From positions 667,140 through 731,139 of the forward strand of contig NZ_JQSG02000001.1 in assembly GCF_000754095.2 (NCBI RefSeq): DNA of 64,000 nt, written 5' to 3'. Origin of the DNA: Acidihalobacter prosperus. GTDB lineage: Bacteria; Pseudomonadota; Gammaproteobacteria; DSM-5130; Acidihalobacteraceae. The position numbers and the translations under genes were made by a program. This document shows positions 1-64,000 of the stretch, piece after piece. Every line of letters begins with the position of its first letter. Position 1 is the first letter of the stretch. The notes under the pieces were generated by a model, which worked only from the letters and a program-made list of their open reading frames with translations, searched no databases and had not been told where the DNA came from.

Positions 1-195
1 CTCCTGGTGATCATCTATCGCTCCTTCGACAAGGACACGGACTACATCATTCCGGCGTCCGACGTGGAGCGGATGGAAAAGGAGATGCTGGCGCGTGCCG
101 AGCGTGTCGAGGGAAATGCGCCGGCGCCCGGCGGCGCTGCCGGCGGAGCCTATGCCTCGCCACAGGCACCCTCTAAGCGTCACCAAGGCGACTGA
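1..195 (+). CDS. cyoB: Cytochrome bo quinol oxidase subunit I, C-terminal end (partial)
   Basis: Only the last 64 codons are inside the window; the reading frame is open from base 1 and stops at 195. The tail carries the pattern TDYIIPASDVERMEKEML, which resembles the cytoplasmic C-terminal tail of CyoB (the subunit with haem and CuB in the ubiquinol-oxidising proton pump). The call rests mostly on position: it is followed by cyoC, cyoD and cyoE in the usual order. The last 25 or so residues are rich in Ala, Gly and Pro and look disordered. Nothing can be said about the catalytic core, which lies upstream. Confidence 0.78.
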   Translation, partial: LLVIIYRSFDKDTDYIIPASDVERMEKEMLARAERVEGNAPAPGGAAGGAYASPQAPSKRHQGD

Positions 196-276
196 TGCGG
201 GAAACCCGGTCGGCGCCTTGGGCGTCGACCGACCGCCCGAATCCAAACGAACGTTTTTCGCTAGGAGTATCGATTC

Positions 277-906
277 ATGAGTTCACATTCCGCTGAGAGT
301 GTCGATCCCGGCAAGGTCTCGCTTTGGGATTACGAGCATCACGGCCACGATCCGATCTCGACCCGGACCCTCGGTTTCTGGCTGTACATGCTCAGCGATG
401 CCATGATCTTCGCGGCGCTGTTTGCCGCCTACGGCGTCTATGTGCGCAATGCCGCCGGCGGCCCCACCGAAGCCGACATCATCCACCCCATCTACGCCAT
501 GTGGGAAAGCGTGGTGGTCTTCACCAGCGTGTTCGCCTATGGCCTCGGCATGGCAGCGCTCAAGAAAGGCAATCGCGCCGGCGTCATCAACGGCCTACTG
601 GCGGCCTTCGCGCTCGGCCTTGTATTCCTGGGCATGGAATACAAGGAATTTGCCGACCTCATCGCGGACGGCGCCGTGCCGCAGCGCAGCGGCTTCCTGT
701 CGGCCTACTGGACCATCGTGCTGACCCACGGCCTGCACATGATCTTCGGCCTGCTGTGGATGCTCGTCATGCTGTTCCAGGTCATGCGCGAGGGCTTCAC
801 CCAGAACGTGGTCTACCGACTGATCAACCTGCGCCTGTTCTGGCACTTTCAGGCCATCATCTGGGTCTGCGTCTTCACGTTCGTTTATCTGAAGGGGGTG
901 CTCTGA
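277..906 (+). CDS. cyoC: Cytochrome bo quinol oxidase subunit III
   Basis: A 209-residue inner-membrane protein, the normal length for CyoC. Five membrane segments are visible at roughly residues 33-52, 75-95, 103-122, 143-165 and 185-205. Family features include LTHGLHMIFGLLWM in segment 4 and WHFQAIIWVCVFTFVYL in segment 5. CyoC belongs to the haem-copper oxidase subunit III family and stabilises subunit I; it binds no metal. The ATG start is supported by a TAGGAG ribosome-binding site about ten bases upstream. Its stop codon shares one base with the start of cyoD, so the two are probably translationally coupled in one operon. Confidence 0.95.
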   Translation: MSSHSAESVDPGKVSLWDYEHHGHDPISTRTLGFWLYMLSDAMIFAALFAAYGVYVRNAAGGPTEADIIHPIYAMWESVVVFTSVFAYGLGMAALKKGNRAGVINGLLAAFALGLVFLGMEYKEFADLIADGAVPQRSGFLSAYWTIVLTHGLHMIFGLLWMLVMLFQVMREGFTQNVVYRLINLRLFWHFQAIIWVCVFTFVYLKGVL

Positions 907-1256
907 TGTCGCACGGACACGACAATCCGCTCGATCATCCCGAGGTCCAGCTGGCCAGCCCGCGCGGCTACCTTGTCGGTTATGTTTTCGCACTGGCGAT
1001 GATGATCCTTTCTCTGGGGCTGGTAAAAAGCCATGCGCTGCCGCCGGCGGGGCTCATGACCGTGCTCTCGATCATCGCCCTGGTGGTGATCCTGGCGCAG
1101 CTGTACTTCCTGTTCCACCTGGATCTGTCGGAAACCCAGATCTGGCACACGGTCGCCCTGGTGATGACCGTGCCATTGTTCATCATGGCTGTCGGCCTCA
1201 CGATCTGGATGTTCTACACGCTGCACATGCGGACGATGATCCCGGGGCTGGGGTAA
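906..1256 (+). CDS. cyoD: Cytochrome bo quinol oxidase subunit IV
   Basis: A 116-residue protein with three hydrophobic segments (about residues 24-41, 48-69 and 80-103), the size and topology of CyoD (PF03626, cytochrome c/quinol oxidase subunit IV of the CtaF/CyoD type). The N-terminus MSHGHDNPLDHPE is His-rich and short, as in relatives. It helps assemble CuB into subunit I in characterised enzymes. The start overlaps the stop of cyoC (TGATG). No ribosome-binding site other than coupling is needed. It closes the structural subunits of the oxidase. Confidence 0.92.
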   Translation: MSHGHDNPLDHPEVQLASPRGYLVGYVFALAMMILSLGLVKSHALPPAGLMTVLSIIALVVILAQLYFLFHLDLSETQIWHTVALVMTVPLFIMAVGLTIWMFYTLHMRTMIPGLG

Positions 1257-1292
1257 CGCGCGCACTGGTTGTAGAATCGTCGGTTTTAACCG

Positions 1293-2240
1293 ATGGACTA
1301 CCACGTCATGAGCAATCCGACCGAAACGCAGCCAGCCGCCGATCCGAAACATGTCGTCGAGGGGGAAATGACCCTCACGGTGCGCATCATCGGACTCGGC
1401 ATCGGCAGTCTGGTGCTGTTGGCCATTGTGCTGGGCATCTGGCGGGGGCTGGAAAGCCCCCTGCCACTCAAGGGCGCGATCGTCGACGGCCTGATGCTGT
1501 CGGAGGTCATCTTCGCCATCGCGCTGATCCTGCTCGGCAGCATCGTAGAGGGTTTCGGTTACGGGCTTTCGCTGGGCACCCGCTGGCCATATACCCGCAA
1601 TATCGTCATCCTGATGCTGCGCGGCGACCCCGAGGCCGCCCATCGCGTACTGGCCACGGCGGTTGGACTGACGGCAGTGGCGCTCGCCGTCCTGCACCCC
1701 GACAAGATGACCTTTACCGGCGTCGGCCTGATCGTGATCACCGCCCTGTTCGGCATGGGTACGCTGTACGTCCTCGCCGGGCGGGCACCGGCCTTCGTCC
1801 ACGGCACCCACGGCATGCTCGCCTACCTGGTATTCCTCAACTACCTGGTCGGACTCGCCTATCCGGGGATCGACTTGTTTGCCTACGTAAACGCCACCGT
1901 CGCGCTGCACGCCCTGCTGTTCACGATTTTTATGGGCGGCATGGTCACCGGCCAACGTGGCTTCGGGCAGGCCATCGAACCCTTTCTACACCCCAGGAAG
2001 ACGGCGCACTGGATCTTCGTCGTCCATGGCTTCGCGGCGATGTTGGTACTGGGAACCCTCGGCTGGATGAGCGCGGCCTACCCCGTCGCCTTCGGTCTGG
2101 CGGTATTCCAGGCAGCTGTCGGATTCTTCCTGTTCCATGCCGTCAACCTGAAACCCAAGACGCCCGGTGCGATCGTCGCCTTCCACCAGATGATGGTGTT
2201 ACTCATCACCAGCGCCATCGTGTTGCAGTGGCATTACTGA
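1293..2240 (+). CDS. Polytopic membrane protein, CtaA/COX15-like (possible haem-modifying protein)
   Basis: A 315-residue protein with about nine hydrophobic segments. Histidines sit near the ends of several of them: AAHRVLATAVGL, VHGTHGMLAYLV, HWIFVVHGFAAM and FHQMMVLLITSAIV. This HR/H...H spacing recalls haem A synthase (COX15/CtaA), which has four haem-ligating histidines in eight helices, but the similarity is weak and is read by eye only. Its position between cyoD and cyoE, where a haem-modification gene would make sense, supports the idea. If it makes haem A, the terminal oxidase would be a ba/ao-type rather than bo. The start could also be the ATG at 1308 (MSNPTETQ). A TAGAAT box lies at 1272. 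Confidence 0.55.
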   Translation: MDYHVMSNPTETQPAADPKHVVEGEMTLTVRIIGLGIGSLVLLAIVLGIWRGLESPLPLKGAIVDGLMLSEVIFAIALILLGSIVEGFGYGLSLGTRWPYTRNIVILMLRGDPEAAHRVLATAVGLTAVALAVLHPDKMTFTGVGLIVITALFGMGTLYVLAGRAPAFVHGTHGMLAYLVFLNYLVGLAYPGIDLFAYVNATVALHALLFTIFMGGMVTGQRGFGQAIEPFLHPRKTAHWIFVVHGFAAMLVLGTLGWMSAAYPVAFGLAVFQAAVGFFLFHAVNLKPKTPGAIVAFHQMMVLLITSAIVLQWHY

Positions 2241-2325
2241 CTCTCAACCGCTGTGACGGCCCGAAAGGGCCGCGCAGTCCGGGGCGGCGACGTCACCCCG
2301 GGCCTACCCGAACGGTCCATTCACC

Positions 2326-3273
2326 ATGAACGAAGTCGAACTTGATACTGGCGCACAGTCCGGCCTGCCCGGCGCCAAACCCAGCCTGATCGGCGACCTG
2401 CTCACCCTGGCCAAGGCCAGGGTGGTATCCCTGCTGGTTTTCACCGCCATCGTCGGCGAACTGCTCGCCCCCGAGTTCTGGCGGCACTGGAGCGGCGCCT
2501 TGGCGGGTCTGGCCGGCATCGCCCTAGCCGGCGGCGCGGGCGGCGTCCTCAACCAGCTGGTAGAACCCTCGCTGGACCAGCATATGCGCCGCACACGACG
2601 CCGGCCGCTGGTCAACGGCAGGATCACGAGAAACGGCGCCATCGTATATGCCGCGGCACTGTTTGCCGGCGCCGTGACCATCCTTGCCATTTGGACAAAT
2701 CCCGCCACGCTGATCCTCACCCTGTTCGGAACCGTCGGCTACGGCGTGATCTACACGCTGTATCTGAAACCCAGCACACCCTGGAACATCGTCTGGGGCG
2801 GGCTCGCAGGCGCGCTGCCCCCGTTGATCGGCTGGACTGCGGTCGGTGCTTCGATCACCGCTCCGCTGCCCTGGTTGCTGGTCGCCCTGATCTTCGTCTG
2901 GACACCGGCGCATTTCTGGCCGCTAGCGCTGTATTTCCGCGAAGATTACGCCAAGGCCTGCATCCCCATGCTCCCGGTCACCCACGGGGTCGAACGCACG
3001 CGCGTCGAAATCGTCAAATACGCCGTGGCCACCATCGTCGTCAGCCTGCTGCCCGCCTTCTTCGGCGCCGGTCTGGCGTATGCCGCCGTGGCCGCCATCA
3101 GCGGTTTCTGGTACACCGGCCTCACCATCCGCCTCAAGCGGATGCCGGTAGACGGCGAAATGGACCGTTTCGCGCGCCGCGTGTTCAGCGCCTCGATCAG
3201 CTATCTGTTCATCCTCTATGCCGCACTGATCGGCGATCACCTGCTGCAGATGGCAGGCCTGTCGCTGTTCTGA
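2326..3273 (+). CDS. cyoE: Protohaem IX farnesyltransferase (haem O synthase)
   Basis: A 315-residue UbiA-superfamily membrane prenyltransferase that adds a farnesyl group to haem B to give haem O, needed by the neighbouring oxidase. The first aspartate-rich motif is visible as EPSLDQHMRRTRRRPL (the family pattern is N..xD..xM.RT..RP) and the second region reads REDYAKACIPMLPV. About eight to nine hydrophobic segments follow an N-terminal soluble stretch of 30 residues. Length is normal for CyoE/CtaB. The start ATG at 2326 is chosen because the hydrophilic N-terminus is typical. It ends the cyo operon; an inverted repeat follows 17 bases after the stop. Confidence 0.95.
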   Translation: MNEVELDTGAQSGLPGAKPSLIGDLLTLAKARVVSLLVFTAIVGELLAPEFWRHWSGALAGLAGIALAGGAGGVLNQLVEPSLDQHMRRTRRRPLVNGRITRNGAIVYAAALFAGAVTILAIWTNPATLILTLFGTVGYGVIYTLYLKPSTPWNIVWGGLAGALPPLIGWTAVGASITAPLPWLLVALIFVWTPAHFWPLALYFREDYAKACIPMLPVTHGVERTRVEIVKYAVATIVVSLLPAFFGAGLAYAAVAAISGFWYTGLTIRLKRMPVDGEMDRFARRVFSASISYLFILYAALIGDHLLQMAGLSLF

Positions 3274-3289
3274 TGCCACACTCGCCTGC

Positions 3290-3328
3290 GGTGGTGGATA
3301 TCCCCCGGCCTGGGTGATATCCACCACC
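3290..3328. promoter_or_regulatory. Perfect 13-bp inverted repeat upstream of cydA: candidate activator site (or cyo terminator)
   Basis: GGTGGTGGATATC at 3290-3302 and its exact reverse complement at 3316-3328 are separated by 13 bases. The repeat lies about 90-125 bp upstream of the start expected from the -24/-12 element at 3391. This is the usual distance for the upstream activating site of a sigma-54 enhancer-binding protein. It also follows cyoE closely and could fold as an RNA hairpin, but there is no run of T after it, so a plain intrinsic terminator is less likely. Confidence 0.55.
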
Positions 3329-3390
3329 CTTGCAACCGATCTCCCCCGGTCAACACGCCCTGCGCCGCGATGCGGCGTGGGCCAGCGCCA

Positions 3391-3406
3391 TGGCATGGCC
3401 CTTGCT
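3391..3406 (+). promoter_or_regulatory. Sigma-54 (-24/-12) promoter upstream of cydAB
   Basis: TGGCATGGCCCTTGCT matches the sigma-54 consensus TGGCACG-N4-TTGCW at all fixed positions but one, with the invariant GG (3392-3393) and GC (3404-3405) ten bases apart. Transcription would start near 3416, 28 bases before the chosen cydA start. An NtrC-class activator with an intact GAFTGA motif is encoded 4.5 kb downstream in the same cluster. Confidence 0.65.
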
Positions 3407-3443
3407 CCTCAGCAGGCACCGTCAAGCCATGGAGTCGCAAACA

Positions 3444-4886
3444 ATGCTCGAAAACTCGCTCTCGGTTTTGCTGAGCAGACTGGATTTCGCATGGATCACC
3501 AGCATGCATATCCTGTATCCGCCACTGACCATCGGTCTTTCGCTGTTGCTGTTCGTCGCCGAATGGCGATGGGTCGGAAGCGGAGAGGAGCACTGGTACC
3601 GTCTCACGCGCTTCTTCGAAAAGCTGTTCATCATCAATTTCGGCGCCGGCGTCGCCACCGGCGTCACCATGGAAATGGCCTTCGGCATCCTTTACGGACC
3701 CTTCTCGCAGGCCGCCGGTCCCTTCTTCGGCAACATTCTCGGCTACGAGACCATCACGGCGTTCATGTACGAGGCCGGCTTCGTCGGACTGATGATTTTC
3801 GGCTGGGGCAAGATCGGCAAGCGCATGCACCTGTTCGCGACCTTCAACGTCATGCTTTCCTCGAGCCTGTCGGCGATGTGGATCCTGGTCGCCAATTCCT
3901 GGATGCAGACCCCGACCGGAGTCACGCTGAAAAACGGCATCTTCATGGTCGACAACTGGGTCAAGGCGATCCTGAACCCGGACTTTCTGCTGGCCTTCCC
4001 GCACATGTGGATCGCGGCGCTCGAACTCGCGCTGTTTTTCGTCGCCGGCATTTCGGCCTGGTATCTGCTCAAGCAGCGGCACGTCGCGCTGTTCCAGCGC
4101 GCACTCAAATATGCGCTGTTCGCGCTGGTGGTCGTGGCCCCGCTGCAGATATATCTCGGCGACGGACTCGGCCGCGTGGTCGCGCGTGATCAACCGGCCG
4201 CACTGGCGGCCCTGGAAGGCCATTACCACACCTACAATCCGGATGGTTCCGTCAACAGCGGCTGGCACATCGTCGCCTGGCCCAACGATACCGCGGGCAG
4301 GAACGACTTCGCCATCACGCTGCCGCACGTGCTCAGCCTGCTGGAAACGCACACCCTCAACGGCAAGGTCACGGGACTTGATCACTTCAAAGCCGATGAC
4401 CGCCCGCCCGTGCTGATTCCGTTCTACGCCTTCCGCCTTATGGTGGCGATCGGCTTCTTCCTGTTCGCGGTCGCCCTGTGGGGTGCCTACCTGGCGCTCA
4501 AAGGCCGCCTGGGCAGCCAGGGCGCGCAACTGCCGCGCACCTTCCTGCGAGTCACGGTGTTCAGCGCCTTCCTGCCGTATGCCGCGGTGTGGACCGGGTG
4601 GTGGACACGCGAAATCGCGCGCCAGCCCTGGGTAGTCTACGGACTCATGCGGACCTCGGCCGGCGTCAGCAAGATGAGCGTCGGTGCCGAGGTGTTATGG
4701 CTGATCGGATTCATCATCTTCGAAATGATCGTGTGGGGCGGCGCCTGGTATTTCTTCGCCAAGGTGGTGCGCAAGGGACCCGACATGGACAGTCCGGTGA
4801 TCGAAGGCGGCCACGAACATCTCGGCCACCTCGAACCGCCGCACGAAGGCCAGGAGCAGCCGGAATACCCGCGTCCCGCCTATTGA
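3444..4886 (+). CDS. cydA: Cytochrome bd-type (cyanide-insensitive) quinol oxidase subunit I
   Basis: A 480-residue haem-binding subunit of a bd quinol oxidase, which reduces oxygen to water with high affinity without pumping protons. Haem ligands are recognisable: His in MHILYPPLTIG (helix 1), His in FPHMWIAALELALFF, and a Met just after the variant REIARQPWVVYGLM (GRQPW in the family). The quinol-binding loop is short, as in CioA, and the total length is shorter than the 522 residues of E. coli CydA, so this is the CIO branch. The ATG at 3444 has GGAG 9 bases upstream; the ATG at 3429 would add five residues. Starts further upstream would precede the proposed sigma-54 transcription start. 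Confidence 0.93.
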   Translation: MLENSLSVLLSRLDFAWITSMHILYPPLTIGLSLLLFVAEWRWVGSGEEHWYRLTRFFEKLFIINFGAGVATGVTMEMAFGILYGPFSQAAGPFFGNILGYETITAFMYEAGFVGLMIFGWGKIGKRMHLFATFNVMLSSSLSAMWILVANSWMQTPTGVTLKNGIFMVDNWVKAILNPDFLLAFPHMWIAALELALFFVAGISAWYLLKQRHVALFQRALKYALFALVVVAPLQIYLGDGLGRVVARDQPAALAALEGHYHTYNPDGSVNSGWHIVAWPNDTAGRNDFAITLPHVLSLLETHTLNGKVTGLDHFKADDRPPVLIPFYAFRLMVAIGFFLFAVALWGAYLALKGRLGSQGAQLPRTFLRVTVFSAFLPYAAVWTGWWTREIARQPWVVYGLMRTSAGVSKMSVGAEVLWLIGFIIFEMIVWGGAWYFFAKVVRKGPDMDSPVIEGGHEHLGHLEPPHEGQEQPEYPRPAY

Positions 4887-4918
4887 GCGCCCCGTCAACC
4901 GAACGCAGGAATCGAGTC

Positions 4919-5956
4919 ATGCAAAGTCTGTCCGTCATTCAAAACGAGCTTTCCTTCATCTGGTGGATTGCCCTGGGATTGAGCTTCATGCTCTACATCG
5001 TGCTGGACGGCTCCGATCTCGGCGCCGGCATATTTTCCCTGTTCGTGCGCGACGAGGACGAACGCGGTGCGATCATGGCCTCCATGGCCGGCACGTGGGA
5101 TGCCAACGAAACCTGGCTGGTGGTCGCCGGAGGCATCATGTTCGGCAGTTTCCCGATGGTTTACGGGTCCGCCTTTCATTATCTGATGATCCCGCTCATG
5201 TTCACCTTGCTGAGTATCATCATCCGCGCCGTGGCCCTGGAGTTCCGTGTGCACTCAGATTCCAGCAAGCGTTTCTGGGACTGGGGATTCGGCCTCGGCA
5301 GTCTGAGCGCGACGTTCTTCGCCGGCATGGCGCTGGGTGCGGTGCTCAAGGGCTTCCCCCTGAGTCACGGCGTATTGCCCAACTACGAGGGCGGCGACCT
5401 GCGCTTTCTCAGCGCCTTCAGCCTGTGGACCGGCGTCGGAGCAGTGGTCGCCGCCTCGCTCGCCGGTGGTCTCTACCTGCGCGCGCGCTTCGAGCGTCGC
5501 TGCCCGCTGTACGAGCAGGCCGGCAACTGGGTCGCCGCCAATTTCTACCTCGCACTGGCGGCCGTCGTGGTCACTCTGATCTGGAGTCTGTTCGCGTTCC
5601 CATGGGCGGCCTCCAAATGGACCGGCCCCGACGCCTGGATCTGGCTGCTGCTCGGTGCCATCATCGTATTCGCCGCCGTGAAGATGCGCCTGGCATCGGC
5701 GCGCCAGCAGGACATGACGGCCATGCTCTGGCTTTCCGCCGTCGTCGTCCTGATGTGGGGCGGGATGATGGCCACGATGTACCCCTGGCTGGTCCCCGGC
5801 ACCTGGACCCTCTACGACGGCGCCAACCCCTCCAACTCGCTAGTTGCGTTCACCCTCGCGGTGGGCGGGTTCATCCCGGTGATGCTGATGTACAACTGGT
5901 ATCAATTCTGGGTCTTCCGCGCGCGCATCAACAAGCTGGCGGCCTACGCCCACTAA
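4919..5956 (+). CDS. cydB: Cytochrome bd-type quinol oxidase subunit II
   Basis: A 345-residue membrane protein with about eight hydrophobic segments and the N-terminal CydB signatures LDGSDLGAGI and MAGTWDANETWLVV. CydB forms a pseudo-symmetric dimer with CydA. The start at 4919 follows AGGAA and lies 32 bases after the cydA stop, so the two form an operon. It is shorter than E. coli CydB (379) but normal for CioB. The reading frame continues open far upstream on the same strand, but that stretch is antisense-free shadow of cydA and has no ribosome-binding site. Confidence 0.94.
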   Translation: MQSLSVIQNELSFIWWIALGLSFMLYIVLDGSDLGAGIFSLFVRDEDERGAIMASMAGTWDANETWLVVAGGIMFGSFPMVYGSAFHYLMIPLMFTLLSIIIRAVALEFRVHSDSSKRFWDWGFGLGSLSATFFAGMALGAVLKGFPLSHGVLPNYEGGDLRFLSAFSLWTGVGAVVAASLAGGLYLRARFERRCPLYEQAGNWVAANFYLALAAVVVTLIWSLFAFPWAASKWTGPDAWIWLLLGAIIVFAAVKMRLASARQQDMTAMLWLSAVVVLMWGGMMATMYPWLVPGTWTLYDGANPSNSLVAFTLAVGGFIPVMLMYNWYQFWVFRARINKLAAYAH

Positions 5957-5963
5957 AACCTTT

Positions 5964-6000
5964 CGGGGCGGCCGCGCGCCGCAGGCCTGCGGCCGCCCCG
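5964..6000 (+). terminator. GC-rich hairpin after cydB
   Basis: CGGGGCGGCCGC at 5964-5975 pairs perfectly with GCGGCCGCCCCG at 5989-6000 around a 13-base loop that can itself fold. There is no T-run afterwards, so it may attenuate or protect the cydAB message rather than end it; the next gene starts only four bases later. Confidence 0.5.
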
Positions 6001-6004
6001 TTCA

Positions 6005-6265
6005 ATGATGCGAGACAACATGCGCCACCTCTCTTCCCCCGCGCGCCGCCCAAGCCGCTTGCCGTCCCTGCGCACGCTGGCGCCTCTCGGGCTACCCGCA
6101 CTGTTTCTCGCCGGACCGCTCGCCGGCATACTTCTGGTCGCGACCATATTCGGCCTCCCGCCCGGCCTGATCCTGCTCGCCGGCGGCGTTTTCGCTCTCA
6201 GTCTGTCGTCGCTGCTGTGGCTGTCCCTGCGCCGCCGCCGCGACCACAGCCACACCCGCCGATGA
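6005..6265 (+). CDS. Small two-helix membrane protein of unknown function
   Basis: An 86-residue protein with an arginine-rich N-terminus (about 27 residues), two hydrophobic segments at roughly residues 28-48 and 50-73, and a basic end (SLRRRRDHSHTRR). I do not recognise a family. Its stop overlaps the start of the sensor kinase (ATGA), which argues for real translation and coupling. Small accessory membrane subunits (CydX, CydY/YbgE) sit beside many bd oxidases, but those lack this two-helix arginine-rich pattern, so the parallel is positional only. The start is uncertain: 6005, or the ATGs at 6008 and 6020. Confidence 0.5.
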   Translation: MMRDNMRHLSSPARRPSRLPSLRTLAPLGLPALFLAGPLAGILLVATIFGLPPGLILLAGGVFALSLSSLLWLSLRRRRDHSHTRR

Positions 6266-7812
6266 GCGACGCTGTGCCCCCGTGCCAGCCAGCGGCGGAC
6301 TGGCCTCGGGAACTCCCCCCGCTGCCTGCTGTCAGCCGGTTATCCGATTCCCATCTCCGACCGGCTCCACGCTTCATGCTCATCCGCAGCCCCAGCCATG
6401 CGCTCCGGCGACTGGTCATGCAGCCACTGTGGCTCCCCGTGACACTGTCGACCACGTTGTTCGTCTGTGCCATGGCCATACTGGTATTCCTGATACACCA
6501 TGGCCTGACGCGCTTCGACCCGCTCTACGAACAGGCTCGCAACCTTGCCGCGCTGCAGGCCATCTCAAGCGTGCTGGGTGAAGATCTGGCACGTGGGCAT
6601 GCCATCACGCCGAAGCTGCGCGAACGGTTGGCAGCGCTGGCGGCTCGTCACGAATGGCTGGCGAAGAGCACCCCCGGACGCCTGCGGATCGCATTGCACC
6701 AGCTCGCCGCGCCGCAGGCAGCGGCCAGCGGCCTCAGGCAGGCGCTCGCGACCCTGCATCGCGCGGCCTCGGCCGAGGATCAGGCCCGCGTGCCCATGCT
6801 CAAACTGGTCAGCGAGGACGCCGGCCGCGCGCTGCAACTGGCGCTGGCCCTGCTCACCGCCTTTCCGCTGCTGGTCATCGCGCTGCTCAGCGCATTGCAG
6901 GGCCGGCTGGTCGCCCCGCTCAGCCGCCTGGCAGACCTGCTGACCGCACTTGCGGGGCGCGAATACCGACCGCTGGACGAGACCGGCATCGCGCCGGTGC
7001 TGCGCCCGCTGTTCGCGAGCTACAACCAGCTGGTCGCCCGGCTACGATTGCTGGAGGATCAGCACGCGTTGCGCGAACAGGCGCTCTCGGAAGCCATCGA
7101 CGAGGCCACGCGCTCGCTCTTTCTCACCCAGGCCGCCCTCACCCGCGCGGAGCGCCTCGCCGCGGCCGGCGAAGTGGCGGCCAGCCTGGCGCACGACCTG
7201 CGCAACCCGCTGGCCGGTATTCGACTGGCCCTGAGCAATCTGGAAACCGAATGCGAGGATGTCGAATTCCGCGAGCGCATCACCCTGATCGGGGGTGAAA
7301 TCGATCGCCTGGTCACCACTCTCAACACCCACCTCTCGCGTGTCCGGCATCGCCCCGAACCGACGCGCCGCGTCGATATCGGCGAAACGCTGCACGGCCT
7401 CGTAACTCTGCTGCGTTTTCGATACGGCTCAAGCCTGCGCCTGGTCATCGAGGCCGAAGCGGGCATGATCTGTCCGTTGCCGGAAACCGCCTTCCGGCAC
7501 ACCTTGCTCAATCTGCTGAGCAACGCCTGCGAGGCCAGCGACGGACGTCAGGTCGTGGCACGCGTGCACCGCACCGGAGGATCGATCGCGATCGTCATCG
7601 ACGACGACGGCCCGGGTTTCCCGGCATCGCTGCTACGCAGCGGTCCTCGCGCCTTCGCCTCGGACAAACCCTCGGGCACCGGCCTGGGACTCGCCACCGC
7701 ACGCCGTTTCGCGCTCGATTGCGGCGGCCAGTTGCATCTGAGCAACCGCCCGGAAGGCGGCGCCCGCGCCCGCCTCACCCTGCCCTGCAGGCCGCCGGGC
7801 GCACTCGATTGA
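6262..7812 (+). CDS. Sensor histidine kinase paired with the sigma-54 activator
   Basis: A 516-residue kinase. An unusual proline-rich N-terminus of about 45 residues is followed by a membrane segment near residues 55-78 (LPVTLSTTLFVCAMAILVFL), a periplasmic stretch of about 110 residues, a second segment near 193-214, a HAMP-like linker, the dimerisation domain with the phosphorylated His in SLAHDLRNPLAGI, and a HATPase domain with NLLSNACEAS (N box), DDDGPGF (G1) and GTGLGLATARRF (G2). The H box and G boxes are of the NtrB/AtoS/ZraS group, which pair with NtrC-class regulators, as here. The signal sensed is unknown; the location between cydAB and cydDC suggests redox, oxygen or respiratory inhibition. 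ATGs at 6376 and 6418 are alternative starts. Confidence 0.85.
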   Translation: MSDAVPPCQPAADWPRELPPLPAVSRLSDSHLRPAPRFMLIRSPSHALRRLVMQPLWLPVTLSTTLFVCAMAILVFLIHHGLTRFDPLYEQARNLAALQAISSVLGEDLARGHAITPKLRERLAALAARHEWLAKSTPGRLRIALHQLAAPQAAASGLRQALATLHRAASAEDQARVPMLKLVSEDAGRALQLALALLTAFPLLVIALLSALQGRLVAPLSRLADLLTALAGREYRPLDETGIAPVLRPLFASYNQLVARLRLLEDQHALREQALSEAIDEATRSLFLTQAALTRAERLAAAGEVAASLAHDLRNPLAGIRLALSNLETECEDVEFRERITLIGGEIDRLVTTLNTHLSRVRHRPEPTRRVDIGETLHGLVTLLRFRYGSSLRLVIEAEAGMICPLPETAFRHTLLNLLSNACEASDGRQVVARVHRTGGSIAIVIDDDGPGFPASLLRSGPRAFASDKPSGTGLGLATARRFALDCGGQLHLSNRPEGGARARLTLPCRPPGALD

Positions 7813-7878
7813 ACGTCCAGCCCCACGAAACCCGTCGCACGAGGGATAATGCTCGCCCAAACCGAACGCAGCCATACC

Positions 7879-9276
7879 ATGTCGGACTCCTTGCTGATCA
7901 TCGAGGATGAAACCCTGCTCGGTAACGAGCTGGCGCGCCATTTCCAGCGCGAGCAATGGGAGGTGACATTGGCAACGACCCTGGAGGACGCGCGCCACTG
8001 GCTGTTCGACAGCCAGCTCGACCCGCTGGTGGTACTGTCCGACATGAGCTTGCCCGACGGCAGTGGACTGGATCTGCTGGCCGACGCGCGCGAGGCCGGC
8101 AACCGCGCCGAATGGGTGCTGCTGACCGGCTACGGCAGTGTGCCCGACTCGGTCCGCGCGCTACATCTGGGCGCTCACGAATTTCTCGAGAAGCCCTGCG
8201 ATCGCGACCGGCTCGACCTGGTGATCTCGGGCGCCGCGCGCAGCGCACGGGCGCAGCGACGTCTGAACCAGCAGCAGATGGAAGGCTCGGCACGCTTCAA
8301 GCCTTCCGCCATGTACGGCAACAGCGAAGCCAATCGGCGCGTGCGGGCACTGCTCGAACGGCTTGCCCGCGTGCCCTTCAGCAGCCTACTGATCCTCGGC
8401 GAAACCGGCACCGGCAAAGGCCTCGCCGCCCGCATCCTGCATCACGTCGGCGCGCGTGCGGACGGCCCCATGGTCCAACTCAACTGCGCCGCGCTACCGC
8501 GCGAACTGCTCGAATCCGAACTGTTCGGGCATGAGGCCGGCGCATTCACCGGCGCACGCGGTCGCCATCGCGGGCTGTTCGAGCAGGCCAGCGGGGGCAC
8601 CCTGTTTCTCGACGAAATCGGCGAGCTTGATATCGACCTGCAGGCCAAGCTGTTGACCGCCATCGAGGAACGCCGCATCCGCCGTCTAGGGGGCGACCGC
8701 GAGATCGGCATCGACGTGCAGGTCATCGCGGCCAGCCATCGCAACCTCGCCGAACGGGTAGCCGACGGCCTTTTTCGCGCCGATCTCTATCATCGACTGA
8801 GCGTATTCCAGATCGAGCTGCCGCCATTGCGCGAACGGCTGCAGGACCTGGACGAACTGGTACCGGCCTTCGTCGCCGAATTCAACGCCAAGGCCGGACG
8901 ACAGGTCCGCAAAATCCCGCCGGCCATCATGGCGCGCCTCAAGGCCCACGACTGGCCCGGCAACGTGCGCGAGTTGCGCAATGCCATCGAACGCAGCGTA
9001 CTGCTCAGCGAGCACGACACGCTGTCGGCGCAATGGCTGCAACTGGGCCGGCCGCAGGAGACGGAACCCCAGCCGCACGCGGACACCGCGGCGCCGTGCA
9101 TCTGTTTGCCCCTGGACGGCACGCTGGCACTCGAGGACATCGATCGCCGCGTCATCCAGGCCGCACTGGAACAGCACGACTACAATGTCTCCGCGACCGC
9201 GCGCGCATTACGCACGACGCGTGAGACACTGCGTTACCGCATGCAGAAATACCAACTTCAACGACAATCCGGCTGA
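7879..9276 (+). CDS. NtrC-family sigma-54-dependent response regulator
   Basis: A 465-residue activator with three domains: receiver (about 1-120; phosphorylation Asp in VVLSDMSLPDGSG, Lys in EFLEKPCD), AAA+ domain (about 145-375; Walker A GETGTGKG, sigma-54 contact loop GAFTGA, Walker B GGTLFLDEIGEL), and a C-terminal Fis-type helix-turn-helix (VSATARALRTTRETLRYRM). The intact GAFTGA shows it can remodel sigma-54 polymerase. It lies 66 bases after its kinase. The start at 7879 has a weak ribosome-binding site; the ATG at 7849 would add ten residues. The best candidate target is the -24/-12 promoter in front of cydA. Confidence 0.93.
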   Translation: MSDSLLIIEDETLLGNELARHFQREQWEVTLATTLEDARHWLFDSQLDPLVVLSDMSLPDGSGLDLLADAREAGNRAEWVLLTGYGSVPDSVRALHLGAHEFLEKPCDRDRLDLVISGAARSARAQRRLNQQQMEGSARFKPSAMYGNSEANRRVRALLERLARVPFSSLLILGETGTGKGLAARILHHVGARADGPMVQLNCAALPRELLESELFGHEAGAFTGARGRHRGLFEQASGGTLFLDEIGELDIDLQAKLLTAIEERRIRRLGGDREIGIDVQVIAASHRNLAERVADGLFRADLYHRLSVFQIELPPLRERLQDLDELVPAFVAEFNAKAGRQVRKIPPAIMARLKAHDWPGNVRELRNAIERSVLLSEHDTLSAQWLQLGRPQETEPQPHADTAAPCICLPLDGTLALEDIDRRVIQAALEQHDYNVSATARALRTTRETLRYRMQKYQLQRQSG

Positions 9277-9294
9277 CGGCCGGGAACGGGCCCC

Positions 9295-11067
9295 ATGAGC
9301 AACTCGCAAGCACCCAGATCGCGCGAAGCCGGCAAGGCGCTGGACCGCTGGCTCCGGCAGTATGCCCCGCTGGTCAGGCTGCCGGTGACGCTGACCGCCG
9401 GGCTCGGCCTCGCCACCGGCTTTCTGATCATCCTCCAAGCCTGGCTGCTTGCGCGGATCGTCGACGCCGTCGCGATCCGTGGCCAGACACTGGATGGGGT
9501 CGCGCCACTGCTTGGATTCCTGCTCGGCGTATTCGCGCTGCGAGCACTGTTCGCCGTGTTTTCCGAGTCTGCTGCCTTTGCGATCGCGGCGCGCATCAAA
9601 CGCCATCTCCGATCGATGCTCTACGCGCGCGTCGAAGCGCTGGGTCCAGCCTGGACGCGCACACAACGCAGCGGCGACTTGGCCAACACCCTGGTCGACG
9701 GCATCGAGTCCTTGGAAAAATACTACGCGCTCTACCTGCCGCAATCGGCGCTGGCGGCCCTGATCCCGTTGTCGATTCTCGTCTTCGTATTCCCTGCCGA
9801 CTGGGTATCGGGACTGATCATGGTGCTCACGGCGCCCTTGATTCCGGCGTTCATGATCCTCATCGGCAAGGGCGCGGAACGCCTCAACCAGCGTCAATGG
9901 CGCCGGCTCGCGCGCATGAGCGCGCATTTTCTCGACATGATCGAGGGACTGACCACCCTCAAGCTGTTCAATGCCAGCCGGGCCGAAGCCGAGGTCATCG
10001 CCCGCATCTCGGATCAGTACCGGCGCAGCACCATGGCCGTGTTGCGGATCGCCTTCCTGTCATCGCTGGCGCTGGAATTTCTGGCCACGCTCAGCATCGC
10101 GATGGTCGCGGTATTCATCGGCTTCCGCCTGCTCTACGGCGACATCCATTATCTGCCCGGTTTTTTCGTGCTGCTGCTAGCGCCGGAGTTCTATCTACCG
10201 CTGCGCAACATGGGCACCCAATACCACGCCCGCATGGAGGCCATCGGCGCCGCCGAGCGCATGGTCGAGCTGATGGAAGCGAAACCGCCGGCGCCGACTT
10301 CAGAAGATGCAGCGCAGTCGCTGATGGCCGCGTCGATTTCGCTGAGTTTCGAGCGGGTGACGTTCGGCTATCCAGGCGGCGCACCCGTACTGCAAGCGCT
10401 CGATTTCGAGCTGAATGCAGGCGAACGCGTTGCGTTGGTCGGACCCAGCGGAGCCGGCAAGACGACCGTCCTCCAGCTCGTGCTCGGTTTTCTGCGACCT
10501 GATACCGGCATCATCCGCATCAACGGTAGCGCGCTCGACACGCTCGACCCCGAGGACTGGCTACGCCACCTCGCCTGGGTTCCGCAACGCCCCACCCTGT
10601 TCCATGGCAGCGTGATCGACAACATCCGCCTCGGCCACACGGCTGCGGATGCGCAGGCCATACGCGAGGCCGCACGGCGTGCGCATGCCGACGATTTCAT
10701 CGCCCGACTCCCCCAAGCTTACGACACCATGCTCGGCGATCGCGGGCAAGGGCTGTCTGGCGGGCAATTGCAGCGTATTGCGCTGGCGCGCGCATTCCTC
10801 AAGGATGCGCCGCTGCTGATTCTCGACGAGCCGACCGCCAGCCTGGACCCCGAGAGCGAACGCCTGATCACCGATGCGGTCGAGCGTCTGGCCGAAGGGC
10901 GCACCGTCCTGACGGTGGCGCACCGGCTGGAGACCGTCCGCCGCGCCGACCGCATCCTGGTGCTTGACGGCGGGCGCGTGGTCGAAAGCGGCGCGCACGC
11001 TCAACTCGTTGCGGCGGACGGGCTTTACGCCCGCCTGTGCAACGCCTACCGCGGGGAGGCCGCATGA
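9295..11067 (+). CDS. cydD: Thiol exporter ABC transporter, subunit CydD
   Basis: A 590-residue half-transporter: six-helix type-1 ABC exporter membrane domain (about 1-330) and an ATPase domain (about 350-590) with Walker A GPSGAGKTT, signature LSGGQLQRIALARAF and Walker B LLILDEPTASLD. With CydC it exports cysteine and glutathione to the periplasm and is needed to assemble cytochrome bd. Linkage to cydAB supports CydD over other ABC exporters, and the motif STLRLFN-like ETTLKLFN region (LTTLKLFNASRAE) fits the family. It overlaps cydC by four bases (ATGA), so both subunits are made in equal amounts. Confidence 0.93.
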   Translation: MSNSQAPRSREAGKALDRWLRQYAPLVRLPVTLTAGLGLATGFLIILQAWLLARIVDAVAIRGQTLDGVAPLLGFLLGVFALRALFAVFSESAAFAIAARIKRHLRSMLYARVEALGPAWTRTQRSGDLANTLVDGIESLEKYYALYLPQSALAALIPLSILVFVFPADWVSGLIMVLTAPLIPAFMILIGKGAERLNQRQWRRLARMSAHFLDMIEGLTTLKLFNASRAEAEVIARISDQYRRSTMAVLRIAFLSSLALEFLATLSIAMVAVFIGFRLLYGDIHYLPGFFVLLLAPEFYLPLRNMGTQYHARMEAIGAAERMVELMEAKPPAPTSEDAAQSLMAASISLSFERVTFGYPGGAPVLQALDFELNAGERVALVGPSGAGKTTVLQLVLGFLRPDTGIIRINGSALDTLDPEDWLRHLAWVPQRPTLFHGSVIDNIRLGHTAADAQAIREAARRAHADDFIARLPQAYDTMLGDRGQGLSGGQLQRIALARAFLKDAPLLILDEPTASLDPESERLITDAVERLAEGRTVLTVAHRLETVRRADRILVLDGGRVVESGAHAQLVAADGLYARLCNAYRGEAA

Positions 11068-12785
11068 AGGATCTGCGTCGCCTGCTGGCACTGTTCGCAC
11101 CCTATACGCGCTGGATGCTGGGTGGCATTGCGCTGACACTGGTGGTCGTCCTGGCCAACATCGGCCTGCTCGCCCTGTCCGGCTGGTTCATCACGGCCAT
11201 GGCATTGGCGGGCCTTGCGCATACGAGCATGGACTACTTCACGCCCGCGGCGGGCATCCGCGGGCTGGCGATCCTGCGCACCGGCGGGCGCTATCTAGAG
11301 CGTCTGGTCACTCACGAAGCCACCCTGCGGCTGCTCTCCCGTCTGCGCGTGTGGTTCTATCAGCACCTGGAGCCGCTCGCGCCGGCACGTCTGCAATACT
11401 ACCGTGGCGGCGATCTGCTCAGTCGCATCCGCGCGGACATCGACACTCTCGACAATTTCTATCTCCGGGTCGTGGCGCCCAGCGTCGCAGCCTTCGTCGG
11501 CGTGGCCCTGCTGTCCGGTTTCATGAGCCTGTTCAGCCCGGCCGTCGCGCTGATCAACCTCGGCGGGCTTGCCGTCGCAGGCGTGGCCATCCCCTATCTG
11601 GCCCACCGCGCCGGCCGGCGCCCAGGACTGCAAGCCGTCGAAACCCGCGCCGCGCTTCGGTCCACGGTAGTGGACGGTATCCAAGGGCAGGCGGAGTTAC
11701 GCATCTATGGTGCCGCACCACGGCAGATCGAACGCATCGGTACGCTGACCGATGCACTGATCCGCGAACAAGCCCGGCTCAGCCGCATAGCCGGCCTGTC
11801 GGCCGCCGGCAGCAGTCTGACCACCCAGCTGTCCATCTGGCTGGCCCTGCTGATCGCAATCCCGCTGGTCACGCGCCATGCACTCGACGGCCCCGACCTG
11901 GCCATGATCGCCCTGTTCGTGATGGCCAGTTTCGAATCCGTCAGCGGATTGCCGCTGGCCTTTCAGAGCCTGGGCGAAACGCTCGCCGCAGCCGGCCGCA
12001 TCTTCGAGATCATCGACACCCGACCGCAGGTCGAAGACCCCGCCCATCCGGCACCGCCGCCCGCATTGCCGGCGCTGCATTGCCGAGGGCTTCGTATGCG
12101 TTACGCAGACGACGCACACTGGGCGCTGGACGGCCTCGATCTCGACCTGCCGGCCGGCCATCGTGTCGCACTGATCGGTGCCACCGGCTCAGGCAAATCG
12201 ACGCTGATCAATGTGCTGATGCGCTTCTGGGACTACCAGCAAGGCCGTATCGAACTCGACGGCCGCGAACTACGCGAATACACCGGGGAGGATCTGCGCG
12301 CCTTCAGCGCCGTGGTCTCGCAGCGCACTCACCTGTTCAACACCACCATCCGCGCCAACCTGCTGCTCGCCCGCCCGGATGCCGGCGAACAAGACCTCAT
12401 CGCAGCCGCGCGACAGGCTCGCATACACGACGAGATCATGCGCTTCCCCGATGGCTACGACACCTTCGTCGGCGAAGCCGGCGTGCGCCTGTCAGGCGGT
12501 CAGGCACGCCGGGTCGCCATCGCCCGCGCGCTGCTCAAAAACACGCCATTGCTGATCCTCGATGAACCCACCGAAGGCTTGGACGCCGATGCCGAACGCC
12601 TGGTCATGGCGGCCATCGAATCCGCAATGCAGGGGCGCAGCGTCTTGCTGATCACACACCGGCCGCGCGCCCTCCGGCACATGCACGAAGTCTATATACT
12701 TGAGCAGGGCCGCGTCGTGGCGCACGGGGCTCCCGCATCATTGGCCGAAATGCCGGCCTTTGCCGCCTATTCGCAACTGGGTTGA
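11064..12785 (+). CDS. cydC: Thiol exporter ABC transporter, subunit CydC
   Basis: A 573-residue half-transporter that heterodimerises with CydD. The membrane domain begins with LLALFAPYTRWMLGGIALTL and includes the CydC-like GLLALSGWFITAMALAG. The ATPase domain (about 335-570) has Walker A GATGSGKST, signature LSGGQARRVAIARAL and Walker B LLILDEPTEGLD. The start overlaps the cydD stop (ATGA), with a GGGGAGG ribosome-binding site inside the end of cydD. The gene closes the bd oxidase and regulator cluster. Confidence 0.93.
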   Translation: MKDLRRLLALFAPYTRWMLGGIALTLVVVLANIGLLALSGWFITAMALAGLAHTSMDYFTPAAGIRGLAILRTGGRYLERLVTHEATLRLLSRLRVWFYQHLEPLAPARLQYYRGGDLLSRIRADIDTLDNFYLRVVAPSVAAFVGVALLSGFMSLFSPAVALINLGGLAVAGVAIPYLAHRAGRRPGLQAVETRAALRSTVVDGIQGQAELRIYGAAPRQIERIGTLTDALIREQARLSRIAGLSAAGSSLTTQLSIWLALLIAIPLVTRHALDGPDLAMIALFVMASFESVSGLPLAFQSLGETLAAAGRIFEIIDTRPQVEDPAHPAPPPALPALHCRGLRMRYADDAHWALDGLDLDLPAGHRVALIGATGSGKSTLINVLMRFWDYQQGRIELDGRELREYTGEDLRAFSAVVSQRTHLFNTTIRANLLLARPDAGEQDLIAAARQARIHDEIMRFPDGYDTFVGEAGVRLSGGQARRVAIARALLKNTPLLILDEPTEGLDADAERLVMAAIESAMQGRSVLLITHRPRALRHMHEVYILEQGRVVAHGAPASLAEMPAFAAYSQLG

Positions 12786-12896
12786 TCTGGATCGATTCCA
12801 GCATCGATGCAATTGCGCTAGGCTCATCAGGGCTGAGCGCTATTGCAACGCCGACAGGCGGCCTGCACCCGCCCCCATCACGCAGGAGGCCAAGAC

Positions 12897-13217
12897 ATGG
12901 CAGACAGTCCCAAGGACGAAATCAACGTCATACGGGAAGACCTCGGCAAACTTCGGCAGGACGTCGCCGAACTCACCCGCGCGCTCAAGGATGTGGCTGC
13001 AAGTCGCGCCGACGACGCCCGCGCACAGGTCAAGGCAGGCGTAGCGGAAGCGCGCGAACGCCTCAAACAGCAGGCCAGCCAGGCCGGGGAGCAAGGTCGC
13101 GAATACTACGATGCCATCGAAAAACAAGTCAGCGAGCGCCCGCTGACCAGCCTGCTCATATCCTTCGGCATCGGTTTCGTGCTCGCCAAGCTGGTCGATC
13201 TCGGAGGGCGCCGCTGA
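12897..13217 (+). CDS. DUF883 (ElaB/YqjD-like) inner-membrane, ribosome-associated protein
   Basis: A 106-residue protein: a charged, coiled-coil N-terminal part (about residues 1-80, repeated Leu/Ala heptads) and one C-terminal membrane helix in LTSLLISFGIGFVLAKLV. This is the layout of the ElaB/YqjD/YgaM family, whose E. coli members bind ribosomes at the membrane in stationary phase. The start at 12897 has CAGGAGG seven bases upstream. It heads a three-gene set equivalent to E. coli yqjD-yqjE-yqjK. Confidence 0.85.
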   Translation: MADSPKDEINVIREDLGKLRQDVAELTRALKDVAASRADDARAQVKAGVAEARERLKQQASQAGEQGREYYDAIEKQVSERPLTSLLISFGIGFVLAKLVDLGGRR

Positions 13218-13489
13218 ACTATCTCACCGAATGGCTGCTGGCGCTGCTCGATCTCCTGCATCTGGAGGGCCAGTCCCTCCGGGTGTCGATCCTACGCCTG
13301 GGCGTTGCCCTGTGGCTTGCCCTGGTCGCGGCGGGCCTGCTGCTCGCCGGTCTGCTGCTGCTCGCCTGGGGCTTCGAACGCTGGCTGAGCGCCCATCTCG
13401 GACCCGTTGCCTCCCTGCTGCTGACGGGAGGTACCCTGCTGCTTTCGGCCGGAGGCATCGGATGGCTGGCCAGCCGCCGGATTCGCTGA
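13214..13489 (+). CDS. YqjE-like (holin superfamily III-type) membrane protein, start codon uncertain
   Basis: At most 91 residues, with two long hydrophobic segments: RLGVALWLALVAAGLLLAGL and GPVASLLLTGGTLLLSAGGI. Size, two-helix topology and position after a YqjD homologue match YqjE (PF07332 group). No ATG, GTG or TTG lies at a sensible place upstream: the frame from the overlap with the previous stop would need CTG at 13214 (sequence LNYLTEWLLALLDLL), while the first ordinary start is GTG at 13283, which would cut the conserved N-terminal helix. GGAGGG at 13203-13208 is well placed for a CTG start. Confidence 0.7.
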   Translation: MNYLTEWLLALLDLLHLEGQSLRVSILRLGVALWLALVAAGLLLAGLLLLAWGFERWLSAHLGPVASLLLTGGTLLLSAGGIGWLASRRIR

Positions 13490-13674
13490 CCAGGGCTCGC
13501 GGTCGGCTGCGGGCATTGGCCCGTCGTGAACCCTGGCCGCTGCGCTTGCTCGAACCATCGTCCAGACCGCTGCTGCTCGCCTTCTTCGGCGGACTCGCGC
13601 TGGGCGGCTTCGACCCCGCACGTCATTGGCTGCGCCGCCGCCTGGCACGCGCCATCGCGCCGCCACCACGCTGA
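13462..13674 (+). CDS. YqjK-like small basic protein
   Basis: A 70-residue protein, strongly basic (about 15 Arg), with one moderately hydrophobic stretch RPLLLAFFGGLALGGFD. The start ATG at 13462 is preceded by GGAGG and overlaps the previous gene by 28 bases in another frame. Position after the YqjD/YqjE pair and size fit YqjK, whose function is unknown. Sequence similarity is not strong enough by eye to be certain. Confidence 0.6.
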   Translation: MAGQPPDSLTRARGRLRALARREPWPLRLLEPSSRPLLLAFFGGLALGGFDPARHWLRRRLARAIAPPPR

Positions 13675-14072
13675 ACCCGCTTTTACATATTTTTACCCCA
13701 TAACCCGCCTGCCGTGTCCGCCTGCGCCACGGCGCCAGGATTCCTGGCCTTGAGCGCGGGGAAAACCGGCACCAACCGCCCTCCGCGAGCCTCATCCGAC
13801 CGCATATCGGGAACCGGGCCCAATGCCGGTTTGCGACACCTTCACGCCGGCTTAACACAAGTGGACGAACCCCACCGCGCTGCAGCCCACCGGCACCTCC
13901 GATATGTGCAGGGCGGCCACCAGATGGGCTATCCTGTCAACGGGCTCAGGAACTCGCCCCTGATGTGGTAGTCATAAATTTTCAGGCAAGGATCGCTACC
14001 ACATTTCATAATTATGTGCTTGCTATCGCCCTGACTGGCAGGACCTTGACCGCAAGGAAACGGAAGTCGCTC
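13675..14072. other. 398-bp intergenic region with DegP 5' leader
   Basis: No gene is supported. The first part has an AT-rich patch (TTTTACATATTTTTACCCC near 13680) that could end the yqjDEK-like message. The last 110 bases form the leader of the protease gene and contain the 9-bp inverted repeat listed separately; AAGGAAACGGAAG at 14055 is the ribosome-binding region. Confidence 0.6.
13963..14004 (+). promoter_or_regulatory. Inverted repeat in the leader of the DegP-like gene
   Basis: ATGTGGTAG (13963-13971) and CTACCACAT (13996-14004) are perfect complements across 24 bases, ending 68 bases before the protease start. It could be an operator or an RNA hairpin in the untranslated leader; the sequence alone does not separate these. 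Confidence 0.35.
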
Positions 14073-15575
14073 ATGAATCGCACGCTTATCCATCAGACAC
14101 GCCGCTGGCTCTCCCTTTCGTTCGTCGCATTGCTCGCGCTCACCACGCAGGCCTGCGCGCAGGAAGCCTCCGACCATGCCAAGTCCCAGACCCCCTCGCA
14201 ATCGAGTGCCGCCGCGGCTCCCCAGCTGAGCAGCCTGCCCGATTTCACGCAACTGGTTCACAATGCCGCGCCGGCGGTGGTCAGCATTACCGGCGTCAGG
14301 ATCATCAAGAGCGATGCGGGCGAGCAGCAGGCCATGCCCGACCTACCGCCGAACAGCCCGTTCCGCCAGTTTTTCAAGCATTTCTTCGGGCCGAACAATC
14401 CCTTTGATCAACCCTTCGAGAGCAAGGAACGCATCCTCGGTTCCGGCTTCATCATTTCCTCAGACGGGTATATCGTGACCAACCGGCATGTCGTCGTCGG
14501 CGACACGGACCTCAAGGTGCGTCTGCTCGATCGTCATGAGTACACCGCCAAGGTCATCGGCATGGACAAGCGCACCGATCTGGCCTTGCTCAAGATCGAC
14601 GCGAAGCAGCTGCCCACCCTGCCGCTCGGAAATTCCGATCACCTGCAGGTCGGTCAATGGGTACTCGCCATCGGCAACCCCTTCGGCTTCGACTATACCG
14701 CCACCCAAGGCATCATCAGCGCCCTGTCGCGCAATCTGCCCGACGAAAACTACGTGCCGTTCATCCAGACCGATGCTGCGGTCAACCCCGGCAATTCCGG
14801 TGGCCCATTACTCAACCTCAAGGGTCAGGTGGTCGGCGTCAACTCGCAGATATACACCAACTCCGGCGGTTTCATGGGGCTGTCCTTTGCGATCCCGATC
14901 AATATCGTCAAGGACGTGATCGACCAGCTCAAGGCCCATGGCAAGGTCAGTTACGGTTGGCTCGGCGTCATGGTGCAGGGTATGGATCAGTCACTGGCCC
15001 AGTCCTTCGGTCTGCAGCAGCCGACCGGCGCGCTGGTCGCCCAGGTCGAACCCGGAAGTCCGGCCGCCAAGGCGGGCTTCAAATCGGGCGACATCATCCT
15101 CGAATTCGGCGGCAAGCCGGTCAAGCGTTCGGGCGATCTGCCGCCGTTGGTCGGTAGTACGCCGGTCGGCACCGTGGTCCCGGTCGATATCCTGCGCGAC
15201 GGCAAGCACATGACGCTCAAGGTCAAGATCGGCAAATTGAGCGAACAGCAGATGAAGGCGGCACACGAAAAGCCGCCAGCCGACAATGGCCATGGACGCA
15301 TGGGCATCGCCACCGAAACCATCCCGAAGGACAAGCTCGAAGCCCTTGGGCTCAAGCACGACGCGGTTGTCATCAAGGCACTGAACCCGGACGGGGCGGC
15401 GGCCAAGAGCGGGCTGCAGGTCGGCGACATCATTCTGGACTTCGACCGCCATCGGATCACCTCGTCGACGGAACTCAATCGACTGGTCCGACAGGCACCG
15501 GGTGGACGCCCGATCCCGATCCTGATCCTGAGGGACAAGACCCCGCTGTTCACCGCGATCACCCTGCCCAAGTAA
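14073..15575 (+). CDS. Periplasmic serine protease, DegP/MucD (Do) family
   Basis: A 500-residue HtrA protease that degrades misfolded envelope proteins. A signal peptide (about residues 1-29, ending near TQACAQEAS) precedes a trypsin-like domain with catalytic His near 138 (IVTNRHVV), Asp near 169 (KRTDLALL) and Ser near 242 (NPGNSGGPLL), then two PDZ domains (about 285-375 and 405-495, each with the GDIIL.F pattern). The Cys at the signal end could make it a lipoprotein, but the residues before it are a poor lipobox. The start at 14073 is chosen for the signal peptide and the AAGGAAACGGAAG upstream. MucD is the closest type by length. Confidence 0.92.
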   Translation: MNRTLIHQTRRWLSLSFVALLALTTQACAQEASDHAKSQTPSQSSAAAAPQLSSLPDFTQLVHNAAPAVVSITGVRIIKSDAGEQQAMPDLPPNSPFRQFFKHFFGPNNPFDQPFESKERILGSGFIISSDGYIVTNRHVVVGDTDLKVRLLDRHEYTAKVIGMDKRTDLALLKIDAKQLPTLPLGNSDHLQVGQWVLAIGNPFGFDYTATQGIISALSRNLPDENYVPFIQTDAAVNPGNSGGPLLNLKGQVVGVNSQIYTNSGGFMGLSFAIPINIVKDVIDQLKAHGKVSYGWLGVMVQGMDQSLAQSFGLQQPTGALVAQVEPGSPAAKAGFKSGDIILEFGGKPVKRSGDLPPLVGSTPVGTVVPVDILRDGKHMTLKVKIGKLSEQQMKAAHEKPPADNGHGRMGIATETIPKDKLEALGLKHDAVVIKALNPDGAAAKSGLQVGDIILDFDRHRITSSTELNRLVRQAPGGRPIPILILRDKTPLFTAITLPK

Positions 15576-15580
15576 GTCTT

Positions 15581-15611
15581 GCCCCCTGGTCGCGCAATGC
15601 GGCCGGGGGGC
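15581..15611 (+). terminator. Strong hairpin after the DegP-like gene
   Basis: GCCCCCTGGTCGC pairs with GCGGCCGGGGGGC (one mismatch, loop near GCAAT) starting six bases after the stop. No T-run follows, so it may act as a factor-dependent or weak terminator. Confidence 0.45.
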
Positions 15612-15706
15612 GTCCGGGACATCCCATGAACCCGATGATCGAGCACGAAATGGCCTAGGAAACGACGCACGAGCGACCCGATCCCGCATCTCAATGGAGG
15701 TAGCGC

Positions 15707-17146
15707 ATGGCAACTTCACCTTTTGACATCGGCGTTGTCGGCCTGGGCGTGATGGGTGCGAATATCGCGCTCAATCTGGCCAGCCATGGCACCCGGGTAG
15801 CCGGCTACAATCACACATCCGAAAAAGCCGAAGCCTTCAGCCGACGGGCAACCAACGAGCTTGGGTCATCCGGCGTCGCGATCGGCAGCAGCGACCTTCC
15901 TGCCTTCATACGCTCGCTGGGCACGCCTCGCATCCTGCTTTTGATGGTGCCCGCCGCAGCCGTCGACGAGGTCTTGGATGAGCTGGGCGCCTACCTGCAG
16001 CCCGGTGACATCGTCATCGACGGAGGCAATTCCCATTACCCGGATACCGAACGCCGGCTCAAGCAACTGGCTGCACAAGGCCTGCACTTCATCGGCATGG
16101 GCATATCGGGTGGCGAATCGGGCGCGCGACACGGTCCCAGCATGATGCCGGGCGGCGAAGAGGCCGCGTGGCGCCATCTCCGCCCACTGCTCGAACCGGC
16201 TGCAGCCATCGCCACCGACGGCAAACCCTGCGTGGCCTGGATGGGCTCCGGGGGGGCCGGTCATTTCGTGAAAATGGTTCACAACGGCATCGAATACGCG
16301 ATCATGCAGCTGATCGCCGAGGTCTATGACCTGCTGCATCGCGGCGGCGGGCTGGACAATGCCCACCTGCACCATCTCTTTGCCTCCTGGCGAGAGGGTC
16401 CGCTCGCGTCCTATCTCGTCGAAATCACCGCGGACATCCTGATACAACCTGACGACCTGGGAACGGGCGCACTGCTCGACCGCATCCGCGACCAGGCCGG
16501 CCAAAAGGGTACCGGCCGCTGGACCAGCGAGGCGGCTTTCGATCTGGGCGTACCCACGCCTTCGATCGATGCCGCGGTCAGCGCACGGGGCCTCTCCGGC
16601 TATTATGCTGAGCGCCAGCACGCCTCGCGTCACCTTTCCGGCCCCCTCTCGACTTCACCCGATTCGCTCCAGGCACGCCTGGCTGGCGCACTGGAAGCGG
16701 GAATGCTGCTGGCCTATGCGCAGGGTCTGCACCTCATCTCCGCGGCGAATGCGACATACGGCTACGGCACCTCCCAGGCCACCGTCGCCCATATCTGGCG
16801 CGGCGGCTGCATCATCCGCGCCGGCATGCTCGAAACCCTTGCGGAAGCCTATGTGCGCAACGGACATTCCGCCAACCCAATATTCGAACCCGGGATCGCG
16901 CAGCGACTCGGCACGCTCGAGTCCGATCTGCGCGCGGTCGTCGCGCAAGGCGCGCTGGGTGGCATACCGCTGCCGGCCTTTTCCGCCACGCTGGCCTATT
17001 ACGACGCATGGCGCAGTGCACGCCTGCCCGCCAACCTGACCCAGGCGCAGCGGGACTACTTCGGCTCGCATACCTATGAACGGCTGGACAGGGATGGCCG
17101 GTTTCACACGCACTGGACACAGGGCGGGCAAGCCCCCGGCGCGTAA
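15707..17146 (+). CDS. gnd: 6-phosphogluconate dehydrogenase (decarboxylating)
   Basis: A 479-residue cytosolic enzyme of the oxidative pentose phosphate pathway: 6-phosphogluconate plus NADP gives ribulose 5-phosphate, CO2 and NADPH. The NADP-binding fold starts at VVGLGVMGANIALNLA; the substrate motif reads IGMGISGGESGARHGPSMM and the catalytic region GAGHFVKMVHNGIEYAIMQ, with the Lys and Glu in place. Length is that of the long (E. coli-type) Gnd. The start has TGGAGG eight bases upstream. It lies beside a glucoamylase gene, consistent with a small glucose or glycogen-use cluster. Confidence 0.95.
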   Translation: MATSPFDIGVVGLGVMGANIALNLASHGTRVAGYNHTSEKAEAFSRRATNELGSSGVAIGSSDLPAFIRSLGTPRILLLMVPAAAVDEVLDELGAYLQPGDIVIDGGNSHYPDTERRLKQLAAQGLHFIGMGISGGESGARHGPSMMPGGEEAAWRHLRPLLEPAAAIATDGKPCVAWMGSGGAGHFVKMVHNGIEYAIMQLIAEVYDLLHRGGGLDNAHLHHLFASWREGPLASYLVEITADILIQPDDLGTGALLDRIRDQAGQKGTGRWTSEAAFDLGVPTPSIDAAVSARGLSGYYAERQHASRHLSGPLSTSPDSLQARLAGALEAGMLLAYAQGLHLISAANATYGYGTSQATVAHIWRGGCIIRAGMLETLAEAYVRNGHSANPIFEPGIAQRLGTLESDLRAVVAQGALGGIPLPAFSATLAYYDAWRSARLPANLTQAQRDYFGSHTYERLDRDGRFHTHWTQGGQAPGA

Positions 17147-17272
17147 TGCCCGTGTCACCGTCGCCCGCCGCACCAACCAGAAGCCCCACGGCCGATCCCC
17201 ATGCTCGGGGGCTGGAACGAACCAACCTCGGACCGCCGGTGCGCGTGGCCGCAGGAATCAGCTGAGACCGGC

Positions 17273-17889
17273 ATGGGCTTCCTGAACCACAGCCTGGCGC
17301 TTGCCATCCCCTACCTGATCCAGTACGGCTATCCCGCCATCATCGCGGCCGTTATGCTCGAAGGCATCGGGGTTTCCACATTCGGCCGGACCTTCGTCGT
17401 CGCCGGCGGCCTACCGCCTGGACACGGCGCATGAACCCCTGGCGGGTCTTCGGCAGCGCGCTGCTTGCAGCACTGACCGGCTACGACAACTTCGGCTACC
17501 CGCGCGGCAGCTCGGGCGAGGGCCGATTTTTGCTGCGCACGCGTTCGATCAATCCACACCCCCTCGCCCGCGTGCAGCGCCTGTTCCGACGAAAAGGCCT
17601 CTGGATCGCGAGGCGCGCGCCAATTCTGGATGGACGACGGCAGTTCAACGCGCCCGTGGCCGGGATGATCGGAATGCCTTGGCGTCGCTTCGTGGCGCAG
17701 GCCAATGCCTCGGTCTGCCTTGCCTGGGCTGCGATCTGGACGCCCTACGCTCGGAACGAACACCTCGATACCGTATTGGACCCGCTCACGCCTCTCCGTC
17801 CCGTCCTGCTGCCGCTTGCCGCGGGCATGCTCGTCACCCTGGCCGCCTATCCGCGCGCACGCCTCCCCTCCCGAGGCACGGAAACATGA
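17273..17889 (+). pseudogene. DedA-family membrane protein, frameshifted
   Basis: Two overlapping frames together make one DedA-like protein of normal length (about 205 residues). Frame one (17273-17434) gives the DedA start, including LIQYGYPAIIAAVMLEGIG and VVAGG. Frame two (17431-17889) resumes with NPWRVFGSALLAALTGYDN, RVQRLFRRKGLW, RRQFNAPVAGMIGMPWRRF and a final hydrophobic stretch. Intact DedA proteins read these parts in one frame; the GDNxGYxxGRxGG region is also degraded (YDNFGYPRGSS). DedA proteins are inner-membrane lipid flippases. A sequencing error could give the frameshift, but the further substitutions argue for decay. Confidence 0.75.
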
Positions 17890-20228
17890 ATCAAAATGCT
17901 CCCGGCGGCCCCGGTGCCCCCGCAACCTGGAGCCCCAGCCGCAAGGACATGATCGGCTGCGCGCTGGGGCCGCCGCGTCTCTGGTACACGCTGGGGCAAG
18001 GCATCGTCAACGAGGTTTATTACCCGAGGGTCGATATCCCGCAAATCCGCGATTTGGGTTTCATCGTCGCCGACGACAAGGGCTTCTGGGTCGAAGTCAA
18101 ACGTCACGGCGACTATGTCGTCCAACCCTGCGGCGCAGGCGCACCGGTGGTGACGCTGACCCATCATCACCCTCGTTTCACGCTACGCATCGGCATCTGC
18201 CCGGATCCGCGCCGCGACGTGCTGATGCTGGAAGTCGTACTGGAGGGCGATTCGGATCTGCATCCGTACGTGCTGCTCGCACCACGCTTGGGCGGCAGCG
18301 GCGATCGGAATGAAGCCTGGTACGAACGCTACCGCGGCCGTCACGTACTCTGCGCCCGGCAAGGCCCCTTTGCCCTCGCGCTCGCCGCGCGCAGCGAGGA
18401 CGGCGAGGACGGCCTGATGCGCGGCGCGGCCGGCTACGTGGGCGAAAACGACGGCTGGCAGGATTTTGCCCGTCACGGCGCCATGCGGTGGACGCATGCG
18501 CAGGCCGGCCCAGGCAATGTCGCCCTCACGGGCGCGTTGCCCAGACGGGCCGTATTGGCCCTAGGATTCGGCAGCGGATGCCGCTCGGCTGCCACTCTCG
18601 CCTTCGCCAGTCTGAGCCACGATTACGCGCACGTCGTCGACCATTGCTGCGCCCAGTGGGAGACCTGGCATCGGGTCTGGCAGGCCCAGTTCCCCGAGGT
18701 GGAGGCGCTTGAACGCCCCCTGTTCGAGCTATTGCGCACATCGGCCATGGTCGTCAAGGCGCACGAGGACAAGACCTATCCTGGTGCCGTGGTTGCCAGT
18801 CTGAGCATCCCCTGGGGGGAAACGCGCGAACGCGAAGGAGGCTATCACCTCGTCTGGCCGCGCGATCTGGTGGAAACCGCCGGCGCGCTGCTAGCGCTCG
18901 GCGCACACGACGACGCCCGCGCCAACCTGCGCTATCTGATCGCCACCCAGCATGCCGATGGCCACTGGCACCAGAACCAGTGGCTCGGCGGCCGCGCCTA
19001 CTGGACCGGTCAGCAGCTCGACGAAACGGCCTTCCCGGTGCTGCTTGCGGGCGCATTGGATGCGCACGGTGCGCTCGGCGACATACAGCCCCGGCACATG
19101 ATCCGCCAGGCATTGAGCTATCTGGCCCTCAATGGCCCCGTCAGCGACCAGGATCGCTGGGAGGAGGATTGCGGCCTGAGCCCCTTCACCCTGGCGGTCA
19201 TGATCGCCGCGCTGGTGGCAGGCGCCGATTATCTCCCGCCCGCAGAACGCGATTTAGCGCTCGAACTCGCCGATAGCTGGAACACGCAAATCGAAGACTG
19301 GACGGTCGCACGTGACAGCGAACTCGGTCAACGACACGGTATTGCGGCGCACTACGTTCGCGTGGGGCCACGCGGCATGCTGCAAGACCGGCGCGCGCTG
19401 AACGAGGCGATCATCGTCAACAACCGCGACCCGCAACCCGGGCTCAAAGCCAATGGCCACATCAGTCTCGATTTTCTGCAACTCGTACGCTACGGCCTGC
19501 GGCGCGCCGACGACCCACTGGTCCTCGACACCCTCGCTCTGGCGGACCGCCTGCTCAAGATCGAAACCCCGCACGGCCCCGTCTGGTATCGCTACAACGA
19601 GGATGGATACGGCGAACATGACGACGGCAGCCCCTTTGACGGTATCGGCCGGGGCCGGCCCTGGCCACTGCTGGCCGGCGAACGCGGGCACTACGAAATC
19701 GCCGCCGGCGGCGACCCACTGCCCCTGTTACGGGCCATGGCCGCCAGCGCGAGCCCTGCCGGCATGCTGCCTGAACAGATATGGGACGGTCGCCCCCTAC
19801 CCGAGTGCGGGCTCGCACCCTATGCGCCAACCGGCTCGGCCATGCCGCTCGCCTGGGCACATGCCGAGTTCATCAAGCTCGCCGCGGGACGTGCGCGAGG
19901 CCGCCCGGTCGATCGCCCCGAGGCCGTTTGGCGCCGCTACCGTGGCGAACGCCCGGCCTCCCGCATTCGATTCTGGACGCTGGCGGCACCTGCGGGCTGG
20001 ATTGACGCGGGCTGCCGTCTCAAGCTGCTCCTGCCTCGTGCCGCCGTCCTCCTCTGGAGTCTCGACGACTGGCAGCATGCCCATAAAACGACGTCTGCCG
20101 CGGCGCTGCTCGGTATTCATCCCGTGACACCGGACTGGACCGCGCAGAGCGGGCAAACGCTGCGCTTCACCTTGCGCTGGGCGGATGGTTCCCCCAACAC
20201 GCCCGAATACCGTATCGTGTGCGGCTGA
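17886..20228 (+). CDS. Glucan 1,4-alpha-glucosidase (glucoamylase), GH15 family
   Basis: A 780-residue protein of the bacterial GH15 type, which releases glucose from the ends of alpha-glucans. An N-terminal beta-sandwich (about 1-270) precedes the (alpha/alpha)6 barrel. The barrel shows YHLVWPRDLVETAGALLALG, the general acid in WEEDCGLSPFTL and the general base in SAMPLAWAHAEFIKL. No signal peptide is visible, so it is cytosolic and would act on glycogen or maltodextrins. The start overlaps the end of the dedA remnant (ATGA). The gene follows gnd, so released glucose could feed the pentose phosphate route. Confidence 0.92.
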   Translation: MNQNAPGGPGAPATWSPSRKDMIGCALGPPRLWYTLGQGIVNEVYYPRVDIPQIRDLGFIVADDKGFWVEVKRHGDYVVQPCGAGAPVVTLTHHHPRFTLRIGICPDPRRDVLMLEVVLEGDSDLHPYVLLAPRLGGSGDRNEAWYERYRGRHVLCARQGPFALALAARSEDGEDGLMRGAAGYVGENDGWQDFARHGAMRWTHAQAGPGNVALTGALPRRAVLALGFGSGCRSAATLAFASLSHDYAHVVDHCCAQWETWHRVWQAQFPEVEALERPLFELLRTSAMVVKAHEDKTYPGAVVASLSIPWGETREREGGYHLVWPRDLVETAGALLALGAHDDARANLRYLIATQHADGHWHQNQWLGGRAYWTGQQLDETAFPVLLAGALDAHGALGDIQPRHMIRQALSYLALNGPVSDQDRWEEDCGLSPFTLAVMIAALVAGADYLPPAERDLALELADSWNTQIEDWTVARDSELGQRHGIAAHYVRVGPRGMLQDRRALNEAIIVNNRDPQPGLKANGHISLDFLQLVRYGLRRADDPLVLDTLALADRLLKIETPHGPVWYRYNEDGYGEHDDGSPFDGIGRGRPWPLLAGERGHYEIAAGGDPLPLLRAMAASASPAGMLPEQIWDGRPLPECGLAPYAPTGSAMPLAWAHAEFIKLAAGRARGRPVDRPEAVWRRYRGERPASRIRFWTLAAPAGWIDAGCRLKLLLPRAAVLLWSLDDWQHAHKTTSAAALLGIHPVTPDWTAQSGQTLRFTLRWADGSPNTPEYRIVCG

Positions 20229-20275
20229 CCGGTGATAAGGTCTCAGCAATCACCCTGATCCTAGGAGAAACCGCT

Positions 20276-21004
20276 TTGGCATTATCCCATCGCCCTCCAT
20301 GCTGGCAGCACGCCATGCTGCTGCCCTTTGCCCTTTACGCCGCGCAAGCGGGTGCGGCGCTGCCCGTCGCCAGTACCCTCGCGGCGCCGCCGGCAATGAC
20401 GGCACCCACGCTGAATCCGCGGATAGAGGCACTCAACCGCATGCAGGTCTACGCCGCCCAGGCGATGGCAGACGCCATCGAGGCGCGCGCGGCCCTGCAC
20501 GACAAGAATCTGGTTGGCCTCGATGCCGATTTGACCAAGGTCCAGGTCATGCTCGAGCTGATCCGCGCGCGCATGCCCGGCGCGGAATTCCTGGCCATGG
20601 TCAGGGCGATGCGCGCGAAAATGCATTTTGAGGACAACAAGCAGGTCCAGCCGTTCTTCAGCCATCTTTTCTATGCGCTGGACGATCTCGGCGACGGCAA
20701 GGTGGTCAAGCACGCACGCAAGTATCTCACTCGGGCGCAGCATGCCCTGGCGGTACCCAATCGTGCCGCCGCCCTGGACGCGCTGCGCAAATCCGCCGCC
20801 GCATTCGACAACCCCTTTATCTCGCCGCCGCTCAAGGCTGCATCCGCCAATCTGGAACAGGCCTTCGTGGCACTCAACGCCAGCGACAATACGATTTCGG
20901 ACAACCTGCTCAAACGACTGGTGAAACACCTCGAATCGCTACATCGCGCATTCGCCACCTACCCGCTGGACATGCAGCCGGAAGCGCCCGCGACTCAGGA
21001 TTGA
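20276..21004 (+). CDS. Exported protein of unknown function
   Basis: A 242-residue helical protein. A probable signal sequence (about residues 8-36, HAMLLPFALYAAQAGAALPVA) precedes Ala-rich helical segments with no Cys in the mature part. I do not recognise the family; the helical repeats are loosely like YfdX-type periplasmic proteins, but that is a guess. The TTG start at 20276 is chosen because TAGGAGAAA lies eight bases upstream; ATG at 20315 is a fallback. It overlaps the convergent RND gene by ten bases at its end. Confidence 0.65.
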   Translation: MALSHRPPCWQHAMLLPFALYAAQAGAALPVASTLAAPPAMTAPTLNPRIEALNRMQVYAAQAMADAIEARAALHDKNLVGLDADLTKVQVMLELIRARMPGAEFLAMVRAMRAKMHFEDNKQVQPFFSHLFYALDDLGDGKVVKHARKYLTRAQHALAVPNRAAALDALRKSAAAFDNPFISPPLKAASANLEQAFVALNASDNTISDNLLKRLVKHLESLHRAFATYPLDMQPEAPATQD

Positions 21005-24000
21005 GCCTCGCCCGGCTGGCCGTGTTGCGGGGCACGCAGCCGGGCCAGCCAGCGCTCGGCCGTCACATAGAACGCGGGGGTCACGTACAAGGTCAGCAGC
21101 TGTGAAAACACCAGCCCGCCGACCACGGCAATGCCCAGCGGCATGTGCGCACGCGCATCGGAACCGAAGCCCAGCGCAATGGGCAGGGTGCCGAGGATGG
21201 CTGCTGCCGTCGTCATCATGATCGGCCGGAAACGGACCACACAGGCATCGTGGATAGCGCTCAACGCATCCTCGCCCTCGCGCCGCCGCTCAATGGCGAA
21301 ATCGATCATGATGATCCCGTTTTTCTTCACCAGCCCGACCAGCATGATCACCCCGACGAAGCTGAACAGATCGAGTGGCTGGCGGAAGACGTAAAGCGAG
21401 AGCAAGGCGCCGAATCCGGCCAGGGGCAGCGCGGTGAGGATGGTCAACGGGTGCACGAAGTGCTCGTACAGGATGGCCAGGATCACGTAGATCACCAGAA
21501 TCGTCACCAGCAACAGCACCGGCAACGTCACCAGCGATTCCTGAAACGATTGCGCGCTGCCCGCGAACTGGCCGCTTACCCCCGCAGGCAGCACTTGCCG
21601 GGCAAGCGCCTGAATCCTGCCCGTCACGTCGCCGAGCGAGATGCCCGGTTCCAGGTTGAACGATACCGTCGCCGATGGCATCTGGCCGTAGTGCTCGACG
21701 CTCAGCGGCCCGACGCCATAGCCCAGACGCGCCACCGCATGCAAGGGCACAAGCTGGCCGGCGCTGCCGGGCAGATAGATCGCCGACAGCGCCGAGGCGT
21801 CGATCTGATATTCCGGCGCGAGCTGGGTGATCACCTGATATTGCTGCGCTGCACCGTAGATGGTGCCAACGGTGGCGCCGCCATAAGCCAGGTTAAGGGT
21901 CTTTTCGATGCTCTGGGGGGTTACGCCCAGCGCCGCCGCGCGTTCACGCAGGATGTGTATGCGAATCTGCGGATTCTTCAGCTGGAGGCTCGAATTGACG
22001 CCGATGACGCCCGGCACGCGACGCAGCGCCGGCTCGAAGTCGAGTACGGCGCGTTCCAGCTCGGATTCGCTACCGGCCTGCAGCACGAACTGGTAGTTGG
22101 CATTGCTGGAAAGCGCGCCAAGCTGGATCGCCGGCGGCTGGATGAAGAAGGCCCTGACCAGCGGGAAGCGCGTCATTTCACGCCGCAGTTGCATCATCAC
22201 GGTATCGATATCGGCCCGCTCGCTGGCGGGCTTGAGATGGATGATGATGCGACCGACGTTGCTGCCGCCGAAACCACCGCCGCTTTGCCCCGCGCTGGAC
22301 ATGACCACGGCAACCGCGGAATTGGCCTGTATCCGCTTCGCCACCGCCTGCTGTTCCCTTGCAAGCTGGGCGAAAGTAATGCCTTCCGGATAGCGCAGAT
22401 TGGCGATGACCATGCCAGAGTCTCCGCTCGGGATGAAGGCCTTCTGCACCATCATGAACAGCACGAACGCGGCCACCAGGCTTAGGCCGGCCAACCCCAG
22501 CACCCAGGCTCGATGGCGCAGCGACCAGGCCAGGCTGTCGCCGTACAGCCGCGTCAACGTCGCAAAGCCACGCTGAAAGGCAGAGCGACTCGGCGCCTGC
22601 GCGTCCAGTCGTTTGCGCAGGCGCATGCGTGAAAGCAGCATCGGCGTCAACGTCAGCGATACCGCCCCTGACACCAGAATGACGACTGCGATGGTCACAC
22701 CGAATTCCAGGAACAGGCGGCCGAGCAGCCCCCCCATGAATATCAGCGGCAGAAACACGGCGGCCAGCGACAGGGTCATCGACAGCACGGTGAAGCCGAT
22801 CTCGCGACTCCCCAACAGCGCCGCCCGCATGGGTGACAGACCGGCCTCGCGATGGCGCGAAATATTTTCCAGCATCACCACCGCATCGTCGACGACGAAA
22901 CCGACCGACAGTGTCAGCGCCAGCAATGTGAGCACGTTGAGGCTGTAACCGAGCGCTTGCAGCACTGCAAAGGTACCGAGCAGCGATATCGGGATCGCCA
23001 CCGCCGCCACCAGCATCTGGCGCATATCGCCAAGGAACAGCCAGATCACGAAGGCCACCAGCGCGCTGGCGAGCAGTAGCGTGAACTGCACCTCATCCAC
23101 CGCCGCCTTCACGTATTTCGATTTGTCGTAGAGGATGTGCACACTGGCGCCGCCGGGCAGTGCTGCCTGCAGCTTCGGCAGCATTTCGCGGACCCGTGCA
23201 GCCACGTCGACGGTATTGCTGTCCGGCTCGCGCACCACCGCCAGCACGATGCCGCGGTCACCGTTGATCCAGCTCGCCTGAAGATTCTGCTCCACACTGT
23301 TTTCGGCGCGACCGACCTGATCGAGACGCACCGGGGCACCGTTGCTGTAGGCCAGGACCATATGGTTGTAGGCGGCCGCATCGTCGAGCTGACCGTCCAC
23401 ATTGAGGTCGTAATTGCTCGCGCGCCCTTGCAGCGTACCCTGGGGCAGATTGACGTTAAGCGCGCCAATCGCCGACTCGACGCCGGTCAGCGAAAGATTG
23501 CGCGCAGCCAGCGCGTAGGGATTGAGGTATATGCGTACGGCATAGGTCTGGCCGCCGAACACCCGCACCTGGGCGACGCCGGGCACGCCCGAAAGCTGCG
23601 TCGCGAAGCGTTGTTCGGCATAGGCATCGAGCTTGTACAACGGCATGTTCGGCGCCGACAGCCCGATGAACATGATCGGACTCTGCGCAGGGTTTACCTG
23701 ACGCACCAGCGGCGTCTGCGGCATATTCGGAGGCAGGAACCGGGAGGCCTGCCCCACCGCGGCCTGAACTTCCTGTGAGGCAGCGTCGATATTGGTCTTG
23801 AGATCGAACTGCAGGGTGATGCGCGTGTTGCCGTTGCGACTCTCCGAACTCATCGAGAGCAGCCCCGGGATACTCGAAAACTGGTTTTCGAGCGGTGAGG
23901 CGACGGCCGAAGCCATGGTCTGGGCGCTGGCGCCCGGCAGGCTCGCCGATACCATGATGGTGGGGAATGAAACGCTCGGCAGCAGGGCCACCGGGAGTCC

Positions 24001-24090
24001 GCGGTAGGCCAGCAAGCCCATCAGAATCGCGGCCAGCGTCAGCACGGTGGTCATCACCGGCCGACGGATGAACGGCCCGGCAAGGTTCAT
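20995..24090 (-). CDS. RND efflux pump inner-membrane transporter (HAE1 type)
   Basis: A 1031-residue proton-driven antiporter. It has 12 membrane helices in two repeats (helix 1 at about 10-30, helix 7 near 520-545) and two large periplasmic loops. The proton-relay pair is in GFVVDDAVVMLENISRH in helix 4, the pattern of hydrophobe/amphiphile pumps such as MdtB/MdtC and MexF rather than the DFGxxxD..H.EN of metal pumps. It is the last gene of a three-gene operon (outer-membrane channel, adaptor, pump), overlapping the adaptor by four bases. Substrate unknown. Confidence 0.93.
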   Translation of the reverse strand: MNLAGPFIRRPVMTTVLTLAAILMGLLAYRGLPVALLPSVSFPTIMVSASLPGASAQTMASAVASPLENQFSSIPGLLSMSSESRNGNTRITLQFDLKTNIDAASQEVQAAVGQASRFLPPNMPQTPLVRQVNPAQSPIMFIGLSAPNMPLYKLDAYAEQRFATQLSGVPGVAQVRVFGGQTYAVRIYLNPYALAARNLSLTGVESAIGALNVNLPQGTLQGRASNYDLNVDGQLDDAAAYNHMVLAYSNGAPVRLDQVGRAENSVEQNLQASWINGDRGIVLAVVREPDSNTVDVAARVREMLPKLQAALPGGASVHILYDKSKYVKAAVDEVQFTLLLASALVAFVIWLFLGDMRQMLVAAVAIPISLLGTFAVLQALGYSLNVLTLLALTLSVGFVVDDAVVMLENISRHREAGLSPMRAALLGSREIGFTVLSMTLSLAAVFLPLIFMGGLLGRLFLEFGVTIAVVILVSGAVSLTLTPMLLSRMRLRKRLDAQAPSRSAFQRGFATLTRLYGDSLAWSLRHRAWVLGLAGLSLVAAFVLFMMVQKAFIPSGDSGMVIANLRYPEGITFAQLAREQQAVAKRIQANSAVAVVMSSAGQSGGGFGGSNVGRIIIHLKPASERADIDTVMMQLRREMTRFPLVRAFFIQPPAIQLGALSSNANYQFVLQAGSESELERAVLDFEPALRRVPGVIGVNSSLQLKNPQIRIHILRERAAALGVTPQSIEKTLNLAYGGATVGTIYGAAQQYQVITQLAPEYQIDASALSAIYLPGSAGQLVPLHAVARLGYGVGPLSVEHYGQMPSATVSFNLEPGISLGDVTGRIQALARQVLPAGVSGQFAGSAQSFQESLVTLPVLLLVTILVIYVILAILYEHFVHPLTILTALPLAGFGALLSLYVFRQPLDLFSFVGVIMLVGLVKKNGIIMIDFAIERRREGEDALSAIHDACVVRFRPIMMTTAAAILGTLPIALGFGSDARAHMPLGIAVVGGLVFSQLLTLYVTPAFYVTAERWLARLRAPQHGQPGEAQS

Positions 24091-25274
24091 GGACGTTCAC
24101 CGTGTGCGCGGCGATCGACGCCTGCAAGCCTCTTGCGCTCACCCATCGGCTGACCGGCGCCTGCATGCCCGTCCAGCACGCGGACCGGGGCGTTGGGCCG
24201 CATCCGTGCCGGCACCGGATCGACCACGTCTTCGCCAACGGCGAGGCCGCCATCGACGACCGCCCAGTCATCGGCGATGAACTCGAGCTTGATCGTCTGG
24301 ATCTGTGCATGGCCATTGCGCACCACATATACGAACGGCCCGCGCTGTCCCTGCTGCACGCTGCGCGCGGGTACGACCAGGGCATGCGGCAACGTGCGCA
24401 ATGTGAGCCGTGCGACAACGAACTGCCCCGGCCAGAGCTTCAGGTCGGCATTGTCCGCCAGCGCACGCAACGCAACGGTGCCGGTGCCGGATGCGACCGC
24501 GTTGTCGACAAAACGCAGGCGCCCCTGCGCCAGCGGCTTGCCCTGATCGTCTTCACGATAAAGTACGACGTCGTTCGCTCGACTCGCGGCCAACGCCTCG
24601 CGTACCGCCGGCAGCTGCGACTGTGGCACGCTGAAGTCGACCTCAACGGGATTCATCTGATTGATTGTCGCCAACATGGTCGAATCCGCCTGCACCACAT
24701 TCCCGGCCTTGATGTCCACCGCGCCGAGGCGACCGTCGATCGGCGAACGAATCGTGGTATAGCCGAGCTGGATGCGCGCGGTCTCGACCGCGTAGCGATC
24801 CTGTTTCACCTGCGCGGAAGCGGCCAGCGCGGCGGCTTGCGCCTGCTCGAAACTCTGGCGGGTCACATAATCCTTGGCCACCAGAGGACGCAGCGCGACG
24901 ACCTGATCGGCCGTGTAGCGCGCATTGGCAAGATCACCCTGCAGCTTGGCCTCGGCCTGTCGGAGCGCTGCCAGGAAAGGACGTTGATCCAGGCGGAACA
25001 GCACTTCTCCGGCACGCACCTGCTGTCCGGAATGTACCTCGACCGCGCTCAGCATTCCCGTAACCTGCGGGCGCACGGTCACGGCATGCAGGCTTTGCAC
25101 GGTGCCGACGCTCGTCACCGTCACCGGCATATCGCGAGTGGTGACCTTGGTGACCTGGACCGGCACCTCCATGCCGGCCATGGGGCCATGCCTGCGTCCC
25201 TCCTCCTTGCCGCACCCGGCCAGCATCACCGCCAGGCCGATCAGAGGCACGTGCCATGCCAGTTTACGCAGCAT
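24087..25274 (-). CDS. RND efflux periplasmic adaptor (membrane fusion) lipoprotein
   Basis: A 395-residue adaptor linking pump and channel. The start MLRKLAWHVPLIGLAVMLAGCGK is a lipoprotein signal with the lipobox LAGC. Then come a lipoyl-like half (VRPQVTGMLSAVEVHSGQQV), a helical hairpin (about 100-165), the second lipoyl half with TTIRSPIDGRLGAVDIKAGN, and a beta-barrel. The C-terminus is hydrophilic and somewhat longer than usual. It overlaps the pump gene by four bases and lies 42 bases after the channel gene. Confidence 0.93.
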   Translation of the reverse strand: MLRKLAWHVPLIGLAVMLAGCGKEEGRRHGPMAGMEVPVQVTKVTTRDMPVTVTSVGTVQSLHAVTVRPQVTGMLSAVEVHSGQQVRAGEVLFRLDQRPFLAALRQAEAKLQGDLANARYTADQVVALRPLVAKDYVTRQSFEQAQAAALAASAQVKQDRYAVETARIQLGYTTIRSPIDGRLGAVDIKAGNVVQADSTMLATINQMNPVEVDFSVPQSQLPAVREALAASRANDVVLYREDDQGKPLAQGRLRFVDNAVASGTGTVALRALADNADLKLWPGQFVVARLTLRTLPHALVVPARSVQQGQRGPFVYVVRNGHAQIQTIKLEFIADDWAVVDGGLAVGEDVVDPVPARMRPNAPVRVLDGHAGAGQPMGERKRLAGVDRRAHGERP

Positions 25275-25316
25275 TTATCGACTCCCGGGAAATGGCCGGC
25301 GGCGTCTTCGCTTTCA

Positions 25317-26768
25317 TCACGGCTGCCGTCCCATGCCGCCATCGGGCGGCGACAGGGTGCCTACCGCGCTGCTGAGACCCGCAAGCGCCAGATAGCTGTT
25401 GATCGCATCACGGATGACCGCCACCCGTGCGCTGCTGAGCGCGCTCTGTGCGCTCAGCAAATCCTGCATCGTTGCCAGGCCGACACGGTACTGCGCCTGC
25501 ACGGCCTCAAGTGCCTTGGCGGCGTTGGCTTCCTGCGCTTTCGCGCTGGGCAGTGCCAGACTGGCGCTGCGGAAGGCGTAATACGACTGCCAGACGGACA
25601 ACCGGGTCGCGTTGATCGTGTCGTCGAGCGATGCGCGAGCCTGTGCCAGCTGGGCACGCGCCTGGGCCACCTGATAGGTATGCTGGAACCCCGTGAACAG
25701 CGGCACGGTCAAGGTGATGCCGATGCTGTACTGTTGGCTCGGCCCGAAACCGTTCTGGGCATGCCAGCCCTGATCCGCGCCCAAGCTGACGGTCGGCAGG
25801 TCGCTGCGCTCGGCAGCCGAAAGACCGGCATGCGCCGCCGTCACCTGATACTGCGCGCTGCGCAGGCCGGGGTTGGCAGCCAACGCGGCCTGCATCAGCG
25901 ACGCCACCGACTGCATCATGGCCGGCGGCGCATCGACATTCAGCGCGGCCAGATGGAGGTGCATGTTCAGCGGCAGTCCGGCGGCGCTGGCGAGCGTGCC
26001 TGCATCGCTGTTCAGGGATTGCTCGGCCATGGACAGATTGGCCTGTGCCTGCGCCAGCGCCGCACGAGCCTGATAGAGATCGCTCACCGTGGCGCGCCCG
26101 GCGCGGTGCAGCGCTTCGGCGGCCGTCAAGGCCTGACGGCTCTGCTCCAGCGCCGCGCGATAGGCATCGAGCAGGGCGCGTTGGCCCAACAGGGCGTAAT
26201 ACGCCTGCTGTACGCCATAGAGCACCGACTGCACCGTGGCATTCTGGGCGAACTCGGCGGCGCGCACATCCGCGCGCGCTTGATCGATCAGCGCGGAGCG
26301 ATGACCGAAATCCCAGATCAGGAACGTCAAACTGAAGTTCGGCGATGCCGTATCCTGCTGCGGCAAGGCAAACCCGGCAGCCGATGTCGTACGGCGCCGC
26401 TGCAAAGGCACCGACAGACTCAGGGTCGGCCACCAGGCGCTGCGCGCCTGGCCCAGCAATGCGGCCTGCGCCTGCAGCTGAGCCCAGGCCGCATGGGTGC
26501 GTGGATTGTTGCGCAGTGCCAGCCAGCTGATCTGGGCCAGACTCAGCGCCTGATTTTCCCAGCCGGGCGGCAGCGATGCCATCGTCGGCGTGGGCGGCGG
26601 GAGCGCTTCAGGTACCGACAGCAGCCGACCCGCGCCATGACCGAGCCCGTCATACGCGCCCAGGGGATCGGCCGCCCAGGCAATCGACCATGGCAGGATC
26701 AGCCCAAGGCATATCACCATGCCAAGCCCCCCTGCCCACCGACTCCGATCTGCGCGTCCGTTCTTCAT
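25317..26768 (-). CDS. Outer-membrane efflux channel, TolC family
   Basis: A 483-residue protein with an export signal (residues about 8-34, GGLGMVICLGLILPWSIAWA, cleavage near AWAAD) and two OEP repeats of long alpha-helical hairpins typical of TolC/NodT channels, for example NNPRTHAAWAQLQAQAALLG and NPGLRSAQYQVTAAHAGLS. It would form the trimeric exit duct of the pump. The start at 26768 is chosen for the signal peptide; the open frame runs 39 codons further upstream into the divergent control region. First gene of the efflux operon. Confidence 0.9.
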   Translation of the reverse strand: MKNGRADRSRWAGGLGMVICLGLILPWSIAWAADPLGAYDGLGHGAGRLLSVPEALPPPTPTMASLPPGWENQALSLAQISWLALRNNPRTHAAWAQLQAQAALLGQARSAWWPTLSLSVPLQRRRTTSAAGFALPQQDTASPNFSLTFLIWDFGHRSALIDQARADVRAAEFAQNATVQSVLYGVQQAYYALLGQRALLDAYRAALEQSRQALTAAEALHRAGRATVSDLYQARAALAQAQANLSMAEQSLNSDAGTLASAAGLPLNMHLHLAALNVDAPPAMMQSVASLMQAALAANPGLRSAQYQVTAAHAGLSAAERSDLPTVSLGADQGWHAQNGFGPSQQYSIGITLTVPLFTGFQHTYQVAQARAQLAQARASLDDTINATRLSVWQSYYAFRSASLALPSAKAQEANAAKALEAVQAQYRVGLATMQDLLSAQSALSSARVAVIRDAINSYLALAGLSSAVGTLSPPDGGMGRQP

Positions 26769-26810
26769 GGATGCGTACTTTAAACCGCGTCGCGGCCTCT
26801 CCCACCAATT

Positions 26811-26828
26811 AATTGTTGTGAATTGTTG
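26811..26828. promoter_or_regulatory. Direct repeat AATTGTTG, 10-bp period: candidate OmpR-type regulator site
   Basis: AATTGTTG occurs at 26811-26818 and 26821-26828, one helical turn apart, in the 177-bp region between the divergent efflux operon and the Spy/CpxP-like gene. Related words (CTCACAATTTTCAAC and CCACAAT) follow at 26844-26866. OmpR-family regulators bind such tandem repeats, and one is encoded 740 bp away. Confidence 0.45.
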
Positions 26829-26945
26829 CCACCACGGCCGTCGCTCACAATTTTCAACATCCACAATCTGTCGCGCGCCGCGCATCGCGCTATGTTGACC
26901 ACCGACGAGACTGCGTCGTCAACCCGACATCTCAAGGAGTCAGCC

Positions 26946-27497
26946 ATGCACAGATCATTGAAACGCAACGCGTTATCCCTCGGCCTGGCCGGATTGCTGC
27001 TCTCCGGAGCCGCATTCGCGGAGGCCCCGCTGCAGGGGCACATGCAGGGGCCGCCCTGGCCCGGCCACCATGCGGGCCAAGGTTGCCGGCCAGCCTATGG
27101 CATGCATCATCGCATGGGCGGCGGTCTGCCGCTGCTGGCGATGGTCCAACGTCACGCCTATGCACTCAAGCTGACCGACAAACAGGCCAGCGAGATTGCC
27201 GTCTGGCGCAACCAGCACCTCAAAACGTCCGTCGAAACCCGCCGCGCGCTGCGGCAGAATTTCATGAAGCTCCGGCAGGCCGCGCTTGAAGGACAGGACA
27301 AGGTCTCCATGGATGCCATCGCCGCCCGCATCGACCAGGGGCGCGCCAAACTGCTGTCGATGCGCATCGAGCAGATCACCCTGCTCAAGCGCGTACTCAC
27401 CCCTGAACAATGGAAGCAGGCAACCGAGTGGGCAAAGCGCTTCGAGCATCGCAAAATGGAGCGGTTCAAAGGCATGCACCGCCCCATGATGGGTTGA
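26946..27497 (+). CDS. Periplasmic Spy/CpxP-like protein (LTxxQ family)
   Basis: A 183-residue protein: signal peptide (about 1-25, LGLAGLLLSGAAFAEA), a His/Gly/Pro-rich linker with possible metal-binding residues, then a helical domain. The two family motifs are modified: LTDKQASEI and LTPEQWKQA. CpxP/Spy/ZraP/CzcX-type proteins are envelope chaperones or metal-responsive modulators of two-component sensors. Start is supported by AAGGAG eight bases upstream. It is transcribed divergently from the RND pump and lies directly before a two-component pair, the same layout as cpxP-cpxRA. Confidence 0.85.
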   Translation: MHRSLKRNALSLGLAGLLLSGAAFAEAPLQGHMQGPPWPGHHAGQGCRPAYGMHHRMGGGLPLLAMVQRHAYALKLTDKQASEIAVWRNQHLKTSVETRRALRQNFMKLRQAALEGQDKVSMDAIAARIDQGRAKLLSMRIEQITLLKRVLTPEQWKQATEWAKRFEHRKMERFKGMHRPMMG

Positions 27498-27565
27498 TCG
27501 TACCAGCAGGCATCACGGCCGTCGCCGGCTTCGCCGGTGACGGCCTTTCCGAGGAACATGCATCC

Positions 27566-28303
27566 ATGCCCAAGCTTCTGATCGTCGACGACGACCCTCG
27601 GCTGCGCAACATGCTGCAGCGTTACCTTGAAGAACAGGGCTTCGATGCCCGCGCGGTCGGCGATGCCGCACACATGGACAGGCTGCTGCAACGGGAACAT
27701 TTCGACCTGCTGCTGCTCGATGTCCTGATGCCCGAGGAAGACGGGCTTTCGGTCTGTCGCCGATTGCGCCAAACGAGTCCCACGCTCCCCATCATCATGC
27801 TCACGGCACGCGGCGAGCTGCCGGACAAGGTACTGGGCCTTGAGCTCGGTGCCGACGATTATCTTTCCAAACCCTTCGAACCGCGAGAACTGGTAGCTCG
27901 CATCCGTGCCGTGCTGCGGCGTAGCGATGGCGAGACGCCCAGCGCCACGCCCGCCCCTGGAGAAATCCGCTTCGGCCCTTTCCGTCTCGATCTGGGAGAA
28001 CGCCGTCTCTATCGCGCCGGTGAAACCATCGACCTCACCAGCGGTGAATTCGCCCTGCTGCATGCGCTTGCCTCCCACCCTTATCAGACCCTGTCCCGGG
28101 AACACCTCCAGGTACTCCTGACGGGCGGTAGCGATGCCAGCGAACGCAGTATCGACGCACAAATCTCCAGACTGCGCAGGCTTATCGAGGACAATCCGCG
28201 TCGACCGCGGTATCTGCAGACCGTCTGGGGCCTCGGATATGCGTTTTCCCCCAGCCCCGGCGACCATGCCTCCGAAACGTCACCCGGGACACCGCCCACA
28301 TGA
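27566..28303 (+). CDS. OmpR/CpxR-family response regulator
   Basis: A 245-residue regulator: receiver domain (acid pocket IVDDDPRL, phosphorylated Asp in LLLLDVLMPEEDG, Lys in YLSKPFEP) and winged-helix DNA-binding domain (about 140-235) ending with PRRPRYLQTVWGLGYAF. GAGGA lies upstream of the ATG; an in-frame start further up would overlap the Spy-like gene. It overlaps its kinase gene by four bases. Likely targets are the Spy-like gene and the divergent efflux operon through the AATTGTTG repeats. Confidence 0.93.
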   Translation: MPKLLIVDDDPRLRNMLQRYLEEQGFDARAVGDAAHMDRLLQREHFDLLLLDVLMPEEDGLSVCRRLRQTSPTLPIIMLTARGELPDKVLGLELGADDYLSKPFEPRELVARIRAVLRRSDGETPSATPAPGEIRFGPFRLDLGERRLYRAGETIDLTSGEFALLHALASHPYQTLSREHLQVLLTGGSDASERSIDAQISRLRRLIEDNPRRPRYLQTVWGLGYAFSPSPGDHASETSPGTPPT

Positions 28304-29583
28304 AATCCTCAACGACGCTCCGATTCTGGCCCGATACGCTGTTCACACGCATGGTGCTGTTGATTGCCGGCTTGCTGCTGCTCGGACAAGGGGCGCTCTA
28401 CGGTTTTCTGCATGCATACGAATACGGTCCGCGCAGCCAGCGCCTGGCCGACCTGTGGGCACAAACCCTGATCCTCGCATCGGCCGTCCCACCTTCCGCC
28501 TACCCCACGCTGCAACGCCAGTTCGAACAACGTCATATAGCGCTCGTCACCACCGAGCAGGCGCCCGCGCAGGGCCATCCGCCCAAACACCGCTTTTTAC
28601 GCCAAGTGCAGGCACGCCTTCAGGAACGCCTCGGCGACACTGCAGCGATACGCGTCGATCATGCCGCCCACATGCTCTGGCTAAGCTGGGCCGGCAGCCA
28701 CCCGGTCACGCTAGGCTTGCCTGTCAAACAAGGCAGTCCCGTGCCCCTGCCGTATTTCAAGCTGGCAACGCTGCTGCTGCTCTCCCTGCTGGGCGGGTTC
28801 CTTGCCGCCCGGCAGATCAACCGCCCCCTGAGCACGCTGGTCGATGCGGTCGCGCGCTTGCGCGAGGGTCGCCTGCCGGAACCCGTCACCGAACGAGGAC
28901 CCCGCGACATCCGGCAACTTGCCGTGCGCTTCAATCATTTGCTCACGGATATCGAATCGCTGATCCGCGAACGCGAACTCGTACTCGTCGGCGTATCCCA
29001 CGACCTTCGCACCCCGCTCACCCGTATTCGCCTAGCCAGCGAATTTCTGCCTGGCGCAGCCGCCGACACTCGCGACGAAATAGTCGCCAATGTACGTGAG
29101 ATGGATGCCATCATCGATCAGTTCATCGGCTATGCAAGAGACGGTCGAGAAGAACCGCCGAGCATGACCGCATTGGACCCCATGGTGGAGGCCGCCATCG
29201 AACGCAGCGGCTCGCAGGCGATCCGGTTCGATCCGGGGCTTGGTGCACATATCTTCCCGATGCAACCGGTCGGCATCGCCCGCCTGATCCGCAATCTGAT
29301 CGACAATGCCCTCAACCACGGCGCCCCCCCCATCGAAATATCGACCCGGCTTGAGAACGGACATGCGGTACTGACCGTGCGCGACCACGGGCCCGGCATC
29401 GATTCACGTATTCTCAAAGAATTGCCGCACGCCTTCGTACATGGCTCGGCCAGCGGCGGAATCGGCCTCGGGCTTGCCATCGTCGAACGCATCGCCCGGA
29501 ACCACGGCGGACACCTCGCACTTGCCAATCTGCCCACAGGTGGCTTCGAAGCCCGAGTCAGCCTCCCGACACGCCCTGAGTAA
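28300..29583 (+). CDS. EnvZ/CpxA-type sensor histidine kinase
   Basis: A 427-residue kinase with a first membrane helix at about 13-33, a periplasmic domain of about 120 residues, a second helix near 153-170, a HAMP domain with the P...L..A..R.. pattern, a dimerisation domain with GVSHDLRTPLTRIRLASEF, and an ATPase domain with LIRNLIDNALNHG, DHGPGID and GIGLGLAIVERI. The linker DLRTPLTRIRLA is that of the EnvZ class. It overlaps the regulator by four bases and ends 58 bases before tRNA-Val. Confidence 0.92.
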   Translation: MKSSTTLRFWPDTLFTRMVLLIAGLLLLGQGALYGFLHAYEYGPRSQRLADLWAQTLILASAVPPSAYPTLQRQFEQRHIALVTTEQAPAQGHPPKHRFLRQVQARLQERLGDTAAIRVDHAAHMLWLSWAGSHPVTLGLPVKQGSPVPLPYFKLATLLLLSLLGGFLAARQINRPLSTLVDAVARLREGRLPEPVTERGPRDIRQLAVRFNHLLTDIESLIRERELVLVGVSHDLRTPLTRIRLASEFLPGAAADTRDEIVANVREMDAIIDQFIGYARDGREEPPSMTALDPMVEAAIERSGSQAIRFDPGLGAHIFPMQPVGIARLIRNLIDNALNHGAPPIEISTRLENGHAVLTVRDHGPGIDSRILKELPHAFVHGSASGGIGLGLAIVERIARNHGGHLALANLPTGGFEARVSLPTRPE

Positions 29584-29641
29584 ATGCGCGGACGCGCGAT
29601 TGACTGATCTCGCATGCATCAGTATTATTCCGCCTCCATTC

Positions 29642-29716
29642 GGGCGGTTAGCTCAGCGGTAGAGCACTGCCTTCACACGGCAGGGGTCACTAGTTCGATC
29701 CTAGTACCGCCCACCA
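29642..29716 (+). tRNA. tRNA-Val (anticodon CAC), integration target
   Basis: The acceptor stem GGGCGGT pairs with ACCGCCC, the D arm is GCTCAGCGGTAGAGC, the anticodon stem CTGCC/GGCAG encloses the loop TTCACAC with anticodon CAC, and the T arm contains GTTCGATCC. The CCA end is encoded (29714-29716). From position 29670 onwards the sequence is the copy brought by the integrated element, so the tRNA is a chromosome/element hybrid that remains intact. Confidence 0.97.
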
Positions 29717-29719
29717 AAT
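29670..29719 (+). repeat. Left attachment-site direct repeat (attL)
   Basis: Fifty bases running from the anticodon stem of tRNA-Val through CCA and four bases beyond, identical to 37025-37074. Confidence 0.95.
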
Positions 29720-29749
29720 TAATCCTTGTAATACAATGGATTGCGAAAG

Positions 29750-29779
29750 AAGACCATTCCGTAAGGGTGGTCTTTTTTT
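29750..29779 (+). terminator. Intrinsic terminator of tRNA-Val, inside the element
   Basis: AAGACCATTCC pairs with GGGTGGTCTT (some G-U pairs), loop GTAA, followed by seven T. A closely similar terminator lies at the same distance after the right repeat, so the element appears to bring its own replacement. Confidence 0.85.
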
Positions 29780-30240
29780 GTGCAAAATACCCTCTCGTGG
29801 ACAATTCACTGTCCACGTAGTGTCCATGGATTCCCGCTAGTACCCGTCTGTCTCTGTCCATGGATTGTCCGCATGGGCTATTCCGTACCCATTAGTTCCC
29901 CTCTGCATGTCCGTGAGTTATGGATACCCATAACTCATAACTCATAACCCTCACCCCACCGCTACCGTGTGCAAGCGGCCTGATCTAAGCGTTACCCCGA
30001 GCCTCTGTCGCACAGGCGATCTAGCGACCGCTCATCGGCTGATCGCCGCCTCACGTCAGCCATGTTTCTGTCACCCGTCCGCACACAAACTTCCTTGTCT
30101 GGTAACGAAGCACGCATCTCGAAACTATTGACTGAATGTGTTGCAAGCACATGTTTTTATTAACTATTGATGTTTGACGGCACCAGTTAACCGTGAGACA
30201 AATGCGCCAAGGGAGAGATCAACCGAGCGGGACTAAGAAC
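29780..30240. promoter_or_regulatory. Left-end control region of the element, integrase arm and operator-like repeats
   Basis: No gene is supported in these 460 bases. Repeats seen: CGTGGACA-N6-TGTCCACG (29796-29817); TGTCCATGGATT at 29821 and again at 29855; GAGTTATGG-N4-CCATAACTC (29915-29936) followed by tandem ATAACTC words. TGTCCA words recur at the right end near the integrase, so they may be integrase arm sites. The GAGTTATGG palindrome could be an operator. Near 30128 TTGACT gives a possible -35, without a good -10 at the right distance. Confidence 0.5.
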
Positions 30241-30447
30241 ATGAACACTGACAAGCTGCTTATGCCTTTTGCACAAGCGTACAAAGCGCTCTCAATGCCG
30301 CGACCAACCGCATACAAGCGCGCTCACGCGGGGAAATTCCCTGTGCCGGTTCACCAGATAAACGGACGGATGATGGTCCGATCTGCGGACTGGGCTGCAT
30401 TCGTGCAAGCACTCGATAACGACGCATTCCGAGTAGGAGGTGCGTGA
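30241..30447 (+). CDS. AlpA/excisionase-like small DNA-binding protein
   Basis: A 68-residue protein with a helix-turn-helix of the AlpA/MerR-like excisionase type: FAQAYKALSMPRPTAYKRAH followed by a wing-like KFPVPVHQINGRMMVRSADW, the pattern in which a short basic strand precedes R.ADW. Such proteins act as excisionase or regulator of integrase and replication genes. An in-frame GTG at 30193 would add 16 residues. It overlaps the next gene by one base, so it is the first gene of the replication operon. Confidence 0.75.
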   Translation: MNTDKLLMPFAQAYKALSMPRPTAYKRAHAGKFPVPVHQINGRMMVRSADWAAFVQALDNDAFRVGGA

Positions 30448-31418
30448 TGGGCTTTCTCGACATCAAAGGCACAGACGACCCCAGTTTGGACGGCATGACC
30501 AACAAGCCTAAACCGAAGCCGAGCATGCCCCGCGTGACTCTCCGCATGGCCCGGCAGCGCCCGGCACTGGATTTCGTGCTGCCGGGGCTGTTGGTCCAGA
30601 GCGTCGGGCTGATCGTGGGACAAGGCGCGGTCGGCAAATCCATGCTCTCGTTGTCAATCGCTCTGGCCGTCGCGTCTGGGCGGTCTATAGCTGGTGTCTG
30701 GAAGCCAGCCGCTACCGGGAAAGTGACGGTTGTGATGGCCGAGGATGGCGTGGACGTTCTTCAAGAGCGTATGCACTTCCTGCGGGAAGCCGAGGGCATC
30801 ACAGAGGACGAAGACGATGAAATCGACGAGCGCATGACCATCCTGAGCGGTCGAGGGTATGACCTTCGGCTAATGCAAATGGAGAACGGCAATGCCGTAC
30901 TTGGGATGTGGTATGACGATCTGCTTGAGATAGCCAAGGACCAGCGCCTTGTGATCCTTGATCCGCTCAGGTTCTTGCACGACGCAGACGAAAACAACAA
31001 CGGTGCAATGACGCGATTCATGCGCATCGTGCAGCAGATCGCCAGATTGACCGGGGCAACGTTCATCCTGTTGCATCACACGCGCAAGGGTGGTGCAGGC
31101 GACGGCGAGGATTGGGCCGCTGCATCCGGCGCAGGAGCGATCACGACAGCCGCACGGTGGCAGGCCAGCCTAAGACCGATGAACGCCACTGAGGCGGCAA
31201 ATCAGGGCGTCCCTGACGAGATGAGGCCGGGATGGGTCCGGCTTGCAGTCGATAAGATCAATTACGGCCAGCAGCCGCAGCCGACGTGGCTACAGCGAAC
31301 CGAGGGCGGCATTCTCATGCATGGAGATACCCCAAGCCATCTCAGTGAGATAGATCGAATCGCAATGCGGTACGAACGCGCAAGCAATGGAGGGGCGACC
31401 GTTGACGACCTCTACTAA
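30447..31418 (+). CDS. RepA-like replicative helicase ATPase (AAA_25 type)
   Basis: A 323-residue RecA-fold ATPase. Walker A is GQGAVGKS (residues 58-65), Walker B is RLVILDPLRFLHD and the sensor region reads TFILLHHTRKGG, as in hexameric RepA helicases of IncQ-like plasmids and in phage/plasmid AAA_25 proteins. It would unwind the origin during element replication. GTAGGAGG lies six bases before the ATG. The start overlaps the AlpA-like gene and the end overlaps the RepC-like gene, a tight operon. I cannot distinguish helicase from other AAA_25 ATPases by motif alone. Confidence 0.8.
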   Translation: MGFLDIKGTDDPSLDGMTNKPKPKPSMPRVTLRMARQRPALDFVLPGLLVQSVGLIVGQGAVGKSMLSLSIALAVASGRSIAGVWKPAATGKVTVVMAEDGVDVLQERMHFLREAEGITEDEDDEIDERMTILSGRGYDLRLMQMENGNAVLGMWYDDLLEIAKDQRLVILDPLRFLHDADENNNGAMTRFMRIVQQIARLTGATFILLHHTRKGGAGDGEDWAAASGAGAITTAARWQASLRPMNATEAANQGVPDEMRPGWVRLAVDKINYGQQPQPTWLQRTEGGILMHGDTPSHLSEIDRIAMRYERASNGGATVDDLY

Positions 31419-32289
31419 GAAGACCCGGCTGATGTGTCACGAGCTGGAAGTACGCGGGGCCATGACCCAACTAGGACGAACAAAACTGGTCACTGACCCC
31501 GAAACAGGACGGCGTGTCGCAGAGCAGCAGGAGCGGACGACCCGCACCAAATGGGCTCAGATAACGGTCAGCGGTCAGATCAATGCCGTTCACCGACAAA
31601 TCCTAGATGCGCTGTTTTTTGGTGGGTTCGAGCAAGTGCCGATGGGTGACGGTGGCGTGTCGGTAATTTGTGGCCGACGCGCGGTTCTGGCCCGGATGGG
31701 TATCGCTCAAGCCGGAGTGAAAGACAGGGCGTGGTTAGAGGACAGGATAGACGACCTGCGCCGCGCCAGCGTCCACGTGGTGCGCCCGGACGGCTCGTAC
31801 TGGACCACTGGCCTAGTATCACTGCATGGAGAGTCCTCGCGCGTTACTGACGCGCGAGGACACCCGATCTACGTCGTGACATTCACACCCGAATATGTCG
31901 AATTCCTCAAATCGGCAACAGCACCCCTGATTTGGGCGAGTGAAGAGCTTGTCTTGCTCGCCAAGCTGCCCAGCTTCACAGCCCAGGTCGTACGGTTCAT
32001 GAGGTCGCATAAACCCGGAAAGACGTGGTGGATGGACGTGATCTATCGCACCGTTGTGGGCGACAGCGAGTCAGACAGCACGACTGAAACGGCACAGCGG
32101 GTACGAAGGCGTCGGATACGTGAGCTGTTGGACCACGCAGATCAGGTCAGGCAGTTAGGTGTCGAGGTTGATAAAAAGGGCGCGAGAAGGGTCGGGGCGG
32201 ACACCCAACCCCCCATCCCCGGACACTCAGCCCCCCATCGGCGGACATCCACCCCCCCATACGCGGACATCCAGCCCCCCATCTCTTAA
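31402..32289 (+). CDS. RepC-like replication initiator with iteron-encoded C-terminal tail
   Basis: About 295 residues. The core (about 45-245) has a winged-helix pattern reminiscent of plasmid initiators: QINAVHRQILDALFFGG, VLARMGI, IYVVTFTPEYVEFL and LPSFTAQVVRFMRSHK. The last 30 residues are Pro-rich and made by four 22-bp iterons; because 22 is not a multiple of three, each copy is read in a different phase. Start choice: TTG at 31402, with GGAGGGG eight bases upstream and inside the end of repA; ATG at 31387 or 31432 are alternatives. The family call relies on gene order (helicase then initiator then iterons), as in IncQ-like plasmids. Confidence 0.65.
   Translation: MTTSTKKTRLMCHELEVRGAMTQLGRTKLVTDPETGRRVAEQQERTTRTKWAQITVSGQINAVHRQILDALFFGGFEQVPMGDGGVSVICGRRAVLARMGIAQAGVKDRAWLEDRIDDLRRASVHVVRPDGSYWTTGLVSLHGESSRVTDARGHPIYVVTFTPEYVEFLKSATAPLIWASEELVLLAKLPSFTAQVVRFMRSHKPGKTWWMDVIYRTVVGDSESDSTTETAQRVRRRRIRELLDHADQVRQLGVEVDKKGARRVGADTQPPIPGHSAPHRRTSTPPYADIQPPIS
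32199..32286 (+). repeat. Four tandem 22-bp iterons (origin of replication)
   Basis: Four contiguous copies start at 32199, 32221, 32243 and 32265. The shared core is GGACAYYCASCCCCCCAT with a variable 4-base end. They lie inside the 3' end of the initiator gene, ending right before its stop. Iterons of 20-22 bp are the initiator-binding sites of IncQ-like and other plasmids. Confidence 0.85.
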
Positions 32290-32565
32290 GTTATTTAAGC
32301 CCTCTAAGGGCGTTAAGGGGAAACGCCCAATTGGGGCGTTCCCCAACGAACAAACCAAACCCAAAGCAAAGACATGGGGCGGGGAAAAAAGCGGATGGTT
32401 TGTACTCGATCCAGACAATACGTTTTCTCGTATCCGCCGCAGGCGGCCAGCCAGAACCCCGCGCTTTTTTCCCCGCCCCTGTTGGAGTTGGATTTGAATC
32501 GACGAGTCCAAAACCACCACCCTACTCTGACGGCTAGAACCCAACAGCCCCCAGCCGGATGGTAG
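32290..32565. other. Origin-like region: AT-rich stretch and two large inverted repeats
   Basis: Directly after the iterons comes CTTAAGTTATTTAAG (AT-rich), then a near-perfect hairpin at 32311-32348 (GGGGAAACGCCC-AATT-GGGGCGTTCCCC, one bulged base, extended by CGTT/AACG), then the long inverted repeat at 32376-32479. Iterons, AT-rich region and paired stem-loops are the parts list of an IncQ-type oriV with single-strand initiation sites. No convincing gene is present. Confidence 0.6.
32376..32479. repeat. 18-bp perfect inverted repeat with 68-base spacer holding nested hairpins
   Basis: GGGGCGGGGAAAAAAGCG (32376-32393) is the exact reverse complement of 32462-32479. The spacer contains ATACG-N6-CGTAT-type and CCGCC-GCA-GGCGG stems. 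Possible roles are single-strand initiation site, transfer origin or a transcript end; the poly-A/poly-T within the arms could also end transcription in both directions. Confidence 0.7.
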
Positions 32566-32880
32566 CTAGGTGTTCTCAACCCTTCCTATGGCAAATCGAG
32601 AAGAAGAGCCTCGGATTACAACGTCTCCCCGATACCCACATTGACGGACAAGAAACGAAACATAATCGTCAATGCTTGGCTCTTGCTTGAGCGTATTATT
32701 CTCGGTCCATAGCTCGCTGACTGTATCGTCTGGGCTAACGACTGATGCGTAGTAGTCCGAAGTGCCGGGCTTGGGGTGGATCAACACAAGCTTTATGTGG
32801 TCAGTGTTGATTGCGCGTTGAAATGCGCCGACAGTTACAGGCTCGGCAGATGGCTTTATGGTCAAAACGGGCTTGTTCAT
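32566..32880 (-). CDS. Hypothetical protein of the element
   Basis: A 104-residue soluble protein starting MNKPVLTIKPSAEP, with an acidic middle and a single Cys (RQCGYRGDVVIRG). I do not recognise it. The ATG at 32880 is chosen because GGAG lies about ten bases upstream; the open frame could be extended by 34 residues from 32982 but without a ribosome-binding site. It points toward the origin region and is opposite to the rep operon. Confidence 0.55.
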   Translation of the reverse strand: MNKPVLTIKPSAEPVTVGAFQRAINTDHIKLVLIHPKPGTSDYYASVVSPDDTVSELWTENNTLKQEPSIDDYVSFLVRQCGYRGDVVIRGSSSRFAIGRVENT

Positions 32881-32997
32881 TTTTAGTTGCTCCATATGGA
32901 TTGGGTTTAGTGAAAGGACGCCTTTAATGGCCTCCATATAAATATGGTAACCAGCGCAAGCTTGTGCCTTTGTGGCGTCCAATCCATGTGAAACGAG

Positions 32998-33025
32998 AAA
33001 GGCCCGGTCTATCCGGGCTTTTTTT
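32998..33025 (+). terminator. Hairpin terminator between small element genes
   Basis: GCCCGG (33002-33007) and CCGGGC (33013-33018) enclose TCTAT, followed by seven T on the plus strand and preceded by AAA. The T-run overlaps the stop codon of the minus-strand gene ending at 33024. On the minus strand the T-run is weaker, so direction is ambiguous. Confidence 0.6.
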
Positions 33026-33512
33026 AGTCGTCGTCATCGAGGTCAGGCGGAGGCGGCGGCTCGGTCAACTTATGCCCCAAGGTCACAACCTTCTGCGGCG
33101 GCATTACCGGCGGTGGTTTGTAGTCCTCCCGCCAGCTCGGCGGCACGCTGCCCTCGAACTTCGCATTCGCCTGCTTGACCGGGGTTGGCGCTGCCGCAGG
33201 CCGGGCCTGCGTGGCGGCGGGCGCTGGGCGGCCCTGCGTGGCCGCAGGAACCGCAGGAACGACCCGGCCCGACGTGGCCGCTGTCTGCTGCTCGCCGGGG
33301 AGCGGGCGCTGCACGGGTGCCAAGCGCCCCTTCTCAACCGCCTTGCGGGCGTTGACCACCAGACGGCGCAGGCGCTCAGGGTTGCCGTCGCCACACTCGA
33401 CCACCGGAGCAAGTACCTCGGCAATCTGGCCCCACGTGCAGCCGATACGTCGAGCGCCGTCGATGGCGTCAAGATAAGCCGCTAATTTCGCAGTCTTGGC
33501 CTTGGGCTCCAT
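33024..33512 (-). CDS. Paralogous small protein A: HTH-like N-terminus, long Pro/Ala tail
   Basis: A 162-residue protein. The first 65 residues (MEPKAKTAKLAAYLDAIDGA, then TWGQIAEVLAPVV and RLRRLVVNARKAVEKG) look like a helix-turn-helix and closely match the neighbouring upstream gene. The rest is a low-complexity Pro/Ala/Thr tail ending in PPPPPDLDDDD, probably disordered with an acidic end. GAGGGG precedes the start. It lies 11 bases after its paralogue in the same operon. Possible roles are repressor, partition or relaxosome accessory protein; none is demonstrated. Confidence 0.7.
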   Translation of the reverse strand: MEPKAKTAKLAAYLDAIDGARRIGCTWGQIAEVLAPVVECGDGNPERLRRLVVNARKAVEKGRLAPVQRPLPGEQQTAATSGRVVPAVPAATQGRPAPAATQARPAAAPTPVKQANAKFEGSVPPSWREDYKPPPVMPPQKVVTLGHKLTEPPPPPDLDDDD

Positions 33513-33523
33513 TGTCGTACCCC

Positions 33524-33784
33524 TCAGTTAAGACGACCGTCAGGTGGCGGCGTCGCGTCGCCAAGTCGTGGGTCGATTAGTGGTCGTGGTGGCGGGGCGT
33601 ACAGCCCTTTTGCGACCGCTCGCCGAGCCCGACCTATTGTCGTTTGCAGGGACGCGGGGCTCATATTTCCCCACGCCCAAGAACCCTGCTCAGCGATCTC
33701 GCCCCACGTCAGCCCTTGGCGGCGGGCATCGTTAATCGCGTCCAATCGAGCGGCAACGCGGACAGTTTTGTTCTTCGGTTCCAT
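33524..33784 (-). CDS. Paralogous small protein B: HTH-like
   Basis: An 86-residue protein starting MEPKNKTVRVAARLDAINDA, with TWGEIAEQGSWAWGN and SLQTTIGRARRAVAKG; about half of the first 60 residues match the downstream gene in the same positions. It lacks the long tail. GGAGG lies seven bases before the ATG. A TTGACA-N17-TGTGAT promoter and a perfect palindrome lie upstream. The pair arose by tandem duplication. Function unknown. Confidence 0.72.
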   Translation of the reverse strand: MEPKNKTVRVAARLDAINDARRQGLTWGEIAEQGSWAWGNMSPASLQTTIGRARRAVAKGLYAPPPRPLIDPRLGDATPPPDGRLN

Positions 33785-33869
33785 AAGCCACCTCCGATGA
33801 CTCAGATCAACAACGAAACAACCTTGATCAGGTACTTATTCGGTATTAAATCGGTACTACTACAACATC

Positions 33870-33898
33870 ATCACAACAAACACTTTTACCGATGTCAA
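33870..33898 (-). promoter_or_regulatory. Sigma-70 promoter of the paralogous pair
   Basis: On the minus strand TTGACA (33893-33898) and TGTGAT (33870-33875) are 17 bases apart, in AT-rich DNA about 85 bases upstream of the first gene. Confidence 0.6.
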
Positions 33899-33940
33899 CA
33901 ATTATTTAACAAGTATTCAGACAACACTCAACAAGAACTC

Positions 33941-33959
33941 CGTTCACTTTCAGTGAACG
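33941..33959. promoter_or_regulatory. Palindromic operator CGTTCACT-N3-AGTGAACG
   Basis: A perfect 8-bp inverted repeat with a 3-base centre, about 40 bp upstream of the -35 box of the paralogous pair and about 200 bp before the toxin promoter. The spacing is typical of a dimeric HTH repressor. Confidence 0.6.
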
Positions 33960-34141
33960 TATAGAAATTCCCGAATCTCCTACGTCGATTCTAAGAGACG
34001 CACCAACGCATCCTCCGGATGCCTTGGTGCCTGCTCCGCAGCCTAAACCTCGCTCCGCTCGGCCAACTCGCCCCTCCGGGTCTCGCCCGTCGCCGCTTCG
34101 CGTCTCCGAAACCGCCCTCCGGGCCGCCTGCTTCACTCAGC
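33960..34141. other. Non-coding GC-rich patch of iterated hairpins
   Basis: No gene is supported. The strongest element is a hairpin at 34000-34030: GCACCAA, one mismatch, GCATCC, loop TCC, then GGATGC and TTGGTGC. Several short stems follow (CCCCTCCGGG, CGCTTCGCG, GCCCTCCGGGC). The composition differs from the AT-rich DNA to its left. Confidence 0.5.
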
Positions 34142-34169
34142 TTGCGGGCCATACAAGATTTTGTATAAT
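34142..34169 (+). promoter_or_regulatory. Sigma-70 promoter of the toxin-antitoxin pair
   Basis: TTGCGG (34142-34147), 16-base spacer, TATAAT (34164-34169). The expected start of transcription is at about 34176, which is the GTG start codon itself, so the toxin mRNA would be leaderless or nearly so. Confidence 0.7.
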
Positions 34170-34175
34170 CGGTTT

Positions 34176-34514
34176 GTGAAGACACCGAAGCTAGTCGAGT
34201 TCAGGGGCAGCGCGTTGGACGATCTGCGTGCTTTCCCGTCAGACGCCCGCCGAGAGGCCGGCCATCAAATCGACCAAGTGCAGAACGGGCGTGACCCCGA
34301 CGACTGGAAACCTATGCCGACCGTTGGGAAGGGTGTTCGGGAAATCCGTGTCCGCGACGCCACGGGCGCGTTCCGCGTGATCTACGTCGCCAAGCTGGCC
34401 GAGGCCGTCTACGTCCTGCACTGCTTCCAGAAGAAGACGCAGAAGACGGCCAAGAGTGACTTGGAGTTGGCTGGGCAGCGCTACCGGGATTTATTGAAGG
34501 AGCTAGGACGATGA
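34176..34514 (+). CDS. HigB/RelE-like toxin (Gp49 family)
   Basis: A 112-residue basic protein with the Gp49/HigB-like fold signature: FRGSALDDLRAFPSDARREAG, then KPMPTVGKGVREIRVRD, FRVIYVAKLAEAVYVLHCF and KKTQKTAKSDLELAGQRYRD. Relatives are ribosome-dependent mRNA endonucleases. The GTG at 34176 is chosen because the frame upstream runs through the TATAAT box. The gene overlaps its antitoxin by four bases, toxin first, the usual higBA order. The pair would help keep the element in the cell. Confidence 0.9.
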   Translation: MKTPKLVEFRGSALDDLRAFPSDARREAGHQIDQVQNGRDPDDWKPMPTVGKGVREIRVRDATGAFRVIYVAKLAEAVYVLHCFQKKTQKTAKSDLELAGQRYRDLLKELGR

Positions 34515-34792
34515 GCAACGAACGATATGCAAGCGTGTGGGACGCCATTGAGGACACCCCCGAGGCCGCCGAGAACATGAAGCTGCGCTCGGCGCTCATG
34601 ATGGCGCTGAAAAAGCATATTGAGGCTGCCGGGCTGAGTCAGGCGCAGGCCGCCAAGCTGTTTGGCGTGACCCAACCACGCGTGTCCGACTTGATGCGCG
34701 GCAAGATCAATCTGTTTGGCCTTGATGCACTGGTGAACATGGCGGCGGCTGCCGGGATGCATGTCGAACTGCGAGTGAAGGATGCGGCTTGA
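34511..34792 (+). CDS. HigA/XRE-like antitoxin
   Basis: A 93-residue protein with a Cro/C1-type helix-turn-helix LSQAQAAKLFGVTQPRVSDL followed by MRGKINLFGLDALVNMAAAA. It would neutralise the preceding toxin and repress the shared promoter. AGGACG precedes the ATG within the end of the toxin gene. The N-terminal 30 acidic residues are probably the toxin-binding part. Confidence 0.92.
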   Translation: MSNERYASVWDAIEDTPEAAENMKLRSALMMALKKHIEAAGLSQAQAAKLFGVTQPRVSDLMRGKINLFGLDALVNMAAAAGMHVELRVKDAA

Positions 34793-34838
34793 GCCAATCA
34801 CCCACCCTCGCTTCGCCTTTCCCCACAGCCGAGCTGAT

Positions 34839-35714
34839 TTAGATGGGGTTTGCGGGCGCTGGCATAGCAGTTTCGGCTGCGGCTAGCACCTCTTCTATCG
34901 CGCTAACGTGCCAGACACGGCCAAGGTCTGACTCAGAATTTACTCTACCTGAGTAGATTCCGAGGAATTCCCACTTAGCCACCCCTGCTGCCATTGTGGT
35001 CGAAATCCGTCCATTGTCGTTTAGATAAGTAAATACGTTGGTTCTATAGGCAATCACAGGGGAACCCGATTGACCTTGCCGAGTGCGACAGTCAATGAGA
35101 AAGGTTTGGTTGTCTGGCGTCACGATACCAAGTTCCTGAGCCATAAACCCGGTGGCCCATATAGGAAAGTGTCCAGTGGAAGACAACCCAAAGGGAAATC
35201 CTATTACGCTAATTGGCTCTGCGGGCCTTACTACCAACTTCTGGCGGTCAAGGTCAGTCTTTAGGTAATAGGGTAATTTTTGGACATCACTTCCCCATTT
35301 TAAATTTAGTGCAACCACATCGGCCGATGCACCTAGCCTCGGATGTTCAATCCACCATGGCGAATCGTCTTCCTTATATAGAGGCAGGCTGACGCAGTGC
35401 CACTCTCCGCGTTCCAGAGGGGGTTTGTGGAAGTAGATGCGGATAGTGTCTGGAATGGCGCCGTGTTTTTTATCCAGACACTCGCCGGTTTCTTGGTGCC
35501 GACCTGTGACGTTATGGCGGTTTGTAATCAATGCACAGTGCGAAGATTGATCATTTGCGACAAGAAATGCCGTACCGCTGCTCAGGAGGACATCCTTGAA
35601 GTACATTTCTATGTAGAGCGACTTGAGCGAAGGAATCTCTAAGCCCATGGTTAATGCGCTCCCTTGGGCGGGGATCATATCAGGGGGTATGGTGGATGGA
35701 TCAGTACTCATCAT
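34839..35714 (-). CDS. Cytoplasmic trypsin-like serine protease (element cargo)
   Basis: A 291-residue protein without a signal peptide. It has the trypsin-fold triad: His67 in ALITNRHNV, Asp132 in ASADVVALN and Ser216 in RQGQSGSPV, plus the usual GTAFLV strand before the His. There is no PDZ domain, unlike DegP. AGGAG lies five bases before the ATG at 35714 (or eight before 35711). Trypsin-like proteases without export signals occur in several phage-defence operons, but no partner gene is adjacent here: its neighbours are a toxin-antitoxin pair and the integrase. Substrate unknown. Confidence 0.8.
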   Translation of the reverse strand: MMSTDPSTIPPDMIPAQGSALTMGLEIPSLKSLYIEMYFKDVLLSSGTAFLVANDQSSHCALITNRHNVTGRHQETGECLDKKHGAIPDTIRIYFHKPPLERGEWHCVSLPLYKEDDSPWWIEHPRLGASADVVALNLKWGSDVQKLPYYLKTDLDRQKLVVRPAEPISVIGFPFGLSSTGHFPIWATGFMAQELGIVTPDNQTFLIDCRTRQGQSGSPVIAYRTNVFTYLNDNGRISTTMAAGVAKWEFLGIYSGRVNSESDLGRVWHVSAIEEVLAAAETAMPAPANPI

Positions 35715-35839
35715 AAATTCTCCTGCTTAGCTTCCAAGAATTATGCAGTCCTGCCGACTGTCCCTTTTGCCATTTCCCCATCTAACAAGGGATACCTCAT
35801 AACGCTATTCCCGCAGGTCATGCGTACCCCATTACTAAC

Positions 35840-36928
35840 TTACCCCAGCTTTGCCGCCAAATCCTCAGCCCGTGGATGATAGTAGCGTTTGAGCATCCGT
35901 AAGTCCTTGTGGCCAGTGATCGCCGCAAGCTCGATCAAGTTCGGCACCTTCTCTGCGAGCCGACTGGTTGCCTCGTGGCGTAGATCATGGAAATGCAGAT
36001 CATCCAGCCCCGCCCTCTTGGTTGCCCTCACCCATGAGAGCTTGAGCGCGTTGGGCGTCACCGGAAATACTCGGTCATCCATAGCGGGTTTCTGACGGCG
36101 CAGCGCAGTCACCTTCGTCGCCTTCTGCTGTTCATCGCGCTTGGCCTTCAAGTCTTCGAGCACAGCCACGGCCCGGCTCGACAGTGGCACGTCACGCGCC
36201 TCACCGTTCTTCGTATCCGGCAGGTGAGCCACACGGCGGCGCAGATCGACATTCGGCCACGTCAGCCCCAGCAGTTCACCCCGCCGCATGGCGGTTTCAA
36301 GGGCCAGCATCACAAGCGGGCGCATATACGGGTTTTTCGTGCCTCGTCGGTACTTCTTGCCGTCCTCGCGCTCGCCCTCGGCGCTATGGTCGCCCAGAGC
36401 CGTCAGCAAGCGCGATTCCTCATCAACCTCCAGCCGACGATTACGCGCAGGCGGGTCTTTCGGCCTGCGGATGCCGGATACGGAGTTTTCGACCTCAATC
36501 ATCAGTTCGCGCCGCGCCCAGTTGAGAACGGCGGATACGATGTTCAACTCGCGGTTGACCGTGGAGCCCTTGGCACCGGCAGCAAGCCGACGATCCCGCC
36601 ATTCGGCCAACACGAGCGGTGAGAGGGCCGCTAGACGGTATTGGGCTATGGGATCGCCCATTAGGGTGCGAACACGCAGCGCGGCGGTTTCAGCGCCTTT
36701 CTGTGACGGCACCACGTCCAAGCGGTAGCGATCCAGCAAAGCGTATAGGGTAGTAGTTTCCGCGCTGGAGCGGTCGCGCCACACGCCGCGATCCATCTCC
36801 GATTCCTGCGCCCTTGCCCATGCGGCAGCATCCTCGCGCCGGAGGAAGGTTTTTCCTCGTGATGGGTAGCCCTGACGCCGGATTTTCGCTTGCCACCGGC
36901 CCGAATGAAGTTGCGTGATCGTTGCCAT
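35840..36928 (-). CDS. Tyrosine recombinase integrase
   Basis: A 362-residue phage-type integrase. Arm-binding N-terminal part (about 1-60, GRWQAKIRRQGYPSRGKTF), core-binding domain (about 60-165), and catalytic domain with the first Arg in ALETAMRRGELLGL, the HxxR box HDLRHEATSRL, His in ITGHKDLRM and the nucleophile Tyr in LKRYYHPRAEDL. It catalyses exchange between the element and the tRNA-Val site. It lies at the right end, 97 bases from attR, and is transcribed inward, with TGTCCAC repeats just upstream. Confidence 0.95.
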   Translation of the reverse strand: MATITQLHSGRWQAKIRRQGYPSRGKTFLRREDAAAWARAQESEMDRGVWRDRSSAETTTLYALLDRYRLDVVPSQKGAETAALRVRTLMGDPIAQYRLAALSPLVLAEWRDRRLAAGAKGSTVNRELNIVSAVLNWARRELMIEVENSVSGIRRPKDPPARNRRLEVDEESRLLTALGDHSAEGEREDGKKYRRGTKNPYMRPLVMLALETAMRRGELLGLTWPNVDLRRRVAHLPDTKNGEARDVPLSSRAVAVLEDLKAKRDEQQKATKVTALRRQKPAMDDRVFPVTPNALKLSWVRATKRAGLDDLHFHDLRHEATSRLAEKVPNLIELAAITGHKDLRMLKRYYHPRAEDLAAKLG

Positions 36929-36935
36929 TTTGCGG

Positions 36936-36969
36936 GGGCCTCACTGTCCACAAGCTGTCCACGAGGCCC
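36936..36969. promoter_or_regulatory. Integrase arm-site repeats near attR
   Basis: Two tandem 11-bp units CTGTCCACAAG and CTGTCCACGAG (36944-36965) are enclosed by the inverted repeat GGGCCTC/GAGGCCC. The same TGTCCA words occur at the left end. They overlap the likely integrase promoter, so binding would also regulate the gene. Confidence 0.55.
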
Positions 36970-37024
36970 TATTATAACACCACTAATCACTTAACAATCA
37001 TTGAGTTATAAGACTTTAATTAGC

Positions 37025-37074
37025 CCTTCACACGGCAGGGGTCACTAGTTCGATCCTAGTACCGCCCACCAAAT
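37025..37074 (+). repeat. Right attachment-site direct repeat (attR)
   Basis: Fifty bases identical to 29670-29719. The tRNA 5' half is missing here, so this is the displaced original 3' end of tRNA-Val. Confidence 0.95.
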
Positions 37075-37106
37075 AAAGGCTTATAAATCTGCCTGTTATA
37101 AAAAAA

Positions 37107-37137
37107 AAAGACCACCTAACCATGGTGGTCTTTTTTT
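37107..37137 (+). terminator. Original tRNA-Val terminator, right of attR
   Basis: AAAGACCACC pairs with GGTGGTCTTT around TAACCAT, followed by T-run. It matches the terminator after the left copy over TGGTCTTTTTTTGT. Confidence 0.85.
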
Positions 37138-37421
37138 GTCCAGGACACCCCTCTGGGACAGCACGAGTGTCCCCAATTGCCTGCATTTGCACCTCAGCGT
37201 GCGTACTTGGTCGTAGGGGATGAAACCATGCCCGGCCTTCTGATCTTCAATTTGGCCTTTGGCTTGCCCTCGTGGACTCGGCGCCTCTCCGCCCTAGATG
37301 TGCGATTGATACCGACGGTTCAGATCGCGCACTGCATTCGGATCGCTGTCCTCGCTGCGCTTCAAGCGCCCTGGTATCCGGGCGCGCCCGCCCGACGCGC
37401 AGGCGTCGCGCGCAAATCTTG
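37138..37421. other. Intergenic region right of the element
   Basis: About 280 bases between the terminator and the end of the copper sensor kinase. I see no supported gene. The start (GACACCCCTCT, then GTGTCCCC) resembles the DNA after the left terminator. Confidence 0.5.
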
Positions 37422-38819
37422 TCAGGCAGTCTTCGTCAACGACAGGCGGATGACGAAGCGCGTGAGACCGCCCGCCGATTCTACGCTCACCGAACCGCCA
37501 TGCGCCTCGGCGATGGATTTGACGATGGCAAGCCCGAGGCCAGCACCCTCGCCCGTATGCCGGCGCGCAGGATCGGCGCGGTAGAAGCGCTCGAAAAGTC
37601 GCGGCAGATGAGTCGGGTCGATGTCGCCCGGGTTCTCGACCGCGATCTCGACCGCGTCCGGCTCGGACGACAGGCGCACGCTCACCGACGAGCCGGCCGG
37701 TGCGTGTCGAATGGCGTTGCTCAGCAGATTGCTCAACGCACGGCGCAACATCAGGCGGTCGCCCTGCACGCTGGGCGCGTCTCCCCGCAGTTGCAGCGCG
37801 ACGCCGCGGTCCTCGGCCCAGGCCTCGAAGAACTCGAACAGCGCCTGGCTCTCCGCCACGAGATCGACGGCGTCGCGTTCGAGGCGCAGCCGGCGGTTGT
37901 CGGCCTGCGCGAGGAACAACATGTCGGCGATCATCTTGCTCAGGCGTTCGTACTCCTCGAGATTGGAATAGAGGATCTCGCGATAGGCCTCGGCGTCGCG
38001 CGCGCGGCCGAGCGCGACCTGGGTCTGCGTCGCGAGATTGGTCACCGGCGTGCGCAGTTCGTGGGCGATGTCGGCGGACACGGCCGACAGGCGGCGAAAG
38101 CTGTCCTCGATGCGTTCTAGCATGTCGTTGAACGAGGTCGCCAGCTCGGCCAGTTCGACCGGCACCGCCTCGGGCGCCAGGCGCGTATCGAGCCGCGCCG
38201 AGGTGATGCCGCGGATGCGCGCGCTGACGTCGCGCAGCGGCGCATGTCCGCGCTGCACCGCGAACCAGGCGGCGGCGATGGCCAGCAGGCAGGCGAAGGC
38301 GGTGGTCAGCCAGAGCGTATGGCGGAACCAGTCGAGGAAATGCTGGTGAAAATCGGTCGACATCGCCACCGCGACGGTGACCGGCCGCAAGTGACCGGGA
38401 AGACCGGCGTCGATTCGCAGCAGCGCGCCGCGGAAACGGCTGCCTTCCGCGCGCCAGACACGCACGTCGCCGGCAGCGATCCGCGCGGCGGGGCTGCCCG
38501 TCGCCAACAGCGGCGCGAGGTCGGGGCCGGGCGAGGCGTACAACCGGCCGCCGTCGGCGCCGGTCACGCTGACGAACACGCGCTTCTCGGCGGAGACGGC
38601 GCGCGCCAGGACCTCGTGCAACGGCACTTGCGCCGGGCGCGTGTCGAGCGCGGTCACGACCGCGCGCGCCACGCCGGCAAGCACCCCGGCGTCCTGCTCG
38701 GCGAAATGGTGTTCGATCGAGCGTTCGATGACCCAGCCGAAGCCGAGAAACAGCAGGCAGGTGGCCAGCCCCACGCGGACCGTCACCCGCAGCGCAAGCG
38801 AGACTGGGCGGCGGCTCAT
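37422..38819 (-). CDS. CusS-type heavy-metal sensor histidine kinase
   Basis: A 465-residue kinase: membrane helix at about 13-31, periplasmic domain of about 135 residues, second helix near 168-187, HAMP, H box in [18 protein letters not shown] box in [12 protein letters not shown] and G2 box [20 protein letters not shown]. The order and the [12 protein letters not shown] sequence are those of the CusS/CopS heavy-metal kinase family. It overlaps the regulator by four bases and is divergent from the copper-resistance operon that it probably controls. Confidence 0.92.
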
Positions 38820-39499
38820 TCGGCGTCCGGCAGGTCGAGCACGTAGCCCATGCCGCGCACCGTATGGATCAGCCTGGGCTCGAAGCCCTCGTCCACCTTG
38901 GCGCGCAGGCGGCGGATCGCGACGTCGATCACGTTGGTGTCGCTGTCGAAATTCATGTCCCAGACCTGCGAGGCGATCAGCGAGCGCGGCAGCACCTCGC
39001 CCTGCCGACGCACCAGCAGCTCCAGCAGCGCGAATTCCTTGTTGGTCAGGTGGATGCGCGCGCCACCACGGCTGGCACGGCGGCGCGGCAGGTCGAGCAC
39101 GAGATCGCCCACCTCAAGGCGGTCGGCGACGGCCGGCGCGGCGCCCCGGCGCAGCAGGGTGCGCACGCGCGCGAGCAGTTCGGAAAAAGCGAAGGGCTTG
39201 ACCAAATAGTCGTCCGCACCGAGTTCGAGGCCCTTGACCCGGTCCTCCACGCTGTCGCGCGCGGTGAGGAACAGCACCGGCACCTGCCTGCCGGCCTCGC
39301 GCAGGGCGCGCAGGATGCGCCAGCCGTCGACGTCGGGCAGCATCACGTCGAGCACCACGAGGTCGTAGTCGCCGGTCACCGCGAGATGGTGGCCGTCGAG
39401 ACCATTGCGCGCCAGGTCGACCATGAATCCCGCCTCGGCGAGCCCCTGGCGCAGGTATTCGCCTGTCTTTTCCTCGTCCTCGACCACCAGTAGCTTCAT
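38816..39499 (-). CDS. CusR/CopR-type response regulator
   Basis: A 227-residue OmpR-family regulator: receiver ([17 protein letters not shown], Asp in [13 protein letters not shown], Lys in [19 protein letters not shown]) and winged-helix domain ending in [13 protein letters not shown]. The segment [15 protein letters not shown] is characteristic of the heavy-metal regulator group. The ATG at 39499 is chosen because it begins the conserved MKLLVVEDE; the frame extends 12 codons upstream. A TGACAT-CA-ATGTAA site lies 70 bases upstream, between it and copA. Confidence 0.93.
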
Positions 39500-39568
39500 G
39501 CCTTCGCCATCCCTCGCGCACGCGCGACCGGCCACAGCTTAACGCGCCGCCAGACCGCGCGCCCATCA

Positions 39569-39582
39569 TGACATCAATGTAA
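39569..39582. promoter_or_regulatory. Cop/Cus-box-like operator between regulator and copA
   Basis: TGACATCAATGTAA is an imperfect inverted repeat (TKACAT-N2-ATGTMA) resembling CusR/CopR binding sites, in the 176-bp region between the two divergent operons. Confidence 0.5.
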
Positions 39583-39675
39583 TGAAGCGGTCATGCGAGG
39601 GACAGCGGCCGCCCCCTAGGCTGGTCCGCAACGTCCCGTCCGGGCGCCCGACATCAGCAGGGAGGAGCAGACGAC

Positions 39676-41460
39676 ATGACCCGAGTCCCGACCGGCCCCG
39701 ATCTTCGCCGCCGACGCTTCGTCCAAGGCCTCGCAGCCGGCGGCGTGATGCTCGGCCTCGCCCCCTCGCTCGCGGCCGCCGCAAGCAGCGTAGGCCGCAC
39801 GGCCGCAACCGGCGCACCGGGGCTGCACGGCACCGAGTTCGATCTCGTGATCGCCGAGTCCGCCGTCAACTTCACCGGCCAGCCGCGCATCGCCACCACC
39901 ATCAACGGCTCGATCCCGGCGCCGACTCTGCACTGGCGCGAGGGCGATACCGTGACCCTGCGCGTGACCAACCGTCTGCGCGAGGCCACCTCCATCCACT
40001 GGCACGGCATCATTCTGCCCTACCGGATGGATGGCGTGCCCGGCATCAGCTTCCCTGGCATCCCACCCGGCGAAACCTTCGTCTACCGCTTCAAGGTCGG
40101 CCAGAGCGGCACCTACTGGTACCACTCGCACAGTGGCATGCAGGAGCAGACCGGGATGTACGGTGCCATCGTCATCGATCCGGCCGGCGGCGAGACCATC
40201 CGCGCCGACCGCGAGCACGTGATCGCCCTGTCCGACTGGACCGACGAGGATCCCATGCGCGTCTTCGCCAAGCTCAAGTCGCACAGCGCCTATTACAACT
40301 ACCACCAGCCCACGGCGATGGATTTCTTCCGCGACGCCGCGCACGAGGGGGTCGCTGCCGCCTTCGACAAGCGGCGCATGTGGAACCGGATGCGCATGAG
40401 CCCAACCGACCTCGCGGACGTGTCGGGCGCCACCCTCACCTACCTGATGAACGGCACCACGCCGGCCGGCAACTGGACCGGGCTGTTCCGCCCCGGCGAG
40501 CGCGTGCGCCTGCGCTTCGTCAACGGCGCGGCCAACAGCTTCTACGACGTGCGCATCCCCGGGCTCAAGCTCACCGTGATGCAGGCCGACGGCGTCGACG
40601 TCGAACCGGTGACGGTCGACGAGTTCCGCTTCGGCCCCGGCGAGACCTACGACGTGATCGTGGCCCCGCACGACGAGGCCTACACGATCTTCGCGCAACC
40701 CATGGACCGCAGCGGCTATGCGCGCGGCACCCTCGCGGTGCGCGAGGGGCTGAATGCGCCGGTGCCCGCGCTCGACCCTATCGAGCAGCTCACCATGGCG
40801 GACATGATGGGCGCGATGGGCGGCATGGCGCACGCCGCGGCCGGCCACAGCGACATGAACCACGGCGGCATGAACCCGGGCGGACAGCCGATGGCGCACG
40901 GCGCGCACGGCATGGCCATGCCGGCCGCCGGCGGCAGCCCCCCCGTACGCCACGCGCGCACCGAATACGGTCCCGGTACCGACATGCGCGTCGACATGCC
41001 GCGCACAAACCTGGACGATCCCGGCGTGGGCCTGCGCGGCAACGGCCGCCGCAGCCTCACCCTGGCCGATCTGCATACTCTGGGCGGGCCGCTCGACCCG
41101 CGGGGTCCCGAGCGCGAGATCGAGCTGCACCTGACCGGCAACATGGAGCGCTACACCTGGGCCTTCGACGGCCTGCCCTTCGGCGATTCCACGCCGGTGC
41201 ACTTTCGCTACGGCGAACGCCTGCGCGTGATCCTGCACAACGACACCATGATGACCCACCCCATGCACCTGCACGGCATGTGGAGCGAACTCGAATCGCC
41301 GGCCGGCGAATTCCAGGCGCGGCTGCACACCATCGCGGTACAGCCCGCCCAACGCATCAGCTTCCTGGTCACCGCCGACGCGCGCGGCCGCTGGGCCTGG
41401 CATTGCCACCTGATGTTTCACATGGATGCGGGCATGTTCCGCGAGGTCGTGGTCGCCTGA
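39676..41460 (+). CDS. copA: Copper-resistance multicopper oxidase, CopA family
   Basis: A 594-residue periplasmic oxidase of Cu(I). It has a Tat signal (RRRRFVQGLAAGG), three cupredoxin domains and all four copper motifs: SIHWHGIILPYRMDG, YWYHSHSGMQEQTG, HPMHLHGMWSE and WHCHLMFHMDAGMF. A Met/His-rich insertion at about 370-420 (for example MADMMGAMGGMAHA) is the copper-loading segment of CopA/PcoA. First gene of copA-copB-cupredoxin. Not the P-type ATPase that shares the symbol. Confidence 0.95.
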   Translation: MTRVPTGPDLRRRRFVQGLAAGGVMLGLAPSLAAAASSVGRTAATGAPGLHGTEFDLVIAESAVNFTGQPRIATTINGSIPAPTLHWREGDTVTLRVTNRLREATSIHWHGIILPYRMDGVPGISFPGIPPGETFVYRFKVGQSGTYWYHSHSGMQEQTGMYGAIVIDPAGGETIRADREHVIALSDWTDEDPMRVFAKLKSHSAYYNYHQPTAMDFFRDAAHEGVAAAFDKRRMWNRMRMSPTDLADVSGATLTYLMNGTTPAGNWTGLFRPGERVRLRFVNGAANSFYDVRIPGLKLTVMQADGVDVEPVTVDEFRFGPGETYDVIVAPHDEAYTIFAQPMDRSGYARGTLAVREGLNAPVPALDPIEQLTMADMMGAMGGMAHAAAGHSDMNHGGMNPGGQPMAHGAHGMAMPAAGGSPPVRHARTEYGPGTDMRVDMPRTNLDDPGVGLRGNGRRSLTLADLHTLGGPLDPRGPEREIELHLTGNMERYTWAFDGLPFGDSTPVHFRYGERLRVILHNDTMMTHPMHLHGMWSELESPAGEFQARLHTIAVQPAQRISFLVTADARGRWAWHCHLMFHMDAGMFREVVVA

Positions 41461-41489
41461 ATGCCGGCGCCGCCAAAAGGAGAACGACG

Positions 41490-42494
41490 ATGAACCTGCC
41501 CCGCACCGCCATCCTGAACCTGAGCGTCGCCGCGCTGCTCGCCGCGACGGCCGCACAGGCGGACACGGCCGCGGCGGACGCCGCCGTACCGCCCATGCAG
41601 CACGATGGCATGATGCACGGCGCCCCTGCCGGTCAGACCGACGCCAAGCCGTCCCACGGCACCATGTCGGGCGATCACGCTGGCATGGACCATGCCAGCA
41701 TGGGACACGCCACAGCGCCGACCATGAATCACGGTGCCACCCCTGCCTCTGCGGGCGGCGGCGCGCCGGCCGATGCACGCGACCCGCACGCCTACGCCGA
41801 CGGCTATACCCTCGCCTCGGGCGCCTACGCGCTGCCCGACGGACAACGCCTGCACCTTGCCGACGAGAAACGGTTTCACGCCGTGCGCGTGGATCGGCTG
41901 GAACGCGTCTTCGCGTCTCACGGCGACGCCACCGCCTACGACGCCCAGGCCTGGATCGGGCGCGACTTCGACCGCCTGGTGATCAAGGCCGAGGGCCACA
42001 TCGCAAACGGCAGGCTGCAGGAAGCCACCACCCAGGCCTTCTGGAGCCATGCGGTATCCGCCTTCTGGAACGGTCAGTTCGGCGTGCGTCACGACAGCGG
42101 CGTCGACCCCTCGCGCACCTGGCTGGCGTTCGGCTTCGAGGGGCTTGCGCCCTACTGGTTCGAGACCGAAGTCACTGCCTACGTCGGCGGCGAGGGCCGC
42201 ACCGCGCTGCACGCCGCCACCGAATACGACCTGCGCATCACCCAACGGCTGATCCTGCAACCTCGCCTGGAGGCGAATCTGTACGGCCGCCGCGACGCGG
42301 CACGCAGCCTCGGCAGCGGTCTGTCCGACGTCAGCGCCGGGCTGCGCCTGCGCCACGAATTCGGGCGCCAGTTCGCACCCTACGTCGGTGTCGAATGGGC
42401 CGGCAAGTTCGGTGAAACCGCCGACTTCGCGCGCGCCGCCGGCGAGCCCGCGCGCGAAACCCGCTGGGTCGCCGGACTCCATTTCTGGTTCTGA
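41490..42494 (+). CDS. copB: Copper-resistance outer-membrane protein CopB
   Basis: A 334-residue protein: signal peptide (about 1-24, cleavage near AQADTA), a Met/His-rich copper-binding stretch (about 35-95, with repeats such as HAGMDHASMGHA) and a C-terminal beta-barrel domain (about 120-334) ending in Phe, as outer-membrane proteins do. Family motifs FWSHAVSAFWNGQFGVRHD and WFETEVTAYVG are visible. AAAAGGAG precedes the ATG. It lies 29 bases after copA. Confidence 0.94.
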   Translation: MNLPRTAILNLSVAALLAATAAQADTAAADAAVPPMQHDGMMHGAPAGQTDAKPSHGTMSGDHAGMDHASMGHATAPTMNHGATPASAGGGAPADARDPHAYADGYTLASGAYALPDGQRLHLADEKRFHAVRVDRLERVFASHGDATAYDAQAWIGRDFDRLVIKAEGHIANGRLQEATTQAFWSHAVSAFWNGQFGVRHDSGVDPSRTWLAFGFEGLAPYWFETEVTAYVGGEGRTALHAATEYDLRITQRLILQPRLEANLYGRRDAARSLGSGLSDVSAGLRLRHEFGRQFAPYVGVEWAGKFGETADFARAAGEPARETRWVAGLHFWF

Positions 42495-42535
42495 ACCGCC
42501 TCTGGGACCCGCCCCATCCGCTCAAGGAGACCATC

Positions 42536-43090
42536 ATGAAGATAACCACGCTGATCGGCCTTGCCGCGCTGTTGCCGGCGCTCGCGCTGGCGAACGGCGA
42601 ACCGCAAGCCCCGATGATGCCCGCAGCCATGCACGGCAGCGACGTGCAGATGACCGGACACGCCAAGCCCGGCATGGAGCGGATGAACGGCATGCACGGG
42701 AACACGGACATGCATGAAGGCATGGCGGGCAGCCCCGGCGACCCCGCGCGGGTCGACCGCACCGTCGATATCGACATGCACGACAGCATGCGCTTTACGC
42801 CCGCCGAGCTACGCATCAAGACGGGCGAAACCATCCGCTTTTTCGTGCGCAACGAGGGACGCCTGGTGCACGAGATGGTCATCGGGCCCGCGGACCGGCT
42901 CGCGCAGCATGCCGAGATGATGCGCAAGATGCCCACGATGGCGCATATCGCGCCCAACATGATCCGGCTCAAGGCCGGCCAACGGGGCGGCTTGGTCTGG
43001 CGCTTCGACCAGCCGGGCGAATTCGAATACGCCTGTCTGCTGCCGGGTCACCGCGAGGCCGGCATGAAGGGACGGATCGTCGTGGAATAG
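42536..43090 (+). CDS. Periplasmic cupredoxin-like copper-tolerance protein
   Basis: A 184-residue protein with a signal peptide (about 1-19), a Met/His-rich linker (about 20-70) and a plastocyanin-like domain (about 75-184). Type-1 copper ligands are arranged as His in GRLVHEMVIG, Cys and His in YACLLPGHREAGM and the following Met. This is the CopI-like class of copper-tolerance cupredoxins found beside copAB. AAGGAG lies nine bases before the ATG. It ends the copper operon. Confidence 0.88.
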   Translation: MKITTLIGLAALLPALALANGEPQAPMMPAAMHGSDVQMTGHAKPGMERMNGMHGNTDMHEGMAGSPGDPARVDRTVDIDMHDSMRFTPAELRIKTGETIRFFVRNEGRLVHEMVIGPADRLAQHAEMMRKMPTMAHIAPNMIRLKAGQRGGLVWRFDQPGEFEYACLLPGHREAGMKGRIVVE

Positions 43091-43129
43091 ACGCCTGTCT
43101 GGAGCGGCCCGTCCGTGGCGTGCGTGGCG

Positions 43130-43146
43130 GCCCGTTCGCGACGGGC
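43130..43146. terminator. Short hairpin between convergent genes
   Basis: GCCCGT/ACGGGC with loop TCGCG lies between the cupredoxin gene and the oppositely oriented cytochrome b561 gene. There is no T-run on either side. Confidence 0.35.
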
Positions 43147-43153
43147 GTCTCGC

Positions 43154-43708
43154 TCAGTCGCGCCCGGGACGCCCCAGCATGCGCAGCAGGGTCGCATCGC
43201 GGTCGAGAAAGGCATGCTTGAGCGCGGCGAGCACGTGGATCACGAGCAGCGCGATGATGACGAAGGCCAGGATCTCGTGGATTTCGTGAAAGGCCTCGCC
43301 GAGCGCCTTGCTCTTGTCCACCAGCGGCGGCAGCGTGAACAAGCCGAAGAACGAGACCGGATGCCCGCCCGCCGAGGACATGATCCAGCCGCTGATGGGC
43401 ATCAGCAGGATCAGCCCGAGCAGGGAAAACTGCACGGTACGGGCGGCAAGGTGACGCCAGGCCGGCGGATTGCCCAGCATGTCGGGCATCGGATTGCGCG
43501 CCCGCCAGAACAGCCGCAGGATCGCCAGCGCCAGGATAGTGATGCCGATGGATTTGTGCATGCCGATCATCTGCAGCTTTTCCGGCCCGCGCGGCAGACC
43601 GGCCATATAGAAACCGACGAACAGCATCACGATCACCAGCGTCGCGGTCAGCCAATGATTGGTGATGCTCAGCCAGCCGAAGCGGCGATTCGAATCCTTC
43701 AGCGACAT
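43154..43708 (-). CDS. Cytochrome b561-family membrane protein
   Basis: A 184-residue protein with four membrane helices (about 12-34, 48-67, 86-106 and 141-163) and the paired haem-ligand histidines expected in the YodB/CybB family: ITNHWLTATLV and GMHKSIGITIL, then HEIHEILAFVIIALLVIHV. It would shuttle electrons between the quinone pool and periplasmic acceptors. GGAGGG lies about seven bases before the ATG at 43708. Transcribed toward the copper operon; any link to copper is positional. Confidence 0.9.
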   Translation of the reverse strand: MSLKDSNRRFGWLSITNHWLTATLVIVMLFVGFYMAGLPRGPEKLQMIGMHKSIGITILALAILRLFWRARNPMPDMLGNPPAWRHLAARTVQFSLLGLILLMPISGWIMSSAGGHPVSFFGLFTLPPLVDKSKALGEAFHEIHEILAFVIIALLVIHVLAALKHAFLDRDATLLRMLGRPGRD

Positions 43709-43811
43709 ACGCAACCCTCCCGTCCGTGAATGAATCCGCGATTTGCGGATTCGATGAGTATATCGGCTGATTCGATGTTTGCAGGGATGCGGCCGCGCCG
43801 CCTGCCGGGTG

Positions 43812-44591
43812 CTAGGCGTGCAGAAATTCGATCACGGACCGGGTGAAGGCAGCCGCCGCCTCCACGTTCGACAGGTGCGCGGCATCGAGCATGGCGAGAG
43901 ACGCGCCGGGTATGGCTGCCACCAGTTCGTGCGTGCATTCGGGCGGGGTCACGGGGTCTTGTTCGCCGCCGATCAGCAGCGTCGGCGTGCCGATACGACC
44001 CAGCCCGGCGCGCTGATCCATGTCGCGGATAGCTGCGCAGCAGGCGGCGTAACCGGCCGGATCGGTAGCGTTGAACATGGCCTGGATCGCCGTGCACTCG
44101 GCGCGCGCGTGCGCGCGAAAGGCCGCTGTGAACCAGCGCTCCATGGTGGCGCCTACCAGCGCGTTCATGCCGCCTTCGCCAACCTCGCGGATACGCGCGT
44201 TCCAGCCGTCGGCATCGCCGAGCCTGGCCGCGGTGTTGCACAGCACCAGGCGTTCGAGACGCTCGGCGGCATGGATGCCAAGCCAGATCCCCGTCATGCC
44301 GCCCATGGAAAGGCCGCAGAAGTGGGCCCGTTCGATATCGAGCGCGTCGAGCAGGCCCAGCACGTCGTGTCCCAGTCGCTCGATGCTGTAGGGGCCGGGC
44401 GGCACGCTGCTGCGGCCATGGCCTCGGGTGTCGTAGCGCAGCACGCGAAAGCGTTCGCTCAGTGCCGCCATCTGCGGCTGCCACATTTCCAATGCGGCGC
44501 CGAGCGAATTCGACAGCACCAGTACCGGAGCATCCACCGGCCCCTCCAGGCGATAGTGCAGGCGCAGCTCGTCGATTTCCGTTGAGGGCAT
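43812..44591 (-). CDS. pcaD: Alpha/beta hydrolase, 3-oxoadipate enol-lactonase-like
   Basis: A 259-residue alpha/beta hydrolase. The nucleophile elbow is FCGLSMGGMTG, the acid is in GGEQDPVTPPE and the catalytic His in DAAHLSNVE. LSNSLGAALEMW and RYDTRGHGRS near the start are hallmark PcaD segments (enol-lactone hydrolysis in the beta-ketoadipate pathway). No other protocatechuate genes are nearby, so the substrate assignment is by sequence only; related lactonases cannot be excluded. Confidence 0.8.
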   Translation of the reverse strand: MPSTEIDELRLHYRLEGPVDAPVLVLSNSLGAALEMWQPQMAALSERFRVLRYDTRGHGRSSVPPGPYSIERLGHDVLGLLDALDIERAHFCGLSMGGMTGIWLGIHAAERLERLVLCNTAARLGDADGWNARIREVGEGGMNALVGATMERWFTAAFRAHARAECTAIQAMFNATDPAGYAACCAAIRDMDQRAGLGRIGTPTLLIGGEQDPVTPPECTHELVAAIPGASLAMLDAAHLSNVEAAAAFTRSVIEFLHA

Positions 44592-44705
44592 GCGGCTTCC
44601 TCCATAGCGATGACGATCGGCGGCGGCGAACCCGGCTTCGGGACGCCGCGCCGAAAGCGATAAAATACATCAGATTTCGACAGCAAGACATTGTTTAAAA
44701 AGAAT

Positions 44706-46868
44706 TCAGTGCTTGCGCTCCGCGCTGATGACATTGGGCAGCTGTCCCAGTTTGTCGAGTATGCGGCTGAGCTGCGCGATGTCCACGATTTCCACCTCCA
44801 GATCCATGATCACGGACTGATCGTCGCGGTTTGTGCGCGTGTTGGCGGCGAGCACATTGATCTTTTCGTTGGTCAGGGTCTGGGTAATGTCGCGCAGCAG
44901 ACCCTGGCGGTCGAAGGCCTCGATATGGATATCGACCGGGTAGCTGTGAGGACGTTCGCCCCAGTCGGCCTCGATCAGGCGTTTGCGCTGCGTGTCCGGC
45001 ATGTTGAGCACGTTGGGACAGTCGCTGCGATGGATGGTGACACCCTCGCCCTTGGTGATGTAGCCCACCACCGGGTCGCCCGGCGCCGGTTTGCAGCATT
45101 GCGCGAACTGGGTCAGCAGATTGCCGACGCCCTGCACGCGGATCGCATCCCGATCCGGCCGCCCGCCATGGCTCGGCGCCTTGCGCACGCCGTCGGCCGG
45201 CAGCGAGGCCGGTGCCTGCGGCCCTTGCAGTGCCGAGGCGATCTGGCCCGGGCGTACGTCGCCGCGGCCGATGGCGAGCAGGAGCTCGTCGGGCGTCTGT
45301 ACGTGGAAGCGCCGCACCAGCACCTCCAGATCGGGCACCGGCGTACCCAGGCGCTGCGCCTCGCGCTCCAGGATCGCCCGGCCGTCAGCCAGATGCTGAT
45401 CGCGATCGAGCTGAGCGAACCAATGGCGCACCTTGGCGCGGTTGCGCGCGCTGTACAGGTAACCGGTATTGGGGTTGTACCAGTCGCGGCTGGGATTGGG
45501 TTCGCGGGCGGTGAGGATTTCCACCTGCTCGCCGGACTTGAGGGTATAGCTCAGCGGCACGATGCGACCGTCAACCTTGGCACCGCGACAGCGGTGGCCG
45601 ACCTCGGAGTGCACCGTGTAGGCAAAGTCCAGCGGCGTGGCGCCCTTGGGCAGGTCGAGCACGTCGCCGCGCGGCGTGAGCACGAACACGCGGTCGCCGA
45701 ACAGCTCGGCATGGAAACTCTCCAGCAGTTCCTCGTCGTTGTCGCGGTGTTCCAGCAGATTGCGCAGGGAGTTCACCGCCTTGTCCAGCGCCTCGTCCTG
45801 ACGGCCACCTTCCTTGTAGCGCCAGTGCGCGGCCACGCCCTGCTCCGCCAGCGCATGCATTTCGTGCGTGCGGATTTGCACCTCGACGACCTTGCCCTCG
45901 GGTCCGATCACGGCGGTATGCAGCGACTGGTAGCCGTTCTCCTTGCGATTGGCGATGTAGTCGTCGAACTCCTTGGGAATATGTGTCCAGCGGCCATGCA
46001 CCACGCCGAGTACGGCATAGCAGGTAGACACGCGGTCGACCAGAACCCGCACCGCGCGGATATCATAAAGATCATTCAAATCAATATTTTTTCGACTGAT
46101 TTTCTTGTAAATGCTGTAGATGTGTTTGGGACGTCCGTAGGTCTCGGCCTCGATGCCCTCGGCCTGCAGCGCAGCGCGCAGCTCGTCCACGAAAGCGCTG
46201 ACGTAGCGCTCGCGCGAATCGCGCGTCTCCTCCAGCGACTTGGCCAGGCGCTTGTAGGTCTGCGGCTCCAGGTAACGGAACGCGAGATCCTCCAGCGCCC
46301 ACTTGAGCTGGCCGAGGCCGAGGCGGTTGGCCAGCGGCGCGTAGATATCCAGGGTCTCGCGCGCGATGCAGCGACGGGTCTCGTAGGATTCCTCGGCCAG
46401 CAGGTGCAGACGCTCGACACGATAGGCCAGCTTGACCAGCACGGCGCGCACGTCGTCGACCATCGCCAGCAGCATGCGCCGCAGATGTTCGGCCTGCTCG
46501 GGCGGCTGGACGAATTCCTCGCGACATTCCTTGAAGGTATTCAGCCAATGGATGTTGCGCACCAGCGAAGCCATGGTGGCGCCATAGGTCTGCGTCAGGT
46601 ATTCGGGAGACAACCGGTCGCGCAGCCGCGGGTCCGCAAGCACGGCCGCCACCACCGAATCGCCATCCGCGCCCATCTCGAGCAGGCGCAGGGCCGCTGC
46701 GCGCCCGTCCGGGCGTTTGCGTTCGCGTGCGCCCGCCTCGGTCAGGTGCGACAGCGCCTGCGCCATCTGCCCACGGCGCTGCTCGCCCACGGCTTCGAGC
46801 AGCCGTTCGCTGAGTCGTTCCGCGTCGTCCGGTGGCGGATCGGCGGGGGTCGTTTCGTTCGGTTTCAT
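44706..46868 (-). CDS. relA: GTP pyrophosphokinase, RelA type
   Basis: A 720-residue ribosome-associated (p)ppGpp synthetase (E. coli RelA has 744). The N-terminal pseudo-hydrolase domain lacks the HD pair (AAVLADPRLRDRL in place of LLHDVVED), so it should only synthesise. The synthetase domain (about 220-390) has YDIRAVRVLVD, NGYQSLHTAV and VEVQIRTHEMHALAEQGVAA. Then TGS (about 405-465, VFVLTPRGDVLDLPKG), a zinc-finger-like region with CCKPAPGD, and a C-terminal ACT domain. ATG at 46868 is 31 bases after the permease stop, so it may be read from the ybbAP-like operon too. Confidence 0.94.
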   Translation of the reverse strand: MKPNETTPADPPPDDAERLSERLLEAVGEQRRGQMAQALSHLTEAGARERKRPDGRAAALRLLEMGADGDSVVAAVLADPRLRDRLSPEYLTQTYGATMASLVRNIHWLNTFKECREEFVQPPEQAEHLRRMLLAMVDDVRAVLVKLAYRVERLHLLAEESYETRRCIARETLDIYAPLANRLGLGQLKWALEDLAFRYLEPQTYKRLAKSLEETRDSRERYVSAFVDELRAALQAEGIEAETYGRPKHIYSIYKKISRKNIDLNDLYDIRAVRVLVDRVSTCYAVLGVVHGRWTHIPKEFDDYIANRKENGYQSLHTAVIGPEGKVVEVQIRTHEMHALAEQGVAAHWRYKEGGRQDEALDKAVNSLRNLLEHRDNDEELLESFHAELFGDRVFVLTPRGDVLDLPKGATPLDFAYTVHSEVGHRCRGAKVDGRIVPLSYTLKSGEQVEILTAREPNPSRDWYNPNTGYLYSARNRAKVRHWFAQLDRDQHLADGRAILEREAQRLGTPVPDLEVLVRRFHVQTPDELLLAIGRGDVRPGQIASALQGPQAPASLPADGVRKAPSHGGRPDRDAIRVQGVGNLLTQFAQCCKPAPGDPVVGYITKGEGVTIHRSDCPNVLNMPDTQRKRLIEADWGERPHSYPVDIHIEAFDRQGLLRDITQTLTNEKINVLAANTRTNRDDQSVIMDLEVEIVDIAQLSRILDKLGQLPNVISAERKH

Positions 46869-46899
46869 GACTGGCGTCACTCCGGCCCGGGTCCGGGGC

Positions 46900-49394
46900 T
46901 CAGTCCGGCGTCTGCAGAATCGCCTGCGGCGGTACGCGGGCCGCGGTGCGCGTGCCCCACAGGCCCACCGCCAGCACCAGCAGCATGCCGCTGGCCACGC
47001 CGGCCAGCCAGAGCCCCGGATCGGGCACGTAGTCGAGATCAAATATCCGCGTCGCCAGCACGTAGCCCAGAAGACTGGCCGAGGCACTGGCGATCACGCC
47101 GGCCAGTATACCCAGTCCGGCAAACTCGGCGGCAAGCGCCAGTCGCATCTGCGTGCGCGATGCGCCGAGGGCGCGCAGCACGGCCAGCTCGCGACGCCGC
47201 GCCGGCTGCGAGGCGTCGATCGCCGCGTACAGCACGATGAGGCCCGCCAGCAGGGCGAAGGCGAAGACGTATTCGACGGCCTGCACGCCGCGCTCGATGA
47301 TCGCCCGCACTTGCGCCAGCAGGCGGTCGACGTCGAACAGAGTCACGCCCGGGTAGGCGCGCACCAGTGCGGGCAGTAAGGCCGCATGGCCGGGCGGCAG
47401 GTAGAAGCTCGTGATCCAGCTCACGGGCAGCCCTTCGAGCATGCCGGGCGGCGTCAGCACGAAGAAATTGGGCCGGAAGGTATCCCAGCGGACATCGCGC
47501 AGACTCTCCACCGTGCCGGCAAACGCCTGCCCCGCGGTTTCGAAGCCGAGCCGATCGCCGAGCCGGATGCCGAGGGTGCGAGCCAACCCTTGATCCACCG
47601 AGAATCCCTGCGCCCGGTCATCCGCCCACCAGCGTCCGGCCACCAGCCGGTTGCCCTGCTGCAGATGGCTGGCCCAGGACAGATTGAACTCGCGGCGGAC
47701 CAAACGCCGCGCCTGCGCATCCGCGTAGTCGCGCGCGCGCACCGGCTTGCCGTTGATCGAAACGAGCCGCGCCCGGACCATGGGATAGAAATGGGGTGGC
47801 GGCAGTCCGTGCGCCTGGAACAGCGCGCGCACTCCGGCACGCTGGTCCGTCTGGATGTTGATCGCGAACTGATTGGGCGTATCCGTCGGCAGACTGCGCT
47901 GCCAGGCATCGAGCAGATCGCCGCGCACGAAGGCGAGCAGCAGCAGCGTGGACAATCCCAGCCCCACGGCGGCCAGCTGCACGGCGCCGAGCAGACCCCG
48001 GCGTCCCAAGCTGCGCAGGCCATAGCGCCAGCCGAAACGGCTGCCGCGGGCATGCCCGCGTGCCAGGCCGCGCATCAGGCCGTAGGCGACCGCCCACGAC
48101 ACGGCGACCGTGACCAGCCCGCCGCCGACCATCCACATCGACAGCCGCGTATTGCCGGTCTGCCAGCGCAGCAGGCCGGCCATCGCCAACAGCGCAGCGC
48201 CAGTGATCCCCCATACCGAGGATGTCGGCGCCCCCAATTGGCGGCGCAGCACGCGCAGGGGCGGCACGCGACCGACCTGAAGGACCGGCACCAGCCCGAA
48301 TCCGAGCATCAGGATCAGGCCGCTGGCCAGGCCCACGGCAAAGGGTTGCCAGCCGGGCAGCGGCAGCTGCGTGGCGAACCAGCCCGCCAGCAGCGCGGAC
48401 AAACCCCACTGCGCCAGCGCACCCAACGCCAGCCCGCCCAGGCTGCCGATCAGGCCCACGCCCAGCAGCCGCCAGACCGCCAGCCGCAGCACTCTCGCGC
48501 CGCTCGCGCCTAGACAGCGCATCAAGGCGCTCTGGTCGGCCTCGCGGCGCGCGAAACTGGCTGCCGCGACGGCGATCGCGCCGCCGCCCAGCAAGGCGGC
48601 GGCCAGTGCCGCCAGCGACAGAAAGCGCTGGGCGCGATCGAGCGCGGTGCGCAGCGTCGGCCGGCCACTGCGCACGTCCTCGACCTGCATGCCGACGGGC
48701 GCGTGCGCGCTCAACCAGCGGCGCATGGTGTCGACGGCTGCCGGCGCCCCCGCCAGCATCAGTTCGTGACGCACGCGGCTCTGCGGCGTGACCAGCCCGG
48801 TGGACGCCACATCCGAAAGCGACAGGATCAGGCGCGGTGCGAAATCGAACAGACCCGCGCCGGTGCCTGGCGCCTCGCGCACGATACCGGCGATGCGCAG
48901 ACGCGCTTCGCCCAGATGCAGCGAATCGCCCACGGCGAGTCCCAGTCGCGTCAAAGCCTCGCGGCTGAGCCAGACCGTCCCCGTTCGCGGCGGCCGGCGC
49001 AGCGTGCGCTCGGGGCCGAATGGCCGCTCCGAAAGCCGTACGTCGCCGAGTAGCGGATATCCGCTACCCAGCGCCCGCACCATCACCAGCAGGGTGTGCT
49101 CGCCGCTGAGCACAACACTGGGGAAGCCCAGCGCGTCGACCGCGCGCAGGCCGAGGCGGCGCGCCTCTTGGCGCACGTCGCCGGGAATCGCGTCGGCCGC
49201 ACCGAGCACCAAATCGGCACCGAGCAGGTTGCTGGCCTGCTCGCTCATGCCGCGCGCGACCCGGTCGGTGAATACGCCTACCGCCGTGATCGCGCCCACC
49301 GCCACGATCAACGCAAACACGATCACGCGCAGCGCGCCGCTGCCCAGATCGCGGCGCAGCGCGCGCCACAGCAATCGCGGCGGCAGCAGACGGC

Positions 49395-49401
<7 letters not shown>
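46900..49401 (-). CDS. FtsX-family ABC transporter permease, YbbP-like
   Basis: An 833-residue permease of the large 10-helix FtsX/LolC-like group (COG3127): one helix near residue 28 (VIVFALIVAVGAITAVGVF), two MacB-type periplasmic domains and FtsX helix bundles at about 275-460 and 705-825. GTG at 49401 is chosen because it overlaps the ATPase stop by seven bases; the frame continues upstream but only as a shadow of the ATPase gene. With the ATPase and divergent tesA this reproduces the E. coli ybbP-ybbA-tesA arrangement. Substrate unknown, possibly lipid-related. Confidence 0.9.
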
Positions 49402-50079
<678 letters not shown>

Positions 50080-50081
<2 letters not shown>

Positions 50082-50706
50082 GCGCTCCATCCTCGTCCGC
50101 TGCTTGTGCATCCTGCTGCTTGCCGCCGGCACGGCACAGGCCGATGCCCCCGGCAAGGCCGCCATCCTGGTCCTTGGCGACAGCCTCAGCGCCGGTCACG
50201 GCATCCCGATCGACGCCGGCTGGGTCCATCTGCTCGCCGAAAAACTGTCCCGGGAAGGCTATCCCTATCGCGTCGTCAACGCCAGCATCGGCGGCGACAC
50301 CACAGCCGGCGGCCTCGCGCGCCTGCCGGCCGAACTCACGCGCTTCCACCCCGCCGTGGTGATCGTCGAACTCGGCGGCAACGACGGCCTGCGCGGCACG
50401 CCCGTCGCCACCTTCCGCGCACAGCTGACGCGACTGGTCATCACGGCGAGATCCTCCGGCGCGCGCGTCCTGTTGCTCGGCGTGCGCATGCCACCCAACT
50501 ATGGCCCCGCCTACACCCAAATGTTCCATGCGGTCTACGACGAAGTCGCCCGCATGACCGGCACCCCGTTGGTGCCTTTCCTGCTCAAGGGCGTGGCCAC
50601 GCACCCGGCCTTGATGCAATCCGATGGCATCCATCCGAACGCCGCCGCCCAGCCGAAGCTGCTGGCCAACGTGTGGCCCGTGCTGCAACCGCTGCTGGCG
50701 CATTAA
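50080..50706 (+). CDS. tesA: Periplasmic acyl-CoA thioesterase I / lysophospholipase L1
   Basis: A 208-residue GDSL hydrolase. A signal peptide (about 1-22, ILLLAAGTAQADA) precedes block I VLGDSLSAGHG with nucleophile Ser35, block II around NASIGGDTTAGG, block III ELGGNDGLRG and the catalytic Asp and His in DGIHPNAAAQ. A TAGAAT box at 50066-50071 would start transcription only a few bases before the ATG. Divergent from the ybbAP-like genes, as in E. coli. Confidence 0.93.
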
Positions 50707-50791
50707 AACCCCAGCAATGCCGTGGCTGACAACCTCGCGGCGATCTGCAAGAATAGATAGCTTGCTAATATTCAACCTACAAGGAATTTCG

Positions 50792-51979
50792 ATGAGCGCA
50801 TCAGAAATCGCCGGACGCCCCGTGCAGGACGCCGCCGCGCATCCTCACTACGCCCGTCTGGGCGGACTCGGCTGGCTGCATTTTCTCAACGACGGCGCCG
50901 CTAACTACCTGCCCGGCGTGCTGCCGGCCGTGCTCATCAATCTGCATCTGCATGTCGGTCTCGCCGGCACCGTCATGGCGGCCCTGCTCATCGGCCAGGC
51001 CCTGCAGGCCTTCACCGGCTGGGTGGCCGACCGCGTCGGCGGCCGGGTGTTCATCGTCATGGGCGTGCTCGGGTCCAATCTGGCCGGCGCGTTAATCGGC
51101 TTCGCGCCCAGTCTGTGGGCGCTGATACCCGTACTGATCGTCATCGGGATTTCCAACGCCCTGTTCCATCCGCAAGCGCTGGCCGGCGCACGCGCACTGA
51201 GCCGCGGCCGTCAGGGTTTCGGCCTTGCGTTGTTCCTGGTTGGCGGCGAAATCGGCCGCGGCCTGTGGCCGCTGTTCGCCAGTCTGGTGGTGGCCGGCTG
51301 GGGCCTGCACTATCTCTGGCTGCTGGCCATCCCAGCCCTGTTCAGCGTGCCCCTGCTGTGGAACACGCTGCCGGTACAGCCACCGCGTCATCCCGATGCG
51401 CGCCCGATCGCCTGGAGCAAGCACATGGGACCGCTGTCGGCGCTGGTCGCCTTCTCCAGCCTGCGCGCGCTGATGATCTTCGGCGTTGTCACCTATCTGC
51501 CGATCATCTGGCACGACAGCGGCCATTCGCTGGTCGAATCCTCGGCGCTGATCAGCGTGCTGCTGGTGGTCGGCATCATCGGCAACGTCGGCGGCGGCCA
51601 TCTGTCCGATCTGTTCGGCCGCAAGCGTGTGGTGTTCACCTCGATACTCGCCGCGACCTTGTTGCTCGCGCTCTTCATGTTCGTCGGCGGACTGGCGCAG
51701 TGGTTCGTGCTCGGACTGCTCGGCATCGCGCTGTTCGCCACGCTGCCAATCAGCATCGTGATCGGCCAGGACATCTTCCCGGAAAATCGTTCCATGGGCT
51801 CCGGCATCGCACTGGGCGTATCCAACGGACTCGGCGCGGCGGCACTGATCCTGCTCGGCCTGGTGGCCAGCCACATGGAGCTGGCCGACGTGATGTGGGT
51901 GCTGGTCGGCGTCGGTGCCGCGGCCACCCTGTTCAGTCTCGTTTTGCCCGGCGCCGTCGGCCCCGTACGCCATCACTGA
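50792..51979 (+). CDS. MFS transporter, fosmidomycin-resistance (Fsr)-like
   Basis: A 395-residue transporter with 12 hydrophobic segments in two halves. The first half begins LGWLHFLNDGAANYLPGVLP, a pattern typical of Fsr-type drug exporters, and the cytoplasmic loop 2-3 contains GWVADRVGGR (MFS motif A); its counterpart in the second half is GHLSDLFGRKR. AAGGAA lies eight bases before the ATG. It is convergent with the HAD gene. Substrate unknown. Confidence 0.87.
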   Translation: MSASEIAGRPVQDAAAHPHYARLGGLGWLHFLNDGAANYLPGVLPAVLINLHLHVGLAGTVMAALLIGQALQAFTGWVADRVGGRVFIVMGVLGSNLAGALIGFAPSLWALIPVLIVIGISNALFHPQALAGARALSRGRQGFGLALFLVGGEIGRGLWPLFASLVVAGWGLHYLWLLAIPALFSVPLLWNTLPVQPPRHPDARPIAWSKHMGPLSALVAFSSLRALMIFGVVTYLPIIWHDSGHSLVESSALISVLLVVGIIGNVGGGHLSDLFGRKRVVFTSILAATLLLALFMFVGGLAQWFVLGLLGIALFATLPISIVIGQDIFPENRSMGSGIALGVSNGLGAAALILLGLVASHMELADVMWVLVGVGAAATLFSLVLPGAVGPVRHH

Positions 51980-52004
51980 GTAACGGCACGCGCGCCGCCC
52001 CGCT

Positions 52005-52694
52005 TCAGGCCCAGCGCGCGAGCAGTGCGGCCAGTTCGCCGACGTGGCGCACCGTGGCGTCCGGGCGCGGATCACCCGCCGGCCAGGATGCGCCGGCGGC
52101 ATTGACCCACACGGTGCGCATGCCCTGCGCGCGCGCGCCCTGCACGTCGGCATGAGGATTGTCGCCGACGTGCAGACACGCAGCGGCCGGCACCCCGGCG
52201 GCCTCGATTGCTTGCCGGAAGATACCGGGCGACGGCTTGGCGCTGCCGGCCTCGGCGGCGGTGATCACGAAGTCGAAGTAATGCCCCACGCCGATGTGAT
52301 GCACATCGGCGTTGCCGTTGGTAATCGCGCCGACACGGTAGCGGTCGCGCAGGCCTTCGAGCAACTCCGCCGCCTCGCGGTACAGCTCGACCTCGTTGCG
52401 CGCCAGCCAGAAAACCCGGAAGCCCTCCTCCACCCAGTCGTCCGCGTGCCCATGGGCCTCGGACAGCGCCGCCAGCCACTGCTTGCGCAGGCGCGTGAGA
52501 TCATGATGCAGCGCTGGGAAGCGCTGGAAGTAATCCACCCGATGGCGCACCAGGCCGTCGAGATCGTAATGACGGGCCAGCGCCGGGCAATGCGCCTCAA
52601 GCCACGCATGAAAGCGCGCCTCCGCGGCCGCGATGACCGGCTCGCAGTCCCACAGGGTATCGTCGAGATCGAAGGTGATGCAGCGGATCGCCAT
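52005..52694 (-). CDS. HAD-family phosphatase, YigB-like
   Basis: A 229-residue HAD-IA hydrolase: motif I FDLDDTLWD with both Asp, motif II AITNGNADV, motif III Lys in SAKPSPGIF and motif IV GDNPHADVQGA. A helical cap follows motif I. YigB-type enzymes dephosphorylate FMN and sugar phosphates. The ATG at 52694 is chosen because it starts MAIRCITFDLDDT; the frame is open further upstream only as a shadow of the next gene, from which it is separated by 22 bases. Confidence 0.9.
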   Translation of the reverse strand: MAIRCITFDLDDTLWDCEPVIAAAEARFHAWLEAHCPALARHYDLDGLVRHRVDYFQRFPALHHDLTRLRKQWLAALSEAHGHADDWVEEGFRVFWLARNEVELYREAAELLEGLRDRYRVGAITNGNADVHHIGVGHYFDFVITAAEAGSAKPSPGIFRQAIEAAGVPAAACLHVGDNPHADVQGARAQGMRTVWVNAAGASWPAGDPRPDATVRHVGELAALLARWA

Positions 52695-52716
52695 CGCCCG
52701 TGCGCCGTTCGCGACC

Positions 52717-53313
52717 TTAATGGCGCGCGGCGCCGGCGACGCTGTTGAAGTATTCCAGGGCCTTCTGGATCGCAAACATGGGCGCGTCCTCCACGCTGCT
52801 CGGATCGCTCTCCGGGGCAACGTCGCCGTAGAACTTACGGAACGCCAGCACGTGCAGCGGCAATTCCTTGGCGAACAGGTCGTTCTGCTCGATGAAGAAC
52901 TGGCCGAGCGCGAGCACCGCCGCCGCCCGTGCCTGCGGGTCCAGGTCCGCCGCCGCCTCGATTTCCACCTTGGGCAGCTCGCCGGCCGCGCCGGTGATGC
53001 GATAGGCGAGCACGGACTCGCTGGCAAGCGTGTCGTCCAGCGCAAAGCCCTGACGTAAATTCAGGTGCCCCTTGGCGCGGATGTGGTCCATGGGCTGGAA
53101 GACCTTGCTGGACATGTTGATGCCCCACAGTTCCAGGTCCTCGCGCAGACTGCGCGCCGCCTCGCTGCCCGCCAGCGCGTGCAGGGTCTGGGCGTAAGCC
53201 ATGTCCCAGATCCAGACCTGGCCGTATTCGGGCAGCACGTCGCCCTCGGCGCGCAGGCCGGCGCGCGCGTCATCGGGGAAGCCGGGTGCGAAGCGCACAC
53301 TGATCTCAAGCAT
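52717..53313 (-). CDS. Conserved-looking protein of unknown function
   Basis: A 198-residue soluble protein starting MLEISVRFAPGFPDDARAGL. It has no signal peptide, no Cys, a Trp-containing patch (YGQVWIWDMAYAQTLHALAG) and helical segments (AAVLALGQFFIEQNDLFAKE). I recognise no family. GAGGTGCCC precedes the ATG. It lies 55 bases after purL and 22 bases before the HAD gene on the same strand, so the three may share a transcript. Confidence 0.7.
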   Translation of the reverse strand: MLEISVRFAPGFPDDARAGLRAEGDVLPEYGQVWIWDMAYAQTLHALAGSEAARSLREDLELWGINMSSKVFQPMDHIRAKGHLNLRQGFALDDTLASESVLAYRITGAAGELPKVEIEAAADLDPQARAAAVLALGQFFIEQNDLFAKELPLHVLAFRKFYGDVAPESDPSSVEDAPMFAIQKALEYFNSVAGAARH

Positions 53314-53368
53314 TGGGCACCTCCGGTGCGCGTTTCAAACGGTATATTTTAACATCCAGCACGGCCGG

Positions 53369-56300
53369 CTAGCCCACCCATACCCGCGCGTTGCGGAACA
53401 GTCTCAGCCAGGGCGAGTCTTCGTTCCATTCGGGCGGACACCAGGAATACTGCACGCTGCGGAAGGTCCGTTCCGGATGCGGCATCATGATGGTGAAGCG
53501 GCCATCCGCCGAGCACAGCCCGGTGATGCCCAGCGGCGAGCCGTTGGGGTTTTCCGGATAGGCTTCTGTGGGGCGACCATGGTGATCCACGTAGCGCAGC
53601 GTCACCAGTCCGGCGCGCGACACCGCCTCGGCGGTGTTGTCGACGAAATGCGAGCGCCCCTCACCGTGCGAGACGACAATGGGCAGCACCGCACCCTGCA
53701 TGCCTTCGAACAGGATCGACGGCGAAGGCATCACTTCCACCAGCGTCAGGCGCCCCTCGAACTGCTCGGAGGCGTTGCGCTCGAAGCGCGGCCAGTGATC
53801 GGCGCCCGGGATCAGCGACTTGATCTGCGACATCATCTGGCAGCCGTTGCACAGGCCGATGCCGAAGGTATCCTCGCGCTTGAAAAAAGCCTCGAAGGCA
53901 TCTCGCGCGCGTGGATTGAATAGGATCGACTTGGCCCAGCCGCCTCCCGCACCAAGCACATCGCCGTAGGAGAAACCGCCGCCCGCCGCCAGACCGCGAA
54001 AATCGGCCAGATCCGTGCGCCCCTCGATGATGTCGCTCATGTGCACGTCCACCGCCTCGAAACCGGCACGGTGGAAACTGACGGCCATTTCGATCTGCCC
54101 GTTCACCCCCTGCTCGCGCAGGACGGCGACGCGTGGGCGGACGCCGCGCGCAATATACGGCGCAGCCACGTCCTCGTCGGGATCGAAACCCAAGCGGGCA
54201 AACAGACCGGGATCGTCGGCGGCGCCCAGACCGGCGAATTCCTGCTCGGCGCAGTCGGGATTGTCGCGCAGCGCCTGCATGCGATAGCTGGTCTCGCCCC
54301 ACAGACGCTGCAGCGCGACGCGCGTCTCGCGATAGATTTCTCGGCCGCCGGCGCGGATATGCAGCGCGTCGTCGTCGGCCAGCGTGCCGATGATGCGCGC
54401 GTGATGGCCGAGGCCGTACTCCTCCAGGGTCATCAGTGCTTCGTCGACATCGGCGTGCCGCACCTGAATGACCGCGCCCAGCTCCTCGCTGAACAGACTG
54501 GCCAGCGGGTCGCGCACGTCGCCGAGGTCCACGTCAAGACCGCAATGGCCGGCGAAGGCCATCTCGCACAGGGTCGCCAGCAGCCCGCCATCCGAGCGGT
54601 CGTGATACGCCAGCAGCCTGCCGTCGCGGTTGAGCGACTGAATGGACTCGAAGAAACCGCGCAGCGTGTCCGGGGTGTCGAGATCCGGCGCCTGATGGCC
54701 CAGCTGTCCGTAAACCTGCAGCAGTGCCGATCCGCCGAGGCGGTCGCGACCCTTGCCGAGATCCACGAGCACGAGATCGGTGTCGCCCGCGTCGGTCCGT
54801 AGCTGCGGCGTCAGGGTCCTGCGCACGTCCTCGACAGGCGCGAAGGCGGATACGATCAGCGACAGCGGCGCGGTGACCGATCGCGTCTTGCCGCTTTCCT
54901 GCCAGACCGTCTTCATCGACATCGAGTCCTTGCCGACCGGTATGGCGATGCCGAGCGCGGGGCACAGCGCCTCGCCCACCGCGCGCACGGTTTCATAAAG
55001 CGCCGCATCCTCGCCGGGATGCCCCGCCGCCGCCATCCAGTTGGCCGACAGGCGCACATCGCCAAGGCGCGGCACATCCGCCGCGGCCAGATTGGTCAGC
55101 GCCTCGCCGATCGCCATGCGACCGGAGGCGGCCGGATTGAGCAGCGCCAGCGGCGGGCGCTCGCCGATCGCCATCGCCTCGCCGGTATAGCCATAGAAAT
55201 CGCTCAGGGTCACGCCGACATCCGCCACCGGCACCTGCCAGGGGCCGACCATCTGATCGCGCGCAACCAGACCGCCGACGGTGCGGTCGCCTATGGTGAT
55301 CAGGAAACCCTTGCTGGCTACCGTGGGCAAACACAGCACGCGGCGCACAGCCTCGCCGAGTTCGATGCCGTCCAACCGCGGCGGCGTGTGGACGACCTGC
55401 GCTCGATGCACTTCGCGCAGCATCTTGGGCGGCTTGCCGAGCAGCACCTCCATCGGCATGTCGACCACGGTCTCTTCCAGCAACGCGTCGCCGACCACCA
55501 GTCGCTGCTCGGCCGTGGCCTCGCCGATCACCGCATAGGGACAGCGCTCGCGTTCGCACAGCGCGGTGAAGGTATCCAGCCGGTCGCTGTCGATGGCCAG
55601 CACGTAACGCTCCTGCGCCTCGTTGCACCAGATCGCCAGCGGCGACATGCCGGGCTCGTCGTTGGGAATCGCGCGCAGCTCGAAGCGCCCGCCGCGACCC
55701 GCATCGTTGATCAGCTCGGGCACCGCGTTGGACAGGCCGCCGGCGCCGACATCGTGGATCGACAGCACCGGGCTGTCGGCTCCCATCGCCGCGCAACGGT
55801 CGATCACCTCCTGGCAGCGACGCTCCATCTCCGGATTACTGCGCTGCACCGAGGCGAAATCCAGCAGCTCGTCGCTGGCGCCCGTGGCCATGCTCGACGC
55901 CGCGCCGCCGCCCAGGCCGATCTGCATCGCCGGCCCGCCCAGCACCACCACCTGTGCGCCAGCGGGTATCGGCTGCTTGTCCACCTGATCGGCACGCACC
56001 GCGCCCACGCCACCGGCCAGCATGATCGGCTTGTGATAGCCGCGCACCTCGTTGCCGCCAGGACCCGCCACCATCTGTTCGTAGGTCCGGAAGAATCCCG
56101 CGATCCCCGGACGGCCGAACTCGTTGTTGAATGAGGCGCCGCCGATCGGCCCCTCGATCATGATGTCCAGCGCCGCCACGATGCGCCCGGGCTTGCCGTA
56201 ATCTTGTTCCCAGGGCTGTTCGAAGCCTGGAATGCGCAGATTCGACACCGTGAACCCGGTCAACCCGGCCTTCGGGCGCGCGCCGCGCCCGGTGGCGCCC

Positions 56301-57265
56301 TCGTCGCGAATTTCGCCGCCGGCGCCCGTGGCCGCACCCGGGAACGGCGAAATTGCCGTCGGATGGTTGTGCGTCTCTACCTTGATGCAGGTATGCACCG
56401 TCTCGCGGGTGGGCTGATAACGCGTACCGCCCGCCTCCGGCGCGAAACGCACCACCACAGGCGGTCCCGCGAACACGGCGGAATTGTCGTGATAGGCGGA
56501 CAGAATGCCCTCGGGGGCATGGCGGTAGGTGTTGCGGATCATCTCGAACAGGCTCTTGTCCTGCGGCTGCCCGTCGATCACCCAGCTGGCGTTGAAGATC
56601 TTGTGCCGGCAGTGCTCCGAATTCGCCTGCGCGAACATCATCAGCTCGGCGTCTGTCGGATTGCGCCCCAGCGCCACGTAGTTTTCCGCCAGGTACTCGA
56701 TCTCGTCGTCCGAGAGCGCCAACCCAAGCTGGGCATTGGCTGCCCGCAGCGCCGCCAGCGGCTGCTCGCCCAGCGCAACATGGCCCAGCGGTGCCGGCCT
56801 GGCCTCGCCGAACAACGCCAGGGCCTCGTCGGCGGATTCGAACACCGTTTCGGTCATGCGGTCGTGCAGCGCCTCGCGCAACGCCGCCAAGGCCGCCGCG
56901 CCCAGGGGTGCCGACAGGTCCAGCCGGTAGCTGATACCGCGCTCCACGCGCTCGACCACTTCCAAGCCGCAGTGGTGAAGGATATCGCTCGCCTTGCTCG
57001 CCCACGGCGAAATCGTGCCCAGGCGCGGCGCCACCAGCCACTCCAGCACCTCGCCGGACGGCTCGGTTACGGGTGCTGCGCGCGGTGCCTCCAGCACCTG
57101 CATCAGCCGCGCCTGCTGAGACTCGTCCAGTGCGCGCACGGGATAGACAAAGTAGACAAAGCGCGCCGACAAATCGCCTATCGCCGGATCGACGGCCTGC
57201 AGGCGCGCCAACAAACGGGAACGGCGGAACTCGGACAACGCACCATGGCCCTGAACCAACAACAT
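53369..57265 (-). CDS. purL: Phosphoribosylformylglycinamidine synthase (single-chain)
   Basis: A 1298-residue enzyme of purine synthesis: FGAR, glutamine and ATP give FGAM. It matches the large gammaproteobacterial form (E. coli 1295). N-terminal PurS-like domain, linker, two FGAM synthetase repeats (for example [20 protein letters not shown], and [12 protein letters not shown] in the second repeat), and a class-I glutaminase domain at the C-terminus with the Cys in [11 protein letters not shown] and [10 protein letters not shown]. The ATG at 57265 gives the standard N-terminus [15 protein letters not shown]; the frame stays open 65 codons upstream to 57460, across the tmRNA start, which is not credible coding. 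Confidence 0.96.
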
Positions 57266-57365
57266 AGCGATCAACCCACTGGCGAAGAGGGCGCAATCAT
57301 AAAGGAATCGCCCCTTGTACGCATGCCTGCCAGCCCCCATAACGCCTATGGACGGGGCAATCTGG

Positions 57366-57371
57366 TATACT
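57366..57371 (+). promoter_or_regulatory. -10 box of the tmRNA promoter
   Basis: TATACT lies 15 bases upstream of the mature tmRNA 5' end. No clear -35 box is present at 17 bases. Confidence 0.6.
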
Positions 57372-57385
57372 GACCCCTCATCAAC

Positions 57386-57750
57386 GGGGGCGACCTGGAT
57401 TCGACGTGGGTCGCGAAACCGGAGGTGCATGCCGAGGATGTAGCTGCCCTCGTAAATCACGCTGCAAATTTATAGTTGCCAACGACGACAACTACGCACT
57501 CGCCGCTTAAAACCCGGTAGGGGTGCCGTCTGACTGGGGCCGTGCTTGTGCGCCCAGATACCAGGCGTCGACTCTCACAAGATCGCGATGAAGCTCTCCC
57601 AGGGCCGACTCGTTAAAACCTAACTGGGATCGCCGACTGTTTTCCCTGCCCGTCGGGTAGCAGGCGGTTAAACTCAAAGACCGGGATAAGCATGTAGAGC
57701 CGAAGGCAGAGGACTTGCGGACGCGGGTTCGATTCCCGCCGCCTCCACCA
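57386..57750 (+). ncRNA. ssrA: Transfer-messenger RNA (tmRNA)
   Basis: A 365-base one-piece tmRNA. The 5' end GGGGGCGACCTGGATTCGAC pairs with the 3' acceptor CGCCTCC (one G-U), followed by ACCA with encoded CCA. The T arm reads GGGTTCGATTCCC. The tag frame starts with the resume codon GCC at 57478 and stops with TAA at 57508-57510, giving ANDDNYALAA, a typical proteobacterial degradation tag ending in ALAA. It rescues stalled ribosomes with SmpB. Convergent pseudoknot stems fill the middle. A clear terminator follows. Confidence 0.97.
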
Positions 57751-57760
57751 AACACCCAGC

Positions 57761-57788
57761 AGGCCATCCGGAAGGATGGCCTTTTTTG
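57761..57788 (+). terminator. Intrinsic terminator of tmRNA
   Basis: AGGCCATCC and GGATGGCCT enclose GGAA and are followed by six T, eleven bases after the CCA end. Confidence 0.92.
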
Positions 57789-57924
57789 TGCCCGCCCGGC
57801 GGCGCGCCACCATCGCCGCCCCGGACATGTCGGGAGCGGGAACCCGCGACCACGCACCGGGTCTGAGGACCACACACGCCGCCTCGGCGCGGCGCCTATC
57901 AGTTCAGCAATGAGGTAATTCCCG

Positions 57925-58797
57925 ATGGCCGACGCCAAACCCTACACGCCTCCCAGGGTCTGGACCTGGGATCGCGCAAACGGCGGGCATTTCGCCCGCA
58001 TCAACCGACCCGTGGCCGGCGCCACCCACGAGAAGGCCCTGCCGGTCGGCAAGCATCCACTGCAGCTTTACTCCCTGGGTACGCCCAACGGCATCAAGGT
58101 CACCATCATGCTGGAGGAACTGCTCGCGCTCGGACATGCCGGCGCGGAATACGATGCCTGGCTGATCGACATTCTCGAAGGCGAGCAGTTCTCCAGCGGT
58201 TTCGTCGCGGTGAACCCCAATTCGAAAATTCCGGCCATGGTCGACCTCAGCACGACCCCGGCGACGCGAGTATTCGAATCGGGCTCGATCCTGCTTTATC
58301 TGGCCGAAAAGTTCGGCGCCTTCCTGCCGGTCGAACACGCCAAACGGACTGAAACCCTGAACTGGCTGTTCTGGCACATGGGCGCCACGGCCGATCTCGG
58401 CGGCGGCTTCGGTCATTTTTATGCCTACGCCCCCGAAAAATGGCAGTATCCGATCGACCGCTACGCGATGGAAGTCAAACGCCAGATGGACGTGCTCAAC
58501 CGCAATCTGAACGAACGCGAGTTCATCGCCGGCGACGAGTACACCATCGCGGACATGGGCATCTTCCCCTGGTACGGCGAGTTGGCGAAGGGCCGGCTCT
58601 ACGAAGCGGGAGAATTCCTTTCGGTGCACGAATATCCCCACGTCATCCGCTGGGCGGACACCCTCCTCGCCCGCGAACCCGTGCGCCGCGGACGCATGGT
58701 CAACCGTACCCGCGGCGAACCCGCCGAACAGCTGCGCGAACGCCACGACGCCAGCGACTTCGACACCCGTACCGAAGACAAGCTCATGCGAGACTGA
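57925..58797 (+). CDS. yghU: YghU-like glutathione S-transferase (disulfide-bond reductase)
   Basis: A 290-residue GST of the nu class, which reduces disulfides with glutathione. A 50-residue N-terminal extension precedes the thioredoxin-like half (HPLQLYSLGTPNGIKVTIML, NPNSKIPAMVD, ESGSILLYLAEKF), then the all-helical half with LFWHMGATADLGGGFGHF and EYTIADMGIFPWYG. The TPNG segment (Thr/Asn in place of a catalytic Ser or Cys) is the YghU signature. GAGG precedes the ATG at 57925. Convergent with the Wadjet genes. Confidence 0.92.
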   Translation: MADAKPYTPPRVWTWDRANGGHFARINRPVAGATHEKALPVGKHPLQLYSLGTPNGIKVTIMLEELLALGHAGAEYDAWLIDILEGEQFSSGFVAVNPNSKIPAMVDLSTTPATRVFESGSILLYLAEKFGAFLPVEHAKRTETLNWLFWHMGATADLGGGFGHFYAYAPEKWQYPIDRYAMEVKRQMDVLNRNLNEREFIAGDEYTIADMGIFPWYGELAKGRLYEAGEFLSVHEYPHVIRWADTLLAREPVRRGRMVNRTRGEPAEQLRERHDASDFDTRTEDKLMRD

Positions 58798-58824
58798 ACG
58801 CAAGCGGATCGCCGTGCCCACGCA

Positions 58825-60090
58825 TCAGGTCGCTTCCTGATCAACGAAGCGACCTTGCCGACGCAGCGCTGGCAACAAGATTTCGTCTGCATAGGCGCAG
58901 CCGGTCTTCCCCGGATCGCACTGTTCGGTTTTGTCGGCCAGTTCGGGATGATGTCCGCCGCCGGCCTCAAGCAGCACCAGTTGGGCGTCATAGCCCGCCG
59001 GCCAAGCGCGCACATCACCGAAACGCTGGCGCAACGCCTTGAGGATTGCCATGCCGGCGTAATCCAGGTCTCCCCAAAACCAGAGACGGTAGTTCTCATG
59101 TCGCTCGCCGAACCACCAATCTTCGAATGGTTTACGGCAGCTGGGCTTTACGGCGCCATGATAGTGCAGGCTCGCGCCACTGCGCGTGCGTATACGCGCC
59201 GCGCTGCCGCGGAATCCGGCGACGTAGACCAGATCGAGCAGAACGACCTCTTCCGGGATACCGGCCAACGCCTGGACGTAGCTATCCTGGTTTTCGATGA
59301 ACAATATATCCCCGCGAGCAGCGGCAAGGCGTGAGTGGACCAGCACCGGCCGCGGGGCGATGACAACATCGCGGAAGATGCATTTGAGCAATTCCTCTCG
59401 CGTGTCGAGCAGTTTCGAGTGCCCCCAAAAACAGCGGGCGCTCAACTGGCGCAATGTCAGACCGCCACATGCGAGCGCCCCTACTCGGATAAAGGCCTCT
59501 ACAACCTCTTCTGCCGATTTTCCTGACACGCTGACAGGATGCAAAATCAACGAATTCCCATTATAGACAAAGGCCTCGGCACGTGATGCCACAGCTGTGC
59601 CCCACAGATCCCGGTAACGAGGCTGCACAGGACGTGACAGCCAGCTTCGCAGTAGAGCCTCCCCGCTCTCGACCAACCTGAAAGTGGCGCCCGCATACTC
59701 CGCTTCATAAGGTTTACGATTGCGTTTCAGCGATATCTCGATCACGCAATCCTTAAGATCACGACAGATGAGCGCCCATGTCCTGTCAGCCGCCTGATCA
59801 TGACGATACAGGCGTGGCGCGCATTCCGGGCTCAGCCTGAGACCAGGCGGTCGCGCACGCGATTCCGTACCCTTGCGATCCAGCCGATCCAGCAAGCTGC
59901 CGAGGAGCCCTCGAATTTCTGGTTCGTCATCCAACCATGCCGGACATGGCGGCGTTGCCGCGCCCGCCTGTCGGCCATCGCGTGTCGTTGCGCTTACGAT
60001 CCGAAGGCCTCCATGAAATCCAGCTCGGCCTGCTGGTAGACGGAATGCCGGTGGCGTTTCCAGAGCGCTTCGATGCGCGCCCGGTTGCAC
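58825..60090 (-). CDS. jetD: Wadjet system protein JetD (DUF2220, TOPRIM-like nuclease)
   Basis: Up to 421 residues. The C-terminal half carries the TOPRIM-like pattern of JetD: Glu266 in DILFIENQDSYV and the Asp pair 341/343 in LWFWGDLDYAGMAIL. JetD is the nuclease that cuts plasmid DNA extruded by JetABC. The start is unclear: GTG at 60090 would overlap jetC by 97 bases, whereas TTG at 59934 (sequence LDDEPEIRGLLGSLL) leaves a 59-base gap and gives 369 residues; no ATG is available in between. The N-terminal domain (DUF3322-like) is only weakly recognisable. Last gene of the jet operon. Confidence 0.85.
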   Translation of the reverse strand: MQPGAHRSALETPPAFRLPAGRAGFHGGLRIVSATTRDGRQAGAATPPCPAWLDDEPEIRGLLGSLLDRLDRKGTESRARPPGLRLSPECAPRLYRHDQAADRTWALICRDLKDCVIEISLKRNRKPYEAEYAGATFRLVESGEALLRSWLSRPVQPRYRDLWGTAVASRAEAFVYNGNSLILHPVSVSGKSAEEVVEAFIRVGALACGGLTLRQLSARCFWGHSKLLDTREELLKCIFRDVVIAPRPVLVHSRLAAARGDILFIENQDSYVQALAGIPEEVVLLDLVYVAGFRGSAARIRTRSGASLHYHGAVKPSCRKPFEDWWFGERHENYRLWFWGDLDYAGMAILKALRQRFGDVRAWPAGYDAQLVLLEAGGGHHPELADKTEQCDPGKTGCAYADEILLPALRRQGRFVDQEAT

Positions 60091-63000
60091 TGCTTGCGGT
60101 CGACCAGCACCCGTGTCGACAACTGCCCGCGGGGTGCCTCGCTAGGCACCTTGGCGAACACGAATTCGTTGCTGATCAGATCGAGATACGGTCCGCACTT
60201 GCTGGTCGGCATGATGAAGATCAGCTGCAGGCCGAGCGATTCGGCGAGATACTGGATGACTTCGCGTGAGCGCGCTTCGTCCATCTTCGAGAAGGCCTCG
60301 TCCACCAGCACCATGCGCAGATGGACCGCGCCCTCGGCGAAACGGAAGGCGGAGGTGATCGCAGCCGAACGGATGATGTAGGCCGGGGTTTCCAACTGCC
60401 CTCCGGAGCCGGTGCCGTATTCGCTGAGCGGGATCGGCGCCTTGCCCGCCACTTCCTTGTAGATCTCGTAGCGGCGGTAATTGCGGTAGTCGGCAATGCG
60501 TTCGAGTTCGCGCACCGCGCGCTGCTCGTCCTCGTCGAGCAGCATGGCCATGAGCCGGTCGCGTATGCCGCGGGAACGCTCACTGAGCTGCGCGTCGAAC
60601 AGCGTCACTTCGTCACCCAGCCCCGGCGTGCGCACGACTTCCTCGAAGAAACGCGAATAGTCGCGGTATTCGGGCACCCACTCGCTGGCGAAGCGGAATA
60701 CCTCCCGATCGGCGCCGAAGCGATGGTGCTGCAGCTCCTTGTTCAGCAGGTCGATCTGGCGCCGCCCTTCGTTGAGCGCTTGGTAAATGGCATGGCAGAG
60801 ATGCGAAACGAAGGCGTTGTTGAACGCATCCTTGAGTTCGGCCAGCTGGGCGTGCTTTTCCACCAGGATGTTGTTGCGCAACAGGTTGTGCACGCGGTCA
60901 AGTTCGCGCCGAACTTCGCACACGGACTGGAACAGCGCCGGGCCGTATTCGCCGCTGAACGGCGCATAGACGATGGCGTCCGAGGGGCGGCAGTCCTGGT
61001 TGTGTTGCAGAACGGCCTCGGCGAGCCGGCGTTCGGCCGTGTGCAGGTTTCTTTCCAGCTCCTGCCTATACTGTTTCGAGAATTCGATATTGAGTTCGCG
61101 CGCCTCCCGGTCGGCCGTTTCCAGCCGGGCTTCTAGGGCGAAATCGGGCCAGACCGGGGCGATCGCGGCCAGATCGGCCTCGCGCGCCGCCACCGTCTCC
61201 CGGTTTCGGTTCTGCAGACCGTCCAGCGCCTTGAGTTGTCGCTCGGTGTCCTCCAGCTCCTTGCCGAGCTTGCCCTTGTGTTCGTTGAGCCGGTCCTTTT
61301 CGGTACTCAGTTCCGCATACTCCGCCTGTAGCGCCTGCAGCCGCTGTTCCAGGTCCTGGTGTTCGGAAAGATCGAGCCGGGCCAGGCGTGATTCGTTTTC
61401 GTCGAGCGCACGGCGCGTGGCCAGCACATCGCGCAACACGTCGCCGTAGGCCGAAACGGCCACGCGGTCGACGGCCTGCAGCAATGCCGCCGCCTGCTGG
61501 ATCTGGTCGCCGGCGGCGTGCCATTCAATCTCGATGGCTTCCAGTTCGGCGTGCTTGGCGGTCAGGGCGCGCGCGCGCGCGGCGGCACCGAAGACCAGGT
61601 CGGCGTCGCCCATGTCGCAGCGCCACATGCTGTAGTTGCCGGAAGCCATACCGTCATCCGTCACCCCCCGCCGCGTGCCGCGCAGCGCTTCGGCGGATTC
61701 GACGCGCACGACGCTGCCGTAGCTCGCCACCAGGTAATGCCTGGCCACCGCATGGCTGAATTCCAGCACATGGATGATCGACTGCGTGTCGAGCGCGATC
61801 CGGGCAGCGTCCTCGGCGGCCTTGTGGCCCTGAATGACCCGCGCCCGGTTGTCGCGCCCCGGCAGCGCGCGGACGATACGGATAGCCTGCGCCTCGTGAT
61901 CCGGCGCGACGAGGATGGAGAATCGCGCGCCGCCGAGATAGCCTTCGATCGCCGCCTGCCAACGCGCGTCGCGGACCTCGACATGATCGCAGAGCACGCG
62001 CGGATCGGCTTCCGGGCACTGCTGGCGGATGGCCTTGAGCGCCCGCTCCACCGCCGGCGGATAACTCACCAGATTCGCGCCGAGGCGTTCGATCTCGCGC
62101 CGTTTCTCGTCGCGCTGATGCGCCAACGCGCCATAGCGGGCGCGCGCGGCGTGCGCCAGATTCATCAAGCGATCGCGCGCGCTCCCGGATTCGCGTGCCG
62201 CGTGCCACAGCGCGTGCCAGCGATTATGTGCCCGCTGCACCGCCAGCAGCGCCTCCAGGCGCTGTTCCAACCCCGCGCCGCCACCGGCGATGTCGCGCTG
62301 CACCAGCGCATGGACGTCCGCCAGCATCTCGCCTGCGGTCTCGACCACCGCCCGTCCGAGCGCCTGTGCCTCCGAAGCGGACGGCCCGGGCAACGTCTCG
62401 GCCACGGATGGATCGTCCAGCGCGCGCAGGATCGTGCGCGTGGCCTCCACATTCGCCGCAACCGTCCGATCCTGCTCGACCAGCCGGTGGGCGCCTTCGA
62501 CCAAGGCCTCGCCGAGTGCCTGCGACTGGCGCTCGATTTCGTCCTTCTGACGCAGCGCGTCGACACCCTGGCGCTGGGCTTCCAGTTCGATCAGCTGGCG
62601 CTGTACGCCGACCGTCTGGGTTTGAACGGTCGCGAGACGCGCCTCGAGTTCGGCCTGTTCCGCGCGCTGTTCTCGCTGCAGCGCCTTGCCACGCAGGTAG
62701 TCCTGCTGGCGCAGGCCGTATTCGGCCTGGGCGAGCGTGTAATCGAGCAGGTTGAGGTCGATCCAGTGGTCGATATAGGCCTGTGCGTGAGCGTTGGCAC
62801 GGGCGAGCGTGTCGATCGAGGCCAGCAGCCTCGACGCGTCGCGCTCCATGCCGTGGATGGTCTTGAGCTGGCTGGAGACCGAGCGGATCGCTTCTCCGAG
62901 ATCCTTGGGTTCGAGGATTTCCTCGGCCACGAAACGGTCGATGCTTTTGACCGGCTTGTAGGCCATGAAGCGCGAAAAGGCGCGCGCGGCGGCCACCGCT

Positions 63001-63626
63001 TCCGTTTCGGTAACGGAATCGGGCTTGCCGCGCAGGGCACCGTAAAGGCGGCGCAAATAGGCTTTCTTGGCGTCGTATCGTTCGACGCGCCGCTTGCCCA
63101 ACATCCGGATCAGCTCGGTCTGGAGTTCGCTGAGCGCCACCACGTAACGGCCGGATTCCTCCTCGCGCACGAAATCGCCGAGCGCGAGTTCGGCACCGGG
63201 GACAATGAAGTACTGCGCGTCGTCCTGGCGTGCCACCGTGTTGCCGCCGGCGATATCCAGCCAGGCGCGCACGCCGATGACAGCGGTGAACGGCTCGGCC
63301 GGTTCGCCCTCGTTCGGTTGGAACACGGCGGCAACGTAGCCATCGGTGGGGTCCAGGCGCGCATAACTGCCGTCGTCGCAACCGAGCACATAGGAGGCGA
63401 GCGTGCGCACGCGCTTGCCCCCACGCCCGCGCTGGGTGGTTTCGTCCTGGCCGGGGTTGTACTGGAACAGGCTTTCGTGGGCGGCGGTCATCACCGTCTG
63501 GATCGCGTCGGCCGCCGTGGTCTTGCCCGAGCCGTTGCCGCCGGAGAACAGATTGAGCGGGCCGAACTCGAAGTCGATGCTCGGGATGTTACCCCAATTG
63601 ATGAAGACGAAACGCTTAAGAAACAT
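59994..63626 (-). CDS. jetC: Wadjet system SMC-like ATPase JetC
   Basis: A 1210-residue MukB/SMC-like ATPase. Walker A is GGNGSGKT (residues 29-36) after [20 protein letters not shown]; two long coiled-coil arms (about 290-450 and 690-930) flank a hinge near 540-640; the C-terminal head has [14 protein letters not shown] (signature) and [19 protein letters not shown] (Walker B and D loop). It forms the loop-extruding motor with JetA (kleisin) and JetB (KITE), which detects small circular DNA. The ATG at 63626 overlaps jetB by 11 bases. Confidence 0.94.
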
Positions 63627-64000
63627 CGTCTTCCTCCGGCGGCGCTTCGGCCGGCAACGCGTCTTCCAGGGCGATCAGGGCCTCGTCGGTGACGAAGGCG
63701 GTGATCATCGGATGAATGCGCAGACCCGCTTCGCCGGTATCGAGGTCGTCTTCCTGACGATACTGGATCAGGCGCAGCCGGCGCAGCCGCTCGAACACCC
63801 GTTTGCGATCGGTAAGCCTCTCCGGCAGCATGCGCCCCAGTTGGTTGCGCAGGGCGATGCCGAGGGATTCGATCGACTCGGTCACGTAGCCGCCATCGTC
63901 GAGCTGCCCTTCGCGCAGGGCCTTGTCGTACTGCTGCCGCAGCACCAGCAACAGGGCAACCTCGTCCTGGCGCAGACGCGCGCGCAGACCGCCTGCGAAC
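63616..64000 (-). CDS. jetB: Wadjet system protein JetB (DUF4194), partial
   Basis: The C-terminal 127 residues are inside the window and the frame is open to the edge, so the gene starts beyond 64000. The sequence has a winged-helix look ([19 protein letters not shown], then [20 protein letters not shown]) and an acidic end, as in the DUF4194 KITE-like JetB. The position directly before jetC, with an 11-base overlap, fixes the call. jetA is expected next, outside the window. Confidence 0.85.

Follow-up and report, generated by a model that had tools for sequence, protein, structure and literature searches.

Two stem-loop structures, a near-perfect hairpin (hairpin 1, 32311-32348) and a large inverted repeat (32376-32479), neither assigned to a strand, follow the iterons of an integrated element in the 64-kb stretch of DNA analyzed here (hereafter, the window). 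These stem-loops are a real and strongly non-random feature of the DNA. We propose that they serve an IncQ-like origin as its region of single-strand initiation (priming), where either the host or a primase acting in trans would start synthesis, and we give this reading, whose functional part is inferred, a probability of roughly 0.55.

The 7.4-kb element (29670-37074) is integrated at a tRNA-Val gene and bounded by a 50-bp perfect direct repeat, in which attL (29670-29719, + strand) covers the 3′ part of the tRNA gene (29642-29716) and attR (37025-37074, + strand) duplicates 50 bp of the 3′ end of tRNA-Val. It encodes a small AlpA/excisionase-like HTH protein (30193-30447, + strand; PHROG 66 "excisionase and transcriptional regulator," E = 8.7e−5; the HTH_17 match is weak and under the cut-off), an IncQ-like AAA helicase, RepA (30444-31418, + strand; PF13481, E = 2.9e−36), and a divergent RepC-like initiator (31387-32289, + strand). 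RepA shares 32% identity with the IncQ RepA annotated in plasmids and 44% with its best chromosomal relative (L016, Sulfuricella). The RepC-like protein matched no Pfam, NCBIfam, or PHROG family and is recognized by a profile of RepC proteins of related elements (probability of 97%, E = 3.7e−11). Farther downstream are a HigB/HigA-like toxin-antitoxin pair (34161-34792, + strand; PF05973 and PF13744), which probably functions in maintenance of the element, and a tyrosine integrase (35840-36928, − strand; PF00589, E = 2.5e−30), along with several small genes without an assigned family. A trypsin-like protein (34839-35714, − strand; PF13365, PHROG 7688) neighbors the HigB/HigA-like pair and is possibly a defence or maintenance cargo. 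Two adjacent small proteins (33024-33512 and 33524-33784, − strand) have in common the motif MEPKxKT...DARRxGxTWGxIAE and appear to be paralogues, for which no family was found. Terminator-like sequences (GGTGGTCTTTTTTT) follow both tRNA-Val copies (29766-29779 and 37103-37137), and tRNA alone scored above threshold in an Rfam scan. Searching family members for the junction recovered tRNA-Val with no conserved downstream flank, and no empty site.

Four 22-nt iterons (32196-32283, + strand) and some 20 bp of AT-rich DNA (32284-32303, no strand), from its sequence the likely unwinding region, precede the stem-loops. All four iterons lie within the repC frame, at its 3′ end, and therefore also encode the proline-rich C terminus of RepC, a point absent from the preliminary description of this DNA. 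That description had placed iterons, AT-rich stretch, hairpin 1, and an 18-bp perfect inverted repeat with nested stems in this order, and both stem-loops were found at the positions it gave. The core of hairpin 1 (32317-32344) consists of 11 bp with one bulged A (GGGGAA-(A)-CGCCC, loop AATTG, GGGCG-TTCCCC) and is lengthened by CGTT/AACG to the full 32311-32348; it can also adopt an alternative fold, GGGCGTTAAGGGGAAACGCCC. A third small hairpin (GCCCTCTAAGGGC, 32299-32311), previously unmentioned, abuts it. The large repeat has perfect 18-bp arms (32376-32393, GGGGCGGGGAAAAAAGCG, and 32462-32479, CGCTTTTTTCCCCGCCCC) that enclose 68 nt with two short nested hairpins, and the arms remain 88% complementary when extended to 25 bp. 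No other perfect inverted repeat in the window is as long (loops of up to 130 considered), the runner-up having 14 bp. Folded as single-stranded DNA, positions 32284-32500 (217 nt) reach −55.4 kcal/mol on the + strand and −54.4 kcal/mol on the − strand (z = −6.44 and −6.31, respectively), values that none of 200 shuffles equaled.

The structures lie between convergent frames, with repC ending at 32289 on the + strand and a small open reading frame (32566-32982) on the − strand, and T6/A6 tracts occur within the arms of the large repeat. The large repeat, perhaps together with hairpin 1, could therefore be a bidirectional terminator, an outcome that the preliminary description had itself set against its priming hypothesis. 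We consider this improbable, because no terminator-like site, with its compact GC stem and directly following T run, was found at the repeats. The T tracts are instead inside the 18-bp arms, around a loop of 68 nt, and no T run follows either end of hairpin 1. Moreover, the arm GGGGCGGGGAAAAAAGCG occurs in the 3.36-Mb genome only at the two sites of the large repeat, even with up to 2 mismatches allowed.

A profile scan of genome contigs yielded 80 RepA loci, the majority with genes for integrase, AlpA, RepA, and RepC. The DNA that follows the iterons was folded for 26 other origins (240 bp each; 160 bp in L063 and 300 bp in RSF1010). The median z score of these origins is −3.5, compared to −0.37 for random windows of the same loci and −0.9 for 110 regions after other genes (Mann-Whitney test against the origins, P = 7e−9, which overstates the certainty since these 26 share ancestry and do not count as independent samples). 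The lowest z score belongs to the origin in the window (z = −8.4 over 240 bp). Two hairpins covary in the ten relatives that could be aligned, with 97.6% of cells paired and 6 pairs changed on both sides; none of 500 shuffles scored as high on either measure, and slid structures scored far lower. These values describe the hairpins of the relatives and not the window's own, because no close relative was found, either with RepC in genome contigs or with RepA in viral contigs. A RepC search among related genomes gave one weak match only, and blastn of the window origin against plasmids gave two chance-level matches only. Structured DNA after the iterons, with covariation, is thus the rule in related elements. 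The preliminary description had named absence of the repeats from related elements that replicate as a refutation of its idea, and this test did not refute it.

A conserved site is present in 19 groups, some of them closely related: an ACGCCA arm preceded by a hairpin, which is either ATCGGCCnnnGGCCGAT or a variant of it with compensated changes. Five of the 19 (L032, L034, L038, L052, and L054) have the site a second time in divergent orientation, as a TGGCGT arm and then another hairpin, with one site facing outward on each strand, an arrangement like that of ssiA and ssiB in RSF1010. In the window, the divergent arm-plus-hairpin pair is incomplete, with no strong hairpin beside the right arm. 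L052 additionally contains a run of ACAA repeats (9844-9898) within the large inverted repeat of its origin. The strong fold on both strands of the window, like the conserved hairpins beside the iterons of the relatives, would fit any origin-linked function, and the region may serve the replicon as a structured element for control or binding (of a cruciform or Rep kind, for control of copy number, or for termination of replication) and not in priming. We judge such a role rather unlikely, given the agreement with the RSF1010 ssi region in layout and spacing and given the outward site on each strand in five groups of relatives, which is what strand-start sites would be expected to show.

The ssi sites of IncQ plasmids are normally used by the IncQ primase. 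The element was described at the outset as having no primase gene, and indeed neither a primase nor a relaxase was recognizable in it with Pfam, NCBIfam, PHROGs, or tblastn with three RepB proteins. A search of the rest of the genome for a matching primase or relaxase had been proposed. RSF1010-type RepB′ was not found in the host genome (a search with no positive control in that genome), and two loci, L100 (G000:C2:541000-560000) and L101 (G000:C6:361000-380000), encode a TrwC-type relaxase and a coupling protein. The tyrosine integrase of L100 looks similar to that of L052, and the L052 integrase is 37% identical to the integrase in the window. RepB′ was found in RSF1010, pRAS3, plasmid-like contigs, L016, and L019, and in none of the integrase-plus-AlpA relatives examined.

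Given the two TrwC-type loci, and given that IMEs like GIsul2, which have no relaxase of their own, are believed to rely on that of a helper (PMC5704250), one of the repeats could be an oriT mobilized by the relaxase of another element, as the preliminary description had offered as an alternative. We found no positive evidence for this and regard it as very unlikely. Known nic motifs are absent near the repeats, and the few IncP/IncI-like matches all fall in repA or repC coding DNA. Comparison of the element with the two TrwC loci gave only chance-level matches of 23 to 26 nt, away from the repeats, and no MOBP relaxase was found in the genome.

If the stem-loops are a priming region, the integrase and the AlpA-like protein would excise the element at tRNA-Val, RepC would bind the 22-nt iterons and open the AT-rich stretch, and the RepA helicase would enter and unwind the DNA. 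Hairpin 1 and the large inverted repeat would then form in the exposed single strands, and synthesis of each strand would be primed at these folded structures. The order of these steps is borrowed from IncQ plasmids (PMC6925257), and both excision and replication of the element are inferred. Because a RepB-type primase is not recognizable in the element or in its integrase-plus-AlpA relatives, the primer would, by elimination, most likely be made by the host primase and less likely by RepB supplied in trans. Since L016, the closest relative by RepA, encodes RepB beside its origin, the absence of a primase in the window may also mean that the replicon has decayed. More tentatively, we conjecture that widespread IncQ-derived integrative elements, including GIsul2 and that of the window, might need no more than RepA and RepC to replicate by strand displacement, having dropped RepB and re-fitted their ssi hairpins to the host primase.

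How IMEs persist once they are excised has been described as unexplored (PMC5704250). Elements with RepA and RepC, GIsul2 among them, occur in many genera, some with resistance genes, and the interest of the present observations lies in the class: IncQ-type origins that keep a conserved, covarying, ssi-like structure without a primase gene. The class raises the question of whether strands are started at the hairpins by the host primase or by a primase borrowed in trans.

The element in the window is a divergent, primase-less member of this known class of GIsul2-like int-alpA-repA-repC integrative elements. It has the tyrosine integrase, the AlpA-like protein, RepA, RepC, and the att repeats, as well as iterons followed by strongly structured DNA, and RepB primase was not found in it, as in the class; like GIsul2 itself, it is without a recognizable relaxase. 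It differs from GIsul2 and the elements related to it in its 7.4-kb length, its different integrase, its divergent RepC, its location at tRNA-Val and not at the guaA 3′ end used by GIsul2 itself, the lack of recognized trbJ/trbL-like genes, and the lack, downstream of the iterons, of the conserved site made up of an ATCGGCC-type hairpin and an ACGCCA arm. Within the class, 24 loci form one group (among L012 and L069-L095) in which RepC and integrase are identical or nearly so across many genera, a near-identity that points to one integrative element having spread widely and very recently. This group corresponds to GIsul2 as matched by gene order and literature, without alignment to a named GIsul2 record (PMC9376610, PMC5704250).

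The chromosomal element L016 resembles that of the window in its RepA, in a related RepC, and in iterons followed by hairpins. Unlike the window, it has genes for a RepB primase (PF16793, E = 8.7e−12) and a TrwB-like coupling protein directly after the origin, and its overall fold is weak (z = −1.3). An apparent common motif (AAACCCAA..AAAGAC) was rejected, being no better than in shuffles.

In IncQ plasmids, ssiA and ssiB are the sites of the initiation mechanism (PMC6925257; PMC4434180), and their published rule is a hairpin of about 21 nt with GTG in a 13-nt 3′ tail, one per strand (PMC4434180). A scan with this rule found no site in the window and recovered one ssi of RSF1010 as a control. 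By the tested rule, the region occupies the place of the ssi sites without being a member of the ssi family in the strict sense. The proposal of an IncQ-like origin with ssi sites therefore stands for position and layout and fails for the RSF1010 sequence rule. The alignment with IncQ-like plasmids that had been called for gave a match to RSF1010 in layout and spacing, and no convincing sequence alignment with the origin of any relative. Reversed RSF1010, the sole outlier in the origin alignments, was rejected as a GC-rich block.

Among the parts of an IncQ origin, iterons beside an AT-rich stretch, repA, and repC are all present in the window; RepB or RepB′ primase is not encoded in the element, and none was found in the genome. 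RSF1010 has a RepC unlike that of the window, whose sequence family is another, L010-like one, and it possesses the RepB′ primase and Mob genes that the element lacks. The right arm of its large repeat leads outward to a hairpin whose 3′ tail contains GTG; this agrees with the described ssiA (PMC4434180) and has no counterpart in the window. In the same orientation, the iterons of RSF1010 are followed by stretches rich in GC and in AT, by small hairpins, and finally by a large inverted repeat (AGGGGGAAAGGC / GCCTTTCCCCCT) whose arms enclose 70 nt, compared to 68 nt in the window. Common to both are the helicase RepA, the initiator RepC, and large-repeat arms with a G-run and an A-tract.
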